Source of the DNA: Lactiplantibacillus daoliensis
Lineage (GTDB): Bacteria; Bacillota; Bacilli; Lactobacillales; Lactobacillaceae
Direction: 5' to 3'
Assembly: GCF_005405005.1 (NCBI RefSeq)
Contig: NZ_BJDH01000006.1
Span: forward strand, 124,001-188,000
Length of the DNA stretch: 64,000 nt
Part shown: positions 1 to 64,000 of the stretch, in pieces
Layout of the letters: each line of letters begins with the position of its first letter
How positions within the stretch are numbered: position 1 is the first letter of the stretch
Position numbers and translations under genes: made by a program
Notes under the pieces: generated by a model
Databases searched by the model: none
Told to the model about the DNA's origin: nothing
What the model saw: the letters and a program-made list of their open reading frames with translations, nothing else

Positions 1-484
1 TCGCGGCATGTTCGGTGTTTAGTGTTTGGATGATCGTCTCTAAGTCAGTTGTTTCGGTCATATCATCGCGAAAGGAGTGCACGATGAAACTGTGATAGAT
101 CACTTGTCCCGTTGCGGATAAGTAAAACCAGTTCGGCTGGACAAGCTTAGCATCTTTTTTAATTGCCATATCTGGCCAAACAAGAACTTTGATGCCGTTA
201 TCGATAGGATATTGGTCAAGTTGCCAGCCGAGATCAAAGTTAGACACTTCTTGCCAGCGTTGGATTTTACTGTGCTTAATTGCGTAGTAGACGATACTAC
301 AGTCTGTTAGCTTGGAATTGTGATTCAGTTCCGCTTTAGTGAGTGGCTGGTAACTAGGTTTCGGTTTGAGCTTTGTCTGATTAACGGTCGCTTTTGGGGT
401 CGGTTGTGAGTGCAAGGCGAACCAACTGCCGCCAATCGCGAGAATAATTAGTATTGGTAGTAAAAATAGGATAATTTTCTTCAT
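1..484 (-). CDS. secreted or membrane-anchored protein of unknown function, 3' end outside the window
   Basis: An open frame runs leftward from an ATG at 484 and leaves the window without a stop, giving 161 visible codons. The N-terminus (MKKIILFLLPILIILAIGG) is a basic stretch followed by a hydrophobic segment, so the protein is probably secreted or anchored by one helix; there is no lipobox cysteine. A Pro/Lys/Thr-rich linker follows, then a globular part rich in Trp and Tyr. I do not recognise the family. An AAGGAAG Shine-Dalgarno lies about 8 nt upstream of the ATG on the minus strand. Missing downstream sequence prevents a fuller call. Confidence 0.7.
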   Translation of the reverse strand, partial: MKKIILFLLPILIILAIGGSWFALHSQPTPKATVNQTKLKPKPSYQPLTKAELNHNSKLTDCSIVYYAIKHSKIQRWQEVSNFDLGWQLDQYPIDNGIKVLVWPDMAIKKDAKLVQPNWFYLSATGQVIYHSFIVHSFRDDMTETTDLETIIQTLNTEHAA

Positions 485-541
485 GACTTAAAAGACTTCC
501 TTTAATTTGTAAAAAATAAATTGGATCGTATTTGCCACTCT

Positions 542-676
542 GGGTGATTCGAAATTAGCTGGAACGTGGTGGCCACGTTTGGAAGCCGAAGTGCGGTCTT
601 CCAAGCCGGGCTTTTTCTAAGTCGGAAGTCCATCGACTAAGAAAAACGACACCACTGAGCCAATTTCGAATCACCC
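542..676. repeat. long structured intergenic element 1 (branched inverted repeat)
   Basis: The 15-base arms GGGTGATTCGAAATT (542-556) and AATTTCGAATCACCC (662-676) are perfectly complementary. The outer stem is extended inward by GTGGTG/CACCAC. Two further hairpins sit inside: one with arms TTGGAAG/CTTCCAA and one with arms resembling TTTTCTAAGTCG/CGACTAAGAAAA. The result is a three-way branched fold. No reading frame or T-run follows, so it is not a simple terminator. Function is unknown. Confidence 0.65.
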
Positions 677-700
677 GACGTTTGGTATGTGTTCAATTTA

Positions 701-855
701 GCCGATAGGTTGCTTGCAAAAATGCTCAGCCATGAAATTGGTCTTAGTGCGGGTGTTTTTCCCGGACTTAGACCAAGGTCAGTTTTAAAGACCGCCCTTT
801 GGCGTTAAAATGACCCATGGCGTTCCAGCATTTTCGCAAGCAACCGGTAGTCGGC
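701..855. repeat. long structured intergenic element 2 (branched inverted repeat)
   Basis: Outer arms GCCGA (701) and TCGGC (851-855) continue inward through GGTTGCTTGC/GCAAGCAACC and AAAATGCT/AGCATTTT. Inside are two hairpins, arms TTGGTCTTAGT/ACTTAGACCAA and GGTCAGTTTTAA/TTAAAATGACC, the second with an inner CGCC..GGCG stem. The branched architecture matches the element at 542-676 although the sequence differs. Together they fill most of the 550 bases between the first gene and the antiporter; the rest is AT-rich with no recognised feature. Confidence 0.6.
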
Positions 856-1036
856 AAGCTAGCAAGTCTCAAGTAGACTTAATTAATTAAATTTAAGAGA
901 TATAATCACATAAATAAATTATAAATTTGTTATCAAATTTCAACGTCGTTATTTTTTGGCTTCGATATTATTAAAGATAACTGTTAATTTACCAAGAGTT
1001 GGGTAAATGACAACAATTCAGAAATGATGGGGCGAA

Positions 1037-2524
1037 ATGATGGCTGAAAAAGAGAATAAGATTACGTTAACCGCGTTAGTCATGATGATATTTACGACGG
1101 TGTTTGGCTTTGCCAACAGTACAGTCGCATTCTATCTGATGGGCTACGCGTCGATTCTGTTTTATCTATTAGCGGCGGTGCTGTTCTTTATCCCGTTTGC
1201 CTTGATGATGGCAGAATATGGTGCTGCGGTCAAATCGGATGACGGTAGTGGGATGTATCAGTGGTTACAGGTGAGCGTGAACGCGAAGTTTGCATTTGTT
1301 GGGACATTTATGTGGTTTGCTTCCTATATCATCTGGTTGGTCTCAACTTCGGCGAAAGTCTGGATCCCATTTACAACGACCTTTTTTGGAAGTGATCAAA
1401 CGCAGAAGTTTGCGATGTTTGGTCTAAATGCAACACAAGTTATTGGGATCTTGTCCTGTTTATGGATGGTGTTAGTCACTGTGGTCTCCATCAAAGGGGT
1501 CAAGGGGATTGTCCGGATTACTAGTCTGGGCGGCTTGGCCGTCACAAGTTTGAATGCGATTCTGTTAGTGGTTTCTGGGATCGTGCTGGCATTAAACCAT
1601 GGGCAGTTGGCACAACCATTTGTCCATGCGTTGCATTCACCAAATCCTGATTATCAAGCTCCAGTTGGTTTAATGAGCTTTGCTGTCTTTGCAATTTTTG
1701 CTTACGGCGGTTTGGAAGTTTTAGGTGGGATGGTCGATAAGACAAAAAATCCCGAAAAGACTTTTCCACGCGGTATTATGATTTCCGCGGTTATTATTAC
1801 CCTCGGCTATGCCTTGGGGATTCTCTGCTGGGGATTTAGTACGAACTGGGATGCAGTTTTATCTGATCCTTCTACTAATATGGGTAATATTAGTTACGTC
1901 ATGATGAAAAATTTAGGCTATGTTTTAGGGCAGTCGCTAGGATTGACAACGGCGACAAGCACTACGATTGGGCTATGGTTCGCACGGTACACTGGTTTAG
2001 GCATGTTCTTAGCGTATTCAGGGGCGTTCTTCACATTAACGTACTCACCTCTAAAAACCTTGATTTTAGGAACACCTAAGTCTTTATGGCCGAAAAAGTT
2101 CACCAAGTTGAATCAAAATGGTATGCCAAGCTATGCGATGATCGTGCAATGTGTGGTCGTGATCGTCATTATTTTACTAGCATCATTTGTCACGCCTAAT
2201 GCATCAGCGTTTTATAATATTTTGACCTTAATGGCGAACGTTTCAATGACGTTACCGTACTTGTTCTTACTCTATGCCTTTCCAAAATTCAAAAAGAATA
2301 AAGCGATTCATAAACCGTTTGAAGTTTATAAGTCACAGACTTGGACAACCGTTATTAGTTGGGTCGTGTTTATGGTCGTCTTAGGGGCGAATATCTTCAC
2401 GTTAATTCAACCAATTTTGGAACACGGTAAAGTTCAAAGTACAATTTGGATGCTGGTCGGCCCAGTTGTCTTCGGGTTGCTCGGTTGGATCTGGTATGAA
2501 GTACGGACACGTCAGCCTAAATAA
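1037..2524 (+). CDS. yjeM: YjeM-type amino-acid antiporter (glutamate/GABA antiporter branch of the APC superfamily)
   Basis: The 495-residue product is an integral membrane protein with about 12 predicted helices. The N-terminal stretch, with FTTVFGFAN, FYLMGYASI and FIPFALMMAEYGAA, is the signature of the YjeM branch of the APC superfamily, relatives of GadC that exchange amino acids across the membrane; the substrate cannot be read from sequence. Length is normal for the family. The start is ATG 1037 (a second ATG follows at 1040) after a GATGGGG Shine-Dalgarno. It is a single gene: structured non-coding DNA precedes it and a terminator follows 16 bases after the stop. Confidence 0.85.
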   Translation: MMAEKENKITLTALVMMIFTTVFGFANSTVAFYLMGYASILFYLLAAVLFFIPFALMMAEYGAAVKSDDGSGMYQWLQVSVNAKFAFVGTFMWFASYIIWLVSTSAKVWIPFTTTFFGSDQTQKFAMFGLNATQVIGILSCLWMVLVTVVSIKGVKGIVRITSLGGLAVTSLNAILLVVSGIVLALNHGQLAQPFVHALHSPNPDYQAPVGLMSFAVFAIFAYGGLEVLGGMVDKTKNPEKTFPRGIMISAVIITLGYALGILCWGFSTNWDAVLSDPSTNMGNISYVMMKNLGYVLGQSLGLTTATSTTIGLWFARYTGLGMFLAYSGAFFTLTYSPLKTLILGTPKSLWPKKFTKLNQNGMPSYAMIVQCVVVIVIILLASFVTPNASAFYNILTLMANVSMTLPYLFLLYAFPKFKKNKAIHKPFEVYKSQTWTTVISWVVFMVVLGANIFTLIQPILEHGKVQSTIWMLVGPVVFGLLGWIWYEVRTRQPK

Positions 2525-2540
2525 AACTAAATATGCAATT

Positions 2541-2571
2541 GAGCTACTGAAAATTTCAGTGGCTCTTTTTT
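2541..2571 (+). terminator. intrinsic terminator of the antiporter gene
   Basis: A stem with arms GAGCTACTGA and TCAGTGGCTC (one G-T pair) is followed directly by a run of T. Confidence 0.85.
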
Positions 2572-2845
2572 AATTCCGCCAGAAAAATTTTTGTTAGTTA
2601 ACACTGGTAGCGAAAGGTTGACGGCCTATACTGTTTTTAGTATGGATATGACTATCGCTCGATCTAGTGACAGTATAACTGATTGTAATGTTTATCTTCT
2701 TTGACCGAAATGAAAAATCGCTATTTTTAAGGCGAAGTTTTTCATTTGAATTGATTTCAATAAAAAATATTAATATAGAAATTAATTTTTTAGAAAATTA
2801 AAATAACTAGCACCCAATATATTCCAGAACTTGATTTAACCTTTA

Positions 2846-2883
2846 CAAGCTACAAACGCCTACACGTCGGCGTTTGTAGCTTG
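2846..2883. promoter_or_regulatory. perfect inverted repeat upstream of the first giant adhesin gene
   Basis: Arms CAAGCTACAAACGCC and GGCGTTTGTAGCTTG are perfectly complementary over 15 bp around an 8-base loop. No T-run follows, so it is not a canonical terminator. It could be an operator or a leader structure for the gene at 3022. Otherwise the 2572-3021 interval is AT-rich, with no gene that I can support. Confidence 0.5.
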
Positions 2884-3021
2884 AACTGATTCGGTGCAAG
2901 GCCTACACTATTAACGATGAATAAAATTAATTGATTCTAAATAGTTAGTCTATGTAATCCGTGAGACAGTCGTACCTTTGGCCCAGCCTGACGAATTGTC
3001 AATAATGAGGGGCAATCGAGA

Positions 3022-6000
3022 ATGAATAAAGAATCCGTAAATAATCAAAAAATGCACTACAAAATGTATAAAAAAGGTCGTTTCTGGTTATTCGCCGGCG
3101 TGTTAGTCATGACAACTTGGCAAGGGAGCCAAGTAATTGCACATGCTGATGAAACGACAACCACTAATGCTAGTGATGAAAGCAGCTCAGTGACAAGTAG
3201 TGCGGCTAAGTTGACGGACAAAGCTGTCGCATTAAGCAGTAGTTCTGATAGTTCAAAAACGGCTACAAGTGCAACTTCGACTAGCAATAGTGATGAAATT
3301 AGTACTAGTTCTACTAGTGCTAGTACCGACAAAACTGATACTTCTGATAGCGAAACAACTGAAACCGGCAGTAAAACTGCCAAAAGTAGTGCGGTAACTA
3401 CTGATTCGACGAGTGCTAGCGATACAGGTAATACTGGTACTAAGACGACGGCGACGGGTGACTCAAAAGTAACAACTGATAGCGTGACAGCAACGAATCA
3501 TTCGACTGAGCCAACAACGATAAGTTCAGCAACAAAACAAACCAGCAATCAAACGGCACCACAAGCAACGACCGCAGCATCATCAGCGACAGTTTCAGAA
3601 CCAACGACCACAATTGAAGCTGCTCCTGACGAAAATTTGACCTCTGAAAGTAACGATATCGACCCAGTTTTGGCTGATATGAAGGTTACAACGCCTGCGA
3701 CGAGTACTGAAAAACAAGTGACTAGCAATCGGGCCATGTTATTGCGCGCCGCGGTAGCCGCTGCCGATATTGCAAGCGGAACTGATTGGAATATTGATAG
3801 TGCCGGGGTATTACACCTTAATACCGGCGTGTTGACCAGTAGCACATCTTCTGCATTAAACACGGCTTGGGCTCCGTATGCTTCACAGATCAAGTCGATT
3901 TCAATTGATAGTGCGGTGGATGCTGGGACCAATACCGCCAATTTGTTCAAGGGACTAAATCAGGTTACAACGATTAGTGGTTTAGATCAGTTGGACACGA
4001 GCAAAGTGACCAACTTTGGCGATATGTTTTTCCAGATGACTAGTTTGACTAGCCTGGATTTATCGAGTTTTAATACCGACAAATTGACTAATGCAGCCCA
4101 AATGTTCTTGGGCGATTCGAGTTTAACGAGCTTGAACGTGAGTGGCTGGAATACGAGCAAAGTAACTAACATGGGGAGAGCCTTTAACGGTCTTAAAGCG
4201 TTAACCAGCTTAGATCTTTCTAGTTGGGATACGAGTGCTGCGACGAATATGGTCTCGATATTTTACGGCGACAGTTCTTTAGCTAACCTGAACTTAACGG
4301 GTTGGAATACCTCAAATGTAACTGACCTGAGTGGGATGTTTGCTGGCGATAGCAGTTTGACCAGTTTGGACCTCAGTAGCTGGGATGTTAGCAAGGCGAC
4401 GACTGTCACAAATATGTTCGGTGGTGATACTGCTCTGAAGACCCTGAATGTGTCAGGTTGGCAATTAAACGCCAACATTACGAGTTTGAAATCGTTTTTC
4501 CAAGGTTTGAAGAGCCTGACTGAATTAGACGCAGACGATTTTAACGCTGGTTCTGTGACTGATGTGACTAACCTATTCAACGGTGATACAGCATTAACGA
4601 CTTTAAATGCTAACAATTGGGGGTTGGACGACGTTACGGATCTAACAAATCTATTTGCCGGTTTAGCTGCCTTAACCACTGTCAATGCTAAAAATTGGCA
4701 GGTGGGTAAAGTGACGAGTGTGATGCAATTGTTTTACAATGATTCCAAGCTAACAACTGCCGATCTCAGTGGCTGGGATACAGCTAGCTTGACTAATATG
4801 CGAGGGGCATTTAATCAAGATGCCAGCCTAACGAGTGCCAATCTTGCTAATTGGAATGTTAGCAAGGTTACCGATATGGGGTATCTTTTCCATCTAGACG
4901 GTGCCTTAACCGATTTGACACTGACAGGTTGGAATCCAAGTAGTTTGGCAAAAGCCGATGCAATGTTTGCTGAAGACGGTGGCTTGACTACTATTGACAC
5001 GACAAATTGGAATTTGAGTCAGTTACAAAATGCGGATGATATGTTCGCTAACATGACAGCTCTTAAGAACATTGATACGACAGCTTGGAAGTTGACTAAG
5101 CTAACGACGGCTAATGATATGTTCTTTGGTGATACTAGTTTGACCGCTCTAGATACCAGTAATTGGGGGCTAGCCAACTTACAAAATGCTTTTGCAATGT
5201 TTAATGGCGATAGCGCCTTGGTATCATTAGGAACGACGACCAACTGGAATCTTAATAATGTGACGGATTCGAGTTACATGTTTGCTGATGACCAATTACT
5301 TTCGAGTCTAGATACGACCAACTGGGGACTTTCTAAGGATACAAATACGAAGGAAATGTTCTCCTATGCTTCTTCACTTAAAGCTTTGAATACGACAAAT
5401 TGGGATTTGAGTCAGTTACAAAATGCGGACGCTATGTTTGATAACGCGTCAAGTTTAGCAAATCTGAATACAACAGCTTGGAACTTGAGCAACTTACAGA
5501 CGGCGGCTAATATGTTTGCTAACATGACAGCTCTTGAGAATCTTGATACGACAGCTTGGAAGCTGACTAAGTTAACAACTGCTAATGATATGTTCTATGG
5601 CGACACTAGTTTGACTGCCCTAGATACAAGCAATTGGGGGCTGGCCAACTTACAAAATGCCTTTGCAATGTTTAATGGCGACAGAGCCTTGGTATCATTG
5701 GGAACGACGACTAACTGGAATCTTAATAATGTGACGAATTCGGGTTATATGTTTGCTAATGACCAGTTACTTTCAAGTCTAGATACGACCAACTGGGGAC
5801 TTTCTAAGGATGCAAATACGAAGGAAATGTTTTCCTATGTTTCTTCACTTAAAGCATTAGATACGACAAATTGGGATTTGAGCAAAGTCACCGATGCTAG
5901 TTTCATGTTTGAGCATGTTTCAGGGATTCAGACTCTTGATACGACCAATTGGCAGATTGGTGGTGCCATCAATGTTGCTGATATGTTTGCAAGAAATGCT

Positions 6001-7332
6001 AAACTTCAAAGTTTAGACCTCTCAAATTGGGATTTGACTAACGCGACCGATGTTACTGATATGTTGATAACGACACCGGCGTTACAGAATCTGAAGCTTG
6101 GCTCAAAGGTTCTCCTTGCAACGAACAGTGATGGTAGTGCGGTTCTTGGCGATGCGCCATTGAACGATACTTACACCGGCAAATGGATTAACAATGAAGG
6201 TCAGACCTTTACCGCCGCCGAGTTGATGGCCTTGTACAACGATACGTCGACCGCGGTTCCTGACACTTATGTTTGGCAAACAGATCAAACGGTTGTTACT
6301 GCCCATGATTCAGAGATTAATCAAAGTGGTCAAAATACTTGGAAGGCCGCCGATAACTTTGACACGGCAATGAATGCGGATGGTCAAACCCTCAAAGCAG
6401 CTGATATGACTGTCGATGGTAGTGTTGACACTACTACGCCAGGCCAATATACGGTGACTTATAGTTACTTGAATGCGGCTGGGAATGCCGTTAGTGCGGT
6501 GGCGAAAGTTACAGTCGTTGCAAGTCAAGTTTCTGTCGACGCACATGATACGACAATTATGCAGGGCCAAACTTGGTCAGCTGCAGATAACCTTGACAGT
6601 GCGACTGATTTCAACGGTAATGCGGTTGATTTCAAGAATGTGGCTGTGACTGGTGCGGATCAAGTTAAAACGCAAACACCAGGGACTTATGATGTGATCT
6701 ATCGTTATACGGATGCCAACGGCAATATTGCCACTAAAGTCGTTATGATCACAGTTAAAGCCAGCCAAGTTTCAGTTGATGCCGATGATGCGACTGTTAC
6801 ACAAGGGCAAACTTGGAAGGCTGCGGATAGCTTTGTTGGCGCTACGGATGCTAAGGGTAATGCCGTTGATTTCAGCCAAGTGACTGTTACCGATGCAGAC
6901 CAAGTCAACACGGCAGTTCCTGGAACTTATCAGGTGACCTATGGCTTTACTGATGCGTATGGAAATGCTGTTACAAAAGTTGTTACGATTACGGTTCAGC
7001 CCAAAGTTTCAGCCGGTGATAATACTAGTTCAAACACGGCTACTGGTAATTCTAGCCAAGCAGATACGATTGATCCAATGACTGCGGGCAAGCAGGTGGA
7101 TGCAGAAGCAACTGCCAGAGAAATGGTGATGCCAAGTTCTCAAGCCGTTGCAACCACTAAGCCGATGGGTCAAACAACTAAATCAGCACCAAAAGCGGCC
7201 GCTGATCAAGCTAAGAAGTTGCCACAAACTAACGAAAGCTCAGCGGATGGTGCCGTTATCTTAGGTGCAATTGTGTTGGGAATGACCGGGCTATTCAGTT
7301 TCTTCAACAAGAAACGCCGGACTGGTAAATAA
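3022..7332 (+). CDS. giant LPQTN-anchored BspA-like (DUF285 repeat) surface protein
   Basis: The 1436-residue protein has a KxYKxGKxW-type signal (K14, Y16, K17, G19, R20, W22; Arg replaces the usual second Lys). A Ser/Thr-rich, probably glycosylated stalk covers about residues 45-220. Next comes a long array (about 255-1035) of roughly 24-residue repeats of the pattern SLTSLDLSSWDTSxVTNM, the BspA-like/DUF285 leucine-rich type. Three Ig-like Big_3-type repeats follow (about 1090-1345). The sorting signal LPQTN starts at residue 1400, followed by a hydrophobic segment and KKRR tail. Such proteins are covalently wall-anchored adhesins; the ligand is unknown. The start is ATG 3022 after GAGGGG. 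A 471-bp in-frame duplication lies inside the array. Its closest relative in the window is the next gene. Confidence 0.9.
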   Translation: MNKESVNNQKMHYKMYKKGRFWLFAGVLVMTTWQGSQVIAHADETTTTNASDESSSVTSSAAKLTDKAVALSSSSDSSKTATSATSTSNSDEISTSSTSASTDKTDTSDSETTETGSKTAKSSAVTTDSTSASDTGNTGTKTTATGDSKVTTDSVTATNHSTEPTTISSATKQTSNQTAPQATTAASSATVSEPTTTIEAAPDENLTSESNDIDPVLADMKVTTPATSTEKQVTSNRAMLLRAAVAAADIASGTDWNIDSAGVLHLNTGVLTSSTSSALNTAWAPYASQIKSISIDSAVDAGTNTANLFKGLNQVTTISGLDQLDTSKVTNFGDMFFQMTSLTSLDLSSFNTDKLTNAAQMFLGDSSLTSLNVSGWNTSKVTNMGRAFNGLKALTSLDLSSWDTSAATNMVSIFYGDSSLANLNLTGWNTSNVTDLSGMFAGDSSLTSLDLSSWDVSKATTVTNMFGGDTALKTLNVSGWQLNANITSLKSFFQGLKSLTELDADDFNAGSVTDVTNLFNGDTALTTLNANNWGLDDVTDLTNLFAGLAALTTVNAKNWQVGKVTSVMQLFYNDSKLTTADLSGWDTASLTNMRGAFNQDASLTSANLANWNVSKVTDMGYLFHLDGALTDLTLTGWNPSSLAKADAMFAEDGGLTTIDTTNWNLSQLQNADDMFANMTALKNIDTTAWKLTKLTTANDMFFGDTSLTALDTSNWGLANLQNAFAMFNGDSALVSLGTTTNWNLNNVTDSSYMFADDQLLSSLDTTNWGLSKDTNTKEMFSYASSLKALNTTNWDLSQLQNADAMFDNASSLANLNTTAWNLSNLQTAANMFANMTALENLDTTAWKLTKLTTANDMFYGDTSLTALDTSNWGLANLQNAFAMFNGDRALVSLGTTTNWNLNNVTNSGYMFANDQLLSSLDTTNWGLSKDANTKEMFSYVSSLKALDTTNWDLSKVTDASFMFEHVSGIQTLDTTNWQIGGAINVADMFARNAKLQSLDLSNWDLTNATDVTDMLITTPALQNLKLGSKVLLATNSDGSAVLGDAPLNDTYTGKWINNEGQTFTAAELMALYNDTSTAVPDTYVWQTDQTVVTAHDSEINQSGQNTWKAADNFDTAMNADGQTLKAADMTVDGSVDTTTPGQYTVTYSYLNAAGNAVSAVAKVTVVASQVSVDAHDTTIMQGQTWSAADNLDSATDFNGNAVDFKNVAVTGADQVKTQTPGTYDVIYRYTDANGNIATKVVMITVKASQVSVDADDATVTQGQTWKAADSFVGATDAKGNAVDFSQVTVTDADQVNTAVPGTYQVTYGFTDAYGNAVTKVVTITVQPKVSAGDNTSSNTATGNSSQADTIDPMTAGKQVDAEATAREMVMPSSQAVATTKPMGQTTKSAPKAAADQAKKLPQTNESSADGAVILGAIVLGMTGLFSFFNKKRRTGK
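5041..5888 (+). repeat. in-frame tandem segmental duplication, period 471 bp
   Basis: Bases 5041-5417 recur at 5512-5888 with few changes, an offset of exactly 471 bp (157 codons). The duplicated unit covers several DUF285 repeats, including the segments LTTANDMF and NLQNAFAMFNGD. The reading frame is kept, so the adhesin array appears to have grown recently by recombination. Confidence 0.85.
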
Positions 7333-7342
7333 AAACGAGTTA

Positions 7343-7380
7343 AGATGTCACTTCTGAATTTTGGAAGTGACATCTTTTTT
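7343..7380 (+). terminator. intrinsic terminator after the first adhesin gene
   Basis: Perfect 12-bp arms AGATGTCACTTC/GAAGTGACATCT are followed by a T-run. The remainder of the 7333-7816 interval is AT-rich leader DNA with no gene that I can support. Confidence 0.9.
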
Positions 7381-7816
7381 TCTGGAGCGGCTTTAGTAAG
7401 TAAAACTTAAAATTATTCAAAAAATAACGGATATAGTTAAACGCGTTGACTATTACGAGAGGTTATTCTTCTTGACTAACTTAATTGCGTATAACTAATC
7501 ATAATGTTTATCAAAGTTTACAAAAACAAAACAAGCGAGTTTTTGAGCTGTTTTTTTAATAAGTTGAAGAATATCGATAACAAATATTAATGGTTGCATT
7601 ACAGCAAACTAAAGTTATGCTCTCACTAAACCAAACTGTTGCAGGAACATATAGGAATTAAAGCACTACAAACCCCGCCACTAAAGGATTCTTGTATTTG
7701 CATCTCCTTGGTTTAGTAGGTACACTATCAATGACGATAAAAGTAAATGCCGTGTAGTCAAAAAAATAAATCCGCTAATAATTTTTCATGGGGTAGCGGT
7801 AGGGAGTGTTTTGATC

Positions 7817-10800
7817 ATGAGTAATAAGAAGCAGTTAACTTTATCAGGAACTCAGAAAGAACATTATAAGATGTATAAGAAAGGTCGCTTCTGGTTATTT
7901 GCTGGGGTCTTAGTCATGACAACTTGGCAAGGTAATCAGGTTGTTTCGCATGCTGCTGAAACAGCGTCCACAGATACCGCCGAGCAGACGCCTGCAGTAA
8001 CAACGGTTCCGACGCAGTTAACCAGTAAGACAGTGACTTTAGGAGTGGAAACGACTAGTTCAGTTAAAAGTGAAAGCGATTCCGCACTCAACGATAGTTC
8101 TGCAACTAGTACTGAAGCAACGAGCACTTCGACAGCAAGTGACAAGGTTTCAAGCGCTAGTTCAAGTACAACGAGTGTGGCAACTAGTAGTACTAGCGCT
8201 TCTACTAAAGAAAGTCAGACCAGTCAGTCGGCCGGTTCAGCGATGAGCACTTCATCGACTGCAACGAGTGTGGCCAGCTCAGCCACCAAAGAAAATACCT
8301 CGGCCGTTAGTTCAAGTGTCGCAACGCCAACTGACCAAGAGAATAATAACTTGAAGAATGAATCAACTAAGTCTGATGAAACAGGCAATACACCAGTTCA
8401 ATCAGGTCAGACGGTCACTGGTGATTTGACGACAACAGGTACAGTGACTGATGATGAAACTAGTGAATTAACCGCTGCTGAGAGTGCGACGGATCAGTTA
8501 GCGGTCGCTAAGACTGACGCAGTTGCACCGCAAACCGCGACTAAAGATCAACTGGTGACTAATCAGCGGATAATGATGATGCGGGCAGCCGCTGCTGATA
8601 TTGCGGCAGGCGATGGCTGGAACATTGATAGTAACGGCGTGTTACATATTTTGAGTGGGGCGAATTTATCTAGCAATGTTGCGTTGAATGCGCTGTGGCT
8701 GGCTAATGCTAGTTCGATTACGTCGATTGTCTTTGATGGCCCCGTGACAGCTGGAACAAGTACTGGGACTCTGTTTAAAGGCTTAAATAAAGTTACCACG
8801 ATTACCGGTATTGAAAATTTGGATACCAGTAAAACGACTAATTTTGGGTCTATGTTTTATGGAATGTCGAGTTTAACTAGCTTAGATTTGTCGAGTTTGA
8901 ATACTAGTCAAGCCACTAATTTCGCTCAACTGGTCTATGGTGATAGCGCCTTAACCAGTCTCAACGTGAGCGGCCTGGATACTAGCCAAGTCACTAATAT
9001 GGGTAGTGCTTTTAATGGCTTGAAGTCGTTGACTAGTTTGGATTTGTCTAGTTGGAATACCAGTGCTGTGACCACGACTAACTCAATGTTTAGTGGTGAT
9101 ACTGTCTTAACTGACTTGAACTTGACCGGCTGGAACACGAGCAATGTTAAGAATATGGGTGGGATGTTTTCTGGTGACTCAAGTCTGACCAGTCTGGATT
9201 TAAGTAGCTTCAACACTAATAACGTCACCGATATGAACACGATGTTTACTAACGATCAGCGGTTGCAAACGATTAATTTTGGCACTAACTGGAATACAGC
9301 GAATGTGACTAACATGGTTAACATGTTCAAAAATAATAGTGCCTTAACTAGCTTAGACTTGAGTGGCTGGAATATGAGTAAAGTCACTAATATTACCAGC
9401 ATGTTTTTGAATGATACCGCTCTGAAATCACTAAATGTGAGTGGCTGGCAACTTAACTCAAGTATTACGAGTTTAGCATCATTCTTTGCTGGACTGACAA
9501 GTTTAACTGATTTTACGGCTGATAACTTTGATGCCAGTCATGTCACTGATATTACCAATCTATTTAATGGTGATAAGCAGTTGAAGACATTGAAAGCAGC
9601 TAATTGGGACCTGAGTAGTGTGAATGATTTGACTGCGATGTTCAAGCAGCTGACGGCATTGACGACAGTTGTGGCCCCTAACTGGAAGATTGGCCGAGTG
9701 ACGAGTTTGTATCAAATGTTTATGATGGATGCCAACTTAACGACGGCGGATCTGAGTGGTTGGGAAACAGGTAGCGTGACAATGACCAGGGGGATGTTTT
9801 ATCAGGACAGTAACCTCACCAATTTAAATTTGGCAAATTGGGATACGAGTCAGGTTACGGACATGCATCAGATGTTTACACAAAATACGGCTTTGACCCA
9901 GCTAGATCTTTCAAATTGGGATACGAGTAGCTTGGTTGATGCTGGTGGGATGTTCTATCAAGATAGTAATTTAGCAAACTTGGATGTGTCTGGTTGGAAT
10001 ACGGGCAATTTACAGCTTGCTGATGGTATGTTTAGTGGGATGACTAACTTAACCACTTTGGATGTGTCGAACTGGAATACGAGCAGTTTAACTGATGCAA
10101 CCAATATGTTTAACCAGGATAAGAGTTTGGCAGTTTTAGATGTGTCCAATTGGGATACTAGTCAGGTCACAAGTATGCGGCAGATGTTTCCACAAATGAC
10201 AGCCTTGACTAAGTTAGATGTTTCTAAGTGGGATACGAGCAGTTTAGTAGATGCCAGTGGGATGTTCTATGAAGATACTGGTCTGACAACATTGGATGTG
10301 TCCAAATGGAATACCAGTAATTTAAGTGATGCGGATGGCATATTTAGTAGCATGACAAACTTGACTAGTCTAGATGTGTCCAAATGGGATACAAGTAGCC
10401 TGGTTAGCGCGGGCGATATGTTCTTCCGAGACTTTGGTTTAACGACTTTAAATGTGTCCAATTGGGATGTCGGTAATCTCGTCAATGGATTCGCGATGTT
10501 TAATAATATTCCAAATGTGACGACGCTAGATGTTTCTAAGTGGCGACCAGTCAGTCTTCAAGATGCTAGCTTCATGTTCTCAATGGATTCCAGTGTAACT
10601 GAGTATGACCTGTCTCAATGGGGTTCTACTCAAATCACCACGATGGCGCATATGTTTGATCAGAACAGTGCGTTAACATCACTTGATCTATCCGGGATTG
10701 ATATGTCCAACGTCACTGATGTTTACATGATGTTAGTTGCCGTGACCGCATTGAAAAAGTTAACGCTAGGTACTGAAAATAAGCTTGACGTCGCAGCGAC

Positions 10801-12304
10801 GGGCGCATCGTTGCCTGAAATTCAGGTGACACCTGGGTATGGTGGCTACACTGGCTACTGGGTCGATACCAAGGGTAACATGTTCACGTCTAATCAATTA
10901 ATGGCACAGTTTGACGGTGCGACTATGGCTGACACGTATGTTTGGCAAACTCGCCAAACAACTCTGAATGTCCATGATTCTACTGTTAACCAAACTGGAA
11001 CGAATCAATGGCAACCATCAGATAACTTTACTGACGGGACGGATATTTATGGAAACGCGTTGACGAGTGCCGACGTTGTGATCAGCAATGGCGCTAGAGA
11101 TGCGGTAACTCCTGGCGTAGATACAACGGTTCCAGGCATCTATACCGTGACCTATCACTATACGGATGCCGCTAAGTGTGAAGTTACGGCCAATGCGACT
11201 ATTACAGTGGTTGCTAGCAAGGTGGCTGTCACGGCACATGATACCACAGTGACTCAAGGCCAGGATTGGACAGCAGCTGATAGCTTTGATCAGGCAGTCG
11301 ATTTTGATGGGCAACCTGCTGATTTTAAGGACGTGACAGTAACTGGTGCCGATGCAGTCAACACAAAGGTTCCTGGTGATTACCAAGTGACTTACAGTTA
11401 TACGGATGCGAATGGTAATAGTGCTGAGAAGACAATCACGGTGACGGTCATCAAGTCAGAAGTTGCGGTTGATGCAAGCGACGCGACGATTATGCAGGGT
11501 CAAGCTTGGACGGCAGCGAATAGTTTTAAAGGTGCCACAGACGCTGCCGGTAATGCGGTTGATTTCAAAGATGTGACGGTAACTGGCGCCGATGCAGTCA
11601 ACACGAAAGTTCCTGGCGAGTACCAAGTGACTTATAGTTATATTGATGCGTATGGGAACAGTGCTGAGAAGACGATTACGGTGACTGTTAACGCCAGCCA
11701 ATTCGGGTTGGATGTTAAAGACATGACTGTTCAACAAGGATCACAATGGCAAGCGGCGGATAGTTTTGTGAACGCTACTGATGAGAATGGACAACCAGTT
11801 GATTTTGCCAATGTGACAGTTACTGGTGCTGATGCCGTTGATACGACCACGCCGGGGAGTTACCAAGTCACTTACAGTTACACGGATGGTTTTGGTAATA
11901 CGATTACTAAGACTATCACAGTTACTGTAACGGCTACGCCAGATACCGGTGATGGCGGTGGTGATATCACCACGACTGATCCTGATGAAATTGATCCCGA
12001 TACAGATAACGGGACAGCTGGTGGTGACACGAACGGGTCCAATGGCAATAGTAACGGCCAAGCGGATACGATTACGACCGCTGATCCAAAAGGGTCTCAG
12101 AGTGGCACCAAGGTCGTCCCAACAGTTGCCACGACTAAGACCGAGATGCACGCCTTAGTACCGAAGTCAGGGACGAATAAAGCTACTACTTTGCCACAGA
12201 CTGATGAACAGACAACAAGAGGCGCAATTTTGTTAGGCATTACGTTGTTGGGTATGACCAGTGTGTTAGGGTTCTTTGGTAAGAAACGTCACACTGAAAA
12301 GTAA
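7817..12304 (+). CDS. second giant LPQTD-anchored BspA-like (DUF285 repeat) surface protein
   Basis: This 1495-residue paralogue of the preceding gene shares the KxYKxGKxW signal region almost exactly (K18, Y20, K21, G23, W26). It has a Ser/Thr-rich stalk (about 45-250), a longer DUF285/BspA-like repeat array (about 270-990), four Ig-like Big_3-type repeats (about 1045-1375), an Asp/Gly-rich linker and an LPQTD sorting signal starting at residue 1459 with a membrane segment and charged tail. It should be sortase-anchored and act in adhesion. A TTG at 7811 is also in frame, but ATG 7817 is better spaced from AGGGAG (7801-7806). The pair probably arose by gene duplication; each copy has its own terminator and leader. 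Confidence 0.9.
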   Translation: MSNKKQLTLSGTQKEHYKMYKKGRFWLFAGVLVMTTWQGNQVVSHAAETASTDTAEQTPAVTTVPTQLTSKTVTLGVETTSSVKSESDSALNDSSATSTEATSTSTASDKVSSASSSTTSVATSSTSASTKESQTSQSAGSAMSTSSTATSVASSATKENTSAVSSSVATPTDQENNNLKNESTKSDETGNTPVQSGQTVTGDLTTTGTVTDDETSELTAAESATDQLAVAKTDAVAPQTATKDQLVTNQRIMMMRAAAADIAAGDGWNIDSNGVLHILSGANLSSNVALNALWLANASSITSIVFDGPVTAGTSTGTLFKGLNKVTTITGIENLDTSKTTNFGSMFYGMSSLTSLDLSSLNTSQATNFAQLVYGDSALTSLNVSGLDTSQVTNMGSAFNGLKSLTSLDLSSWNTSAVTTTNSMFSGDTVLTDLNLTGWNTSNVKNMGGMFSGDSSLTSLDLSSFNTNNVTDMNTMFTNDQRLQTINFGTNWNTANVTNMVNMFKNNSALTSLDLSGWNMSKVTNITSMFLNDTALKSLNVSGWQLNSSITSLASFFAGLTSLTDFTADNFDASHVTDITNLFNGDKQLKTLKAANWDLSSVNDLTAMFKQLTALTTVVAPNWKIGRVTSLYQMFMMDANLTTADLSGWETGSVTMTRGMFYQDSNLTNLNLANWDTSQVTDMHQMFTQNTALTQLDLSNWDTSSLVDAGGMFYQDSNLANLDVSGWNTGNLQLADGMFSGMTNLTTLDVSNWNTSSLTDATNMFNQDKSLAVLDVSNWDTSQVTSMRQMFPQMTALTKLDVSKWDTSSLVDASGMFYEDTGLTTLDVSKWNTSNLSDADGIFSSMTNLTSLDVSKWDTSSLVSAGDMFFRDFGLTTLNVSNWDVGNLVNGFAMFNNIPNVTTLDVSKWRPVSLQDASFMFSMDSSVTEYDLSQWGSTQITTMAHMFDQNSALTSLDLSGIDMSNVTDVYMMLVAVTALKKLTLGTENKLDVAATGASLPEIQVTPGYGGYTGYWVDTKGNMFTSNQLMAQFDGATMADTYVWQTRQTTLNVHDSTVNQTGTNQWQPSDNFTDGTDIYGNALTSADVVISNGARDAVTPGVDTTVPGIYTVTYHYTDAAKCEVTANATITVVASKVAVTAHDTTVTQGQDWTAADSFDQAVDFDGQPADFKDVTVTGADAVNTKVPGDYQVTYSYTDANGNSAEKTITVTVIKSEVAVDASDATIMQGQAWTAANSFKGATDAAGNAVDFKDVTVTGADAVNTKVPGEYQVTYSYIDAYGNSAEKTITVTVNASQFGLDVKDMTVQQGSQWQAADSFVNATDENGQPVDFANVTVTGADAVDTTTPGSYQVTYSYTDGFGNTITKTITVTVTATPDTGDGGGDITTTDPDEIDPDTDNGTAGGDTNGSNGNSNGQADTITTADPKGSQSGTKVVPTVATTKTEMHALVPKSGTNKATTLPQTDEQTTRGAILLGITLLGMTSVLGFFGKKRHTEK

Positions 12305-12325
12305 TTAATTTTATTGAATTAAACG

Positions 12326-12359
12326 ATACCACTTCTTGAATATAGGAGTGGTATTTTTT
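12326..12359 (+). terminator. intrinsic terminator after the second adhesin gene
   Basis: Arms ATACCACTTC/GGAGTGGTAT with a short loop, then TTTTTT. Confidence 0.85.
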
Positions 12360-12485
12360 GTGTGGAGCGGCTCACGTTATGCAACTGTATCTATTAGGAT
12401 ATAGATAAGTGAATTCAATCGAATGTTATAAAATACGATTTAGCTCACCATTAATTTGGTGGGCTATTTATTTTTGTGAATTTTC

Positions 12486-12569
12486 TTGACCTGAAACCCG
12501 TTCGATGGGTTACAGTAAAGACGAATTAAGAAAGCGCTTAATCGATTGAAGAAACTGGTGGTCACCAGT
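12486..12569 (+). promoter_or_regulatory. regulatory region of the EIIA-like gene
   Basis: TTGACC (12486-12491) is a possible -35, with a possible TACAGT -10 19 bases on. The spacer holds an inverted repeat AACCC-N7-GGGTT (12495-12511). Downstream lies a weak cre-like AGAAAGCGCTTAAT (about 12530), with three mismatches to consensus, then a perfect palindrome ACTGGTG-GT-CACCAGT (12554-12569) in the probable leader. The density of symmetric sites suggests regulated expression; which factor binds is unknown. Confidence 0.4.
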
Positions 12570-12601
12570 AATTGAACCCTAACTTAATGGAGGTCTTTAT
12601 A

Positions 12602-13063
12602 ATGATGAAATTATTCCAACGCAAACACACACTTACTCTAGCAGTGCCAGTTAATGGTCTATATGTTGATTTACGCAAAGCTGGCGAAACTGCGGTGACG
12701 GCGGGCTTTGCCATCGAACCAATGGAAGGCGAAATTCATGCGCCCATTGCTGGTCAAGTGACCAAGGTTACGTCGCAAACGGTGACGATTGCCGCTGATT
12801 TTGGTTGCGAGTATTTGGTACAAATCGGCCAGCTTACAGATGATATAGCGTCGCAAAGTGTTAACTGGCAAGTCGCAGTCGGTGATGCGGTTGCACCAGA
12901 TGTTATATTGGCAACTTTAGATATTGATGCGATCCATGCGGCTAACAAATCTGCATTGGTTACTTGCGGGTTGATTGGTAAACAAGCAGCAGATTTTGAA
13001 ATTAGTCAAACTGGGTTAATTTCACAAGGTAAGGTATTAGCTACACTTAAAATTAAAGCTTAA
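12602..13063 (+). CDS. PTS EIIA (glucose-type)-like protein lacking both active-site histidines
   Basis: The 153-residue product has the glucose-family EIIA (Crr-like) fold pattern: IEPMEGEIHAPIAGQV (38-53), an SQTVTIAADFG strand, then EYLVQIG and a GDAV segment. In E. coli Crr the two active-site histidines lie 15 residues apart (H75, and H90 in a V-H-F-G context). Here the aligned positions are Gln59 and Gln74, also 15 apart. It therefore should not accept phosphate from HPr and may be a regulatory or scaffolding homologue. ATG 12602 follows GGAGG (12589-12593) with 8-nt spacing; a longer frame to 12572 lacks a ribosome site. No EIIB/EIIC is adjacent. Confidence 0.8.
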   Translation: MMKLFQRKHTLTLAVPVNGLYVDLRKAGETAVTAGFAIEPMEGEIHAPIAGQVTKVTSQTVTIAADFGCEYLVQIGQLTDDIASQSVNWQVAVGDAVAPDVILATLDIDAIHAANKSALVTCGLIGKQAADFEISQTGLISQGKVLATLKIKA

Positions 13064-13070
13064 AATGATT

Positions 13071-13096
13071 AAGTCGACGAGCTGGTCGGCTTTTTT
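13071..13096 (+). terminator. intrinsic terminator of the EIIA-like gene
   Basis: Arms AAGTCGAC/GTCGGCTT followed by TTTT. Confidence 0.8.
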
Positions 13097-13167
13097 GGCA
13101 AGTAATGAACCAGAAAAGAATGATGTGGTATCAAGTTAATCAATTATTTTATGGCAAAAACAGTTTG

Positions 13168-13210
13168 AATTGGCACTATCAGTAATGACACTGATGGTGT
13201 TAATTTTTTT
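13168..13210 (+). terminator. second terminator-like hairpin before the Mor-type gene
   Basis: Stem ggCACTATCAGT/ACTGATGGTGtt followed by seven T residues. No gene lies between it and the preceding terminator, so it may be a backup terminator or an attenuator for the gene at 13311. Confidence 0.6.
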
Positions 13211-13310
13211 GTAAAAAAGTCGAAAAGGCAAGAACAATTAGTAACTAGACAACTCTATTCTACCTGAACGCGTCAGTTGGTTTTCTCAATTGAAACAAGA
13301 GGTCGGATAA

Positions 13311-13577
13311 ATGACGGCAGTTCAAGATTGGCACTCGACATATCAAGAATTAAGTCGGATCTTGGGTGAAACCGCCGCCTTAGCATTATATGAGCAATTT
13401 GGTGGGACCCAGCTGACATTTCCAAAAAGATTATTGGCTAAGGATGCGGAAGCACGTCAAATTTTAGTTGATTATCAACGAGGGCTCAGTCTCTCAGAAC
13501 TAGCCCGGCGGCATGATTATTCGGAAAAAAGTATTCGCCTAATTTTGGGAAAATTTAAGGAATTAAACGATGACTAA
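13311..13577 (+). CDS. Mor/C-type small HTH transcriptional regulator
   Basis: The 88-residue protein resembles the Mor transcription-activator family. An N-terminal helical part (about 1-35) is followed by the FPKRLLAKDAEARQIL segment and a helix-turn-helix GLSLSELARRHDYSEKSIRLIL (about 58-80). Mor is a phage Mu middle-operon activator, and short chromosomal homologues are common in Firmicutes. No phage genes are nearby, so its target is unknown. ATG 13311 is preceded by an AGAGG-type Shine-Dalgarno. Confidence 0.7.
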   Translation: MTAVQDWHSTYQELSRILGETAALALYEQFGGTQLTFPKRLLAKDAEARQILVDYQRGLSLSELARRHDYSEKSIRLILGKFKELNDD

Positions 13578-13638
13578 TGCCTTGAAGCTGTAAGGACAAC
13601 TGCATTTTAAATGGTTAATGAATTTTGCTAAGCGTTGA

Positions 13639-13869
13639 ATGCGAATTTTGTTTAAAAGGAGTGCCGTTGCGTGGTTATCACTACTGTACTTAGTCCCACT
13701 AGTTTCGTTATACTTGATTTATCTGATGGTCATTGATAAGCCACAACTAAATTATGGTTATCAACAGCCACCTTATCAAAATCAAGGAATGACCCCAAAT
13801 AATCAGTAACCAAGTTCAGCGACTTCAATGGCAATGTCACCTGCGAAATCGAATCAGGATAATCAATAG
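13639..13869 (+). pseudogene. small membrane-protein gene interrupted by an in-frame stop
   Basis: ATG 13639 opens a frame encoding a basic N-terminus, one strong hydrophobic helix (WLSLLYLVPLVSLYLIYLMV) and a Gln/Pro/Asn-rich tail that stops at TAA 13807. The same frame continues after the stop for 20 more codons of the same low-complexity character (PSSATSMAMSPAKSNQDNQ) to TAG 13869. This suggests a nonsense mutation in a 76-codon gene. A 56-residue functional product remains possible, although no good ribosome site precedes the ATG. It lies 44 bases before the zinc-ribbon membrane protein and may belong with it. Confidence 0.4.
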
Positions 13870-13913
13870 GTGATTATGACGGGAATTTCATTAGTAAGTA
13901 GGAAGTGGTCGAA

Positions 13914-14714
13914 ATGCGTCAATGTCCAAGTTGTGGGACACTAAACAATAAGAATGCGCAATTTTGTGAAACCTGTGGGACATCATTAAAGGATCAACCA
14001 ACAGTGAAGTCTTGTCCGCAATGTGGTCAAGTTATCCTAGAGAGCAGTAATTTTTGTCAGCATTGTGGCTATCAGTTTACTGTACCGACAGCACAAATGA
14101 CACCCGGTCAGCCACGAGTTAGTCGCAAACCACCCAAACAGTCAGTAGGGTCTAGAGTGGTGCTTGTCTTTGTAATCATTGTGATCGCAGTCCTGGGAGC
14201 ATTCAGTTGGCGAATGTATCGGCAGACTCAGACGAACACGCAAAATGATCAGCGTGAGGCCCAACAAGAAGAGTCCCAAGCGCGGCAGTCTTCGATGGAT
14301 CGCATGAAAGCAGCTCGGTCGTCGTCGGTAGCCGAACGTCGCGCCAATAGTCGGGCAACTTCTAGCCGACGAGCCTCGCTTGATCGAGCATCTTCAAGCT
14401 CAGTGGCCGCTGAATCTTCGCGACAGGCTGAGTCTTCAAGAAAAGCTGACTTAGCCAGTTCCAGTGAGTCGGAATCCGAGTCAGTTGCGGATACTGCGCG
14501 GTCACTACGTAGTATGTTGGTCACTGCATTTGGTTGTGATGAGGATGCCGTGGCGTCACTTCCAGATAAAGAGCTGGCTGATATTTCATCAGCATCTAAT
14601 AACGCCGGTGAGGATATCGGAGGCTTCTATAATCGGGTGAAGGAACGTCATCCAGAAATTGGTGGTAACATTATGGGCCCTGATGCTGATGAGAGCGATG
14701 CAGATTCTGACTAG
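13914..14714 (+). CDS. membrane protein with two cytoplasmic zinc ribbons
   Basis: The 266-residue product starts with two CxxC...CxxC zinc ribbons: CPSCG..FCETCG (about 4-21) and CPQCG..FCQHCG (about 32-50). One membrane helix follows (VVLVFVIIVIAVLGAF, about 82-100), then a long Ser/Arg/Glu-rich and probably coiled segment (about 105-190) and a small acidic C-terminal domain containing LPDKELADISSA. Proteins of this plan occur across Lactobacillales with no defined role. ATG 13914 is spaced 8 nt from AGGAAG; a GTG at 13905 would overlap that site. Confidence 0.75.
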   Translation: MRQCPSCGTLNNKNAQFCETCGTSLKDQPTVKSCPQCGQVILESSNFCQHCGYQFTVPTAQMTPGQPRVSRKPPKQSVGSRVVLVFVIIVIAVLGAFSWRMYRQTQTNTQNDQREAQQEESQARQSSMDRMKAARSSSVAERRANSRATSSRRASLDRASSSSVAAESSRQAESSRKADLASSSESESESVADTARSLRSMLVTAFGCDEDAVASLPDKELADISSASNNAGEDIGGFYNRVKERHPEIGGNIMGPDADESDADSD

Positions 14715-14722
14715 TTTAGTAA

Positions 14723-14748
14723 AACGTCACTTACTGGTGGCGTTTTTT
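14723..14748 (+). terminator. intrinsic terminator of the zinc-ribbon gene
   Basis: Arms ACGTCAC/GTGGCGT followed by TTTTTT; it overlaps the 3' end of the convergent AraC gene. Confidence 0.75.
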
Positions 14749-15737
14749 GTTGTCTTCAAATTTTGACGATAATCTCGTGGGGTGTTCCCGGTGGCGGCCT
14801 CAAAACGACGATAAAAATTCGTTAGATTATTAATCCCTACGGCAGTGGCGATATCACTAATGGGTAAGGTTTGATCTTGTAGCAGCAATTTTGCTCGTTG
14901 CATCCGTTGCTCGTTGATCAATTGCTTAAAAGTCTTGCCAGTATAATACCGAATCAGTTTACTGATGTATGATGGACTGTAATTGATTTGCTGGCAAAGT
15001 GCACTTAAACAGCCTTCTTGATAGTGGTTATGCGTGTAAGCAACGATTTTTTCCAATAGTTGTTGCGTTTTCAAATCGTTGGGATCGACATTGGTTTGTA
15101 GCGGCTGAATCCGCATCAGCGCCGTGAATAAAATGGCAATGTAGTCATCGATAATTGCGTCGGCATTGATGGCCGCTGACAATTGCTCACAGAGGATATT
15201 TTGAATACAGTTGTGAATAATCGGCAATGTTTTGGTATCAAAGATTAAATAATGGGTGTGCGCATATTGCTGACTCATCAACTCAATCAAAAAGGACGGC
15301 AAGACATTATTAGTGGCAGTGGATTTAAGCATTGTATGGTCGAAAAAATCATCTGCGAGGATAATGTTTACTCCCAAATCAGCAGTCGAGGTGGGGGCCA
15401 CGTTGTGTGGAACCGATTTATCTAAAATAATCAACTCACCTTGATGCAAGGTGATGGGGTGTCCCTCGACGTGTAAGCTCAGCTGACCATGATAGACATA
15501 CATAATCACCACATAGTGATAGATATGGTAAGGAACTTGCCCCATGTTGCGCTGATGCAATTGTATTAAATGATATTGATTGTCGAACGGTCGCTGGGTA
15601 TTAAAAACAAACAATTGTTTATGACGATAAGGGACTGCCTGATATTTGCTTTTGAAGTGATCCAGCACGGCTTCATCAGTCGTATTGCTAAGGGTGGCAG
15701 TACTCGTCAGATAAGTCGCTAATTCTTGATAAGTCAT
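14727..15737 (-). CDS. AraC-family transcriptional regulator with N-terminal cupin sensor
   Basis: The 336-residue protein has an N-terminal cupin-like sugar-sensing domain (around HYVVIMYVYHGQLSLHVEGH) and a C-terminal AraC double helix-turn-helix of about 100 residues. The latter includes LSALCQQINYSPSYISKLI and the conserved ISDIATAVGINNLTNFYRRF followed by GNTPRDYR. It is divergent from the EIIC/rhamnosidase operon and is the obvious candidate to control it in response to a rhamnoside or its product. The start chosen is ATG 15737 after AGGT; in-frame ATG 15755 and TTG 15761 have weaker sites. Confidence 0.85.
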   Translation of the reverse strand: MTYQELATYLTSTATLSNTTDEAVLDHFKSKYQAVPYRHKQLFVFNTQRPFDNQYHLIQLHQRNMGQVPYHIYHYVVIMYVYHGQLSLHVEGHPITLHQGELIILDKSVPHNVAPTSTADLGVNIILADDFFDHTMLKSTATNNVLPSFLIELMSQQYAHTHYLIFDTKTLPIIHNCIQNILCEQLSAAINADAIIDDYIAILFTALMRIQPLQTNVDPNDLKTQQLLEKIVAYTHNHYQEGCLSALCQQINYSPSYISKLIRYYTGKTFKQLINEQRMQRAKLLLQDQTLPISDIATAVGINNLTNFYRRFEAATGNTPRDYRQNLKTTKNATSK

Positions 15738-15794
15738 TCGAAGACCTGCTTTCATAGCCAAAAAAGATAGTTTTTTAAATGGAATTAGCCATTG

Positions 15795-15808
15795 TGTAAG
15801 CGCTTGAT
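15795..15808. promoter_or_regulatory. cre-like site between the AraC regulator and the EIIC/rhamnosidase operon
   Basis: TGTAAGCGCTTGAT matches the CcpA cre consensus except for the last two bases. Its position in the divergent promoter region fits carbon-catabolite control. Confidence 0.55.
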
Positions 15809-15862
15809 TTACCGTTATTATAACATTGTAAAGTAAATGAGTTGAAAAGGAAGTGCATTATT

Positions 15863-17167
15863 TTGAATAAATTTTTTACCCAATTTCAAGGTCAACTTGG
15901 CCGTTTATCCATGGCTTTCAATAAGAATATTTATATAAACGCGATTAAGGATGGGATGTTAGCCTACATGCCATTTACCGTCATTACCTCGGTTTTCTTA
16001 ATCCTAGGAAACTTTCCGGTACCACAAGTTAATCATTGGTTTGCCTCATTATTTGGACTAACGGTTACTGAGTGGGGTGCCAAGTTAGGGATTGTCAACG
16101 ATGCCAGTCTAGTGATTGGTGGATTACTGGTCCTACTGGCAATCTCACGAACTTTGGCCGACAAAATGTCACTTAATGGCATGCAAGTTCAACTAACCGC
16201 TGTCGTTAGTTTCATGGTTTTAACGCCCTATAAGACGACTGCTAAAGGGAGTTTTCTTGATATTGCCACGATTGGCGCACAGTCTATCTTTCTAGCAATT
16301 TTGGTTTCAATCGCGGTTGCCTTGATCTACCGGACAATCGACCGCAAGGGGATCAAAATTAAAATGCCAGCATCAGTGCCACCAGCTGTTTCAGCGCCAT
16401 TTGAGTCTTTGATTCCATCTTTTGTTGTGATTACGGTCTTTTGGGCTGTTCGGTTAGTATTAGACGCCTTCGCCCATCAGAGTGCCTTAGCACTGTTCAA
16501 CATGGTCTTAGGAACACCATTAAAAGCGATGGGTGGTTCGCTAATCGGCGTTATTTTAGTTAAATTATTTGGCCAATTATTGTGGTTTTTCGGTATCCAT
16601 GGTGATTCAATCGTCAATGGTGTCATGACGCCAATTTTCCAAGTTTTACAAGATGAAAATAAAACGGCTAGTTTGGCCGGTAAAGTCGCTCCAAATATTA
16701 TTTCACAAAGTTTCTGGGATGGTTTTGCCAGTATTGGGGTAATTGGCTCGATTTTTGCCATTATTCTCATTGCCCGCAGTCAGCGGTATCGAGAAATGAA
16801 GAAAATTGCCGGGATTCCTTATCTGTTTAATATTGGTGAACCAACCTTATTCGGGATTCCATTGATGTTAAATGTGACTTATTTCATTCCGTTAGTTTTC
16901 AGTAATATTGTTTCAATCGTAATTTCCTACGCAGCGTTTGCTTGGAAATTAGTGCCAATTCCAACTGGACTCGTTCAAGTACCATGGACGACGCCAATTA
17001 TTATCAGTGGTTATCTAGTGACTGGCAGTTTATCCGGCGCTATTTTACAGATTGTTTGTTTCGTTGCAGTTATCTTAGTCTGGTTACCATTTGTACGAAT
17101 TGCTGATCGTGAATTGCTTGCTGAAGAGCAACAGGAGGCGCCAAATGCTGACCAAAGCAAATCCTAA
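15863..17167 (+). CDS. PTS EIIC, lactose/cellobiose family
   Basis: The 434-residue membrane protein belongs to the lactose/cellobiose (CelB-like) EIIC permeases. Diagnostic features are DGMLAYMPFTVITSVFLILG near the N-terminus, FFGIHGDSIVNGVM mid-protein and the signature NIGEPTLFGIPLMLN in the C-terminal half. The start is probably TTG 15863, 10 nt after AAGGAAG (15846-15852). The last 23 bases overlap the rhamnosidase gene, so the two are translationally coupled. No EIIA or EIIB partner is adjacent, so subunits must be supplied from elsewhere or the protein acts without phosphorylation. Probable substrates are rhamnose-containing glycosides. Confidence 0.85.
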   Translation: MNKFFTQFQGQLGRLSMAFNKNIYINAIKDGMLAYMPFTVITSVFLILGNFPVPQVNHWFASLFGLTVTEWGAKLGIVNDASLVIGGLLVLLAISRTLADKMSLNGMQVQLTAVVSFMVLTPYKTTAKGSFLDIATIGAQSIFLAILVSIAVALIYRTIDRKGIKIKMPASVPPAVSAPFESLIPSFVVITVFWAVRLVLDAFAHQSALALFNMVLGTPLKAMGGSLIGVILVKLFGQLLWFFGIHGDSIVNGVMTPIFQVLQDENKTASLAGKVAPNIISQSFWDGFASIGVIGSIFAIILIARSQRYREMKKIAGIPYLFNIGEPTLFGIPLMLNVTYFIPLVFSNIVSIVISYAAFAWKLVPIPTGLVQVPWTTPIIISGYLVTGSLSGAILQIVCFVAVILVWLPFVRIADRELLAEEQQEAPNADQSKS

Positions 17168-19442
17168 TTTTGATTTCATGGGCGACTGGCTTCAAGGGCC
17201 AATCAGTGACTATGGCCCGGACGATGCTGGTTACTATCAACATAATCCCAATCCAATCTTTCGTCGCAGCTTCCAATATGACGGGGATGCGCCAGCTACG
17301 TTGAAAGTGGCCGTATTAGGTTATGACCGGATCAAGTTGAATGGTCAACGCATTGGCCATGCAGAACTTAATAGTGATTGGACTGATTATGCCAAACGTC
17401 TCTATTATGATAGTTACGATGTGACGGCGAATTTACACTCAGGTGTCAATCAAATTGAAGTTGAATTGGGGAACGGTATGTATAATCCCTCACCATTACG
17501 GCTTTTTGGCAAATATAATTTGCGAGAACGTTTGGGGCAAATCGGTGAGCCACGGGTCTTATTGAATCTAATTGTCGCTGGTCAAACAGTGCTGACGACG
17601 GATAGCAGTTGGGAAATGCGGGCTGGTCAGTTAACGTTTAACAACCTTTATTTAGGCGAAACTTGGGATAATTATCATGAGTTGGAGGCCTGGCAACCGG
17701 CGAATACGGTTCCAGTTACCACGTCGGAACGAACTCGACTACGACCAAGTATGATTCCCAAAGTGACACGGCAGCAAACGATTACGCCGGTCGATGTCTT
17801 ACCGGACGGGCAAGCCTTGATCGTAGATTTTGGGGAAGTCGTGAGTGGTTTTTTCAAAATCACGCTGCAAGGGACTGCTCAGCAACGAGTGAAATTGCAG
17901 TACAGTGAGACTAAAACAGCCGGTAAACTGGACTTTTCAACGTCATATGTTGGTAATATTGGGAGTATTCCCGGGGTGTCCGGTGGTCCTGGCGCGCCTA
18001 AATTAGCAATTCAGACGGATCGCTTGATTTGCCGGGAAGGCGAACAGACTTTTGAAAATCAATTTTGTTATCATTCTTTTCGCTATGTTAAGATTCAGGG
18101 TTGTGATCGAGCTGCCATTAAAGCCTTAGAGGCAACCTATGTGCACACTGATTTAACGGTTGTTGGTCAGGTCAAAACAGACAATCCCTTTCTGACGCAA
18201 TTATTTGACGCTGGAATGCGGACTAAGCTGAATAACGTGCATTCGATTTTTGAAGATTGTGCTCGTGAACGGTTTGGTTATGGCGGTGATATTGTTGCTT
18301 TGGCGGCCTCAAATCTTTATTCATTCGACTTACAACAGTTTTATCGAAAGACGTTGGATGACTTTTTGATCGAACAGACAGCGCGTGGTGGCCTGCCTGA
18401 AACGGCCCCATATATGGGAATCCAAACCAATGGCACTGGGGAGGGCGAAGGCCCAATCTTGTGGCAACTTGTACTGCCATACTTGTTATTGAAACAGTAT
18501 CAATTTTATGGTGAGCGTGATTTGGTGCAAGCCGTTTATCCGAAAGCTAAGCGACAATTGACCTATCTATTATCAATACCACTGACAGAATTGGTTCAAG
18601 ACTGTATTGGCGACCATGGGAGTATCTTGGTCAAGGATTTTCATGATGAAACGCCTGACAAAGAATTTATTGGGTACTGTACGGTCTTGGCGTTTATTAA
18701 ATTGATGCAACGACTCGCAGTGATCGTCGAGGCTACGGAAGACGCGCAAACTTATCAGCAACAGGCCGAACAGCTGACACAAACGATGCTCGATAAGTTT
18801 AGCCATGCGGATGGCACCCTGGCTAACGGCACTCAGTCGGCGTATGCTTTTGCGTTATTACTGAAGGTTGGCGATACTCAGCAGAATATGACACAATTAC
18901 TAGCACAGCTTAAGCGCGACCAAGGCATTTTTACCACTGGTATATACGGAACCGCCGCCCTGTATCATGTTTTACATCACTATCAACATGACGAGATTGT
19001 TGCTCATTGGTTGACTCAGGATAGTGCGGTCAGTTTCAAACGGATGCTGGCTACGGGCAATCAAGTCCTGGCAGAGCTTTTCCAAGGTAAGTATTATTCG
19101 GCCAATCATGCGATGTTTACCAGTTATATTCAGTGGTTTTATGAAGCACTCAGTGGCATTGAACTTTCAACAGATGCGGTTGGCAGTTCTAAAATCATCA
19201 TTCAGCCGTTCTTTATGCCAGGTGTCAATCAGTTGACGGCGACCTTCACGACGATTCGTGGCGAGATTCAAACAAGTTGGCAACGTGATGGCCAGTTAGT
19301 CCATTTCAAGGCTCAATTGCCAAGTAGTATTGAGGTCCAGTTTAAAGCGCCTAATCCAGAGACCAAGATTATTAGTGTGACCAATTTTGGCGATGGTCAG
19401 ATTTTGATTGATTATCAGGTCGGCGCAACAACTGAGCGCTAG
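17145..19442 (+). CDS. intracellular alpha-L-rhamnosidase, GH78
   Basis: The 765-residue protein lacks a signal peptide, so it acts in the cytoplasm. It has the GH78 layout: N-terminal beta-sandwich domains (about 1-300, including LNGQRIGHAELNSDWTDY), then an (alpha/alpha)6 catalytic barrel and a C-terminal beta domain. The conserved acidic cluster of the family is present as EDCARERFGYGGD, with D371, E375 and D382 as the likely catalytic and binding carboxylates. The enzyme would release L-rhamnose from plant glycosides imported by the coupled EIIC. ATG 17145 follows AGGAGG. The arrangement AraC / PTS EIIC / GH78 is a compact rhamnoside utilisation module. Confidence 0.9.
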   Translation: MLTKANPNFDFMGDWLQGPISDYGPDDAGYYQHNPNPIFRRSFQYDGDAPATLKVAVLGYDRIKLNGQRIGHAELNSDWTDYAKRLYYDSYDVTANLHSGVNQIEVELGNGMYNPSPLRLFGKYNLRERLGQIGEPRVLLNLIVAGQTVLTTDSSWEMRAGQLTFNNLYLGETWDNYHELEAWQPANTVPVTTSERTRLRPSMIPKVTRQQTITPVDVLPDGQALIVDFGEVVSGFFKITLQGTAQQRVKLQYSETKTAGKLDFSTSYVGNIGSIPGVSGGPGAPKLAIQTDRLICREGEQTFENQFCYHSFRYVKIQGCDRAAIKALEATYVHTDLTVVGQVKTDNPFLTQLFDAGMRTKLNNVHSIFEDCARERFGYGGDIVALAASNLYSFDLQQFYRKTLDDFLIEQTARGGLPETAPYMGIQTNGTGEGEGPILWQLVLPYLLLKQYQFYGERDLVQAVYPKAKRQLTYLLSIPLTELVQDCIGDHGSILVKDFHDETPDKEFIGYCTVLAFIKLMQRLAVIVEATEDAQTYQQQAEQLTQTMLDKFSHADGTLANGTQSAYAFALLLKVGDTQQNMTQLLAQLKRDQGIFTTGIYGTAALYHVLHHYQHDEIVAHWLTQDSAVSFKRMLATGNQVLAELFQGKYYSANHAMFTSYIQWFYEALSGIELSTDAVGSSKIIIQPFFMPGVNQLTATFTTIRGEIQTSWQRDGQLVHFKAQLPSSIEVQFKAPNPETKIISVTNFGDGQILIDYQVGATTER

Positions 19443-19653
19443 ATTACTCGTGAACTCGATGAAAATATTTGTTAAACTTAAATTATCAGCAAGATCAGAA
19501 TAGCAACGCTGATGGTTAGCTTCGTTGCGCAAATCTAGACGATTATTAGAACAAAAGCAATCCAGTTGAAAAACACGCTTCCATGGATCAGGCCAAGTTT
19601 GACAAAACCTAGATGCCTTCATGCCAATCCAAATTAGTTTTCGGAGGGTCACC

Positions 19654-20991
19654 ATGGAAGAATTATTCGTTAAAAAGCCGATTCCACAGGCTTATTTTCA
19701 GTTAGCTTTACCAGTTGTTTTCGGGATGTTAGCCAGTATGATCTACAATCTGGCTGACACCTTTTTTGTGTCGCAAACGCAGAACACGGCGCTGGTCGCC
19801 GGGGTAGCACTATGCACGCCGCTTTTTTCATTCATGTTAGCGGTCGGTGACATCTTCGGCCTGGGTGGGAGTGCCTTGATGTCGCGGTTACTTGGCAAAC
19901 AAGATACGGCCACCAGTCGCCGTGTCAGTAGTTTTAGCGTTTACGTTGGGATTGCGACGGGGCTGGTCGTCACAGTCTTGCTACTAGTTTTTGAACGTCA
20001 AATATTGACCTTATTTGGTGCCACTAGTGAGACCTACCGCTATGCTGCGCAGTTTTATCGCATTATGGCGTTGGGAGCGAGTTTTATTATCTTTTCACTA
20101 ATTCCAAGCAACATGATTCGGACGGAAGGGTTGGCCACACAGTCGATGATTGCGACGGTCGCTGGGACAGCTTTGACGATTGTGCTAGACCCGATTTTTA
20201 TCTTTCCGCTGGGATTAGGTGCAACGGGAGCCGCCCTCGCAACCGTGATCGGTTACGCTTTGACAGATGCAGTTCTAGTCTTCTTTGTATTAACGAAATG
20301 TCAGGTGAACAGTGTTAGCTGGCAGCAACGCCACATTACGGGGACGTTAATTAAGTCGATTCTGTTAATTGGGATTCCGGCTTCGATTACCAATCTGATG
20401 CAGAGTTTTGGAACTGCCTTGCTCAACAATTACCTCGCACACTATGGTGCCAGTCAGGTCGCAGCGTTTGGGATTGCTAGTAAAATTTATATGATTGTGA
20501 TGTTACTGATTGTCGGTTTTGCCTTCGGGGTACAACCGATGATTGGCTATAATTTTGGCGCTCAAGAATTCAAGCGACTCAAACAAATTATTCATTTTGA
20601 TCTTTTTGTTGAAGCCGGCTTGGCCTTTGGTTTAGCGGTAATTTTGATGATCTTTGCCCCAACGATTGTCAGCTGGTTCATGCCGCAAGCGGTGATTGTC
20701 CGAGCGGGAAGTCTGTTACTTCGTAGTTTGCTGAGCACGACGCCTTTAATTGGGGTTATCTTGGTGTTTACAACGGTCTTTCAATCCACCGGGCAAGCGT
20801 TGGGGGCTTTTGTCATGTCTATTGCACGCCAAGGCGTTGTTTTCTTAGTGGTGATTGTCGTTGCAGATGACTTGTTTGGTTATTTAGGGGTGGTCTGGGC
20901 ACAACCGCTGGCGGATATCATTACGGCCTTAATTGGTTGTGGTTTCTACTATTGGAAATTCAAGCCGTTGTTAAAGACAACTTCGAATTAG
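19654..20991 (+). CDS. MATE-family multidrug efflux transporter
   Basis: The 445-residue, 12-helix protein matches the MATE family: FQLALPVVFGMLASMIYNLADTFFV at the N-terminus, GGSALMSRLLG after helix 2, DPIFIFPLGLGATGAALATVIGY and the symmetric second-half motif FGVQPMIGYNFGA. Such transporters export cationic drugs or metabolites using sodium or proton gradients. ATG 19654 follows CGGAGGG; an upstream in-frame ATG (19621) has no ribosome site. The 211 bases before it, after the rhamnosidase, hold no recognised feature. Confidence 0.9.
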   Translation: MEELFVKKPIPQAYFQLALPVVFGMLASMIYNLADTFFVSQTQNTALVAGVALCTPLFSFMLAVGDIFGLGGSALMSRLLGKQDTATSRRVSSFSVYVGIATGLVVTVLLLVFERQILTLFGATSETYRYAAQFYRIMALGASFIIFSLIPSNMIRTEGLATQSMIATVAGTALTIVLDPIFIFPLGLGATGAALATVIGYALTDAVLVFFVLTKCQVNSVSWQQRHITGTLIKSILLIGIPASITNLMQSFGTALLNNYLAHYGASQVAAFGIASKIYMIVMLLIVGFAFGVQPMIGYNFGAQEFKRLKQIIHFDLFVEAGLAFGLAVILMIFAPTIVSWFMPQAVIVRAGSLLLRSLLSTTPLIGVILVFTTVFQSTGQALGAFVMSIARQGVVFLVVIVVADDLFGYLGVVWAQPLADIITALIGCGFYYWKFKPLLKTTSN

Positions 20992-21036
20992 GATCATGGT
21001 GAGCCGTTTCCTCATCGGTAGGTTGTTAATAACCGG

Positions 21037-21126
21037 AAGTGGGAGACTTTGTTCCACGTTTCGGCTATAAATATTAGGAATAACAGAATGAGCCTGGGGT
21101 TTTGTCCCACTTTTGTCGCTTTTTTT
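21037..21126 (+). terminator. extended hairpin and T-run after the MATE gene
   Basis: AAGTGGGA (21037-21044) can pair with TCCCACTT (21105-21112), enclosing smaller hairpins; a T-run follows at 21120. The enclosed CACGTTTCGGCTATAA (21055-21070) recurs in a close variant at 31347. It is probably a terminator embedded in a repeated structured element. Confidence 0.45.
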
Positions 21127-21196
21127 ATCACAATTGCATTAATAGCTCAGGAAAACCCGTATAATGAAAGCAAATGATTTAGAGGAGCGTGACGAG

Positions 21197-22159
21197 ATGA
21201 GTAAAATGCATGCAGTAGTTGTGACTCAACCGGGTGGGCCAGAAGTATTGACCTATTGTGAAGTTGATAAGCCAGTTGTCAAACCTGGCTGGAGTTTGAT
21301 CAAAGTTCGCGGTTTTGGGATTAATCATTCTGAAGTCTTTACGCGAGAAGGACTGTCTCCAACGGTTCATTTTCCACGGATTTTAGGCATCGAAGTGGTG
21401 GGGGAGATTGCTGATTCAACACTTCCGGAACAGTTGCCGGTTGGTCAAACAGTCCTGTCGTTTATGGGCGAAATGGGTCGCGACTATGATGGCAGTTATG
21501 CCGAATATGTGTTGCTTCCTAATGATCAGATTTATCCGGTTCAGACAACGCTGACCTGGGCGGAACTGGCCGCAATTCCAGAGACTGGTTACACGGCTTA
21601 TGGTGCCTTGTTAGGGCTGCGGTTACAAGCGCATGATCAGTTACTTATTCGTGGGGGAACTAGTGGTGTCGGTGTGACTGCCACCAAGCTAGCCCATGCA
21701 ATGGCCGCTGACGTTACTGTAACCAGTACGACGCGTCGAGTTGGTAAAAGTGACCAATTGAAAGCGGTTGGTGTTGATGAAGTTTTGGTTGGCGGCGAGG
21801 ATCCCTTACCGGAAACAGCTCACTTTGATAAGATTTTAGACCTAATTGGTCCTAAAACGGTCAAAGATTCCTTGCAACATTTGAAGCCTAATGGCATCGT
21901 CAGCTCCACCGGCGAACTGGGTGGTCAATGGAACTTGGAAGATTTTGAACCAATTGCGGCTATCCCCAATAATTGTTATTTGACCTCGTTTTATTCTGGA
22001 GACGTTGATCGGCAAGTGTTGCAAGCACTACTGGATTTGATTGCCACTAAAAAAGTGGACATGGCGCCAACGCAGGTCTTCAGTTTACCCGAAGTTGCGG
22101 CCGCTCATCGTCAAATTGAAAGCACGCATGGCTTCGGAAAATTAGTGGTTGTCATCTAA
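21197..22159 (+). CDS. medium-chain dehydrogenase/reductase, quinone-oxidoreductase type
   Basis: The 320-residue protein is an MDR-superfamily enzyme. It has the GroES-like N-terminal half (GFGINHSEVFTREG, FPRILGIEVVGEI) and a Rossmann half with the nucleotide loop RGGTSGVGVTATKLA (about 150-164). It lacks the zinc-ligand pattern of classical alcohol dehydrogenases, so an NADPH-dependent quinone or enone reductase role is likely. ATG 21197 follows AGAGGAG with 9-nt spacing. It stands alone on the plus strand, followed by a decayed gene. Confidence 0.85.
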   Translation: MSKMHAVVVTQPGGPEVLTYCEVDKPVVKPGWSLIKVRGFGINHSEVFTREGLSPTVHFPRILGIEVVGEIADSTLPEQLPVGQTVLSFMGEMGRDYDGSYAEYVLLPNDQIYPVQTTLTWAELAAIPETGYTAYGALLGLRLQAHDQLLIRGGTSGVGVTATKLAHAMAADVTVTSTTRRVGKSDQLKAVGVDEVLVGGEDPLPETAHFDKILDLIGPKTVKDSLQHLKPNGIVSSTGELGGQWNLEDFEPIAAIPNNCYLTSFYSGDVDRQVLQALLDLIATKKVDMAPTQVFSLPEVAAAHRQIESTHGFGKLVVVI

Positions 22160-22175
22160 AAAAATAAGGGAAACT

Positions 22176-22537
22176 ATGTCACAATTAACACAACAGGAAT
22201 GGTGGTATTGGCTAGTGCTAGCTGGATTTTTAGTGAACTTAGTTGGGGTTAGCTAGTGGCTAATCTTGCGCCACGCACAATATCAAATTCAACCAAAACA
22301 TTCAGATGAAAGCTTCACGATTCCGGAGACTAGTCCGGCACTCGCACAGGCGATACTGAGGAATTCAGCGCCAGATGTTAGTGGCTTGACTGGAGAGATT
22401 TTGGCGCTGACGCAGTGAACGGGATGCAAGCTGATTATCCACTATTGGGATCGACTGATAACTTAGCAATTGATTTGGCGGCACCAATTCAACAGGCACT
22501 AACCGTGGCACTTGAACGGTCCACTATTAAGCTCTAG
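22176..22537 (+). pseudogene. remnant of a DUF2207-like membrane-protein gene
   Basis: ATG 22176 opens a frame with one membrane helix (WWYWLVLAGFLVNLVG) interrupted by TAG at 22254. The frame then continues with FTIPETSPALAQAIL and PDVSGLTGEILALTQ before TGA 22416. These two segments resemble the post-membrane region of DUF2207 proteins, which usually have PPEGLSPALAG-type and LTATLLDLA-type motifs. A further fragment of 37 codons (22424-22537) follows in another frame. The large N-terminal domain of the family is missing, so this is a decayed 3' portion. The DUF2207 assignment is tentative. Confidence 0.5.
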
Positions 22538-22545
22538 CTAAATTA

Positions 22546-22609
22546 ATATCAAAAAACAGTTCATTATGACTTTGTTGTGCGTTGAGTCATAATGAACTGT
22601 TTTTGATAT
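22546..22609. terminator. bidirectional intrinsic terminator
   Basis: A perfect long stem, arms ATATCAAAAA..CATTATGAC and GTCATAATG..TTTTTGATAT, has A- and T-rich bases and serves the convergent pseudogene and fructokinase. Confidence 0.85.
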
Positions 22610-22618
22610 CGATTAAAG

Positions 22619-23491
22619 CTATTTTTGTAATTCACGAATGGCTAAAGCGAAATCACCAAGTGTTGCGGAGCCGTTGTTTTTAACGACGGGCATTGTGATG
22701 TATTTGTCTAAGTCTGGCACTTCAACATAATCATTCAAGAGTGTCTTGAATTGATCGCGAACTTTTACTAAGAAGGGTTCGCTGACGACCCCACCGCCAA
22801 AGACGATTTTTTCAGGGCGTAGAATCAAAGTTGACTGAATGGCGGCTTGAGCAACATAGTAGGCCATGATATCCCAAGTGTGATCAGTTATTGGAACGTC
22901 TTTGCCAGGTTTACCGAGCCGCGCATCAAAGGTTGGTCCTGCGACTAAGCCTTCAAGACAATCACCGTGGAACGGGCAAACGCCTTTGAAATCTAAATCA
23001 TCTGGGTGGCGTTTGAGTAACGTATGGCCCATTTCAGGATGGCCCATACCACCAACGAATTTACCATCAGAGATAGCGCCGGCACCAACGCCGGTTCCAA
23101 TGGTGTAATAGACTAACGAGTTAATTTTTTCATTGGCTAGGGTTGACATGACGTATTCGCCGTAAGCAGAGCCGTTCACGTCCGTGGTCCAGAACATTGG
23201 CACGTTAAGCTCTTTTTTAAGCGTGCCAACAAAGTCAGTATCACGCCAACCGGGTTTAGGGGTTGAGGTGATGTAGCCGTATTTTGGGGAATTTTTGCGT
23301 AATTCAATTGGTCCAAATGAGGCAATTCCTAAGGCTTCAATCTTAAATTGTTTAAAATAATCGATCGCTTGTTGCAATGTTTCCGCTGGTGTCGTGGTTG
23401 GAAAATGGACACTATCCTTGATACGGTAGTCTTCGTCACCCACGGCACAAACGAATTTTGTGCCACCTGCTTCAATACTTCCTACTAGCAA
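22619..23491 (-). CDS. ROK-family fructokinase
   Basis: The 290-residue cytoplasmic kinase begins SIEAGGTKFVCAVG, the ROK phosphate-binding loop. It contains the zinc-coordinating ROK signature GHPEMGH..HPDD..F.G.CPFHGDCLEGL (about 150-185) and GTGVGAGAI. These mark the fructokinase subgroup that makes fructose-6-phosphate from fructose, for example after sucrose hydrolysis. The start is TTG 23491, set by GGGAGG 8 nt upstream. A cre site matching consensus lies just upstream, so glucose repression by CcpA is expected. It is monocistronic, with a strong terminator. Confidence 0.9.
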   Translation of the reverse strand: MLVGSIEAGGTKFVCAVGDEDYRIKDSVHFPTTTPAETLQQAIDYFKQFKIEALGIASFGPIELRKNSPKYGYITSTPKPGWRDTDFVGTLKKELNVPMFWTTDVNGSAYGEYVMSTLANEKINSLVYYTIGTGVGAGAISDGKFVGGMGHPEMGHTLLKRHPDDLDFKGVCPFHGDCLEGLVAGPTFDARLGKPGKDVPITDHTWDIMAYYVAQAAIQSTLILRPEKIVFGGGVVSEPFLVKVRDQFKTLLNDYVEVPDLDKYITMPVVKNNGSATLGDFALAIRELQK

Positions 23492-23517
23492 TATAAATTC
23501 CTCCCATTATGAAAATC

Positions 23518-23531
23518 TGCAATCGCTTTCA
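23518..23531 (-). promoter_or_regulatory. cre (CcpA) site of the fructokinase gene
   Basis: On the minus strand the site reads TGAAAGCGATTGCA, a full match to the degenerate consensus TGWNANCGNTNNCA, 27 bases upstream of the start codon. Confidence 0.8.
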
Positions 23532-23739
23532 ATAACTTAAGATACCATTATGAAAACTAGCCGTCAATCATGATTCTCATTTGTGTTGACTTTGGTCAGG
23601 TGCCTTTGGGCAAGAATTACTTTAATTCTCATGACTTAAGCCGACTATCGGCATTTCTGACTAGCCTTAATGATTGAATTCCTGTTACTATAATAACAAG
23701 GATTTTTATCAAACAGTTTAAGAGGGAAGGCACATTAGA

Positions 23740-24105
23740 ATGACTTTTGCAGATTGGTTCAATTTTAAGGGTCGTGTGAAACAGGATCAAGTGTTGGTCA
23801 AAACGGTAAATGGTCAGCAGGACACCAAAGTTGTCCGCGGATCATTCAACTGGCTAGCGTTCCTATTCACTTGGTTCTTTGCGTTATTTAGTTTTCGTTA
23901 TCGGACGCCATTTTTTATTGTGAAAACCTTGGTACCGTTTATGGCATTGATGACGATTAACATGTTGGTTCAAGTGTTCTTTAGTACCAATGTGCAACTC
24001 GTCATCAATATATTGGGAGCGGTGTGGTACGGTGCGATGTTTAATACTTGGTTCCGCAATCAGTTGTTAGTGAACGGGTACCAGCTTCAAAAGGTAGAGG
24101 CATAA
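23740..24105 (+). CDS. small membrane protein, DUF2628-like
   Basis: The 121-residue protein has a short polar N-terminus and three probable membrane helices: FNWLAFLFTWFFALFSF (about 47-63), LVPFMALMTINMLVQVFF and LVINILGAVWYGAMF. The aromatic pattern around FNWLAFLFTWFFALF resembles DUF2628 proteins, but I am not certain. No catalytic motif is visible. ATG 23740 follows AGAGGGAAGG. It is a single gene on the plus strand. Confidence 0.65.
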   Translation: MTFADWFNFKGRVKQDQVLVKTVNGQQDTKVVRGSFNWLAFLFTWFFALFSFRYRTPFFIVKTLVPFMALMTINMLVQVFFSTNVQLVINILGAVWYGAMFNTWFRNQLLVNGYQLQKVEA

Positions 24106-24228
24106 GGAAAAACCTGAAGATTAATTATTTCCAGTTTTTTTATACAAACTCGCTACTAATTAGTAGCAGACGCTAGTGATAGGGTATATATTATAAAGGG
24201 TGAAAATAAACTATTGAGGACAGAATTC

Positions 24229-24524
24229 ATGGATACAGCTGCTGCGTGGCACAGGTTAAAAGCATTGATGAGAAACACAAATATATTTTTGTAAATCGAC
24301 GAGCACTGCATGCTAGAGCAGTTACGACGGTACTAGCAAAACTGATAGTTGAACAACTTGATGAAACTGATTTTGTACAACGAGCTGAGGATTGGGACTA
24401 TCCTGGTGAGTATCTTTGGATATTTGAGACGCAATTTGGTGAGATATACTATATTAAGTTCAAGTTCGTGGTCAATAATTTGGTGAAATTTATCAGCTTT
24501 CATGTTTCTACGAGTATGAGGTGA
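24229..24524 (+). pseudogene. MqsR-like type II toxin, apparently frameshifted near its 5' end
   Basis: The main frame (GTG 24246 to 24524, 92 codons) ends with an MqsR-like core: ..QLDETDFVQRAEDWD.., WIFETQFGEIYYIKF and VKFISFHVS. It has no ribosome site of its own. An ATG at 24229, well placed after TTGAGGA, opens another frame (MDTAAAWHRLKAL) that stops at 24294. Joining the frames near 24262, as one lost base would allow, gives a plausible full toxin (..RLKA-IDEKHKYIFVNRRA). The toxin is therefore probably inactivated, or else starts at an unusual GTG. The downstream gene is its antitoxin partner. A sequencing error cannot be excluded. Confidence 0.6.
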
Positions 24525-24528
24525 AAAA

Positions 24529-24963
24529 ATGTCAAAAACCTATATCAAAGATTATACTAATTCGTTTTTAATTCATGGTCAGGAATATACTGTCACGGCA
24601 CCAGCACGTTTTGATGCTAGTTCTAACCAATTGATTCCTGACAATCAATTGGACGATATTGCTGTTGAGTTAGCTAATAAACAATATCGACAGCAGTTTA
24701 AATTGGTTACGCCAGAGGAAATTAAAACTTATCGGGCACAAGTTGGGTTAACACAACGAGAGTTGGCCGAATTACTGGGATGGAGTCCCAACACAATTGC
24801 TTTATATGAGACAGGGGCGTTCCCAACTAAAGCTAATAATAAACTCTTAAAGGCATTAATGATGCATCCTAAATTTTTAATGGCATTTGTTAATCAAGAT
24901 AGTGAAACGCATGCCATGGAGATTAATGAGAAAGTTAGTCAGTATCTGCATATTAAACATTAG
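24529..24963 (+). CDS. MqsA/YgiT-type HTH antitoxin
   Basis: The 144-residue protein has an N-terminal part without the CxxC zinc motifs of E. coli MqsA and a C-terminal Xre-type helix-turn-helix (about 63-115) with TPEEIKTYRAQVGLTQRELAELLGW, SPNTIALYETGAFPTKANN and a following LLKALM helix. This is the YgiT/MqsA C-terminal pattern. It sits 4 bases after the MqsR-like gene with GAGGTG as ribosome site, so the two formed an operon. The protein should bind its own promoter as autorepressor and neutralise the toxin, which now seems broken. Confidence 0.8.
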   Translation: MSKTYIKDYTNSFLIHGQEYTVTAPARFDASSNQLIPDNQLDDIAVELANKQYRQQFKLVTPEEIKTYRAQVGLTQRELAELLGWSPNTIALYETGAFPTKANNKLLKALMMHPKFLMAFVNQDSETHAMEINEKVSQYLHIKH

Positions 24964-24980
24964 CTTTTATGCTTCATCAG

Positions 24981-25014
24981 ATCAGTCAACGGTAAGTTAG
25001 TTGACTGATTTTTT
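24981..25014 (+). terminator. terminator of the toxin-antitoxin operon
   Basis: Arms ATCAGTCAAC/GTTGACTGAT (one bulge) followed by TTTTTT. Confidence 0.8.
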
Positions 25015-25119
25015 AATGACTAAAAACGGTTCAAAATGCTGATATATCAGTGTTGCTAAGTAACTTAGCTTGCTGGATGTGGTGGTGATTAGTATGATTG
25101 GTTATGGGTGGTGGGGCAA

Positions 25120-25734
25120 ATGAGGTTCTCAGAAAATTTAAAGTTGATTCGGCATCAAAAACAGATGACCCAAACAGCGGTCGCTGACAAACTACACGTG
25201 TCACGGAAGACCATTTCGAGCTGGGAAAATGAACGCAGTTATCCGGATATTTTAATGCTGGTAAAAATTAGTGATGTCTATGACATTACACTAGATAACT
25301 TAATGAAAGAAGATCTTGGTATGCTCAAACAATATGAAGCCCAAGCGGCGACGAGCCGTCGTAGTATACGTATCAAGTTGGTAACGGCTTATTTGAATAT
25401 CGGTTTGTTATTTTTAATTTATTTAAGCCACTTCTTTGGCTGGCAAGTCGGTGGTTGGTTGATGCTAGTCCTGTTGATTAATTTGATTGTTTTGGGGACA
25501 ACATTACAAGTCAAAACTAGAGATTGGTTACCGGCGATGATTATTTTGGTGATGCTGTTGGTTTTAAATTTTGCGATTGTTTGGCCGCTACGCCTTAAAG
25601 GAATTTTACCAGCCGTCAATGCGGCAGGCTATAAGGCCGGGTATTATACAGCCTCAGGACTATGGATACTGATTATCAGTTTGAGTGGTTGTTTCGCAGC
25701 GTTAGTTCATCCAAAAGTTGGTCGGAAAAATTAG
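25120..25734 (+). CDS. Xre-family regulator with C-terminal membrane domain
   Basis: The 204-residue protein starts with an Xre/Cro helix-turn-helix (about 1-65: FSENLKLIRHQKQMTQTAVADKL, HVSRKTISSWENERSYPDILML, LDNLM). A linker and four probable membrane helices follow (about 85-200). HTH-membrane fusions of this kind are frequent in lactobacilli and are thought to be membrane-tethered regulators; the regulon is not evident here. ATG 25120 is preceded by GTGGGG. Convergent with the acyltransferase operon across a shared terminator. Confidence 0.8.
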   Translation: MRFSENLKLIRHQKQMTQTAVADKLHVSRKTISSWENERSYPDILMLVKISDVYDITLDNLMKEDLGMLKQYEAQAATSRRSIRIKLVTAYLNIGLLFLIYLSHFFGWQVGGWLMLVLLINLIVLGTTLQVKTRDWLPAMIILVMLLVLNFAIVWPLRLKGILPAVNAAGYKAGYYTASGLWILIISLSGCFAALVHPKVGRKN

Positions 25735-25736
25735 TT

Positions 25737-25788
25737 AAAAACACCTCATCATGAGTTGGTGATTACCAAACTCTTGATGAGGTGTTTT
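25737..25788. terminator. bidirectional terminator
   Basis: Arms AAAACACCTCATCA.GAGTTGGT and the complementary ACCAAACTC..TGATGAGGTGTTTT form a long stem between two convergent genes. Confidence 0.85.
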
Positions 25789-25806
25789 AGTTGAATCGTG
25801 ATTAAC

Positions 25807-27663
25807 TTATTTTTTAAGCGGTGTTTTAGCGGCTGCTTTTAAACCGTCATTAACGGCTTGAGCATAAATAATATCGCCGCTTTCACGCCCAGCAAAGTGG
25901 ACGCCATCAGTCCCTTTAAAGACATCTGGATGTTGTGCGGCCAATTTCTGCCAATCAGCAATGGTAATGAACTTAAACTTGGCCGGCAAGGTGCGTTCAT
26001 AGTCGGCTAGTTTTGAAGAGTTCCAGCTTGGATTAGCCCGTTGGTCGTAAGGGGTGACCAAAATTAAGCGATGACCTGGTTCCAAATCGTGAATGAGTTT
26101 GTCCAACTGTTGTTGCCAACCATCCAGTGCGTTGGTCCCGATACAAATCACGACATTTTGGCGTAAGACATGATTCTTTTGTTGCGTCATCATGACGTTG
26201 TAGGCCAAGTCCATTGTCCGTTCGCCTTGTGCGTCAATGGTGCTGTCAGCAACGTGTTTACCGAGATAATCACGGGTACCAAGTGTGACACTGTCACCAA
26301 TAATGGAAACGCCCTTAGGTGCTTTGGTCGGAGCAGCAGGTGTCTGACCATTAGCCGACGGCGTCTTAACGGCAGCCATCACAACATTCTTGGTGGTCGT
26401 CATCTGATCAGTTGACTGATAGATGCCACCAATCCAAAGTTGACGTTCTAGACCGGTCAAGGCCGGCGCACGGTAGGCCGTATAGCCGGTCACTGCGAAT
26501 AGTAAGACGGCGGCGCCAACGAAAACTTGTTGTAAGCCACGAAGCCGAACATTGCTGAAACCATGTAGGGCACGGGGGCGTTTACCGGCAATCATTGGTT
26601 CAATAATATAGTAAGACAAGGCTGAGAACGGTACGCCGATAGCCAATGTGATCACAACGGCCCACGGAACACTGACTAATTGTGAGAAGATCACAAATAA
26701 TGGCCAGTGGTAGAGATACATGCTGTAACTAATATCGGCGATAAAGGATGCCCAACGTGGTTCTTGACGATTAGGCGTACAGTTATGCAGAATACGTGCC
26801 AACATAATTGCTAAAGCGGCAAGGAGACTGGCGAGTAAGATGCCACCTGTGTAAGTTGCTCGATTTGAAAATTGCATCCGCAAGCCAAGTAACCCTAGGA
26901 CCACAAACGTTAAAATTAGTTCGGCACTGACGACAAACACATTTGAGCGTGCCATGAGGCGATCGAAGGCCCGTGGAATATCTTTGATACCAGTGAAACT
27001 GGCAAGTAAGGCCCCAACGAAGAATGGAAAACTGTGAGTCACACTTGAAAAGTAAACTTTTGAGAAGTCTGCTAAACCAGCACTACCGACAGCCATCGCG
27101 GTAAAGCTTTCAATGGTTAAGATCAATGAAAGTATGCCGACACTTCGACGGAAAATCCGTGATTTTTTGGCATCGTCGAAGTCAAACCGACGAATAATTT
27201 GAGTGAAAATGGCAATTAAGAGACCCCAAATCAGGTAGAAGTGCATTTCAACGGCCAGTGACCAAGTGTGCACAAATAAGTGAGGGATAAACTTCGATTC
27301 ATAGCTCCCACCAGTCATAATTTCAAAATAATTGGTGGTAAATCCAATGGCCGCAGCGATCTGCTTGCCAAGGCCGGTAATGTAGTTGGGACTAATTAAA
27401 TACGTGAGTGGCACGACTACTAGGACCGATAGCACTAAAGGTGGTACGATCCGGTAGAAGCGACGCCGATAGAAGGCGAGTAATCGAAAACGCTGTGTTT
27501 TTGCAAATTCATCTAGCATTAAGGCAGTAATTAAAAAGCCAGAGAATGTAAAGAAGATGTCAACACCAATAAAACCACCAGGATAGGCGTTTTTAAAAAA
27601 GTGATAAGTTAATACTGAAACTAAGCCAGCAATTCGTACAAAGCTAAACCATTTAATCCGCAT
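25807..27663 (-). CDS. OatA-type peptidoglycan O-acetyltransferase (acyltransferase-3 plus SGNH domain)
   Basis: The 618-residue membrane protein joins an N-terminal acyltransferase-3 domain (about 1-380, ten or more helices; RIAGLVSVLTYHFF and GGFIGVDIFFTFSGFLIT) to an extracellular SGNH esterase-like domain (about 430-610). The SGNH domain shows all blocks: GDSVTLG, CIGTNALDG and DGVHF. This is the plan of OatA and its L. plantarum paralogue OatB, which O-acetylate muramic acid or GlcNAc in peptidoglycan and affect lysozyme and autolysin sensitivity. Which residue is modified here is not decidable from sequence. The start is ATG 27663 after AAGGGGAA. It overlaps the MORN gene by 11 bases. 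Confidence 0.88.
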   Translation of the reverse strand: MRIKWFSFVRIAGLVSVLTYHFFKNAYPGGFIGVDIFFTFSGFLITALMLDEFAKTQRFRLLAFYRRRFYRIVPPLVLSVLVVVPLTYLISPNYITGLGKQIAAAIGFTTNYFEIMTGGSYESKFIPHLFVHTWSLAVEMHFYLIWGLLIAIFTQIIRRFDFDDAKKSRIFRRSVGILSLILTIESFTAMAVGSAGLADFSKVYFSSVTHSFPFFVGALLASFTGIKDIPRAFDRLMARSNVFVVSAELILTFVVLGLLGLRMQFSNRATYTGGILLASLLAALAIMLARILHNCTPNRQEPRWASFIADISYSMYLYHWPLFVIFSQLVSVPWAVVITLAIGVPFSALSYYIIEPMIAGKRPRALHGFSNVRLRGLQQVFVGAAVLLFAVTGYTAYRAPALTGLERQLWIGGIYQSTDQMTTTKNVVMAAVKTPSANGQTPAAPTKAPKGVSIIGDSVTLGTRDYLGKHVADSTIDAQGERTMDLAYNVMMTQQKNHVLRQNVVICIGTNALDGWQQQLDKLIHDLEPGHRLILVTPYDQRANPSWNSSKLADYERTLPAKFKFITIADWQKLAAQHPDVFKGTDGVHFAGRESGDIIYAQAVNDGLKAAAKTPLKK

Positions 27664-28027
27664 GAACTAATTCCCCTTTTTTAAAGACCCCACGATAATT
27701 CTTTTTGTTAGCAGTCGTTAACGTTCCTTTCCCATCAGGAACACCAGCTGTAAAGTTACCTCGATATTGCCACTTTTCATGTGACTTAAACGTGCCATGA
27801 CCTGAAAATTGGCCATCTTTAAAGTTACCAACGTAATAGTCTTTGTTCTTTAAAGTTAATTTTCCGTGACCATTAAATTTGTTTTTTAACATTCCGCCGT
27901 TGTAAACAATTTTTTCATGGTCAAGTGTATAGTGCGCTTGTTGATGGTGTGAAGTTGATAGACTAAAGGCCGCTAAAACTAATAGAATCAACACCACTAG
28001 TCCCTCAAATAACCAGCGTTTTTTCAT
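27653..28027 (-). CDS. membrane-anchored MORN-repeat protein
   Basis: The 124-residue protein has one N-terminal membrane helix (LFEGLVVLILLVLAAFSL) and then MORN repeats: YNGGMLKNKFNGHGKL, YVGNFKDGQFSGHGTF, YRGNFTAGVPDGKGTL and a final YRGVFKKGELV. The repeats face the outside. Translational coupling with the acyltransferase suggests a partner or wall-docking role in the same O-acetylation system. The ATG at 28027 follows a GGACTGGGAAG stretch, and a strong promoter lies 56 bases further upstream. Confidence 0.85.
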   Translation of the reverse strand: MKKRWLFEGLVVLILLVLAAFSLSTSHHQQAHYTLDHEKIVYNGGMLKNKFNGHGKLTLKNKDYYVGNFKDGQFSGHGTFKSHEKWQYRGNFTAGVPDGKGTLTTANKKNYRGVFKKGELVHAD

Positions 28028-28082
28028 TTCTTCCCAGTCCTTTTCGTTCTTAAAGTTAATTAATTATAAATAATTTAATTTA

Positions 28083-28110
28083 ATTATACCTGAGCGTCAG
28101 GCTATGTCAA
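28083..28110 (-). promoter_or_regulatory. sigma-A promoter of the MORN/acyltransferase operon
   Basis: On the minus strand TTGACA (28110-28105) and TATAAT (28088-28083) are both perfect, with a 16-base spacer. Confidence 0.8.
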
Positions 28111-28272
28111 AAGCAGTTGAGCAGTGGTTTCGCTTAACTAAACATTTATATTTCCGTAATCCTGAAGAGCACTATTATGTCAACGGATTACCAACTAGTA
28201 ATGCTGTTATTAATGTAAATTTATTAACCAAGGTCAATGTCTATTGTATGACGGCTAATATTTGGAAACAGT

Positions 28273-28299
28273 AAAAAACGCTTGGAAAATTTCCAAGCG
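28273..28299 (-). terminator. terminator of the LysR gene
   Basis: Read on the minus strand, the stem CGCTTGGAAA/TTTCCAAGCG is followed by TTTTTT. Confidence 0.85.
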
Positions 28300-28310
28300 C
28301 TTGGTTAAGC

Positions 28311-29183
28311 CTACGAAACGGCTGCTTGAAGTTGATTCAAGAAAGCGGACGCGGCATCTGAGAGTGGGCGGCCTTTTAGCCAAACTAAGCTGGCCATGGA
28401 TTGGAGAGTTGGTATTAATGGGACAAAGGTGAGCGCTGTGTGGTTGGTATTAATGATGTTGTCCAAGCACAATGCGGCACCGACACCGGCTGAAACTAGG
28501 ATCGAAGCGTTGTAGAGCAAATTATAAGTTGAAATGATGTGAAACTGATCAGTACTGTGTCCTAGCCAGTTCTCAAACAGTTCATCGATGCCTTTTTGTT
28601 GTGGTGCAATCAGGTCGATGTTAGTCAGTTGTTCAGCGCTGATCGACTTCTGGCGAGCCAGTGGGGAACTTTTAGGCAGCAGTAACCCCCAGCGACTGGC
28701 TCCAGGTAGGCGAATGAAATTGTAGCGGTGATCCATCATTGGGGTCATCACGATTGCAAAATCAAAAATGCCGGCTTGGAGTCGTTCGACTGCGGTATTT
28801 CCATCAGTACTAAATAAATTGATTTGGACACCAGGATGTTCATGCTTTAAGGTGTTGATTGACTGTGCAACGGTGCCCATCATTTGTGATTCTCCGCAAC
28901 CAATTAGTACCGTTCCACTGATTGTTTTCGTTTGATGGATATTGGTCAGCGTTTTGTCTACCAACGCCGTAATTTGGCGAGCTTGATTAGCTAAATAAAG
29001 GCCGTCGCTCGTCAATTGAATCTCCCGACTCCCGCGTTCAAAAAGGGGGACGCCGAGTTCGTCCTCTAGCGCTTGTAATTGTCGTGACACGGTTGGTTGA
29101 GAAACGTGCAACTGGCGGGCGGCTCGACTAATATTTTTTGCGTCGACCACTGCCAAGAAATAAGCTAAAACGCGTAGTTCCAT
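28311..29183 (-). CDS. LysR-family transcriptional regulator
   Basis: The 290-residue protein has the LysR N-terminal winged HTH (MELRVLAYFLAVVDAKNISRAARQLHVSQPTVSRQLQALEDELG spans about 1-44 in outline) and a periplasmic-binding-protein-like effector domain from about residue 90. It is divergent from the acetyltransferase/SDR operon with about 120 bases between starts, the usual arrangement for a LysR regulator and its target. ATG 29183 follows GAGGAG; an upstream in-frame ATG at 29198 would include that site. Confidence 0.88.
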   Translation of the reverse strand: MELRVLAYFLAVVDAKNISRAARQLHVSQPTVSRQLQALEDELGVPLFERGSREIQLTSDGLYLANQARQITALVDKTLTNIHQTKTISGTVLIGCGESQMMGTVAQSINTLKHEHPGVQINLFSTDGNTAVERLQAGIFDFAIVMTPMMDHRYNFIRLPGASRWGLLLPKSSPLARQKSISAEQLTNIDLIAPQQKGIDELFENWLGHSTDQFHIISTYNLLYNASILVSAGVGAALCLDNIINTNHTALTFVPLIPTLQSMASLVWLKGRPLSDAASAFLNQLQAAVS

Positions 29184-29303
29184 GCGATCACTCCTCATAT
29201 ACCTGATATGTATAGTTTATCATTTTACATAAGCATTAGACATGTTTTTAACTCGCCTTTATACTTGGTTTTGTTGAAAGCCAAGGAAAGTCGAGAAAAT
29301 GTG

Positions 29304-29888
29304 ATGCTAACCAAAGTACAAGCGACATTAGAAGGAATTCTCAATGGTGAGACGGTCAATGTTGAAACACCGACTTGGGCGATTATCGAGCAAACTGTCA
29401 GTAAAAATAAGCGCTTGTTAGCGCAATATAATCAATTGACGGCCACTGATGACGGCCAACGGAAACTATTAAATCAAGTCTTTGCGCGGCCCTTACCGGC
29501 TAGTAGTACAGTTTCGGCGCCATTTCACAGTGACTTTGGCCGACATATTTTTATTGGTGAACGGGTCTTTATCAATCAAGACTGTATGTTCACTGATATG
29601 GGTGGCATTTATTTAGCCGATGACGTGTTGATTGGGCCGAAAGTTAGTTTGATTACGGTGAATCATTTAGAAGATCCCCGTTACCGGCGTCAAGTTCAAC
29701 CCCAAGCGATTCATATCGAGCAAGGCGCTTGGGTCGGTGCGGGTGCCATTATTTTGCCAGGAATTACCATTGGTGCGCATGCCATTGTTGGCGCGGGGGC
29801 AATCGTCACGAAGGATGTTCCCGCTGAAATGGTAGTTGTCGGGAATCCGGCACGTCAGATTAGAAAAATTAAATTGGAGGAAAATTAA
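29304..29888 (+). CDS. hexapeptide-repeat sugar O-acetyltransferase (Maa/LacA-like)
   Basis: The 194-residue protein has an N-terminal Mac-type helical region and a left-handed beta-helix of hexapeptide repeats (about 75-185), including GERVFINQDCMFTDMGGI, IGPKVSLITVNH and GAWVGAGAIILPGITIGAHAIVGAGAIVTKDVP. The NH motif contains the family's catalytic histidine. It is the maltose/galactoside acetyltransferase type. ATG 29304 is used with AAGGAAAG upstream at 13 nt; GTG 29301 is an alternative. First gene of a three-gene operon with two NAD(P)-dependent enzymes. Confidence 0.85.
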   Translation: MLTKVQATLEGILNGETVNVETPTWAIIEQTVSKNKRLLAQYNQLTATDDGQRKLLNQVFARPLPASSTVSAPFHSDFGRHIFIGERVFINQDCMFTDMGGIYLADDVLIGPKVSLITVNHLEDPRYRRQVQPQAIHIEQGAWVGAGAIILPGITIGAHAIVGAGAIVTKDVPAEMVVVGNPARQIRKIKLEEN

Positions 29889-29889
29889 A

Positions 29890-30633
29890 TTGATAAAAAA
29901 TAAAGTCGTTGTGATTACGGGTGCTTCTAGTGGGATTGGTGCCGCCACTGCTGAATTGTTGGCACATAAGGGCGCTAAGTTGGTATTAGGCGCTCGGCGT
30001 GAGAGCCACCTACAACAATTAGTGGCCAAGATTGAGCAAGCGGGTGGGCAAGCCGTTTATCGCGTGACGGATGTCGTCAATCCAGTTGATAGTCAAAAGC
30101 TGGTTCAGTTTGCCAAAGACACTTATGGCAAGGTCGATGTAATCTTTTTGAATGCTGGTTTAATGCCAAATTCGCCGCTAGCTGAACTCAAAACGGATGA
30201 ATGGAATCGGATGATCGATGTGAATATTAAAGGGGTCCTGAATGGGATTGCGGCCGTTTTACCCACTTTTAAGGCGCAAAAACACGGGCATGTTATTACT
30301 ACTTCTTCGGTCGCTGGTCTAAAAGCTTATCCTGGTGGTGCGGTTTACGGTGCAACTAAGTGGGCCGTGCGCGATTTAATGGAAGTGTTACGGATGGAAT
30401 CTGCCCAAGCTGGGAGTAATATCCGAACGGCAACCATCTATCCGGCAGCGATTAAATCCGAATTACTTGAAACAATTACAGATAAGCAAGTCGCGCAAGG
30501 CATGGCCACTACTTATGATCAGTATCAAATTGCGCCAGAACGAGTTGCCAGTGTGGTGGCTTTTGCCATCGATCAACCGGCTGATACTAATATTAGTGAA
30601 TTTACGGTTGGCCCAACTAACCAACCTTGGTAG
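29890..30633 (+). CDS. short-chain dehydrogenase/reductase
   Basis: The 247-residue classical SDR carries the cofactor loop TGASSGIGAATAE (about 11-23), NAG at the end of strand 4 and the catalytic YGATK (Tyr-x3-Lys) preceded by TTSSVAG. The Arg in GARRESHL after strand 2 favours NADP(H). The start is TTG 29890, fixed by GGAGG (29876-29880), one base after the acetyltransferase stop. Substrate unknown. Confidence 0.88.
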   Translation: MIKNKVVVITGASSGIGAATAELLAHKGAKLVLGARRESHLQQLVAKIEQAGGQAVYRVTDVVNPVDSQKLVQFAKDTYGKVDVIFLNAGLMPNSPLAELKTDEWNRMIDVNIKGVLNGIAAVLPTFKAQKHGHVITTSSVAGLKAYPGGAVYGATKWAVRDLMEVLRMESAQAGSNIRTATIYPAAIKSELLETITDKQVAQGMATTYDQYQIAPERVASVVAFAIDQPADTNISEFTVGPTNQPW

Positions 30634-30647
30634 ATAGGAGAATAAAA

Positions 30648-31289
30648 GTGAAAAAAATTATGATTGTGGGCGCACATGGTGCCATTGCTCGCTTAGTGAC
30701 GGAACGATTATTAGCCGAGACCCAAGTTGAGTTAGTGCTTTACTTGCGGCAAGCTGAGCGTCTTAACCAATATGCGACCAATTCGCGTGTTACTTTGGTT
30801 GACGGTGATGTTAACGATACAGAAAAACTGCGCCAAGCGATGACTGGTGTTGACATGATTTATTCCAATCTGGGTGGTGTGGACCTAGGTGAACAAACTA
30901 AACAGTTGTTACTGGCTATGCAACAGACTGGCCAAACGCGGTTGGTTTTTATGAGTGCGTTGGGTGCCCATCATGAAGTGACTGGTAAATTTGGTGACTG
31001 GAATGAACAAGCGATTCATTACTTTTTACCCGGTTTTCGGTCAGCGGCAGAACAATTGGTTGCAGCGGGCGTGACTTACACGGAAGTCCGGCCGGCCTGG
31101 TTAACCGATCAGCCAGAAATTTCTTATGAAACAACGACTTTAGCGGATGGCTTTAAAGGAACGGAAGTATCACGTGCTAGTGTCGCTGACTTCATTGTTA
31201 AAGTAATTGAAGACCCAAGCACTTATCAAAAGGAAAGCATTGGCTTGAACAAGCCCAATACAGATGGTGATCAGCCAAGCTGGTTTTAA
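30648..31289 (+). CDS. NAD(P)-binding atypical SDR (NmrA/YtfG-like)
   Basis: The 213-residue protein begins KKIMIVGAHGAIARLVTERL, a GxxGxxA-type Rossmann loop of atypical SDRs. GDVNDTEKLRQAMTGVDMIYSNLGG and FMSALGAH follow in order. The Tyr-x3-Lys of classical SDRs is missing, as usual in NAD(P)H-sensing or quinone-reducing relatives. GTG 30648 follows TAGGAG at 7 nt. Third and last gene of the operon under the divergent LysR regulator. Confidence 0.82.
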   Translation: MKKIMIVGAHGAIARLVTERLLAETQVELVLYLRQAERLNQYATNSRVTLVDGDVNDTEKLRQAMTGVDMIYSNLGGVDLGEQTKQLLLAMQQTGQTRLVFMSALGAHHEVTGKFGDWNEQAIHYFLPGFRSAAEQLVAAGVTYTEVRPAWLTDQPEISYETTTLADGFKGTEVSRASVADFIVKVIEDPSTYQKESIGLNKPNTDGDQPSWF

Positions 31290-31305
31290 GTGGGTTAATA
31301 GGAAG

Positions 31306-31398
31306 AACGTGCGGCAAAAGGCGGATGACATCCGTCCCTTTTGTCGCACGTTTCGGTTACAACGATTCGGAGTCGCAAAAATGTTAGTTCCGAATTTT
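31306..31398 (+). terminator. double hairpin ending the acetyltransferase/SDR operon
   Basis: The first hairpin, arms AACGTGCGGCAAAAGG and CCTTTTGTCGCACGTT (31306-31352), has no T-run and is followed by CACGTTTCGGTTACAA-type repeat sequence. The second hairpin, ATTCGGA/TCCGAAT, ends in TTTTT and is the likely terminator. Confidence 0.6.
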
Positions 31399-31534
31399 TA
31401 CGTAACTGAAAGATGTAAGGATTTTTAAGGAATGAGCGGCTAAAACCAATTGAGAGAATTTTTGTGGTATAACTAAGCCTAATTGGATTTGGATATTACG
31501 GTTAGCTAGTATTTCAGATGAAGGAGTTTGCGCT

Positions 31535-32293
31535 GTGAAATTTGTAAAACGTTTGTTATGGTCAATTGTCCTAATTGTAGCGGTTATTTGGGGCTTTCAA
31601 AATCGAACAACGTTAGTTCCGAAAGTATGGGCCGCAGCTAGTTATACGCAAGCTAAATTGTCGGCGGCATTGAGTGGTCACTTAGGTAGTAAATTGATGG
31701 GCGCGGATGTGTCTGATTCCAGCACGACCAACAGTAGTCAAACGACTAAAACGAGTCAGCGGCAAACGGCACAGGCAACTCGTAAAAGTAGTAGTACCAC
31801 TGCAACTAATGCCACGCCCGTGGAAAGTATTGTACAAGGGGTGACGTTGTCCAAAACGTACTATTATTTTTTTGACTCGGATGTGCCAACGGCCGGACAG
31901 CGGGTTTTTAAAGATGCGATTGCGATTTATAATCAGACTGGGTTGGTGCATTTAGTTGCTGGGACGGCGCCTAAAAATAGTAATTCAATTGAATTTTCGT
32001 TATATCATAAAAAGATGCCCCAAGGTGAAACGAGTATTGAGTTAGGCGAAGGCGGTCCTAAAATTTATCAGTTGATGAACTGGCAAGGGACGACCAGTCA
32101 TAATCAGGCCAAGGCTAGTTTGAATGGTGACTATTCAATGGCATTTAGCGACGCGGTGGCGGTCCATGAACTCGGGCATGCGCTTGGCTTGGATCACAGT
32201 ACGGATGTTAATTCGGTAATGTATCCAGTCAGCCAAGGACACTCGCAGTTAACCGCTAGCGATATTGCAGGGTTAAAGTCGATTTATCAATAG
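31535..32293 (+). CDS. secreted or membrane-anchored matrixin-like zinc metalloprotease
   Basis: The 252-residue protein begins with a hydrophobic signal or anchor (LLWSIVLIVAVIWGF) and a Ser/Thr-rich linker (about 60-95). The catalytic domain carries the metzincin motif HELGHALGLDH (H211, E212, H215, H221) and the Met-turn VMYP (about 228-231). The domain is small but complete. It probably acts at the cell surface; the substrate is unknown. GTG 31535 follows AAGGAG at 8 nt. Single gene. Confidence 0.85.
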   Translation: MKFVKRLLWSIVLIVAVIWGFQNRTTLVPKVWAAASYTQAKLSAALSGHLGSKLMGADVSDSSTTNSSQTTKTSQRQTAQATRKSSSTTATNATPVESIVQGVTLSKTYYYFFDSDVPTAGQRVFKDAIAIYNQTGLVHLVAGTAPKNSNSIEFSLYHKKMPQGETSIELGEGGPKIYQLMNWQGTTSHNQAKASLNGDYSMAFSDAVAVHELGHALGLDHSTDVNSVMYPVSQGHSQLTASDIAGLKSIYQ

Positions 32294-32419
32294 TTGCACT
32301 TCTTGAACAGACGACGTTATCGATCGTCTGTTTTTGGTAACACGAACAAAATATGAACACTTGCCAAAAATTGAACTATAATGAACTTGTTCCAAATAAA
32401 AGAAAGGAAGTTGTTTTTT

Positions 32420-32638
32420 ATGGCTGCAGCAGTTGAAAAGACTAGTATTTTAGACGAATCAATGAGCGACGTGTTTGATTGGAGTGACTCCAAGTTACCT
32501 GTACGTGATGCTATTTGGAATCATTTCATGGATGATGACAATCATGATACGACTAAGACGTCTGACGAAGTAGCACCTTACATGAGTATGGACGAAGGCA
32601 AGTTAAAGGATGCCGTCGAAAAACTCTTGAAGGCTTAA
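32420..32638 (+). CDS. small acidic protein of unknown function
   Basis: The 72-residue product is strongly acidic, with no membrane segment or signal peptide: a short Ala-rich start, LDESMSDVFDW, an Asp/His-rich stretch (MDDDNHDTT) and a final amphipathic helix (LKDAVEKLLKA). I do not recognise the family. ATG 32420 follows AAAGGAAG; the upstream in-frame ATG (32381) is less likely. A terminator and the repeat element at 32720 follow immediately. Confidence 0.6.
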   Translation: MAAAVEKTSILDESMSDVFDWSDSKLPVRDAIWNHFMDDDNHDTTKTSDEVAPYMSMDEGKLKDAVEKLLKA

Positions 32639-32672
32639 TAAAACAACTTAATTCTTAAAATTAAATTATTCA

Positions 32673-32703
32673 CACGCTACCAGTTGTGCAGCGTGTTTTT
32701 TTT
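32673..32703 (+). terminator. intrinsic terminator of the small acidic gene
   Basis: Arms CACGCT/AGCGTG followed by eight T residues. Confidence 0.85.
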
Positions 32704-32719
32704 GCGCTTTTTTCAATAA

Positions 32720-33281
32720 CTAAAGGTTGCAAGTTGAAAATTTCCGGCCTGCGCCACCACATCAATAATCAGGAGGTGAAAAATAGCCGCATACTGCCGC
32801 TTCCGGTTGCTGCCGATAGCATGCGGACGAGGGACCGGTTCAAGCCTCAGAAACGTCTTGAACCTCGCCCAGAAGCTTTGCTAAAAACCGCAAATCTCCC
32901 AGATCGTCCGTGGTGTAAGGCCGGCAAGAAACGCCGGTCAAACACCACCTGCACGTCCGATACTATCAGCAACAATCTCCAACTAAGTTAGTGGTTTTGA
33001 GGGGATAAATCAGTTAATTACGTTTAGCGGAGTCAGTCGAAAGCGGTGTGCAGTGTCGGCAAGATTGGTCGGCGTTTTTAGCTGACTGATCTTGCGGGGC
33101 ACTTCAAAAACGTGGTTTTCCGGCTTTGAAGTGAGGCGACAGACCGTCCTTTGGCTGGCGCCGTCCCCCACAGCACACCGCTTTCGACTGACGGAGCGCT
33201 GAGCTTGGGCAAGTCTACTTTAGATGTGACGGTTACTGGTACCACGACATTTGTGATGTTTTTGAGTCTTTCAACCTTTAG
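32720..33281. mobile_element. MITE-like structured element, copy A (562 bp)
   Basis: Ends are CTAAAGGTTGCAAG and, inverted, CTAAAGGTTGAAAG (13 of 14 identical). The 7-bp direct repeat TCAATAA flanks it exactly (32713-32719 and 33282-33288). Inside are several hairpins: GGTTCAAG/CTTGAACC; an outer GTGGTGT/ACACCAC stem around GCCGGC/GCCGGT; and a 20-bp perfect stem GTCAGTCGAAAGCGGTGTGC whose other arm ends at 33192, enclosing two or three smaller hairpins. It encodes no conserved protein. Other copies are at 33289, 46284 and 50607. Confidence 0.8.
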
Positions 33282-33288
33282 TCAATAA

Positions 33289-33428
33289 TCAAAGATTACA
33301 AGTTGAAAATTCTCAAAGTGCTCCGGCTCGTTAATAATTAGGTCATGGGAAATAGTCGATTACTGCCGCTTCTTGTTGTTGTTGACGGTATTACATTGGC
33401 AACAGTTTTGATACCTTCAATCTTTAGT
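33289..33428. mobile_element. MITE-like element, copy D (140-bp internally deleted derivative)
   Basis: It starts TCAAAGATTACAAGTTG, aligning with the left end of copy A, continues with the first ~100 bp in degraded form (including ACTGCCGCTTC), then jumps to the right end CTTCAATCTTTAG. TCAATAA occurs directly to its left (shared with copy A) and, after one extra T, to its right (33429-33435). The internal deletion with both ends retained is typical of non-autonomous elements. The 33436-33714 interval beyond is AT-rich, with no gene. Confidence 0.65.
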
Positions 33429-33714
33429 TCAATAAAGATGAAAGTTCTGAACAGAGTGGATAGAAGATGCTCGATGTTGATTACGGTATTTATTTTAGAT
33501 TAAAAGAAAAAGAATTTTAAAATTCAAGTTCTATGTTTTTCAGATATTGCGGAATATCAGTATAATGACGATAAAAGGTTATCCGATTCATGTCAGTCAG
33601 TTGTAAGCTTACTTGTCTAGCATATTTTCAATGGCTGGTCGGCTGCATTGGGTGTTGAGGTGACCATAGTTTGGCGCTAAAAAAATTAGGATTAACAGGA
33701 AGGAATTAACTTAA

Positions 33715-36039
33715 ATGTTGGAGCTCAAGCATATCAAAAAGTATTACCATGTTGGTGATTCCGTGACGAAAGCGCTGGATGACGTTTCGGTGGCGTTTAG
33801 GAAAAAGGAATTCGTAGCAATCTTGGGTCCCAGTGGATCTGGGAAGACGACCATGTTAAATGGCATCGGTGGCTTGGATGTTTATGATTCTGGTGATTTG
33901 ATTATCAAGGGTAAGTCTACCCAAGATTTCAAGGCCAGCGATTGGGACGCTTATCGGAATAACTCCGTTGGGTTCATTTTCCAAAGTTACAATATTATCG
34001 GTCATCTAAGTATTTTAGATAACGTTGAAATGGGCATGACGCTGAGCGGTGTTGGTAATGCTGAGAAGAAAGCCAAGGCAGTTAAGGCGCTTGAACGAGT
34101 TGGCTTAGGACCACATATGAACAAACGGCCGAACCAGCTATCCGGTGGTCAGATGCAACGGGTCGCGATTGCGCGGGCGATTGCCAATGACCCAGAAATC
34201 CTATTGTGTGACGAACCAACCGGCGCGTTAGATACCGAAACCAGTGTCCAGATTATGGATCTGATCAAGGAATTATCCGCTGAACGGTTAGTCATCATGG
34301 TGACGCATAATCCTGATTTGGCCCGCGAATATGCGAGCCGGATTATTGAGTTTGCGGATGGCAAGATTCAGCATGATTCGAATCCTTATAATGAAGAAAC
34401 CAGTAATGAAAATTTTGCATTACAAAAAACCAAAATGACTTATTGGACTGCTTTGAAGTTGTCCTTTACGAATATTAAGACGAAAAAAGGGCGGACGGCA
34501 CTAACAGCGTTTGCCTCAAGTATTGGGATTATCGGGATCGCCGTCGTCTTATCATTGTCGACTGGCTTTCAAACCCAAGTGAACAAAACACAAACGAATA
34601 CGTTGGCTCAAATGCCAATTACGATCTCACAGACTGCGCAACAGCAGCAGAAGCAATCGGATAAGATTAAGACGGCTAAAGCTTCCAACCAAACAGTGAC
34701 GGCGCGAGTTAGTCAAGCGGACAAAGCAACGCATACGAATAATTTAACAATCGACTATCTTACCTATATTAAAAACATGTCACCTAGTTTAAGCAATAAC
34801 GTGACGTATACTTACAGTACTGGCATGAACCTGTTACGGCAGGTCGATGGCAAAACGAAGTCGGTTACGTTCTCAAATAAGAACAGTAAGAGTTCTACCG
34901 CAACGTCCATGTCAGCGGCGATGAGCAGTATGTCCGGTGTGGCAACGTCTGTTTACCCAACTAGTGATAATGCTAACTTTTTGAAGAAACATTATCAGGT
35001 CGTATCTGGACAGTATCCAACCTCAGCGAATGAGGTTGTCTTGATTGCGAACCGCGATAATACGGTTAACATCAATGCGTTGAAAAACTTAGGTTATTCG
35101 GCTAAGAGTGGCGATCAATTCAAGTTCAGTCAAATCGTTGGGACCACTTTAAAAGTTGTGACGAATAATGACTACTATCAAAAATTACCAACTGGCAACT
35201 ACTTGCCAAATAAAATCACTGATTCGTTGTATAACAAGGCTAATAACCAAACTATCAAAGTAGTCGGGGTATTACGGGCTAAGACGAAAGATTCTGACAA
35301 TGTCTTGGCTTCTGGTATCGCGTACAGTGATAAATTAACGCAAAATATCATCAAGGCTAATAAAAATTCTGATATTGTAAAGGCGCAAAAAGACAGTGAT
35401 ACGAATGTGATGACTGGGACGAGAGTTGATTCCGATATGCGGGACACTTTGATTAGCACGTTGGGTGGTTCAAGCACGCCAGCTAGCATTTTGATTTATC
35501 CGAATAGTTTCAAGAATAAGGATAAAGTCTTGAGTTATTTGGACAAATACAACCAGGGTAAGTCCAAGGACGATAAAATTATTTATACCGACTTGGCTGG
35601 CACAGTTTCTAGCCTAACTGGTGGCTTGATGGACGCGATTACCTATGTCTTGATTGCTTTTGCGGGAATTTCATTAGTGACAAGTATGATCATGATTGCG
35701 ATTATCACCTACACTTCTGTCTTGGAACGGACCAAAGAAATCGGAATTTTAAAGGCCTTAGGGGCTCGGAAGAAAGATATTACCCGGGTCTTTGACGCTG
35801 AAACCACGATTTTAGGGGTTGCTTCAGGGGTGCTTGGTGTTGTGATTGCTTGGTTATTGACGTTTCCAATCAATGCCGTTTTAAGCAATGTGACTGGGCT
35901 GAATAATGTGGCGCATTTGAATCCAATGCATGGTGTTATTCTAATCATCATTAGTACCGTTTTAACGGTGCTTGGTGGTCATATTCCAGCACGGATGGCT
36001 GCGAAAAAGGATGCTGCGACAGCGTTACGGTCAGAATAA
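33715..36039 (+). CDS. MacB-like ABC transporter, fused ATPase and FtsX-type permease
   Basis: The 774-residue protein has an N-terminal ATPase (about 1-225): Walker A GPSGSGKTT, signature LSGGQMQRVAIARA, Walker B ILLCDEPTGALD and switch His in MVTHNP. The permease has a first helix near 265-285, a large Ser/Thr/Asn-rich extracytoplasmic domain (about 290-630) and three C-terminal helices of the FtsX/MacB type (TKEIGILKALGARKKDI). Such proteins extrude peptides or lipids or resist antimicrobial peptides by mechanotransmission. Normal fusions of this type dimerise. ATG 33715 follows GGAAGGA at about 12 nt. It is monocistronic. Confidence 0.88.
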   Translation: MLELKHIKKYYHVGDSVTKALDDVSVAFRKKEFVAILGPSGSGKTTMLNGIGGLDVYDSGDLIIKGKSTQDFKASDWDAYRNNSVGFIFQSYNIIGHLSILDNVEMGMTLSGVGNAEKKAKAVKALERVGLGPHMNKRPNQLSGGQMQRVAIARAIANDPEILLCDEPTGALDTETSVQIMDLIKELSAERLVIMVTHNPDLAREYASRIIEFADGKIQHDSNPYNEETSNENFALQKTKMTYWTALKLSFTNIKTKKGRTALTAFASSIGIIGIAVVLSLSTGFQTQVNKTQTNTLAQMPITISQTAQQQQKQSDKIKTAKASNQTVTARVSQADKATHTNNLTIDYLTYIKNMSPSLSNNVTYTYSTGMNLLRQVDGKTKSVTFSNKNSKSSTATSMSAAMSSMSGVATSVYPTSDNANFLKKHYQVVSGQYPTSANEVVLIANRDNTVNINALKNLGYSAKSGDQFKFSQIVGTTLKVVTNNDYYQKLPTGNYLPNKITDSLYNKANNQTIKVVGVLRAKTKDSDNVLASGIAYSDKLTQNIIKANKNSDIVKAQKDSDTNVMTGTRVDSDMRDTLISTLGGSSTPASILIYPNSFKNKDKVLSYLDKYNQGKSKDDKIIYTDLAGTVSSLTGGLMDAITYVLIAFAGISLVTSMIMIAIITYTSVLERTKEIGILKALGARKKDITRVFDAETTILGVASGVLGVVIAWLLTFPINAVLSNVTGLNNVAHLNPMHGVILIIISTVLTVLGGHIPARMAAKKDAATALRSE

Positions 36040-36058
36040 TAATTTAATAGCATAAAAT

Positions 36059-36097
36059 AAGCGTGTCAGCGGATTTGTTTCTGCCGACACGCTTTTT
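36059..36097. terminator. terminator between the convergent ABC transporter and TetR genes
   Basis: Arms AAGCGTGTCAGC/GCCGACACGCTT with T-rich end on the plus strand and A-rich end on the other; probably bidirectional. Confidence 0.8.
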
Positions 36098-36117
36098 GAG
36101 TTGTTGAACAATTGTAT

Positions 36118-36672
36118 CTAAGCTCGCCGTGTTTTCAAGGTTAGTAACAAGTTGTTAGCCAATTCTTCTGGTGGAACTGGATCTGTCTGTGCAAGCCAGT
36201 CGTTGATGACGCTCCAATAGCCCCCCAACATAAAAGTCATTAGTAGTTTAACTTGCTCAGCATTGCCTGCGCGATGCCAAGGGGCTTCAAAGTGTTTATA
36301 TAACTTAGGCGCTTGTGCCATCACCGTTGGCAAGCGGGCCATAAAGAGGTTACGTCGGATGAGTATGCGTAGTCGGTGACGACGATCCCACATAAAGCGG
36401 AAGAAAAGCACCACAACTTCATCAAAGGTCACGGTTTCTGAGTTGAGCATTTGTAATGCCTTCGCATAGTCGGTTAGAAATTGTTGGTCCAGATAATCTA
36501 GAATTGCAGTTTTATCTTTAAAGAAGCGATAAAAGGTTCGCCGAGAAAGCTGTGCTTGGTCGGCTATGGCCTTTACTGTCAGTGATTCATAGTCTTCTTG
36601 GACTAGTAGTTCGAAAAAAGCGTCGATAACCCAGGATTGAGATTGTTTGGCGATCTTGGCGTGTCCTTCCAT
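36118..36672 (-). CDS. TetR-family repressor of the adjacent drug exporter
   Basis: The 184-residue protein has the TetR N-terminal HTH (about 10-55: AFFELLVQEDYESLTVKAIADQA, LSRRTFYRFFKDKTAILDYL) and an all-helical ligand-binding part. The C-terminal region resembles TetR_C_8-type proteins from Firmicutes. ATG 36672 follows ACAGGAGG. It is divergent from an MFS exporter, and the shared region holds a perfect palindrome, so it likely represses both genes. Confidence 0.88.
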   Translation of the reverse strand: MEGHAKIAKQSQSWVIDAFFELLVQEDYESLTVKAIADQAQLSRRTFYRFFKDKTAILDYLDQQFLTDYAKALQMLNSETVTFDEVVVLFFRFMWDRRHRLRILIRRNLFMARLPTVMAQAPKLYKHFEAPWHRAGNAEQVKLLMTFMLGGYWSVINDWLAQTDPVPPEELANNLLLTLKTRRA

Positions 36673-36685
36673 GTTGTTGGCCTCC

Positions 36686-36785
36686 TGTCACAGATTGACG
36701 GATATGTAGCACTTGTCGATAAGGGCTCGACATTTTTGTTGCCCCAAGTATACTAGGCTTTGAAAGAAATGTCACAACTGTGACA
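36686..36785. promoter_or_regulatory. TetR operator pair in the divergent regulator/exporter region
   Basis: TGTCACA-AC-TGTGACA (36770-36785) is a perfect palindrome close to the exporter start. A degenerate copy, TGTCACAGATTGACGG (36686-36701), lies next to the repressor start. Spacing suits autoregulation plus repression of the MFS gene. Confidence 0.65.
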
Positions 36786-36837
36786 ACCGAGATTTGCGCA
36801 AATCATCGACTTTCAATCTGACTGGGGGGTCATTGCG

Positions 36838-38574
36838 ATGAACAAATTAAAGACCGTTTTACCCGTACTATTGATTAGCAACTTACTCTGTATGATGGAT
36901 GTTTCAATTATGACCATTGTTTTACCAAAGATTCAAAGTGCCTTTAATGTCAGTCTGAATGATTTATCGTGGGCACTCAACATCTACACTATTTTATTTG
37001 CAACCATGATTATTCCGTTAGGTCGCTTGGCGGTTCGTTTCGGTCGTAACCGGATGGTATTAGGTGGCCTAATTGTTTTTGGACTTGGATCACTACTAAC
37101 TGGTAACGCACCCGATTTACCTTGGATGCTAGTTGGACGGGCGATTCAGAGTATCGGTGCTGCTAGCATTATTCCGACGAGCATGGTAATTGGTTTGGAG
37201 CTGAGCACACAGGAAAATCGAAACAAAGTGGTTGCATTGTTAGCTGGTGTTCAAGGTCTTGCAGTTGCGCTTGGCCCTAGTATTGGTGGCTTTGTTGCAC
37301 AGTATTTTGGCTGGCGATGGGTCTTCTTGATGAATGTCCCGTTGGTTATTTTGGATTTAATCATTTTTGTGGCGGTATTACCGTTGAAACACGAAGTTAC
37401 TCAGACTATTAAAATTGACTGGCTCGGAGCTATCCTGATTATGGCAACCTTGTTCTGCTTGTCTCTGGCATTAATTAAGGGTTACACCTGGGGCTGGAGA
37501 TCACTGACGATTTTAAGCTTGGCCGGTGGTTCACTATTAGCATTTGTGGGATTTATTAGTCATGAACGGCATACGGCTGAACCAATGATTGACTTGTCCT
37601 TATTTAAGAGTCGTAATTTTGATGGTTCAGGGTTAGCATTGGTTTTGTGCAATTTCTTCTTGGGTGCATTTGCTGCATTGATGCCCACGTTATTGACTAA
37701 GGTGCATGGCGAAGATGAGCTTAGTGCTGCTCTGAAAATTACGCCATATTCAGTTGCTGTCATGTTGTCGGTAATTTTAACTTCGCTATTGGTCAAACGG
37801 TTAAATAACAAGTTTTTAGTAGGTGCTGGTTTTGCAATGATTGCCGGAAGTTATTGGTTAATTACACAGTTGCCAGTGACCAATCAGTATACCAAACTCT
37901 ATGTTGGTGAGATTTGCTTGGGTATCGGTTACGGGTTAGTTGCTGCCACGGTGAATATTTTGGTAGTTGCTGATTTTCATGGGATTAAATTAACTGATTC
38001 TCAAAGTGTTGCCAATGTCTTGCGACAAGTTGGGATGATCTTGTCAATTGCGGTCTTTATGTCATTATTGAGCAATAATGTGCAAACCGCTAAAGAACAG
38101 ACGTTAACGGCTAGTCGACAAATTGTTAGTCGCTTAGATGTCGCCCAAGCCGTTAAGACACAAGCAAATCAAAAGTTGACGCATAAATTCGATCAGTCGA
38201 GCAATAGTAACAGCCAAGTTAATCGCCATGTCGTGTTTAAGGGGGTTACGATTTCGAATAACAAGCGCGAACAACTTATTCAGAAATCGACTCAAGTGGA
38301 ATTGGGCAAAGTGGCGATGCTGCATCACATTCCCGTGACCATGATTCCAACTAAACAACGTCAACAGGTTCAAGCTACGGTCGCAATTGCCGTTAATCAG
38401 ACGATTGATAAAAAAGTGCGGACGACCAATCAACAATTAAGATTAGGCGTTCAGCGTATTCAACACCACTTAACACGCAATTTAAATGACGCCTTTCTAA
38501 AGACACTACAGGTTATTATTCCATTGGCTTTGCTGTCGATACTAGTGGTTGCAACGTTTAAGTTTCGTGAGTAG
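36838..38574 (+). CDS. MFS multidrug exporter, DHA2 (14-helix) family
   Basis: The 578-residue protein begins LLISNLLCMMDVSIMTIVLPKI and has the DHA2 motif A region GRLAVRFGRNRM, GRAIQSIGAASIIPTS and motif C ALGPSIGGFVAQYFGWRW. A hydrophilic insertion of about 140 residues rich in Gln, Asn and Lys (about 420-560) precedes the last helix, an extracytoplasmic loop known in some DHA2 members. It should export lipophilic or cationic toxicants with proton motive force. ATG 36838 follows GGGGGG. Controlled by the divergent TetR. Confidence 0.9.
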   Translation: MNKLKTVLPVLLISNLLCMMDVSIMTIVLPKIQSAFNVSLNDLSWALNIYTILFATMIIPLGRLAVRFGRNRMVLGGLIVFGLGSLLTGNAPDLPWMLVGRAIQSIGAASIIPTSMVIGLELSTQENRNKVVALLAGVQGLAVALGPSIGGFVAQYFGWRWVFLMNVPLVILDLIIFVAVLPLKHEVTQTIKIDWLGAILIMATLFCLSLALIKGYTWGWRSLTILSLAGGSLLAFVGFISHERHTAEPMIDLSLFKSRNFDGSGLALVLCNFFLGAFAALMPTLLTKVHGEDELSAALKITPYSVAVMLSVILTSLLVKRLNNKFLVGAGFAMIAGSYWLITQLPVTNQYTKLYVGEICLGIGYGLVAATVNILVVADFHGIKLTDSQSVANVLRQVGMILSIAVFMSLLSNNVQTAKEQTLTASRQIVSRLDVAQAVKTQANQKLTHKFDQSSNSNSQVNRHVVFKGVTISNNKREQLIQKSTQVELGKVAMLHHIPVTMIPTKQRQQVQATVAIAVNQTIDKKVRTTNQQLRLGVQRIQHHLTRNLNDAFLKTLQVIIPLALLSILVVATFKFRE

Positions 38575-38581
38575 CGTGGTC

Positions 38582-38609
38582 AAAAAACAGCCGTGAGGGC
38601 TGTTTTTTT
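38582..38609 (+). terminator. intrinsic terminator of the MFS gene
   Basis: Arms AAAAAACAGCC/GGCTGTTTTTT with a 5-base loop. The 38610-38986 interval that follows is very AT-rich and holds no gene or structure that I can support. Confidence 0.9.
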
Positions 38610-38986
38610 AGAAGGATACAACGAACTGCATTAAATTATATATTGACACAAAAGAGCTATATTGTATGAACTATCATTAATATGAATTATATTTCAGATT
38701 AATTAGGCTAGTTAAACCGTTCTGATCAAAAAATGTCACTGAATATAAACTGTACCGATTCGGATAATAACGAATTTTAGTCTGAAATTGGTAGTGGAAA
38801 AGAGCAATTTTTAACTAATGGTGGCTTAATTAAATGATTGTAAATCATACTGATGTCAGCAGTTTAATGCTGCTTTAATAACTAAAGTGCTATTAATAAA
38901 TCGAATCAAATTGTATGCAACTTGTAAAATAGACCATTAACTAAATTTTTTGCAAATAAATTTTTAAGTCCAAATGGTTGACGCAC

Positions 38987-39015
38987 TTGACTTTGTCTAT
39001 AGGATGATATTTATA
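38987..39015 (+). promoter_or_regulatory. candidate promoter of the csc surface cluster
   Basis: TTGACT (38987-38992), a 17-base spacer and TTTATA (39010-39015), about 80 bases before the first csc start codon. Confidence 0.45.
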
Positions 39016-39093
39016 TTGGTTTAAAGTTGTTGAAAATAAAAGTTAATGTGGTAAATTATAAATATGGTTAATACACAAAGGGGATGTACATTT

Positions 39094-39828
39094 ATGAAGA
39101 AAATTATCGGAAGTTTATTGATGTCAAGTGCTTTATTGGGAGCAACAGTTGCACCTTTAGTTGCCAATGCGGATGCAACGCCTAACACTAAAGGGACAAC
39201 TAATGTTACGACGACGTTCACCAAAAGTACGCAAACCGTTACGCCAGTTGATCCTGACGATCCAGATACACCAACTGATCCAGGTGACGGCAATAACGGT
39301 GCCGCTGCTGGTGGCGACTTGTCATTGATTTACGTACCAGCTTCATTTGACTTTGGCTCAAGTGAAATTGATGTTTTGAATGACAAGTCACTTAGCTTGG
39401 ACACCACTAGTGCAGCAACGACTTTATGGAAGAACAATGCTGTTGTTGAAGTCTCTGATGTCCGTGGGACCAATGCTGGCTGGTCAGTTTTAGTTAAAGG
39501 GAACACATTGACTAGTGATAGTGGCGCGACAATTAAGGGCGCTTCCTTGGTCTTACCAAAAGGAACTGTTTCTAATAGTGGGAACGACGCCCAGAACAGT
39601 AACGCCAATGGTGCCTATGCAACCGGTGAAACTGTTGATTTAGCAACAACTGACGATTCAGTTGCCGGTGTGCAGGTTTTAGGTGCCAAAGATGGCAATG
39701 GTGCTGGTGTGACGGTTTCTAAATTAGACCCTGCAGGAATCACAATGAATATCCCTGCAAACACGGCCAAGGCTGAAACTTATAAGACAACATTAAATTG
39801 GACGTTGGGCGATACACCTCAAAATTAA
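39094..39828 (+). CDS. cscB: WxL-domain surface protein
   Basis: The 244-residue protein has a signal peptide (KKIIGSLLMSSALLGATVAPLVANA), a Pro/Asp-rich spacer (VDPDDPDTPTDPGDG) and a C-terminal WxL domain whose two elements are visible: a W-x-V..N near GWSVLVKGN and the terminal NWTLGDTP. WxL domains bind peptidoglycan non-covalently. It is the first gene of a csc cluster and corresponds to CscB of L. plantarum clusters. ATG 39094 follows AAAGGGGA; a start at 39064 would add an unlikely leader. A terminator-like hairpin after it may raise its level over the downstream genes. Confidence 0.88.
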   Translation: MKKIIGSLLMSSALLGATVAPLVANADATPNTKGTTNVTTTFTKSTQTVTPVDPDDPDTPTDPGDGNNGAAAGGDLSLIYVPASFDFGSSEIDVLNDKSLSLDTTSAATTLWKNNAVVEVSDVRGTNAGWSVLVKGNTLTSDSGATIKGASLVLPKGTVSNSGNDAQNSNANGAYATGETVDLATTDDSVAGVQVLGAKDGNGAGVTVSKLDPAGITMNIPANTAKAETYKTTLNWTLGDTPQN

Positions 39829-39843
39829 TTAGAATGATCAATT

Positions 39844-39880
39844 AAAGGTGGACATTGTGAGAACGATGCACACCTTTTTA
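39844..39880 (+). terminator. intra-operon terminator or attenuator in the csc cluster
   Basis: Arms AAAGGTG/CACCTTT followed by TT, between the first WxL gene and the DUF916 gene. Partial termination here would favour the WxL protein. Confidence 0.55.
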
Positions 39881-39920
39881 TACATAACGGCTGTTAGGTG
39901 ATTAAGGGGGATTTAAAAAA

Positions 39921-40979
39921 ATGCGGAAGATTAAAAAATTATGGCTTGGCCTAGGAATACTTGGCATGTTGGTGCTTGGTTTGAGTTGGGGCCAGTTGGC
40001 ACAGGCTGCCAATACGACTAAGTCAAATCAGGCCAATCAGATTGGTTTTAGTGTGTCCGCTAAGATTCCCGATAACCAGATTAATCAGCAAAATTCATTT
40101 TTTGATTTAAAAATGAACAAAGGGCAAAGTGAGACCTTGCAAACCCGAATTTATAACGTCACTAATCAAGATATTAAAATTCAAACGGCGATTCACACTG
40201 CCTATACCAATGGTAATGGTGCGATTGAATATGTGACACCTGCTAAAAGTTTTGACGAGTCGTTGACTTATAAAATGACTGATTTGACGAAGTTACAGGG
40301 CGCGAAAACCGTGACGGTGCCAGCAAATAGTTCAAAAGTTGTTTCGGCCCAAGTTAAAATGCCAGATCAAGATTTTAATGGTGTGATTCTTGGTGGTTGG
40401 TATTTCAAACGCGTTGATCAAAAAGTGACGAGTAGTGTCAAAGGGTCGATGAATGTTAAAAATCAATACTCTTATGTCATTGGCTTGAAATACACGATGG
40501 GAACGGTGCCAGCACCATCATTGAAGTTGAGTAAAGTCACTGTTGGGATGACTAATTATCACCGTGGGATTTTCCCTTATATCCGCAATACATCTGCCGT
40601 GATTGTGCCGAATTTGAAAATGGCGACCACAATTACGAATAAGAATAGTGGCAAAGTTGTTAAGACTGCAAAGAAGTCAGATGTTCAGTTAGCACCCAAC
40701 TCAGTTTACCGTTATCCAATGTTAACGGGTAAGACCAAGTTACAGGCTGGCAATTATCACCTCAAAATGGTGGTCAAGAATAGTGATCATAAATGGGTCT
40801 TCGAAAAGGACTTTACGATTACAGCCAAAGCAGCGAAGACCTATAATGACAAATCTGTTGATAATTCAGGGATTAATGTGATCTGGTTTGTGGTCTTTGG
40901 TGCTCTAGGCATGCTAATTATCGTCTTACTGGGTTTATGGTTGTTCTTCTTTATTAAAAAGCGACGTCAAAATGGCTAG
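39921..40979 (+). CDS. cscA: DUF916/DUF3324 WxL-interacting membrane protein
   Basis: The 352-residue protein has a signal peptide, a DUF916 domain (about 40-160: GFSVSAKIPDNQ, FFDLKMNKGQSETLQTRIYN), a DUF3324 domain (about 170-310: GGWYFKRV, NYHRGIFPYIRN) and a C-terminal membrane helix with KKRRQNG tail. Members bind WxL proteins and peptidoglycan and are thought to scaffold a surface complex. ATG 39921 follows AAGGGGGA. It matches CscA of csc clusters. Confidence 0.88.
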   Translation: MRKIKKLWLGLGILGMLVLGLSWGQLAQAANTTKSNQANQIGFSVSAKIPDNQINQQNSFFDLKMNKGQSETLQTRIYNVTNQDIKIQTAIHTAYTNGNGAIEYVTPAKSFDESLTYKMTDLTKLQGAKTVTVPANSSKVVSAQVKMPDQDFNGVILGGWYFKRVDQKVTSSVKGSMNVKNQYSYVIGLKYTMGTVPAPSLKLSKVTVGMTNYHRGIFPYIRNTSAVIVPNLKMATTITNKNSGKVVKTAKKSDVQLAPNSVYRYPMLTGKTKLQAGNYHLKMVVKNSDHKWVFEKDFTITAKAAKTYNDKSVDNSGINVIWFVVFGALGMLIIVLLGLWLFFFIKKRRQNG

Positions 40980-41005
40980 GTAAGGGCTAACGGGGGGCGA
41001 ACTTG

Positions 41006-41422
41006 ATGAAAAAATTAATTCTAAAAATGAGTTTAGGGCTAGTCTTATTCGGCGGTTTAACGCTACCCGTGCAGGCGGCTACTAGTCAGGGCCAAACTAC
41101 CGGCCAAGTGAGCTTCTATGAAGGCGCAACGACGCGGCTGGAACGCCAAAGCTTGGTCATTGACCAACAAATTCCTAACGGGGAGACGGCAATTGGCGAC
41201 CATTTGACAACTGGTCATAATCAGACGACTGGCCAAGCTAATCAGCAGTTAGCGGCGACTGTTTCAAAAGCGAACCGTCAAATTCCAGGATGGTTAAAAA
41301 CAACTGAAGCTCGCACAACTTATTGGCTAGTGCTAGGCGCAATGCTCCTGTTAGTTGCCGGTTTGTTGAAGCTGATTCAACAAACTAGAGCTGGGGAGGT
41401 GGCTAGTCATGTCAAACGCTAA
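41006..41422 (+). CDS. cscD: small membrane-anchored csc-cluster protein with degenerate sorting motif
   Basis: The 138-residue protein has a signal peptide, an extracellular segment (VSFYEGATTRLERQ) and a C-terminal hydrophobic helix with charged tail. Position and layout match the CscD class, which normally carries LPxTG. Here the residues before the helix read IPGWLKTTEA, with no usable LPxTG/LPQTx, so it may stay in the membrane. ATG 41006 follows GGGGGG (a TTG at 41003 is in frame). Its end overlaps the next gene by 14 bases. Confidence 0.8.
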   Translation: MKKLILKMSLGLVLFGGLTLPVQAATSQGQTTGQVSFYEGATTRLERQSLVIDQQIPNGETAIGDHLTTGHNQTTGQANQQLAATVSKANRQIPGWLKTTEARTTYWLVLGAMLLLVAGLLKLIQQTRAGEVASHVKR

Positions 41423-42929
41423 GAAAATTGGAAAGATTCTTAGTATTCTCATTGTAAGTACACTGCTTGTTGTGTTAATACGACCGTTAACGAGTCGGGC
41501 TGATGACACGATGACGCCGGTGAAATTTACGGCAGGGACCGTTACTGGGGATTCGATGTACGGCGAAAGCTATGCAACACTAGATGGGGCACCAAAGATT
41601 ACGTCAATTACGGCTAACAATGTTGAAAACGGTAATGTGACGAATAGGACAACAATGCTGTCCGTGACTTGGTCGGGAACACTAACTACTAAGGCCAAAA
41701 ACAACTATAAAGTTAAAGATTTGTATACTTCAGTTTTTAACTCGTCTAATACTTTGGCTAGCAATAAAGTTGGTACTAATCTGATTCCTGGTACTCAGGT
41801 GTCATCATTTACATTTAACTCATCAAATGCTGTTCAAACGGCCTATATTGATTGGTCAATGTGGAATGGAAGTAGTCCGCTAAAGGTTGGGCTAAAATAT
41901 ATACCTTATTTAGGTGGCTATTCTGCTGAGAATGAATCGGCTCGTAGTTTTGCAACGATCTCTGCGATTCAGCGCCATGCATTAAATCCCACTATTACCA
42001 ATAAGTTAGCCCAGGGGACTAGTGTGATAGAAGGTAAAGGAACGGTTGCAGGTAATAAAATTACGGTCGATGCTGATCCGTCTGTCTCAACTACTGTTAA
42101 CGATGACTTAAGTTATTCATTACCATTGAGTGGCACCTTAGCGGGTAAGACGAGTGTGACAGTCACTGAAACTAACGATATCGGTGACCTAGGGACGGCG
42201 AAGGCTGATGTGGCACAAAAGTCACTTAACATTGCCAGTGATAAAACTACTGCTGACACTTATCCGGATGATTTAGCAACTTTCACTAATGACAGTGACG
42301 TGGTAGCTTGGTTGGTGAAGTCTGCTGGAATTACTTCAAGTTATTCTGACAATAGCAGTACCACTGGCGTAACCTATGCGTCAGATACCACCAATTTATC
42401 AGCAGCTTTAAAAGCTTTAGCGGATAACAAAACTTTATCAATCCCAGTTTACGCTAAAGACAGTAGTGGCATGAAGTCGACACCAATCACGATTACGGTC
42501 ACCAATCATGCGGGTATCTTACAGTTTGGCACGATTTCTAGTGATATTGGTTTTGGTAACCTAGAGATTCCAACGACCGAAACGATTTTTCAACCGACGG
42601 CAGCATGGCACGTCAATGTCAGCGATACCCGAGCAGCCGGCTCAAATTGGTCAGTTTATGCGACGGCAACGCCATTGACTTCGACGACCGTGGGCTCACG
42701 AACTTTGGCCGGAAATTTAATTTACAAAGATGGGAATAACAAGACCGTGTTGACAAATGCGTCGACGCTAATTGCCTCAGGTACCAAGGTTGCTGGCAAG
42801 AGCGAGACGTCAATTACGAGCGATTGGTCAGCAACTAAGGGAATTATGCTAGATGTGAAACCAAGCGTTTATGCGGATAGCTACCAAGGCTCTGTGGACT
42901 GGAGTTTACAAAATACGCCAGCCAACTAA
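41409..42929 (+). CDS. cscC: large WxL-domain surface protein
   Basis: The 506-residue protein has a signal peptide or anchor (ILSILIVSTLLVVLIRPL), a long beta-rich region with an Ig-like segment (about 190-365) and a C-terminal WxL domain with WHVNVSDTR..GSNWSVY and the final VDWSLQNTP. It resembles CscC. Together with the other three products it should form a non-covalently wall-bound complex, proposed in related species to help use plant carbohydrates. ATG 41409 follows GGGGAGG within the preceding gene. Confidence 0.86.
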   Translation: MSNAKKIGKILSILIVSTLLVVLIRPLTSRADDTMTPVKFTAGTVTGDSMYGESYATLDGAPKITSITANNVENGNVTNRTTMLSVTWSGTLTTKAKNNYKVKDLYTSVFNSSNTLASNKVGTNLIPGTQVSSFTFNSSNAVQTAYIDWSMWNGSSPLKVGLKYIPYLGGYSAENESARSFATISAIQRHALNPTITNKLAQGTSVIEGKGTVAGNKITVDADPSVSTTVNDDLSYSLPLSGTLAGKTSVTVTETNDIGDLGTAKADVAQKSLNIASDKTTADTYPDDLATFTNDSDVVAWLVKSAGITSSYSDNSSTTGVTYASDTTNLSAALKALADNKTLSIPVYAKDSSGMKSTPITITVTNHAGILQFGTISSDIGFGNLEIPTTETIFQPTAAWHVNVSDTRAAGSNWSVYATATPLTSTTVGSRTLAGNLIYKDGNNKTVLTNASTLIASGTKVAGKSETSITSDWSATKGIMLDVKPSVYADSYQGSVDWSLQNTPAN

Positions 42930-42935
42930 ACGACT

Positions 42936-42966
42936 AAAAAAGACGACTTTAAAGGTCGTCTTTTTT
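42936..42966. terminator. bidirectional terminator of the csc cluster
   Basis: Arms AAAAAAGACGAC/GTCGTCTTTTTT; the convergent gene at 42970 ends next to it. Confidence 0.9.
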
Positions 42967-42969
42967 CAT

Positions 42970-43242
42970 CTAACTGGCTAACGGTGTTTTAGATTGTAGC
43001 GAACTTACTTGCGCTGCAGTCAGTTGAACGGTTTTTGAAAAGTGGAAATCTTCCGATTGTTCCGTTTGGTCGCTGGCTTGATAAACGGTCACGACATTAC
43101 GGGCTAAATCGAGTCGGTAGACATAGCGTTGGTGGTTGAGTTCAACACAGAGACTGGTTGGACTGAAGGTTTGCCAATGTAATGGCTGGCTTGGCAATAG
43201 CTGAAGCTTTTGCAAATCAGACAACATTTCATTTGGGGTCAT
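42970..43242 (-). CDS. small cytoplasmic protein of unknown function
   Basis: The 90-residue product starts MTPNEMLSDLQKLQLLP and has a beta-rich middle (LCVELNHQRYVYRLDLARNVVTVYQ), with no signal, membrane helix or known motif. ATG 43242 follows AAGGAG with good spacing; a longer frame to 43266 is less likely. I do not recognise the family. Confidence 0.6.
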   Translation of the reverse strand: MTPNEMLSDLQKLQLLPSQPLHWQTFSPTSLCVELNHQRYVYRLDLARNVVTVYQASDQTEQSEDFHFSKTVQLTAAQVSSLQSKTPLAS

Positions 43243-43420
43243 GAAGACCACTCCTTCCAAGTCCATTGTAGACGTGTCTGGGCACGACGTTAAATAATCT
43301 GATTATCAGTTTTAATCGGAGCTAATTCCGATTGAAAAATTAACAGTGTCTAGGGCAAGCAAAATGACTGACAATTGCTTATAATTAGGATTAAAATTAC
43401 GAATTTAATGGGGTGTACTG

Positions 43421-43777
43421 ATGAAAAAGACGCGGATTATGTTATACGTGGAAGATGTGGATCAAGCGGTCAAATTTTGGCAGGATTATTTTGACGCTAA
43501 AATTGAAACGATCTCAAGTTTGCCAGATAATTTTAAAACCATTGTTTTGACAATCGGTCCAGGTATGGAATTAGCTTTTTTTGCCAAAGCCTTCATTGCG
43601 AAATATTCACCAGAAGTTATGGGCAATACGCCATCATTGATGTTTTTTAGTGACAATTTTGATGCCCTACATGCTACACTGCCGAATGTGGGAGAAATCG
43701 TTGATAATAACGGGACGTTAACGTTTAACTTCACAGATCCTGATGGTAATTATTTTGTCATCGCCCAAGATAAATAA
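43421..43777 (+). CDS. VOC-superfamily (glyoxalase/bleomycin-resistance fold) protein
   Basis: The 118-residue protein shows the two beta-alpha-beta-beta-beta halves of the VOC fold: RIMLYVEDVDQAVKFWQDYF at the start, and FNFTDPDGNYFVIAQ at the end, typical of glyoxalase-like proteins. Metal-ligand positions are not clearly all present (Glu in MELAFF is one), so an enzymatic role is uncertain. ATG 43421 follows a GGGG stretch. Confidence 0.8.
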   Translation: MKKTRIMLYVEDVDQAVKFWQDYFDAKIETISSLPDNFKTIVLTIGPGMELAFFAKAFIAKYSPEVMGNTPSLMFFSDNFDALHATLPNVGEIVDNNGTLTFNFTDPDGNYFVIAQDK

Positions 43778-43791
43778 GCCGGCTATTTGAA

Positions 43792-43824
43792 GAGAGACCC
43801 AATTAAAAGGGTGGCTCTTTTTTT
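43792..43824 (+). terminator. probable terminator of the VOC gene
   Basis: Imperfect stem GAGAGACCC/GGGTGGCTC followed by seven T residues. Confidence 0.5.
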
Positions 43825-43878
43825 GTGGGTGTGACAAACCCTTTCATATTAGGAATTAGAGCAGCCTTTTCAATATTA

Positions 43879-43928
43879 GTTAGTAATTTAGTTAGTTTTT
43901 GTTGTATTAATCTAACTATCGTGCTAAC
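43879..43928. promoter_or_regulatory. nested inverted repeats, candidate MarR operator
   Basis: GTTAG-N6-AGTTAG (43879-43895) is mirrored by CTAACT-N6-CTAAC (43912-43928), giving two nested symmetric half-site pairs just upstream of the MarR gene. Confidence 0.55.
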
Positions 43929-43960
43929 ATAATGACCATTAAAGTTACAGGAGGAAAAAC

Positions 43961-44491
43961 ATGTCAGATCAAAGTCTTGGATTATTTAATAGTTTTGGAC
44001 GCTTAATGCAGAACAGAGCTTTTTTAATGGCGGTGGCGCATCAGCATGATTTAGTTGGAATGGACGGGCATCACGGTAACGGTCGGGGACAATTTCGCTT
44101 ATTACAATTGTTAGCAGATTCACCAGCCGGATTGACGAACGCCGAAATCGCTGAGATTTTGGATATTCGTCCGAGTTCAGTTAGTGCGACGATTAATCGC
44201 TTAGAAGAAGTGGGATTAGTTGAGCGTGTCCCGAGTCAGACTGATAAACGGGTCGTCATCGTTCGTTTGAGCGAAAAAGGTCAGCAAATGGCTGAACATC
44301 GTGATCAAGGTGTGGCTGAGATGGCGGATAAGCTGTTTGGGTCGTTAACGGCGGATGAACAGGTCGATTTGCAACGGTTACTGGATAAATTAGCTAAAAG
44401 CACACCAGAATTAGATGTTCACGACTTCATGGGACATCATCGTGATCATGATTGGCCACAGCGACCGGGTTGGGGCCGTCGCTGGTTCTAA
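43961..44491 (+). CDS. MarR-family regulator of the adjacent ABC exporter
   Basis: The 176-residue protein has the MarR winged HTH (about 50-120: GLTNAEIAEILDIRPSSVSATINRLEEVGLVERVPSQTDKRVVIVRLSEKG read in sections), with the DKR wing motif. The C-terminus is rich in His, Asp and Arg (VHDFMGHHRDHDW), unusual and possibly metal- or ligand-responsive. ATG 43961 follows AGGAGG. It precedes a multidrug ABC exporter by 29 bases and likely represses the operon through the nested repeats upstream. Confidence 0.88.
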   Translation: MSDQSLGLFNSFGRLMQNRAFLMAVAHQHDLVGMDGHHGNGRGQFRLLQLLADSPAGLTNAEIAEILDIRPSSVSATINRLEEVGLVERVPSQTDKRVVIVRLSEKGQQMAEHRDQGVAEMADKLFGSLTADEQVDLQRLLDKLAKSTPELDVHDFMGHHRDHDWPQRPGWGRRWF

Positions 44492-44520
44492 ATTCAATAA
44501 GAGAAGAAGGCATTTGAGAG

Positions 44521-46287
44521 ATGGAACGAAGAATGGCAGCACCTCGGACCGAACAGCGGGCCACGGGAAAGTTTGATTTAAAAGGTTTCTTACATTTAAT
44601 TCGCCAGACGAAGCCACGTTATTGGCAACTCTGGTTAGGATTAGCTTTAGGTTTAGTCGCTACCGGCGCGCAATTAATGGTGCCAAAGTTTGCGCAAACA
44701 TTGATCAATGGCTTTAGTCATGGGATTAACCAGACTTTATTGGGCGGTGTGATTGGGTTATTTCTATTGAGCGCGGTAATTAGTGCCGCTTCTGGAACGT
44801 TGTTAGGTATTTTTGGTGAAAATGTTGTCGCTAATTTGCGGTCAACACTATGGCACAAGCTCGTGCGGTTGCGCGTCGCCTACTTTGATGATGTGAAGAC
44901 TGGTGAAATGACATCGCGATTAGTCAATGATTCGACGCAAGTCAAAGAATTACTGGCAAACTCATTTCCACAGATGGTGACGTCATTAATGCAACTCGTT
45001 GGTGCCATCGTGATCATGGCGCTGATGGATTGGAAAATGACCTTAGTGATGGTTATTGCAATTCCCGTTGTGTTATTGATCATGTTTCCAATTATGAAAG
45101 CTACTGGGAAGATTGGTCGGCAACGCCAAGACGCCTTGGCCGATTTTAATGGGACTGCTGATGAGACGCTGAGTGAAGTTCGCTTGGTCAAATCATCAAA
45201 TGCGGAAGACTTTGAAACTGAAACAGGTGCTACCAAAATTAAACGCCTCTATCAGATTGGGCTTAAAGAAGCTATCTATGATTCCGTTGCGGGACCAGTG
45301 ATGACTGCGAGCATGATGGCCTTATTTGTTGGGGTGTTAGTCTACGCCGCCGCTCGGGTTGCCAGTGGCACGATGACGATGGGGACATTAGTGTCATTTT
45401 TAATGTATCTCTTCCAAATTATTGGACCGGCCGGCACCTTAGGTCAATTCTTTACCACTTTAGCTAAAGCGAATGGGTCGACAGAACGATTACGTGATTT
45501 GCTGAATGAACCTGAAGAAGCATTAACTGCAGGCGTAAATCAATCAGTTGCTGATCAGACTTTAGCGATGCAACATGTGGACTTTGCTTACGCCGATGAT
45601 GATCAACCAGTTTTACGTGATGTCAATTTTGAAGCGAAGCCGAATACGGTCGTCGCTTTTGCCGGACCATCTGGCGGTGGGAAATCCACGATCTTTGGGT
45701 TACTGGAACGTTACTATCAACCAACGGGTGGTCAGGTGACGATTGGTGATCAAAATGTCGATGACTTGAATTTGACAGATTGGCGCTCACAAATTGGGTA
45801 CGTGAGTCAGGACTCGGCGATTATGGCCGGGACGATTCGGGACAATTTAACTTACGGATTAAAAACTACTTTTAGTGATGATGAATTGTGGCACGTTTTA
45901 AAATTAGCGTCTGCGGATCAATTCGTTCATGAGATGGCGGCTGGATTGGATACCCAGGTTGGTGAGCGTGGGGTAAAAGTCAGTGGTGGTCAACGACAAC
46001 GTTTGGCAATTGCGCGGGCGTTCTTACGTGATCCCAAGATTTTAATGTTAGATGAAGCGACCGCAAGCTTGGATTCTGAATCCGAGGCGATGGTCCAACA
46101 GGCACTGGGTGAATTGATGAAGGGCCGGACAACGTTAGTTATTGCGCATCGCCTGAGTACGATCGTGGATGCGGATAATATTTACTTTATCGAAAATGGA
46201 CATGTCAGTGGGCACGGCACACATCAAGAGTTGATGGCGAATACGCCGCTTTATCGGGACTACGTTAGGATTCAATTTAAAGACTAA
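44521..46287 (+). CDS. ABC-type multidrug exporter half-transporter (BmrA/LmrA type)
   Basis: The 588-residue protein has an N-terminal exporter membrane domain (about 30-330, six helices) and an ATPase domain with Walker A GPSGGGKST, Q-loop GYVSQDSAIM, signature VSGGQRQRLAIARAFL, Walker B ILMLDEATASLD and switch IAHRLST. It functions as a homodimer exporting amphipathic compounds. It is in an operon with the MarR regulator. The start is ATG 44521; ATG 44533 is an alternative. Its stop codon lies inside the left end of the repeat element that begins at 46284. Confidence 0.9.
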   Translation: MERRMAAPRTEQRATGKFDLKGFLHLIRQTKPRYWQLWLGLALGLVATGAQLMVPKFAQTLINGFSHGINQTLLGGVIGLFLLSAVISAASGTLLGIFGENVVANLRSTLWHKLVRLRVAYFDDVKTGEMTSRLVNDSTQVKELLANSFPQMVTSLMQLVGAIVIMALMDWKMTLVMVIAIPVVLLIMFPIMKATGKIGRQRQDALADFNGTADETLSEVRLVKSSNAEDFETETGATKIKRLYQIGLKEAIYDSVAGPVMTASMMALFVGVLVYAAARVASGTMTMGTLVSFLMYLFQIIGPAGTLGQFFTTLAKANGSTERLRDLLNEPEEALTAGVNQSVADQTLAMQHVDFAYADDDQPVLRDVNFEAKPNTVVAFAGPSGGGKSTIFGLLERYYQPTGGQVTIGDQNVDDLNLTDWRSQIGYVSQDSAIMAGTIRDNLTYGLKTTFSDDELWHVLKLASADQFVHEMAAGLDTQVGERGVKVSGGQRQRLAIARAFLRDPKILMLDEATASLDSESEAMVQQALGELMKGRTTLVIAHRLSTIVDADNIYFIENGHVSGHGTHQELMANTPLYRDYVRIQFKD

Positions 46288-46827
46288 AGGTTGCCGGCTT
46301 GTTCCACCACATCAATAATCAGGCGGTGAAAGCTAGTCGAATACTGCCGCTTCCGGTTGTTGCTGATAACATGCGGACGAGGGAACGGTTCAAGCCTTAG
46401 GAACGTCTTGACCCTCGCCTGGAAGTTTTGCAAAAACCACAAATCTCCCAGACCGTCCGTGGTGTAAGACCGGCAAAAGACGCCGGTCAAACGCCACCTG
46501 CACGTCCGATGCTATCAGTAACAACCTCCAGCTAATCAGTGGTTTTGAGAGGATAAATCAGTTATTTATGCTTAGCAGAGTCAGTCAAAAGCGGTGTGCG
46601 GTGTCGGTAAGATTAGTCGGCGTTCCTGGCTGACTAATCTTACGGGGCAATTCAAAGACGCGTTTTGGCGGCTTTGAATTGAAATGCCAGACCGTACTGT
46701 AGCTGGCGGCGTCCCCACAGCACGCCGATTTTGACTGACGGAGCGCTGAGTTTGGACAAGTCTACTTTAGACGTAACCATTACTGGTACTAGGATAGTTG
46801 TGGTGGTCTAAGACTTTCAACTTTGAG
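46284..46827. mobile_element. MITE-like structured element, copy B (544 bp)
   Basis: The left end is CTAAAGGTTG; the right end read inverted is CTCAAAGTTG. An exact 7-bp direct repeat TTAAAGA flanks it (46277-46283 and 46828-46834). Compared with copies A and C several stem positions change on both arms, for example CG/CG to CA/TG in GTCAGTCAAAAG/..TTTTGACTGAC, and CACTTC/GAAGTG to CAATTC/GAATTG. Its reading frames are broken by stops, so it is non-coding. It supplies the TAA of the upstream ABC gene, and the sequence past the right repeat would supply the same stop. Confidence 0.8.
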
Positions 46828-46915
46828 TTAAAGACTAAGAGCTTAAATTAATCGAAAAGGCGACCAACTTGGCCGCTTTTTTCGTATAATGGGACCAAGA
46901 AAGCGGGGTGGCTTG

Positions 46916-47878
46916 ATGGCAACCATTTTTGATATTGCGCACTTAGCCCAAACGTCTAAATCAACGGTTTCACGCGTGGTCAGCGGTAATGGCTATGTGA
47001 GTGCGGAAACCCGTAAGCGGATATTGGCCGCGATGACGGAACTCCACTATGTTCCGAGTCAAATTGCGCGTCAGATGCGGTCGCAACGGACACAGACGAT
47101 TGGTTTTTTGATGAGTGGCTATACACCTGTAGCGGGGGATTATGTGAATTATTTTTCCAAGATTGCGCAAACTTACCAGTATCGCGTTAATATTTATCAG
47201 ACGCCCACAGCAGCTGATGAACTCAATGCATTGAATCAGTTAATGACCCATGAATGGGATGCAGCTTTTATCTTAACGCGTCGAAATTCATGGGAAAAGC
47301 TTGTCCCATATGCGCAGTTTGGCCCATTAGCAACCTGGCAACGGCTGGATTCGGACCAAATCTACTCGTCGTATGTGGATCATTATCCACTATATCAAAA
47401 AATTTTAGCGTACTTGGCAGCACAAGGTATCACAGAAATTGGACACGTCTTCAATTCGGCAACGGCGGTAAATACGCAGGCCCGTTTGCGGGCGATTAAA
47501 GTTTTTCAACTGAATCATCCGACTATTGACCAGCGCTGGCAACTCTTTTATCCAACCCAGGAACATGCTGGGGCGGATGCTGCGGAGAAATGGTTGGCAT
47601 TGCCACACCCCCCAAGAGCGGTTGTCGTTTATGCCGATTATGTGGCGGCTGAATTTATGGCGACATTACGTGCACATGGCAAATCGGTGCCAGCGGATTG
47701 TCGCGTATTTGGGTTTGATAACAGTGAGTTTGGCCGCTTGATGGATTTGACAACGGTGGATGCTCAGTTAAAGGTTCAGGCGGAAAATGCTTTTCGTTAC
47801 CTTTATAATCAAAGTCATCAGGCTAATTTAGCTTTTGAAAAATTACACCCCCGCCTTGTCTTTCGTTCGACTTGTTAA
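46916..47878 (+). CDS. LacI-family regulator of the adjacent GH4 gene
   Basis: The 320-residue protein has the LacI N-terminal HTH and hinge (TIFDIAHLAQTSKSTVSRVV, GNGYVSAETRKRI, LHYVPSQIARQMRS) and a periplasmic-binding-like effector domain ending VDAQLKVQAENAF. ATG 46916 follows CGGGGTGG. The GH4 gene follows on the same strand and the region between them has a palindromic site inside a promoter. The effector is probably a phosphorylated beta-glucoside or related sugar. Confidence 0.88.
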   Translation: MATIFDIAHLAQTSKSTVSRVVSGNGYVSAETRKRILAAMTELHYVPSQIARQMRSQRTQTIGFLMSGYTPVAGDYVNYFSKIAQTYQYRVNIYQTPTAADELNALNQLMTHEWDAAFILTRRNSWEKLVPYAQFGPLATWQRLDSDQIYSSYVDHYPLYQKILAYLAAQGITEIGHVFNSATAVNTQARLRAIKVFQLNHPTIDQRWQLFYPTQEHAGADAAEKWLALPHPPRAVVVYADYVAAEFMATLRAHGKSVPADCRVFGFDNSEFGRLMDLTTVDAQLKVQAENAFRYLYNQSHQANLAFEKLHPRLVFRSTC

Positions 47879-47895
47879 AAATGGCTGGTTCTTGC

Positions 47896-47926
47896 TTGAC
47901 ATGGGAACATTCCCACAGACTATCCT
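47896..47926 (+). promoter_or_regulatory. promoter with embedded LacI-type operator
   Basis: TTGACA (47896-47901) and TATCCT (47921-47926) with a 19-base spacer that contains the perfect palindrome TGGGAACATTCCCA (47902-47915). Binding would block RNA polymerase at the GH4 gene. Confidence 0.65.
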
Positions 47927-47966
47927 ACAGTTAGTAAAAAATACTCAACTAATGGAGGTCAGTAAT

Positions 47967-49364
47967 ATGTCACGGAATGCTTTGAAGTTAGTCACAATTG
48001 GTGGTGGTTCCAGCTATACGCCAGAATTAATTGAAGGTTACATTAAGCGGCAAGCGCAATTGCCAATTAAGGAAATTTGGCTAGTCGATGTGGAAGCTGG
48101 ATTAGAAAAGTTAAACATTGTTGGGGCGATGGCTAAACGAATGGTCAAAACGGCCGGCTTAGATTGGGAAGTGCATTTAACCTTAGATCGGCGCACCGCA
48201 CTGAAAGACGCTGACTTTGTTTCAACGCAATTCCGGGTCGGATTGTTGCCAGCTCGAATTAAAGATGAACGGATTCCTAATTACTATGGGATGATTGGAC
48301 AGGAAACCAATGGTGCGGGTGGCATTTTTAAGGCCTTTCGAACCGTGCCGGTCATTTTGGACATCGTTAAAGATATGCAAGAACTGTGTCCGGATGCTTG
48401 GCTGATTAACTTTACGAATCCGAGTGGCATGATTACGGAAGCCATTAAAACATATGGTCACTGGGACAAGGTCATCGGGCTTTGCAATGTACCTGTGATG
48501 GCAATGTCGAGTGAACCAGAATTAATTCACAAAACATTAGATGAATTAACGTATAAATTTGCCGGCCTTGATCATTTTCATTGGCACCGCGTCTGGGATA
48601 ACACTGGCCAAGAAGTGACAATGCAAATTGTTGATAAACTTTTTGGTGATGAAGATGCAGGGTTGCCGACTAATATTTTCGATGTGCCATTTTTTAAAGA
48701 TCAACTCGAAAATATGCGGATGATTCCATGTGGCTACCATCGCTATTATTACCGGCAAGAAGAGATGTTGGCACATGGCCTGGCCGAATATCGGGATAAC
48801 GCGACCCGTGCACAGCAGGTGACGAAGATTGAAACTGAATTATTCGAGCTGTATAAAGATCCTAATTTGGATTATAAGCCGAAACAGTTGGCTGAACGCG
48901 GTGGGGCCCATTACTCGGATGCGGCGTGCGAAGCGATGGCATCGATTTATCAAGATAAGAAGACTCATATGGTTGTTTCTACCTTAAATCAGGGTGCGGT
49001 TCCTGATTTGCCAAGTGATCACGTCTTTGAAGTCTCTGCCCAAATTGGTGCCGCGGGGGCAGTGCCGATGGCATTTGGTCATTTCCAACCAGCTGAACGG
49101 GGCTGGTTACAGTTAATGAAAAATATGGAATTGGTGATTGTTGAAGCTGCGGCGACTGGCAATTACGGGTTGGCCTTACAAGCGTTCACCATGAATCCGT
49201 TAATTCCAGCCGGTGCCACTGCTAAGCGAGTCCTAGATGAAATGCTGGTTGCGCATCGAAATTATTTACCACAATTTACGGACAAAATTACTGAGCTACT
49301 GGCTGCTGGCGTGACGGTTCAAGATAAGGTTGCTGCTGAATTGACTGAACTGGTCCCGGTATAG
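47967..49364 (+). CDS. 6-phospho-beta-glucosidase-like enzyme, GH4
   Basis: The 465-residue cytoplasmic protein is a GH4 glycosidase: NAD-binding start LKLVTIGGGSSYTPELIEG, TQFRVGLLPARIKDE, GQETNGAGGIFKAFRTVP, NFTNPSG, the metal-ligand Cys in GLCNVPV and the Asp-His-Phe-His-Trp segment. GH4 enzymes use NAD and a divalent metal to cleave 6-phospho-glycosides delivered by PTS uptake. The closest class is LicH/CelF-like 6-phospho-beta-glucosidase. ATG 47967 follows TGGAGG. No PTS genes are adjacent, so the substrate may enter through a permease elsewhere. Confidence 0.87.
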   Translation: MSRNALKLVTIGGGSSYTPELIEGYIKRQAQLPIKEIWLVDVEAGLEKLNIVGAMAKRMVKTAGLDWEVHLTLDRRTALKDADFVSTQFRVGLLPARIKDERIPNYYGMIGQETNGAGGIFKAFRTVPVILDIVKDMQELCPDAWLINFTNPSGMITEAIKTYGHWDKVIGLCNVPVMAMSSEPELIHKTLDELTYKFAGLDHFHWHRVWDNTGQEVTMQIVDKLFGDEDAGLPTNIFDVPFFKDQLENMRMIPCGYHRYYYRQEEMLAHGLAEYRDNATRAQQVTKIETELFELYKDPNLDYKPKQLAERGGAHYSDAACEAMASIYQDKKTHMVVSTLNQGAVPDLPSDHVFEVSAQIGAAGAVPMAFGHFQPAERGWLQLMKNMELVIVEAAATGNYGLALQAFTMNPLIPAGATAKRVLDEMLVAHRNYLPQFTDKITELLAAGVTVQDKVAAELTELVPV

Positions 49365-49449
49365 CGTTAGTGACAAACCGATTAGTCGCATTTTGAGCCT
49401 GACAATTATAAAATTAACTTACAATTCTTAATTGTGAGGCGGCAATAAA

Positions 49450-49752
49450 ATGGTCATGCGAGATTTAACGATTGGCACCAAGGTTGGTTTAGAGCTGCTG
49501 ACTAATAAATGGCACGCTTTGACGCTCTGTAATTTAACAGCCACACCGGTGGATTTTATGGTCCTTCGTAATCGGGTCCGTGGCATTTCAACCCTCAAGT
49601 TACTCACGGTGTTAGCGAAGTTGGAACAGCTGGGTTTAGTCGTTTCGACGCCAGACTATGCCTATGGACTGACGAGCGAAGGGGTTATTTTAAAGCGAGA
49701 TTTAGCTCATTTAGAAGCCTGGGGCAACCGGGTGATTACCGAAATGGCTTAA
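49450..49752 (+). CDS. HxlR-like winged-helix regulator
   Basis: The 100-residue protein matches the HxlR wHTH layout: LLTNKWHALTLCNLTATPVDFMVLRNRVRGISTLKLLTVLAKLEQLGLV is a single continuous HTH region (about 16-65), followed by a wing and YGLTSEGVIL. It lacks the conserved N-terminal redox Cys of HypR/YodB-type members but has Cys27. The target is not clear; the GH4 gene ends 85 bases upstream. ATG 49450 follows GAGGCGG. Confidence 0.75.
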   Translation: MVMRDLTIGTKVGLELLTNKWHALTLCNLTATPVDFMVLRNRVRGISTLKLLTVLAKLEQLGLVVSTPDYAYGLTSEGVILKRDLAHLEAWGNRVITEMA

Positions 49753-49755
49753 GCC

Positions 49756-49801
49756 AAAAAAGACTCAGCTTGATTTCACATTCAATCAAGCTGAGTCTTT
49801 T
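49756..49801. terminator. bidirectional terminator
   Basis: Perfect 14-bp arms AGACTCAGCTTGAT/ATCAAGCTGAGTCT with A- and T-runs outside, between convergent genes. Confidence 0.9.
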
Positions 49802-49806
49802 GTCAT

Positions 49807-50505
49807 TTATTTAGCATATTTGGTCAAGACTGGTCCGACTGTTGCAACGTATTCACGGTCGCCTAAGTTGTTAGGATGTAGGTTGTCGTCTGCAAACCAA
49901 TTATCGTTATCTTGACTGACGTAGAGCCAATCAACGAGGTGCACATTGGGATATTTCTTTGCGGCCGTGGCAATTAGGCGGTTGTTGCTATCTTGCCAAG
50001 CCTTATTGGGGACTCGCGTATTGACCCAGAAGATCTCGTGGTCAGCCCCGATTTGGTCAATGATCCCATCAATAGTTGCGGCATCAGTTGGGCCATTGGT
50101 GCCTAAATTGATTAAGACATTTTTGGCCATGGCATGATCCGCCTGCAACTGGGTAATGATGGCGGGCGCCGCCGAGACTTGGCGACCAATCTTGGCATTC
50201 ACGTTAAAACTGCCAATGACTTCTTTTAAATTACTGGTCGTCCGAACCATGATGGAATCGCCAATACCAGTGACTTTTAGTTGTTTTAGTGTGTTGATTT
50301 GGGTGGTAGATAGTTGATATTTCTCACCAAGTTTAGAATTGGCAACGGTCCGGCGATCGTCCTTAGTCTGCGTGTGACCAGTCATAAAGTTTCCAATGGT
50401 GATGACGCGTTGTTTGATGGCTGGTGTTGGGATGATTAAGGCGCCACCGATAAAGATTACTGCGAAAATACCGACTAACCAATAAATTAATTTTTGATGT
50501 TTCAT
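49807..50505 (-). CDS. membrane-anchored SGNH-fold hydrolase-like protein
   Basis: The 232-residue protein has one N-terminal helix (LIYWLVGIFAVIFIGGALII) and an extracellular SGNH domain: GIGDSIMVRT (block I), INLGTNGP (block III) and DDNLHPN (block V, Asp and His). It resembles the detached C-terminal domain of OatA-type acetyltransferases, such as the gene at 25807, without their membrane acyltransferase half. A role as wall-polymer acetylesterase or acetyl acceptor is plausible. ATG 50505 follows AAGGAG. Confidence 0.8.
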   Translation of the reverse strand: MKHQKLIYWLVGIFAVIFIGGALIIPTPAIKQRVITIGNFMTGHTQTKDDRRTVANSKLGEKYQLSTTQINTLKQLKVTGIGDSIMVRTTSNLKEVIGSFNVNAKIGRQVSAAPAIITQLQADHAMAKNVLINLGTNGPTDAATIDGIIDQIGADHEIFWVNTRVPNKAWQDSNNRLIATAAKKYPNVHLVDWLYVSQDNDNWFADDNLHPNNLGDREYVATVGPVLTKYAK

Positions 50506-50606
50506 TTATTTTCTCCTTATTAGACGTTCTTAGATTAGCTTAGTCATGGAGAACTGTCAATTCCGCTTGATGACGTATTTGATAGCGGTTACTTTATGCT
50601 TGCTAT

Positions 50607-51152
50607 CTAAAGGTTGCCGGTATGCGCCACTACGTCAATAATTAGGCGGTGAAGATTGGCCGATTACTGCTGCTTTCGGTTGCTGCCGATAGCATGCGGA
50701 CGAGGAATCGGTTCAAGCCTCAGAAACGTCTTGAACCTCGCCCGGAAGCTTTGCAAAAAACCGCAAATCTCCCAGATCGTCCGTGGTGTAAGGCCGGCAA
50801 GAAACGCCGGTCAAACACCACCTGCACGTCCGATACTATCAGCAACAACCTCCAGCTAAGTTAGTGGTTTTGAGGGGATAAATCAGTTAATTACGTTTAG
50901 CAGAGTCAGTCGAAAGCGGTGTGCAGTGTCGGCAAGATTGGTCGGCGTTTTTAGCTGACTGATCTTGCGGGGCACTTCAAAGACGTGGTTTTCCGGCTTT
51001 GAAGTGAGGCGACAGACCGTCCTTTGGCTGGCGCCGTCCCCCACAGCACACCGCTTTCGACTGACGGAGCGCTGAGTTTGGGCAAGGCTACTTTAGATGT
51101 GACGGTTACTGGGACTGTGATATTTGTGATGTTTTTGAGTCTACCCCTTGGA
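50607..51152. mobile_element. MITE-like structured element, copy C (about 546 bp)
   Basis: The left end is CTAAAGGTTGCC, and internal sequence is nearly the same as copy A, including the 20-bp stem GTCAGTCGAAAGCGGTGTGC. The right end is altered: GAGTCT is followed by ACCCCTTGG in place of TTCAACCTTTAG, and no target duplication is visible. It fills the divergent promoter region between the SGNH and EamA genes. Confidence 0.75.
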
Positions 51153-51206
51153 AAGCAAGCAGTGTCTTGTTAGACTGAATTCAAAGCAAGTCAGAGGGGT
51201 GGTCAC

Positions 51207-52109
51207 GTGCAAAAAAAGACAGTCGGGTTGATCCTAGCAAGTGTGGGACCATTTTTATGGGGGAGTTCAGGGACAGTTGCCCAACATCTATTCAATACCA
51301 CGGCAATTTCACCGATGTGGTTAGTTTCGATTCGGATGCTTGTTTCTGGGGTATTGTTAATTTTATACGGTCTGAGTCGGCGCACACCTGTGTTTGAAGT
51401 CTTTCATCATCCACGCGCCGCAGTTAAATTGGTGGCGTTCAGTCTGTTGGGGATGGCATCGGTACAGTTGACTTATTTTATGGCTATTAGCACCGGTAAC
51501 GCAGCCACGGCAGCGATTCTACAATTCTTGTCACCAGTTATCATTATTATTTTTTTAGCATTGGTGAATTGGGCGTGGCCAAGTAAAATTGATGTTATTT
51601 CGGTGATTTCAGCGATTTTGGGGACGATTTTAATCGTCACTGAAGGTCACTTGAATTCGTTAGCATTACCATTAGCGGCACTGATTTGGGGCTTATTAGC
51701 CGCAGTTGGTGCGGCCGTTTACACCTTAATGCCCCAAACGTTACTGAAAACCTATGGTTCAATCGCGATCGTAGGTTGGTCGATGTTGATTGGTGGGGTG
51801 ATTGTATCCGTCGCAACGCAAGCTTGGCGGCATATGCCAACATTGTCACCGGTGGCTTGGTTTGAAGTCGCCTTTGTCGTGATTTTTGGCACGATGTTGG
51901 CCTATTTATTCTTCCTACAAAGTTTGGAAGCAATTATGCCCACCACTGCCAGCGTGTTAGGGGCGATTGAACCCTTGGCGGCTACCATTTTAAGTGTACT
52001 GTTTTTAAATGTCAGTTTTAATTTTTATGGTATCTTAGGGGCCGTCATGATTGTCGGCGTGACGATGTTACAGTTCATGGCCGCCAAGCAGGCTGGTTTC
52101 AGTGATTAA
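51207..52109 (+). CDS. EamA-family (DMT) transporter
   Basis: The 300-residue, ten-helix protein is a duplicated EamA permease: [16 protein letters not shown] in helix 1, [25 protein letters not shown] in the first repeat and [28 protein letters not shown] in the second. Substrates of such proteins range from amino acids to metabolites. GTG 51207 follows AGAGGGG. It ends 28 bases before the ArsC-type gene and is likely co-transcribed with it. Confidence 0.88.
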
Positions 52110-52137
52110 CTCAAATAAAATAAATGAGGAAAAACAG

Positions 52138-52548
52138 ATGACCCAACTTTATTTTTTATGTACGGGTAACTCTTGTCGCAGTCAGATGGCGGAAGGATTT
52201 GCTAAACAATTATTACCACAGGCTTGGACGATTCAATCCGCGGGCGTCGAAAGGCACGGTCTGAATCCACGGGCAGTTGAAGTGATGGCCGAGGTGGGAA
52301 TTGATATTTCACAGCAACAATCAAAATTAATTGATCCGACTTACCTCAAGCAATGTGATTTGATTGTGACGCTTTGTGGGGATGCTCGTGATCGTTGTCC
52401 GGTAACGCCACCCAGCGTGAAAAAGTTGCACTGGCCGTTACCTGATCCTGCACAAGCAAACGGGACACCGGCGGAACAGTTGGCCGTCTTTCGACAAGTG
52501 CGTGACGAAATTAAAACAAAAGTGCAATCTTTGGTTGTGCGCGATTAA
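52138..52548 (+). CDS. arsC: thioredoxin-coupled arsenate reductase (LMW-PTP fold)
   Basis: The 136-residue protein begins with the phosphatase-like loop CTGNSCRS (nucleophile Cys8). It also has the redox pair Cys80 and Cys87 in [11 protein letters not shown]. This three-cysteine arrangement matches S. aureus pI258 ArsC (Cys10, Cys82, Cys89). It reduces arsenate to arsenite with thioredoxin. No arsenite pump (ArsB) or ArsR is visible here; the upstream EamA transporter is not a known arsenite exporter. ATG 52138 follows TGAGGA. Confidence 0.9.
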
Positions 52549-52668
52549 AGTTGTATTAATGGTAAAAATAAAGTAAATCTTTCTCTAACGATTTGTGGTC
52601 GACCTATTGAATTCAGGGTTGACCGTAGCGTATACTTTTCATGAGAATACGCTATGGAGGAGATCAGA

Positions 52669-54048
52669 ATGAAGAATAAGCAAATCTTACGCTGGCTGAT
52701 TGGGTTAGTTAGTTTAGTGGGATTATTTTTAGTGAGCTCACTAGTAACTCCCGTGAAAGCTTCTGCGGCGAATTATAATGCCAGTGACTTTTTGACTTCA
52801 GCTCAAGTGACAAATGGGCCAGATTTCAAGCCAGCTGACACGATTGATGTTCAGTATAAGCTGGATTTTGGCGATCAACAGTTAAATAATGGTGACACAA
52901 TCACCATTGACTTACCTAGCAATTTGAAGGCTAAAAAGGTCGGCGACACCTTTGACGTCGTTGACACGACTGGGACAGTTATTGGGGTCGCAAAGGTGAC
53001 CAATGACGGTCAGGTTGTCATTACCGTGAACGATGCGCTCGAAGGTAAGACCAATGACAAAATGACCTTGAATCTGAAAACGCAATATCGTGGCGATGAT
53101 TTTGGCGAAAAAGAAGTCGATTTTGGTGGTGGTAATCAATCGACCGTCAATATTGTTGAAAACGATGCTAACTTATCTAAAAAAGGTACCCTACAAGACG
53201 ATGGTACGGTCAAGTGGACAATTTTAGTCGATCGTCGGGAAATTTCCATGTCGAATTTAAAGATCAGTGACACGGTTGCTAATGACCAAACGATGTTACA
53301 ACCCATTACAGTTTATAATGGTGAATGGTCTAGCAATTCGACTTATAAGCGACGCGATAAAATCAACGAGAGTGATTACAATGTCAGTTATACTGATAAT
53401 GGCTTTGATGTGGCGTTTAATGATACTGTTAGCAATTTAATTGTGATTGATTATTATACCAAGATTAATGATGATCAAGACGTCAATTCTGGTCATAAGT
53501 TCCGAAATAAGGCAACAATGACATGGAGCGGCGGCACCACCGGTGGTTCCAATTCGGAAGATGCAAACGGCAGTGTTTCGTCATCAAATGGGAACAGTGG
53601 TATCGGTACTGGTGATGAAAATGGTGAAGAAACCACCGAAGAACCTGATGAAGATGATGAGAATACCGGAACTATTGATACTGATGGTGGCACTGATGAA
53701 GTGACTGAACCAGAACCAACCCCAGATCCAGAGCCTACCCCTGAACCTGGTGAGGAATCAAGTTCTAGTTCTTCAAACTCAAGTTCAGTAGCTTCTTCAA
53801 GTAACAGTTCAAGCAGTTCTGCAGCAGTAATCAATCCGACAACGGATTCATCGTCAACCACTGGGACAACGAGTACCAATAAAACAACGACGGCGCCTGC
53901 TAATGCAGCACCGAAGAAACAGGCCACGGCTAAGACGTTGCCACAAACTAACGAATCAGCGAGTGACAGCCATGCGCTCTTAGCAATTGGTGTGTTAGTG
54001 GCTACTTTGACACTTGGTAGTGGCGCGTTACTACGGCATTGGTTTTAA
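52669..54048 (+). CDS. LPQTN-anchored adhesin with SdrG/collagen-binding-like Ig-fold domains
   Basis: The 459-residue protein has a signal peptide (about 1-34, ending VKASAA), two Ig-like adhesive domains (about 35-155 and 156-285) with the pattern of fibrinogen/collagen-binding MSCRAMM folds (FKPADTIDVQYKLDFG, NNGDTITIDLPSNL), an acidic Glu/Asp/Pro spacer and a Ser-rich wall-spanning stalk (about 360-390). The sorting signal LPQTN starts at residue 424, followed by a membrane helix and a short basic end. It is wall-anchored by sortase. ATG 52669 follows GGAGGAG. Single gene, with its own terminator. Confidence 0.88.
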   Translation: MKNKQILRWLIGLVSLVGLFLVSSLVTPVKASAANYNASDFLTSAQVTNGPDFKPADTIDVQYKLDFGDQQLNNGDTITIDLPSNLKAKKVGDTFDVVDTTGTVIGVAKVTNDGQVVITVNDALEGKTNDKMTLNLKTQYRGDDFGEKEVDFGGGNQSTVNIVENDANLSKKGTLQDDGTVKWTILVDRREISMSNLKISDTVANDQTMLQPITVYNGEWSSNSTYKRRDKINESDYNVSYTDNGFDVAFNDTVSNLIVIDYYTKINDDQDVNSGHKFRNKATMTWSGGTTGGSNSEDANGSVSSSNGNSGIGTGDENGEETTEEPDEDDENTGTIDTDGGTDEVTEPEPTPDPEPTPEPGEESSSSSSNSSSVASSSNSSSSSAAVINPTTDSSSTTGTTSTNKTTTAPANAAPKKQATAKTLPQTNESASDSHALLAIGVLVATLTLGSGALLRHWF

Positions 54049-54074
54049 CTCAAAAACGAAATAAGTAGCATTAG

Positions 54075-54100
54075 CCGAGCAAGCGATTGCTCGGTTTTTT
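54075..54100 (+). terminator. intrinsic terminator of the adhesin gene
   Basis: Arms CCGAGCAA/TTGCTCGG followed by TTTTTT. Confidence 0.9.
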
Positions 54101-54177
54101 AGTACCCTGGCATCCTTGGTAGGCAATACTTGTGGTGAGTAATAACTCGCTTTTTTGAAGAAATCGCCTAAAATGAG

Positions 54178-54205
54178 TTGACGCTCACTTTTGAGTTGGT
54201 ATAAT
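54178..54205 (+). promoter_or_regulatory. promoter of the ABC-2/TetR operon
   Basis: TTGACG (54178-54183), 16-base spacer, TATAAT (54200-54205). Confidence 0.75.
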
Positions 54206-54217
54206 AGATCTCGTTAA

Positions 54218-54237
54218 GTGAGTAACCACTTACTCAC
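54218..54237. promoter_or_regulatory. candidate TetR operator
   Basis: GTGAGTAA-N4-TTACTCAC lies just after the -10 box, at the expected transcription start, an ideal place for repression. A degraded copy GTGAGTAATAACTCGC is at 54135. The TetR gene at 56253 is the likely binder. Confidence 0.65.
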
Positions 54238-54277
54238 TTTTGAATGAAAGCTATTGAATTTATTAGGAGGCAATATT

Positions 54278-55000
54278 ATGGGTGAACCAATGATCGATTT
54301 ACAACATCTAGCCAAGGATTTTGGTAAGCAGACTGTCTTAAAAGATATTAATTTAACTGTTAATCCGGGTGAGATTGTGGGGTTAATTGGACCATCAGGA
54401 GCCGGTAAGTCGACGGTCATTAAGGTCACTCTCGGAATGGAAGTTACGAGCGGCGGTTCGGCAAAGGTGTTTGGTACCACGATGCCCAACCGGGAATTAT
54501 TAGGCCGAATTGGTTACATGGCGCAGACAGATGCCCTATACGATGCCTTATCTGGTCAGGAAAATTTAAAGTTTTACGGTCTAATGAAAGGGATTAATAG
54601 AAAAGAAATTGATGAACAAGTCGCCTATGTGGCAAATGTCGTTGATTTAACGAAGGACTTAAATAAACGTGTTTCTGGTTATTCTGGCGGGATGATGCGA
54701 CGGTTGTCACTGGCAATTGCGCTACTTGGTAAGCCGGACCTATTGATTTTAGATGAACCAACTGTCGGAATTGATCCGGCATTGCGGCGTCAAATTTGGG
54801 CCGAATTAGGTCGGATTCGGGATGAAGGGCGTAGCATTTTGATTACGACGCATGTGATGGATGAAGCTGAATTATGTGGTCGGGTGGCGCTGTTACTCGA
54901 TGGTAAAGTTATGGCGTTTGATGCACCGGCAATTTTGGAACAGCAATATCAAGTTAAGACGATTGAAGAGGTCTTTTTAAAGGCAGAGGGTGTTGAATAA
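54278..55000 (+). CDS. ABC-2-type exporter ATP-binding protein
   Basis: The 240-residue ATPase has Walker A GPSGAGKST, Q-loop MAQTDALYD, signature VSGYSGGMMRRLSLAIALLG, Walker B LLILDEPTVGID and switch TTHVMDEA. It pairs with the permease that overlaps its stop by one base. ATG 54278 follows TAGGAGG. It is the first gene of a three-gene operon with a TetR regulator at the end. Confidence 0.9.
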   Translation: MGEPMIDLQHLAKDFGKQTVLKDINLTVNPGEIVGLIGPSGAGKSTVIKVTLGMEVTSGGSAKVFGTTMPNRELLGRIGYMAQTDALYDALSGQENLKFYGLMKGINRKEIDEQVAYVANVVDLTKDLNKRVSGYSGGMMRRLSLAIALLGKPDLLILDEPTVGIDPALRRQIWAELGRIRDEGRSILITTHVMDEAELCGRVALLLDGKVMAFDAPAILEQQYQVKTIEEVFLKAEGVE

Positions 55001-56166
55001 TGCGAACAATTGGAATTATGAATCGAGTGCTCAAGGAATTATTCAGAGACAAGCGGACGTTAGCCTTGATGTTTATCGCCCCAATCTTAATCATGTTACT
55101 GATGAGTGTCATTTTTAATACTAATTCTTCAACAGATGTCAGCATTGGGACCGTGGCTGTAAGTCATAAGCTGAACAAGCAAATGGCCGATATTAAGCAT
55201 GTCACCGTCAAAACTTATGACACTAAGACTACGGCTAAAAAAGCGTTGAAGAATGAGAAAATTGACGCCATTGTTAAGAAAAATGGCAGCAATTACAGTT
55301 TGACGTATGCTAACACGGATTCGACAAAAACTGCGACTGTCAAAATGGCTTTTAAAAATGCATTGACTGCAACTAGCGTCAATCAATTGAAGTCAGCTTT
55401 AAAGAAGAGTACGCAAGCAACGGTTAAACTGCAGGCACAATTACAAGCTGTTCAACGGCAACAAGCGGCCGCAAAAACAACTAGCAACGCTATGATGGCG
55501 ACCAAGTCTACGAGTCAGAAGACGCCCAAGATTACGAACCACTATGTCTACGGCGATAAGGATACCGGTTACTTTGCCAAAATGTTACCAATCCTAATGG
55601 GCTTCTTCGTCTTCTTCTTTGTTTTCCTAATTTCAGGGATGGCTCTATTAAAGGAACGAACTAGCGGTACTTTGGATCGGTTGTTGGCCACACCGGTTAA
55701 ACGGTCTTCTATCGTCTTTGGCTACATGTTGAGTTACGGTGTCCTAGCAATATTGCAAACGGTTTTAATCGTATTGGTCACCGTTTGGATGCTTGGGATT
55801 GAAGTTGTTGGGAATATGCTGAGTGTGATTGTGATTAACTTGATTTTGGCGTTAGTAGCCTTAGCATTCGGGATTCTCTTATCGACTTTTGCTAACTCTG
55901 AATTCCAAATGATGCAATTTATTCCGCTCGTTATTGTGCCACAAATCTTCTTCTCAGGGATTATTCCCTTAGATTCAATGGCTGCGTGGGTTAAGGATAT
56001 TTCTTACATCATCCCAATCAAATACGCTGGGGATGCCGTCACCGACATTATCATGCGAGGCACGTCGATTTGGCAGTTGGGTTTTGACATTGGGATCTTG
56101 TTGATTTTCTTGGTTGTTTTGACGGTCCTAAATATTGTTGGGTTGAAACGTTACCGGAAAGTCTAG
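55000..56166 (+). CDS. ABC-2-type exporter permease
   Basis: The 388-residue protein has an N-terminal helix (TLALMFIAPILIMLLMSVIF), a large extracytoplasmic domain (about 45-185, Lys/Thr/Gln-rich) and five or six C-terminal helices with the ABC-2 signature LKERTSGTLDRLLATPVKRSSI and QIFFSGIIPLD. It belongs to the YhgE/YbhR-like drug-export permeases. The ATG overlaps the stop of the ATPase gene (TAATG). Confidence 0.88.
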   Translation: MRTIGIMNRVLKELFRDKRTLALMFIAPILIMLLMSVIFNTNSSTDVSIGTVAVSHKLNKQMADIKHVTVKTYDTKTTAKKALKNEKIDAIVKKNGSNYSLTYANTDSTKTATVKMAFKNALTATSVNQLKSALKKSTQATVKLQAQLQAVQRQQAAAKTTSNAMMATKSTSQKTPKITNHYVYGDKDTGYFAKMLPILMGFFVFFFVFLISGMALLKERTSGTLDRLLATPVKRSSIVFGYMLSYGVLAILQTVLIVLVTVWMLGIEVVGNMLSVIVINLILALVALAFGILLSTFANSEFQMMQFIPLVIVPQIFFSGIIPLDSMAAWVKDISYIIPIKYAGDAVTDIIMRGTSIWQLGFDIGILLIFLVVLTVLNIVGLKRYRKV

Positions 56167-56252
56167 GGGACAGTTTTACCGCGCACAATGGCGTGAATCC
56201 GGTAAATGACTTATACTAGAATGATTATTTAAAATGGATTGTGAGGCATAAC

Positions 56253-56906
56253 ATGCAAGTTAATAATGTCGAAACGCTCTTTCAAAAAACGCTGCAGGAT
56301 TCTGGACTAACAGCAAAACAACAAGCAGTGTTAAGCGTTAGCCTTAACTTATTTGCGGCGCAGGGGTTTGACCGCACGAGTACTAGCGAAATTGCGAAAG
56401 CTGCGGGAGTTTCCGAAGGGACAGTATTCAAGCAGTTTAAAACCAAAGAAGGCATTTTAAGCGCCATTATTGATCCTGTTTTAGATCACGTTATCCCAAT
56501 GGCGGCGACGGAATTTATGACTGAGATTGATGCAGCTAAAATTACCGATTTTGAAGGATTTTTGGCTTATGTGATTGAGGATCGCATCACGTTTGCCTTG
56601 GAAAATCAGCAACAAATTAAGGTCTTTGCCCAAGAAATTATTCGACAACCAGAACTGATTCAAACGCTATTAGATAAGGTACAAGGTTTGGTAACAAGCA
56701 AAGTTGGCGATATTTTCCGAAAATTTCAAGCCAAGGGTCAATTGGTCGATTGGCCAGTGGAACGCGTAGCGCGTTATATTGTAGGAACAGTTATTAGCTA
56801 CGTCTTGCCACAAATTTTATTCCAATTGGATGCAAATTTTGATGTCAAAAAGGCTAGTCATAATGCCGCACAATTCTTGGCACGTGGCTTAGCACCAGAA
56901 AAATAG
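56253..56906 (+). CDS. TetR-family regulator of the ABC-2 exporter
   Basis: The 217-residue protein has a TetR HTH (about 25-70: AVLSVSLNLFAAQGFDRTSTSEIAKAAGVSEGTVFKQFKTKEGIL read in parts) and a helical effector domain. It lies 86 bases after the permease gene on the same strand and probably autoregulates the operon through GTGAGTAA-N4-TTACTCAC upstream of 54278. ATG 56253 follows GTGAGG. Confidence 0.86.
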   Translation: MQVNNVETLFQKTLQDSGLTAKQQAVLSVSLNLFAAQGFDRTSTSEIAKAAGVSEGTVFKQFKTKEGILSAIIDPVLDHVIPMAATEFMTEIDAAKITDFEGFLAYVIEDRITFALENQQQIKVFAQEIIRQPELIQTLLDKVQGLVTSKVGDIFRKFQAKGQLVDWPVERVARYIVGTVISYVLPQILFQLDANFDVKKASHNAAQFLARGLAPEK

Positions 56907-56916
56907 GGTTTAGATT

Positions 56917-56947
56917 AAGGCACCTCGCAATTGTGGGGGCCTTTTTT
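56917..56947 (+). terminator. intrinsic terminator after the TetR gene
   Basis: AAGGC.CC/GG.GCCTT stem followed by TTTTTT. Confidence 0.7.
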
Positions 56948-56990
56948 CGCACTTGTAAGATGTAAGTTAAAATTAGCTGTAATTAAAAAG

Positions 56991-57012
56991 TGTAGACACA
57001 TATGTAGACACA
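56991..57012. promoter_or_regulatory. direct repeat upstream of the mazEF pair
   Basis: TGTAGACACA occurs at 56991-57000 and again at 57003-57012, about 55 bases before the antitoxin start; a candidate autoregulatory site. Confidence 0.5.
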
Positions 57013-57064
57013 CGAAAGGACACTGATTATAATGGAGAAAATTAGCAAATTGGAGGCTATCGCA

Positions 57065-57319
57065 ATGACTAAGATTGTCTCATTACGTAAAGCTGGAAAT
57101 AGTCGTGTCTTTACTGCACCAGTTGACTTAGAGGCAGCACTTGGGACCAAGTTTGAAATGGCAGTTCTAGCGGATGGTGCCGTGATTTATCGCCCAGTGA
57201 CGCACCAGAATCTTTTCAGTACACCAGAATGGCAGAATTATGATTTTCAGAAAGACATGCGGGAAAATGATGAACTACAACCGTTGAAACCAGTCGGAAA
57301 AGAGTGGCTAGATAAATGA
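57065..57319 (+). CDS. mazE: MazE-like antitoxin (AbrB-type)
   Basis: The 84-residue protein begins with a short SpoVT/AbrB-type swapped-hairpin domain (KIVSLRKAGNSRVFTAPVDLEA) and has an acidic unstructured C-terminal tail that would bind the toxin. ATG 57065 follows TTGGAGG; an upstream ATG at 57032 is in frame but less likely. Its stop overlaps the toxin start (ATGA). Confidence 0.85.
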   Translation: MTKIVSLRKAGNSRVFTAPVDLEAALGTKFEMAVLADGAVIYRPVTHQNLFSTPEWQNYDFQKDMRENDELQPLKPVGKEWLDK

Positions 57320-57693
57320 TATTTCCCGCACAGGGTGATGTTGTTGCCATAGATGCCGAACCGCATTCGGGTGCAGAGTATGGTGGACATGACCAGACTA
57401 ACGGTAATATCAGACGGCATATGGTGGTTATGAGCTCGTCCGCATACAATCAGGCAACTGGTCTAATTTTGGCTATGCCGATTACAACGGTTGAAAAATA
57501 TCGGAATAACGGACACTACATGCCAATATTAATTTCTGGTAATCACGATACTGGTGTCAAGGGCTATGTTGTTTTATGGCAGTTACAAAACTTTGACTAC
57601 GCTTCTCGAAATGGCCGTGTTGTGAATCGAGTCTCAACACAATTCTTTAATCGGTTAACACCGTTTGTGCATGATATGTTAGGTCTAAAATAA
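57316..57693 (+). CDS. mazF: MazF/PemK-type endoribonuclease toxin
   Basis: The 125-residue protein shows the PemK/MazF pattern: QGDVVAIDAEPHSGAEYGGHDQT at the start, RRHMVVMSS, the central LILAMPITT and GYVVLWQLQNFDY, with the conserved Arg and Thr of the active site. It should cleave single-stranded mRNA at short motifs. Translation is coupled to the antitoxin by a 4-base overlap. The frame is intact, unlike the other toxin in the window. Confidence 0.88.
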   Translation: MIFPAQGDVVAIDAEPHSGAEYGGHDQTNGNIRRHMVVMSSSAYNQATGLILAMPITTVEKYRNNGHYMPILISGNHDTGVKGYVVLWQLQNFDYASRNGRVVNRVSTQFFNRLTPFVHDMLGLK

Positions 57694-57698
57694 GGTTA

Positions 57699-57737
57699 AT
57701 GACGAAATCTGTGGTAGTAGATTTCGTCATTTTTTTT
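57699..57737 (+). terminator. terminator of the mazEF operon
   Basis: Perfect arms ATGACGAAATCT/AGATTTCGTCAT followed by a T-run. Confidence 0.9.
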
Positions 57738-57864
57738 GGTTATAACCGTATTTATGAAAATAATTGTGAAAACTGGTTGACAGTTTCCATAATCCATGGT
57801 TAAATTATAGACATTCTCACATATCTCTAATCTAATTTTTATTAATAAAATGGAGGTCATACAT

Positions 57865-58956
57865 ATGTCACAATCTACTGATGCTACATCAACACATAAA
57901 ATGACGACGATGGATTACGTCTATAAAGTTTCTGCCGGGGTTTCGAATGCTATTCTGGTTTGTTTAGGCATTGGGCTGCTTTTGCAATCATTAGCCAATT
58001 TTGTTCATTGGCAAGCTCTCTATCAAATTGGGGGCATTGCCCAAGTTTTACTCGGGCCAGCATTCGGGGTCGCGATTGCTACCATGCTCAATAGCAATAC
58101 CTTAGTTACTTTTAGTGCCATGATTTCTTCAACGATTGGCGCCAATGCAGTGTTCTTTTCACAGAGTGCTACGACTGGGGTGACTGCGACGGGGCATACG
58201 CTCGCGCAAGCGGCTCAGAGCCCCATGTTTTCCACGGGTCAGCCCATTTCAGCGGTTGCGGCTGGATTAGTTGCCGTCCTTGTCGGCAACTATTTGACGG
58301 GTAAAACGCCGTTGGATATGATGCTCGTACCGTTGGCTGCGACTTTTGTAGGTGCGGTTGTGGGCTTAGGATTAGCGGCAGTGACCACACCAGCGTTGGT
58401 TTGGCTTAGTCATTTCATTGCTACGTCAATGAAAGTTAATCCTTTGATTGGATCAATGGCCGTTTCGTTAGCCTGGGCATTATTCTTGATGACGCCGGCG
58501 TCTTCGGCGGCCTTGGCGGTGGCGGTTATGTTGGACCCAGTTTCGTCAGGAGCGGCGTTGATCGGAACAACTGCTCAATTTGTCGGTTTTACAGTCATGT
58601 CATTCCGTCAAAACAATATTGGCGCCAACATTGCGCAAGGGATCATCACACCAAAGGTTCAGTTTCCTAACTTACTAGTTAATCCCCGCTTAGCAATTCC
58701 CCCGATGGTTGCTGCAATTGTGTCTGCCCCAATCGCAACTATGGTGTTTAACTTTTCGACGTCATACAAGTTGGCTGGGTTAGGCTTGAATTCCTTGATT
58801 GCACCGATCACGCTGGCATCAACTAATATGACGAGCTTTCTCGTGTACTTGATGACCGGTGTGCTCATTCCAGCGGTCATCACCGTAGTGCTTTATCGGG
58901 TCCTAATTGCTGCCAAATGGGTTGAATCACAACAATTGCAATTGGAAATCGTATAG
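57865..58956 (+). CDS. orphan PTS EIIC-like membrane protein (PTS_EIIC_2 type)
   Basis: The 363-residue protein has about ten helices and Ala/Gly/Ser-rich segments: VSAGVSNAILVCLGIGLLLQS, LGPAFGVAIATMLNSNTLVTFSAMISS, GNYLTGKTPLDMMLVPLAATFVG and KVNPLIGSMAVSLAWALFLMTPASSAALAV. These resemble the PTS_EIIC_2 group, compact EIIC-like proteins usually without EIIA/EIIB partners. Transport substrate is unknown and phosphotransfer may not be used. ATG 57865 follows TGGAGG. Confidence 0.75.
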   Translation: MSQSTDATSTHKMTTMDYVYKVSAGVSNAILVCLGIGLLLQSLANFVHWQALYQIGGIAQVLLGPAFGVAIATMLNSNTLVTFSAMISSTIGANAVFFSQSATTGVTATGHTLAQAAQSPMFSTGQPISAVAAGLVAVLVGNYLTGKTPLDMMLVPLAATFVGAVVGLGLAAVTTPALVWLSHFIATSMKVNPLIGSMAVSLAWALFLMTPASSAALAVAVMLDPVSSGAALIGTTAQFVGFTVMSFRQNNIGANIAQGIITPKVQFPNLLVNPRLAIPPMVAAIVSAPIATMVFNFSTSYKLAGLGLNSLIAPITLASTNMTSFLVYLMTGVLIPAVITVVLYRVLIAAKWVESQQLQLEIV

Positions 58957-58968
58957 GAAAATATTGTC

Positions 58969-59010
58969 AAGAAAGTCGTTCACAGTGCGGAATTTGTGAA
59001 CGACTTTCTT
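58969..59010 (+). terminator. strong hairpin after the orphan EIIC gene
   Basis: A perfect 16-bp stem, AAGAAAGTCGTTCACA/TGTGAACGACTTTCTT, 13 bases after the stop; only short T-stretches follow. Confidence 0.7.
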
Positions 59011-59073
59011 GTGTGCGATTTTCAATGTGATTCCAAGCTTGTTATACTTAGAGAGTGAGAAGCGGGGGATCAT

Positions 59074-59382
59074 ATGCAAAATGAAGCTAAAGGAATCGTT
59101 TCGGAATTGTATCAGGATTTTAGACAAGCTAAGGGCAGTGGTAATCTTGAAATCAAGACGGCATTGCAGAAAGTCTTGGCACGGATTGAAGCCCACCAAG
59201 AAGTCGATTTTGTATTAATTGATCGGTTGGCTAACTATATTACTTATACGGTATTCACAAATAAAATTCGATTAACCCAGACACAAAATTTATTATTAAG
59301 TCAGTTGATGAGTATTGTCCGGACCAGTGGTGTTGAAGGCAGTTTGCACGAACATCATTTGGATATGTCACAATTTGATTAA
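59074..59382 (+). CDS. enterocin-A-type (class IIa) bacteriocin immunity protein
   Basis: The 102-residue protein aligns with the enterocin A immunity protein along its length: IVSELYQDF near the start, LQKVLARIE, and the diagnostic LIDRLANYI..TNKIRLTQTQ, RTSGVEG and a C-terminal SQF. The family is a four-helix bundle in the cytosol that protects against class IIa bacteriocins by acting on the mannose-PTS receptor. No bacteriocin precursor or exporter gene is visible. A complete mannose-family PTS operon starts 0.9 kb downstream. ATG 59074 follows GCGGGGGA. Confidence 0.9.
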   Translation: MQNEAKGIVSELYQDFRQAKGSGNLEIKTALQKVLARIEAHQEVDFVLIDRLANYITYTVFTNKIRLTQTQNLLLSQLMSIVRTSGVEGSLHEHHLDMSQFD

Positions 59383-59410
59383 TTATTTTACTGTCACATG
59401 ATCGAACTAA

Positions 59411-59450
59411 AATTGCTCGAGGATGATTTGTCATCTTCGAGCAATTTTTT
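59411..59450. terminator. bidirectional terminator
   Basis: Arms AATTGCTCGA.GATGA/TCATC.TCGAGCAATT with T-run, shared by the immunity and GntR genes. Confidence 0.85.
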
Positions 59451-60166
59451 TAGTATTTCACGTAGAATCTATATTTTGAACCAATGTAGTAATTAATACT
59501 GTATTCGTAATAATTACTTTCAAAGTCAGAAGCTTCTCGTACCCGCTTGAGCAACGGCTCATTGTGAGTCATTTCCAATAGTTGAATTAGTTCTGGTGTT
59601 GGATCCACGGCCTCAACGTATTCGGTTTGTTCATTGACCCGAATTTTAAATTGGGCTAAATAATCATATAAGGAACCATAGTAGTCTTGGGCGTTTAAAG
59701 AATATTCAGGACGAAACCCGATATAGGTTACAGAGTAGGTGATTGCTTCGTTGTCTGCACCTCGTACCCGACTTAATTTGAGCAGAGTATCGTTAGGATT
59801 TAAGTGTAGGCGACGAGCAAATAATGGGGTAGCCGGTATCTTTTCAACTTTTGCCCAAATGGTGGAAGGCTTTTTTCCAAGTTCCTGCATTTCCTGTGTA
59901 AAGCTAGTCACCACGGTATATGAATCTTTTGGATTATAGTCTGAAGGTTGCTTTACAAAGGTTCCTTTGGCGCGTTGTCGTTCCAGATAGCCATCTAAAA
60001 CTAATTCGTTTAATGCCCGTCGAATTGTAATTCGACTGACTTGATAGGTCTGTTCAAGGTCTTTTTCAGGTGGAATGCGATCGCCGGTGGTCCATTCACC
60101 ACTGTCGATTTTAAAACGTAGGTCATTCTCGACCCTTAAATATAAAGGGATACTATTTACAGCCAT
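59450..60166 (-). CDS. GntR/HutC-family regulator of the mannose-type PTS operon
   Basis: The 238-residue protein has an N-terminal GntR HTH (about 8-75: PLYLRVENDLRFKIDSGEW, IPPEKDLEQTYQVSRITIRRAL, YLERQRAKGTFV) and a C-terminal UTRA effector domain (about 95-238) with SRVRGADNEAITYSVTYI. UTRA domains bind phosphosugars. It is divergent from the PTS operon, and three copies of RTTATAWCAATATA lie around both promoters and inside the operon, probably its operators. The ATG is at 60166, preceded by TGAGGTAAG. Confidence 0.9.
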   Translation of the reverse strand: MAVNSIPLYLRVENDLRFKIDSGEWTTGDRIPPEKDLEQTYQVSRITIRRALNELVLDGYLERQRAKGTFVKQPSDYNPKDSYTVVTSFTQEMQELGKKPSTIWAKVEKIPATPLFARRLHLNPNDTLLKLSRVRGADNEAITYSVTYIGFRPEYSLNAQDYYGSLYDYLAQFKIRVNEQTEYVEAVDPTPELIQLLEMTHNEPLLKRVREASDFESNYYEYSINYYIGSKYRFYVKY

Positions 60167-60183
60167 AATCTTACCTCACTATT

Positions 60184-60212
60184 ATTATATCAATATACAT
60201 ATTATAACATTA
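60184..60212. promoter_or_regulatory. GntR operator 1 (regulator side)
   Basis: ATTATATCAATATA (60184-60197), with a partly overlapping inverted GTTATAATATGTA to 60212, lies directly upstream of the regulator gene; suggests autoregulation. Confidence 0.6.
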
Positions 60213-60234
60213 CAACAAAATAAACAAATCTTTA

Positions 60235-60248
60235 TGTAAGCCTTTACA
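60235..60248. promoter_or_regulatory. cre-like site overlapping the PTS promoter
   Basis: TGTAAGCCTTTACA differs from the cre consensus only at the central G (CC in place of CG) and is nearly palindromic. It covers the -35 box, so catabolite repression is plausible. Confidence 0.5.
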
Positions 60249-60271
60249 TTCTTTCTAAATGGTCCTATAAT
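60243..60271 (+). promoter_or_regulatory. promoter of the mannose-type PTS operon
   Basis: TTTACA (60243-60248), 17-base spacer, perfect TATAAT (60266-60271). Confidence 0.8.
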
Positions 60272-60286
60272 TCATCTTGTAGAAAT

Positions 60287-60300
60287 GTTATAACAATATA
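60287..60300. promoter_or_regulatory. GntR operator 2 (PTS operon start)
   Basis: GTTATAACAATATA, just past the expected transcription start, shares 12 of 14 bases with operator 1 and 13 of 14 with operator 3. Confidence 0.65.
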
Positions 60301-60318
60301 CCCAAAGGAGCGAATATT

Positions 60319-60816
60319 ATGGCAATTTCATTTGTACGTGTAGATGATCGCATTATTCATGGTCAGGTTGTGACTCGTTGGTTAAGTGAGGTTAGAGCGG
60401 ATGGCGTGATTGCGGTTGATGATGCTGCGGCCAATGATCCGGTGATCTCAAAGGTTTTGAAAGGCGCTGTTCCAGGTGGCCTGAAAGGCTTTGTGATGCC
60501 AGTTGATCGTGTGATTCGCCGGTGGCCGGATATTATGGCTAGTAAGAAACAGTATTTCTTAGTTGCAAAGTCGCCGATTACGTTACAACGTTTGCAAGCA
60601 GGTGGTGCCGATTTCTTGACGCAACAAAGTAAGATCAACGTTGGTCCAATGAGTGAACGGCCAACTGCAATTAAAGTTGGACCAAACGCCAATGTCACAC
60701 CAGATGAATTTGCAGCCTTTAAGTATTTGACTGAGCAAGGGGCAACAGTCTACTTTCAATTAGTTCCAGATTCTAAAGTAACGACATTTGAAGATGCCAG
60801 TAAGAATTTTGATTAA
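60319..60816 (+). CDS. mannose-family PTS EIIB
   Basis: The 165-residue cytoplasmic protein starts with the EIIB(man/sor) active-site segment FVRVDDRIIHGQVVTRW; His14 is the phosphorylated residue. The rest follows the family fold (VDDAAANDPVISKVLKGAVP). It takes phosphate from EIIA and passes it to sugar crossing EIIC/EIID. ATG 60319 follows AAAGGAG. First gene of the operon EIIB-EIIC-EIID-EIIA-isomerase. Confidence 0.92.
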   Translation: MAISFVRVDDRIIHGQVVTRWLSEVRADGVIAVDDAAANDPVISKVLKGAVPGGLKGFVMPVDRVIRRWPDIMASKKQYFLVAKSPITLQRLQAGGADFLTQQSKINVGPMSERPTAIKVGPNANVTPDEFAAFKYLTEQGATVYFQLVPDSKVTTFEDASKNFD

Positions 60817-60832
60817 TCAGGAGGAGTGAAAA

Positions 60833-61654
60833 ATGTTACTATTTCAAGCATTTTTAATTTCTATATTTTGTTATTTGGGCGCACTTAGTACCCCATGGTT
60901 ATTTGGCTTAACTGGCGGTTGGTACACATTGTCACGGCCATTGGTTTCAGGATTAATTATCGGGATTATTGTTGGTGATGTGACACGTGGGATTATTATT
61001 GGTGTGGCTGTTCAAGCGGTATACATTGCGTTAGTTACACCTGGTGGGCAGATGCCGGCTGATCTTAACTTTGTTGCTTACCCAGCAATTGCCTTGGCAG
61101 TGTTATCGAATGCTTCAACTGGTGTTGCTGTGACATTGGCAACCACGATTGGGGTAATTGGGACGATTGTTTTCAATTTATTCCAAGTTGGGAATTCGTT
61201 CTGGAATCATCGTGCAGCCACAGCGATTGAAGAAGGCAATGAACGGTCTTTCCACGTTAACACGGTTTGGGGTCCTCAAATCTTTAACTTTTTACTTCGT
61301 TTTATCCCTTCATTTTTAGTCATCTATTTTGGTGCTGGGTTTGCTAAAACGATGCTCAACAGTATGCCTAAGTACATCTTAGATGTCATGACTTTCCTAG
61401 GTGGCGCCTTGCCAGCATTAGGGATCGTCATGTTACTAACCGTTGTGATTAAGAAAAACTATATGTGGGCGTTCTTCCTGTTCGGTTTTGTTGCGATTGT
61501 ATTTCTTAAATTGAATATGATAGCGTTAACAATGGTGGCCGTGATGGTTGCGATTATTTTCTACTTTGCCATTTCTAATGGTAATTCTTCAAAAGGCTCA
61601 ACTAACGGGACGGACAATAGTAGTGACAGTGGCGAAGATGAGGAGGAATTCTGA
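60833..61654 (+). CDS. mannose-family PTS EIIC
   Basis: The 273-residue membrane protein is of the EIIC(man) type: LISIFCYLGALSTPWLFGLTGGWYTLSRPLVSGLIIGIIVGD at the N-terminus (in segments) and the typical GVAVQAVYIALVTPGGQMPADLNFVAYPAIALAV substrate region. The C-terminus is a soluble Asn/Ser/Asp-rich tail, longer than in E. coli ManY. In this family EIIC with EIID is also the receptor of class IIa bacteriocins. ATG 60833 follows AGGAGG. Confidence 0.92.
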   Translation: MLLFQAFLISIFCYLGALSTPWLFGLTGGWYTLSRPLVSGLIIGIIVGDVTRGIIIGVAVQAVYIALVTPGGQMPADLNFVAYPAIALAVLSNASTGVAVTLATTIGVIGTIVFNLFQVGNSFWNHRAATAIEEGNERSFHVNTVWGPQIFNFLLRFIPSFLVIYFGAGFAKTMLNSMPKYILDVMTFLGGALPALGIVMLLTVVIKKNYMWAFFLFGFVAIVFLKLNMIALTMVAVMVAIIFYFAISNGNSSKGSTNGTDNSSDSGEDEEEF

Positions 61655-62487
61655 TGGATAACCAAACAAAATTATTAGATAAAAAAACTATTCATAAATC
61701 TTATGTTAGATGGATGATGTTTAACTTGGTTGCAACCAGTTACGAATTCTTGGAAGCATTCGGTTTTGCGTACGCGATGGAACCAGTCTTGAAAAAGCTG
61801 TATGAGCCAGATTCACCTGAGTATAAAGAAGCGCTGAAACGGCATGCTATTTTCTTCAATACTGAACCACAATTAGGGGCGCTTATTACTGGGATTACAG
61901 TTGGTTTAGAGGAACAACATGCTAGTGGTAATCAAGAAATTGATGGCGATTTTATTAGCAGTTTAAAGGTTGGTTTGATGGGGCCAATTGCTGGTATTGG
62001 TGATTCAATGATTCCGGGAATGTTGATTCCAATTTTGCTCTCGATTGGGATGGGCTTAGCCGGTGGTGGCAGCGTTTTAGGACCATTGTTCTATATCGTC
62101 GCTTATAACTTAATTGCAATTTTAGGCTCACGTTATTTATTCTATAAAGGTTATGAACTAGGAACGGCCTCCGTAGATCTATTTGTAGGTGACGTTGCTA
62201 AAAAAGTCACTCAAGCAATTACGGTCTTAGGGACAATCGTTACTGGCGGTGTTGCGGCATCTTATGTAAATGTGCCAGTTAATATTAAAATCCAGATGGC
62301 ACATACAAGTTTGGATATTCAGAAGATTTTAGATGGTATTTTTCCATCATTAGTACCCTTACTGGTTGTCTTTGTTTCTTGGTATTTCATGGCTAAAAAA
62401 CATGTGTCACCAATTAAATTGATTGTCGCGTATTTCATTATCGCTTTCGTTTGTTACGGAATCGGTTATGGCATCATGGCATTATAG
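61654..62487 (+). CDS. mannose-family PTS EIID
   Basis: The 277-residue membrane protein follows the EIID pattern: SYVRWMMFNLVATSYEFLEAFGFAYAMEPVLKKLY, FFNTEPQLGALITGITVGLEEQ and LMGPIAGIGDSMIPGMLIPILLSI, ending in two helices. It forms the membrane complex with EIIC. Its ATG overlaps the EIIC stop (TGATG), so translation is coupled. Confidence 0.92.
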   Translation: MDNQTKLLDKKTIHKSYVRWMMFNLVATSYEFLEAFGFAYAMEPVLKKLYEPDSPEYKEALKRHAIFFNTEPQLGALITGITVGLEEQHASGNQEIDGDFISSLKVGLMGPIAGIGDSMIPGMLIPILLSIGMGLAGGGSVLGPLFYIVAYNLIAILGSRYLFYKGYELGTASVDLFVGDVAKKVTQAITVLGTIVTGGVAASYVNVPVNIKIQMAHTSLDIQKILDGIFPSLVPLLVVFVSWYFMAKKHVSPIKLIVAYFIIAFVCYGIGYGIMAL

Positions 62488-62505
62488 TATGGAGGAAACA
62501 GGAAA

Positions 62506-62904
62506 ATGCAACTAATTTTAGTTAGTCACCCTGGTGTCGCAAGTGGTATGCAAAAAGCAGCGAACTTTATCGCAGGCACGACCGGAAACAGTGTTTGTGT
62601 TGAGTTAGACGAGCATGGTATTGAGGACTTTAAACAGCGAGTGAAAACGGTTATTGATCAGCTCGACAAGCGCGAACCAGTTAGATTGATTTCGGATATT
62701 CCAGCAGGTTCACCCGGTAATACGGCACTTGCTTTATTAAAGCAACAAGATTTCAATGTTGACTATTTATCTGGGATGAATCTTGGGATGATTTTAGATT
62801 TAATTTTGAGTGAGTCTGTCGATAGTGCACTAGCAGCAGGTAAGAGCAGTATTCAGCAATTTGATGAGGATACTGGGCCTGAAACAGAGGAAGAGGACTT
62901 TTAA
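62506..62904 (+). CDS. mannose-family PTS EIIA
   Basis: The 132-residue cytoplasmic protein has the EIIA(man) fold: LILVSHPGVASGM with His8 as the site phosphorylated by HPr, the IPAGSPGNTALALL segment and SGMNLGMILDLIL. The C-terminus is acidic. ATG 62506 follows TGGAGG. It is a separate gene rather than fused to EIIB as in E. coli ManX. Confidence 0.9.
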   Translation: MQLILVSHPGVASGMQKAANFIAGTTGNSVCVELDEHGIEDFKQRVKTVIDQLDKREPVRLISDIPAGSPGNTALALLKQQDFNVDYLSGMNLGMILDLILSESVDSALAAGKSSIQQFDEDTGPETEEEDF

Positions 62905-62919
62905 AGCGTCTGAAGTAAT

Positions 62920-62933
62920 GTTATATCAATATA
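62920..62933. promoter_or_regulatory. GntR operator 3 (inside the operon)
   Basis: GTTATATCAATATA lies between the EIIA stop and the ribosome site of the isomerase gene. It matches operators 1 and 2, so the regulator may act here as a roadblock or control an internal promoter. Confidence 0.6.
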
Positions 62934-62952
62934 AACATTAGGAGGATTTTAA

Positions 62953-64000
62953 ATGACTTACGATTTAACACCAACGACTAAGATTGAAAACTATGAGTTT
63001 GCTTTTAGCGGTTACCAACGAATTTCAACCTACTTGACAGAACAAATTGTTAATCAACTAAAGAAAAAAGCTGACGTTACAATTGCGATTGAGTGTTACC
63101 CAGGTGTGGATACGGATGACTTAAAACAGCAATTAGTTGATAAATTACCAGTTGATCAGAGTTACTTTGCGGATGATTATGCGATGACACCAGAGAGCTT
63201 GAATCAAAAAGTGGCCGATACAGTTACTGATGATCGCGTATTGGGTGTAATGTCGCATTATCAGGTTGCCGATTTTTATCCTGATATCAAGACTGTGCGC
63301 GCAGATATTGTCACCGGCTCTGGTGTAACAGTGGTATACGGTACCGGTGCGACAGTATTAGCTTCTAATCCAGATATATTAATTTATTGTGATTTGGCAC
63401 GTTGGGAAATTCAATTACGGTACCGTGCTGGAATGCCAAATTGGCAACAGGATAACGCAGACGAAGATCCACTACGGAAATTCAAACGCGGCTATTTCTT
63501 TGAATGGCGTATGGCTGATCGGTTAAAACGACAGTTATTACCCAAAACAGATTATTTGTTAGATACAAATGACAAATCAGAACCTAAATTAATTACTGGT
63601 AAAGATTTATTAGCCAGCCTAAAAGTACTGACCAAGCAGCCTTATCGGACTGTTCCATATTTCGATGCGAGCGTTTGGGGCGGGCAGTGGATGAAGCAAC
63701 ACTTTGATTTACCAGATAATGGGCAAAACTATGGTTGGGCTTTTGACGGTGTTCCAGAGGAAAATAGTTTGTATTTCCAATATGGTAAGGTTCGTATTGA
63801 GGTTCCAGCAATGGACCTAATGTTAACCAATCCGGAGAGTATTTTAGGTGATCGGGTTTTTGCTCGATTTGGTGCAGAATTTCCAATTCGCTTTGATTAT
63901 TTGGATACGATGTCCGGTGGCAATTTGAGCCTGCAAGTGCATCCAATGACTGAATATATTAAAGATAAATATGGAATGGCTTATACCCAAGATGAAAGTT
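62953..64000 (+). CDS. manA: class I mannose-6-phosphate-isomerase-like enzyme with extra N-terminal domain (partial, runs off the window)
   Basis: ATG 62953 follows TAGGAGG and the frame stays open to the window end (349 codons). The first ~215 residues form a domain without a classical P-loop but with a GTGATVL segment and FKRGYFFEWRMADRL, weakly like uridine-kinase-type proteins. From about 220 onward the sequence is a type I phosphomannose isomerase: FDASVWGGQWMKQHFDLP, GWAFDGVPEENS, ILGDRVFARFG and the zinc-binding LSLQVHP (His330). It would convert mannose-6-phosphate made by the upstream PTS to fructose-6-phosphate. The fusion and its place in the operon support this role. Confidence 0.8.
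   Translation, partial: MTYDLTPTTKIENYEFAFSGYQRISTYLTEQIVNQLKKKADVTIAIECYPGVDTDDLKQQLVDKLPVDQSYFADDYAMTPESLNQKVADTVTDDRVLGVMSHYQVADFYPDIKTVRADIVTGSGVTVVYGTGATVLASNPDILIYCDLARWEIQLRYRAGMPNWQQDNADEDPLRKFKRGYFFEWRMADRLKRQLLPKTDYLLDTNDKSEPKLITGKDLLASLKVLTKQPYRTVPYFDASVWGGQWMKQHFDLPDNGQNYGWAFDGVPEENSLYFQYGKVRIEVPAMDLMLTNPESILGDRVFARFGAEFPIRFDYLDTMSGGNLSLQVHPMTEYIKDKYGMAYTQDES

Follow-up and report, generated by a model that had tools for sequence, protein, structure and literature searches.

An EIIA(Glc)-like protein with glutamine at both phosphorylation sites is conserved among Lactiplantibacillus genomes

The window, that is, the 64,000-nucleotide stretch of the Lactiplantibacillus daoliensis genome analysed here, contains a gene for a protein of the EIIA(Glc) type, in which Gln occupies the positions of both catalytic His residues. 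The gene raises the question whether such a protein is an error of the sequence, a decaying copy, an ordinary EIIA, or an EIIA fold with another task. The coordinates given for the open reading frame in the first-pass annotation (Table 1) are correct according to the ORF list and the translation. The earliest possible start codon of the frame is a TTG at 12572; the ATG at 12602 is favoured because of the GGAGG sequence at 12589-12593 and because the N-terminal residues MMKLFQRK are invariant in 12 of 12 orthologues.

Table 1 Coordinates of the EIIA(Glc)-like gene and of its control elements in the window
Feature	Position	Strand	Basis
-35 hexamer TTGACC	12486..12491	+	TTGAC in 12/12 orthologues, part of the genus-wide motif; absent from the output of a promoter scanner that takes only spacers of 16-18 bp
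Operator-like imperfect dyad TGAAACCCGTTCGA, within the promoter spacer	12492..12505	+	conserved before families A, B, and C and the LacI-1 gene; LacI binding is inferred
-10 hexamer TACAGT, 19-bp spacer	12511..12516	+	spacer scoring over sites
Cre-like site AAGAAAGCGCTTAATC	12528..12543	+	by eye; weak
Palindrome ACTGGTGGTCACCAGT, 16 bp, core GGTGGYCACY, 5' untranslated region	12554..12569		core in 12/12 orthologues
Ribosome-binding site GGAGG	12589..12593	+	sequence
Gene of the 153-aa EIIA(Glc)-like protein that lacks the phospho-acceptor His (family A)	12602..13063	+	ORF, Pfam, orthologue alignment, structure model
Gln59 codon, position of E. coli His75	12776..12778	+	alignments, codon comparison
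Gln74 codon, position of phospho-acceptor E. coli His90	12821..12823	+	alignments, codon comparison
Probable terminator (stem of 8 bp including one G-T pair, loop of 6 nt, then a T run)	13071..13096	+	by eye; absent from the output of a terminator scanner that demands 5 T after the stem

Identity, conservation, and fold of the protein

The window protein passes the Pfam model PTS_EIIA_1 (PF00358; 49.5 bits, cut-off 27.2) and lies below the curated cut-off of PTBA (TIGR00830; 41.9 bits, cut-off 97.5), the NCBIfam model for glucose IIA domains. The window's genome has 14 matches to PF00358, the lowest scores being those of the window gene (49.1 bits in this search) and of a gene of family B (24.6 bits), a family that is described below. 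When the protein is aligned by phmmer with 1ax3 of B. subtilis and 2gpr of M. capricolum, Q59 and Q74 are positioned opposite His, which bears out the earlier claim that both catalytic His residues are replaced by Gln. Alignment to E. coli Crr gives the same placement.

Orthologues were sought by a protein search of 150 genomes (the window's own, 20 others of the genus, and 129 of the family and order) and by a profile search of the 21 genus genomes. Close orthologues, which together with the window protein we call family A, are present in 12 of the 21 Lactiplantibacillus genomes, the window's own included, and the 11 others are 48-84% identical to the window protein. The top match outside the genus in the 150-genome protein search has 57.1 bits and 32% identity. 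Gln59 and Gln74 are invariant in all 12 members, as are C69, W89, H112, and C122 in addition to the N-terminal residues. This answers the question, posed with the first-pass annotation, of whether orthologues keep the Gln pair, and rules out sequencing error or mutation as its cause. Across species both CAA and CAG are used for Gln59 and Gln74, while the residue is constant. The dN/dS ratios, calculated with our own NG86 script, are 0.04-0.15 in nine of ten pairs, the tenth having no value owing to saturated dS and several others being near saturation. Together, these comparisons support the view that the Gln pair is maintained under purifying selection.

The loss of the catalytic residues, together with the long tree branches of the related families B and C, might suggest a decaying remnant of a duplicated EIIA gene. 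However, the dN/dS ratios rule out a pseudogene, the Gln codons vary synonymously, the reading frame is intact in 12 of 12 members, and the promoter is conserved (see below). A decaying remnant is hardly credible.

To compare family A with canonical EIIA(Glc) (PF00358; E. coli Crr, IIA domain of B. subtilis PtsG), we use an alignment of 68 rows, comprising 39 rows outside families A, B, and C, 11 of the 12 members of family A, 11 of the 12 then known members of family B, and 7 of the 9 then known members of family C. His is found at both catalytic positions in 39 of the 39 canonical rows. The VF...M.G.G loop (V in 35 and F in 37 of these rows) is deleted, all 11 family A rows of the alignment having a gap there. 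Where 36 of the 39 have the G of HA.G, these 11 rows have Thr, and the D and V of the G.DTVEL motif (35 and 38 of 39, respectively) are both replaced. In contrast, residues G19, P40, P48, G51, and G76 are retained. Family A shares with canonical EIIA(Glc) the fold and the Gly/Pro core, and differs from it in both His residues, the loop, the HA.G and G.DTVEL motifs, and the sub-cut-off TIGR00830 score. The earlier statement that the surrounding fold motifs are kept is thus correct as regards the Gly/Pro core and incorrect as regards the loop and the G.DTVEL motif.

The structure model of family A has a pLDDT of 84.1 and a pTM of 0.77 when built from a deep alignment that includes canonical EIIAs, whereas the 12 family A rows alone give a pLDDT of 39.3. 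The best matches of the deep-alignment model are IIA(Glc) structures, as anticipated if the protein fits the EIIA fold. Matches to known structures include 1gpr (E 2.3e-9) and 1f3g (E 2.3e-8), and superposition gives Z 19.9 and rmsd 3.1 over 147 aligned residues for 2gpr, and Z 19.7 and rmsd 1.8 over 141 aligned residues for 1f3g. The model matches EIIA(Glc) structures over almost its full length and supports assignment of family A to the EIIA(Glc) fold.

In canonical EIIA, the VF...M.G.G loop and the G.DTVEL motif adjoin the active site and help to form the docking face for HPr and EIIB. As both His residues are Gln and the active-site face is remodelled, family A is probably no longer a phospho-carrier; the alignments support the prediction that the protein should not accept a phosphoryl group at either EIIA site. 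The first-pass annotation had proposed a phosphorylation-blind regulator or a decoy, with Gln as a possible mimic of an uncharged or locked state. The first part is in accordance with the Gln pair at both phosphoryl sites in 12 of 12 members. The second part would mean a dominant-negative protein in competition with active EIIA for binding to HPr or EIIB. The EIIA fold, the replacement of His by Gln, and the operator-like motif shared with other genes (see below) would suit such a protein, but the loop and the motif next to the active site are deleted or replaced, which weakens a simple HPr decoy in particular. We consider a decoy quite improbable.

Family A is conserved, and is neither an error nor an ordinary EIIA; it is an EIIA-fold protein that has probably become phosphorylation-blind.

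Promoter and candidate regulator of the gene

The description of the gene as stand-alone agrees with the 12 loci: the neighbours vary among all but the closer species pairs, and the gene neighbourhood of the 12 loci contains no genus-wide constant partner. An acetyltransferase-like gene (by eye) is the next gene after family A in 4 of the 12 loci.

The window contains several other features. Two large repeat-rich surface-protein-like ORFs with nearly identical starts are arranged in tandem (3022-7332 and 7811-12304). An 88-aa protein (13311-13577) matches the Mor family (29.6 bits, cut-off 24.9), and two relatives in a tandem arrangement are located near the EIIA-like gene in L046. Further on, the gene of an AraC-type regulator (14727-15761) is divergent from that of a lactose/cellobiose-type EIIC (15842-17167), which is followed by a large ORF (17091-19442) that may encode a glycoside hydrolase (by eye).

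The upstream region, called unusually rich in the first-pass annotation, does contain three notable elements, namely the dyad in the promoter spacer, the palindrome of 16 bp, and the cre-like site. The promoter is common to 12 of 12 family A orthologues and reads TTGAC[CTG]T[GA]AAAC[CT]CGTTCGAT[AG]; a spacer of 19 bp, which contains the dyad, separates the -35 hexamer from a -10-like hexamer. A spacer of 19 bp is the top-scoring one in 89 of the 116 distinct sites of the retrieved loci, a figure that is biased toward 19 because many of the loci were retrieved by a pattern already including the TA of the -10 hexamer. The cre-like site, judged against what we take to be the cre consensus, occurs in a GCGC or GCAC form in six of the 12 orthologues and is absent from the other six (by eye). 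The palindrome lies about 40 bp beyond the promoter, before the start codon, and is not seen in the upstream alignment of family B. Read as an RNA hairpin, it has a two-sided change in one of six pairs, which is weak covariation; it is possibly a second operator or an mRNA hairpin. Taken as a whole, the upstream alignments support a conserved regulatory region of family A.

An operator of the GntR/HutC type (ACTGGT-N4-ACCAGT) was also considered and was rejected. It has 2 exact matches in the window's own genome and 11 at one mismatch or fewer, versus 20 for the reversed control. As the matches are fewer than those of the control, they provide no regulon evidence.

The promoter motif is also found upstream of a LacI-family gene, LacI-1. 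When LacI-1 matches are set against motif sites, all 21 genus genomes have the site ahead of LacI-1; direct reading of the retrieved LacI-1 loci locates it in 18 of 19, and the site of L225 is present in the genus-wide motif scan. In the window's genome, LacI-1 (312 aa) lies on contig C2, and the gene after it encodes a HAD-IIB phosphatase of the Cof type (TIGR00099, 187.5 bits, cut-off 137); the two genes are adjacent, on one strand, behind the site. An operator-like site ahead of both the regulator gene and, in 12 of 12 genomes, the family A gene is the arrangement of a LacI regulon, and LacI-1 probably binds this site. The HAD-IIB phosphatase behind the shared site, which is putatively co-regulated, fits a response to sugar-phosphate stress.

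Other regulators were weighed. A 19-bp spacer is more typical of MerR-activated promoters, and a MerR activator, our first idea, would also suit it; the window's genome has 12 MerR_1 matches. LacI is preferred to MerR because the site precedes the LacI gene in every genus genome. A second LacI protein, LacI-2, is present in 11 of the 21 genomes and absent from the window's own, and was rejected as the regulator of the window gene. The four such loci that were read (L183, L187, L191, and L197) have a related palindrome ahead of LacI-2 or of the HAD gene that accompanies it.

EIIA-like genes behind the same motif

A loose pattern of the operator-like motif, which already contains the TA of the -10 hexamer, finds 111 sites in 21 of 21 genus genomes versus 3 reversed-control matches. 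Four of the sites are in the window's own genome. Three of them precede LacI-1/HAD, a family B gene, and the window gene, and the fourth is located upstream of an MFS-like ORF at a distance of about 0.7 kb. This fourth site overlaps the end of another gene. A homologue of the MFS-like gene (L179) resembles DHA2 drug exporters (TIGR00711, 195.7 bits, below the cut-off of 230.2) rather than a sugar exporter, a point against the role in sugar uptake that is proposed below. The window's genome encodes another divergent stand-alone EIIA-like protein (L012:1411-2010) that keeps both His residues and has a very long tree branch.

Two further families of stand-alone degenerate EIIAs have the same promoter form upstream, namely family B, with proteins of about 125-149 aa, and family C (M.LFSFGKKVKLYAPVDG...). 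Family B with the motif is present in 20 of the 21 genomes (not seen in G018), family A in 12, and family C in 10; every genus genome except G007 carries family A or C. At least one His is lost in 8 of 11 family B rows, the other three retaining both, and in 7 of 7 family C rows. In the tree, families A and B are joined (100/100), family C is joined with the His-bearing family D (98/91), families B and C have long branches, and family A is not resolved as one clade. By parsimony, this tree indicates that His was lost at least twice within the genus. On these comparisons, family A is not a singular case, since several degenerate EIIA-like families have the same operator-like motif upstream.

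Family D resembles family A in size, in its upstream motif, and in being stand-alone, but it keeps both His residues and the canonical motifs, and is probably a working EIIA. The motif is close to family D in G013 and about 480 bp away in G008 and G017. Given that three of the 11 family B rows and family D, also behind the motif, have both His residues, membership of the regulon does not in every case require a phospho-dead EIIA. In G007 (L199:2961-6256), a family D EIIA lies beside a large EIIC/IICB-like ORF (by eye) and a LacI gene with the motif upstream, a possible ancestral setting of these EIIAs. In many genus genomes, the same motif is followed by a protein of 84-92 aa that starts with METGILKQ (L178:3481-3735, L267, L277, L278, L282, and L284); the protein of L178 has no match in Pfam or NCBIfam.

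The comparison of the families also bears on a rival reading, in which family A is a neofunctionalised binder of a small molecule or a metal with no PTS role, and C69, C122, H112, and W89 form a new site. These four residues are invariant in family A, while among the 39 canonical rows C69 and C122 are never found and H112 and W89 once each, and the canonical motifs next to the active site are lost. However, the complete set of four is confined to family A. In family B, W89 is present in all 11 rows and C122 in six of them, with neither C69 nor H112, and family C has none of the four, although both families share the promoter motif. We therefore hold a new binding site of this kind to be unlikely.

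Outside the genus the motif is noisy, with 32 sites versus 17 reversed-control matches. Sixteen of the 32 sites were read: three precede PF00358 genes, three PF00359 genes, five LacI or HAD genes, and five other genes. In four genomes, namely G030 of one genus and G087, G053, and G264 of another, the site lies 65-78 bp ahead of a stand-alone EIIA-like domain. In all four of these site-bearing PF00358 genes His75 is kept and His90 is lost, being replaced by Tyr in G030, Asn in G087, Phe in G053, and Tyr in G264, a count in which the search was seeded with three of the four proteins, only G264 (L305) is independent, and three of the genomes belong to one genus. A LacI gene is at most about 2 kb away, with a HAD gene beyond it, in three of the four (G030, G087, and G264); in G264 only the apparent end of the HAD gene is in view, and the G053 contig is too short to show this neighbourhood.

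The longer list of PF00358 matches gives the comparison with genes that have no such site. Of 30 loci from this list, five carry the site no more than 300 bp upstream of the frame; four of these lack His90, and the fifth, the family D gene of G013, has both His residues. The 25 loci without the site directly upstream all have both His residues; 15 of them are stand-alone EIIA genes, 10 are domains of large proteins with the gene starts out of view, and the site-less loci include L301 and L306 (family D), in which the site is about 480 bp upstream.

A second type of EIIA is found behind the motif as well. In G069, the gene behind the site (L286:1576-2001) encodes a fructose/PtsN-type EIIA that scores 27.0 bits with PF00359, right at the cut-off, and that has Lys aligned to the MPHA His, which we take to be the active His of PF00359 EIIAs. 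The like gene behind the site in G169 and G080 retains this His (L293:986-1450 is the His-bearing example). Small numbers, seeded searches, and a noisy motif notwithstanding, the sites outside the genus point one way, namely that the phospho-acceptor is often lost behind this operator.

Proposed role and its precedents

The fold family, the loss of both His residues, the conservation and selection, the one-gene unit, the shared motif, and the link to LacI and HAD are the observations from which we start. On their basis we propose that family A is a functional, neofunctionalised paralogue of stand-alone EIIA(Glc) that belongs to a LacI-HAD regulon and acts by phosphorylation-blind binding, perhaps restraining PTS uptake. 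We see the chances of this proposal as evenly balanced, and hold the specific uptake brake to be rather less likely than not. The protein would be made from a one-gene unit, the promoter dyad of which is common to the LacI and Cof-type HAD pair and to the sister EIIA-like genes. The signal of a LacI-family protein is likely a sugar or a sugar phosphate. Release of the site by LacI-1 would let the family A protein accumulate, and the protein would act by binding a protein partner, in a manner that phosphorylation could not switch. The likeliest partner would be a PTS component or a PTS-linked regulator, although a PTS partner is not assured because the active-site face is remodelled. The likeliest effect would be that PTS sugar uptake is restrained while the co-regulated HAD phosphatase deals with sugar phosphates.

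This proposal resembles the glucose-phosphate stress response of E. coli (SgrR, SgrS/SgrT, YigL, and SetA). According to PMC4021124, SgrT inhibits PtsG in the SgrS/SgrT-YigL response and YigL is a HAD-like phosphatase. The likeness is confined to the logic, in that one control motif is common to the gene of a HAD-type phosphatase, to that of a small protein that is a candidate for facing the PTS, and to a transporter-like gene. The differences are that the E. coli regulator is SgrR whereas the site here is of LacI type, that SgrT has about 40 aa and is not EIIA-like, and that the transporter here is DHA2-like.

A rival proposal starts from the regulator. CcpA is a member of the LacI family, and its DNA binding is tuned by Crh and HPr(Ser-P). 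By analogy, family A or its sisters would bind a LacI-family regulator, tune its DNA binding, and thereby exert feedback on their own gene. The motif common to the EIIA-like genes and the LacI gene throughout the 21 genus genomes, and the LacI gene nearby in three other genomes, are consistent with this proposal. In addition, Crh is a precedent: in PMC9631020, it is described as a paralogue of the PTS protein HPr with Gln at the catalytic His, retained as a regulator that binds CcpA. Family A likewise is a PTS paralogue with Gln for the catalytic His. However, Crh has the HPr fold and a regulatory Ser46, whereas the family A model is EIIA(Glc), no Ser46-like switch is known here, and the co-regulation could be output only. 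A Crh-like co-regulator is accordingly a minority reading, to which we give little weight next to the main proposal. Crh is the nearest precedent for a retained PTS paralogue in which Gln replaces a catalytic His, and SgrS/SgrT-YigL that for the logic of a phosphatase combined with an uptake brake.

In the open-licence literature, searched by title and abstract opening, we find no description of a His-less EIIA paralogue or of a regulon of this kind. It is possible, though doubtful, that the phospho-dead EIIAs of Lactobacillaceae form a class of dedicated inhibitors or co-regulators. In such a sugar-phosphate-stress circuit, assembled from parts of the PTS, a LacI sensor would release the HAD-IIB phosphatase along with EIIA-like brakes on PTS uptake, and His would have been lost several times behind one operator, in EIIAs of two unrelated types.

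EIIA signalling is usually attributed to the phosphorylation state, and a conserved, selected EIIA lineage without phosphorylation sites departs from that. If the reading as a conserved phospho-dead EIIA lineage is true, family A would be an EIIA counterpart of Crh. It would also offer a testable entry to the limits on sugar uptake in lactic acid bacteria, in a genus that is used in food fermentation.
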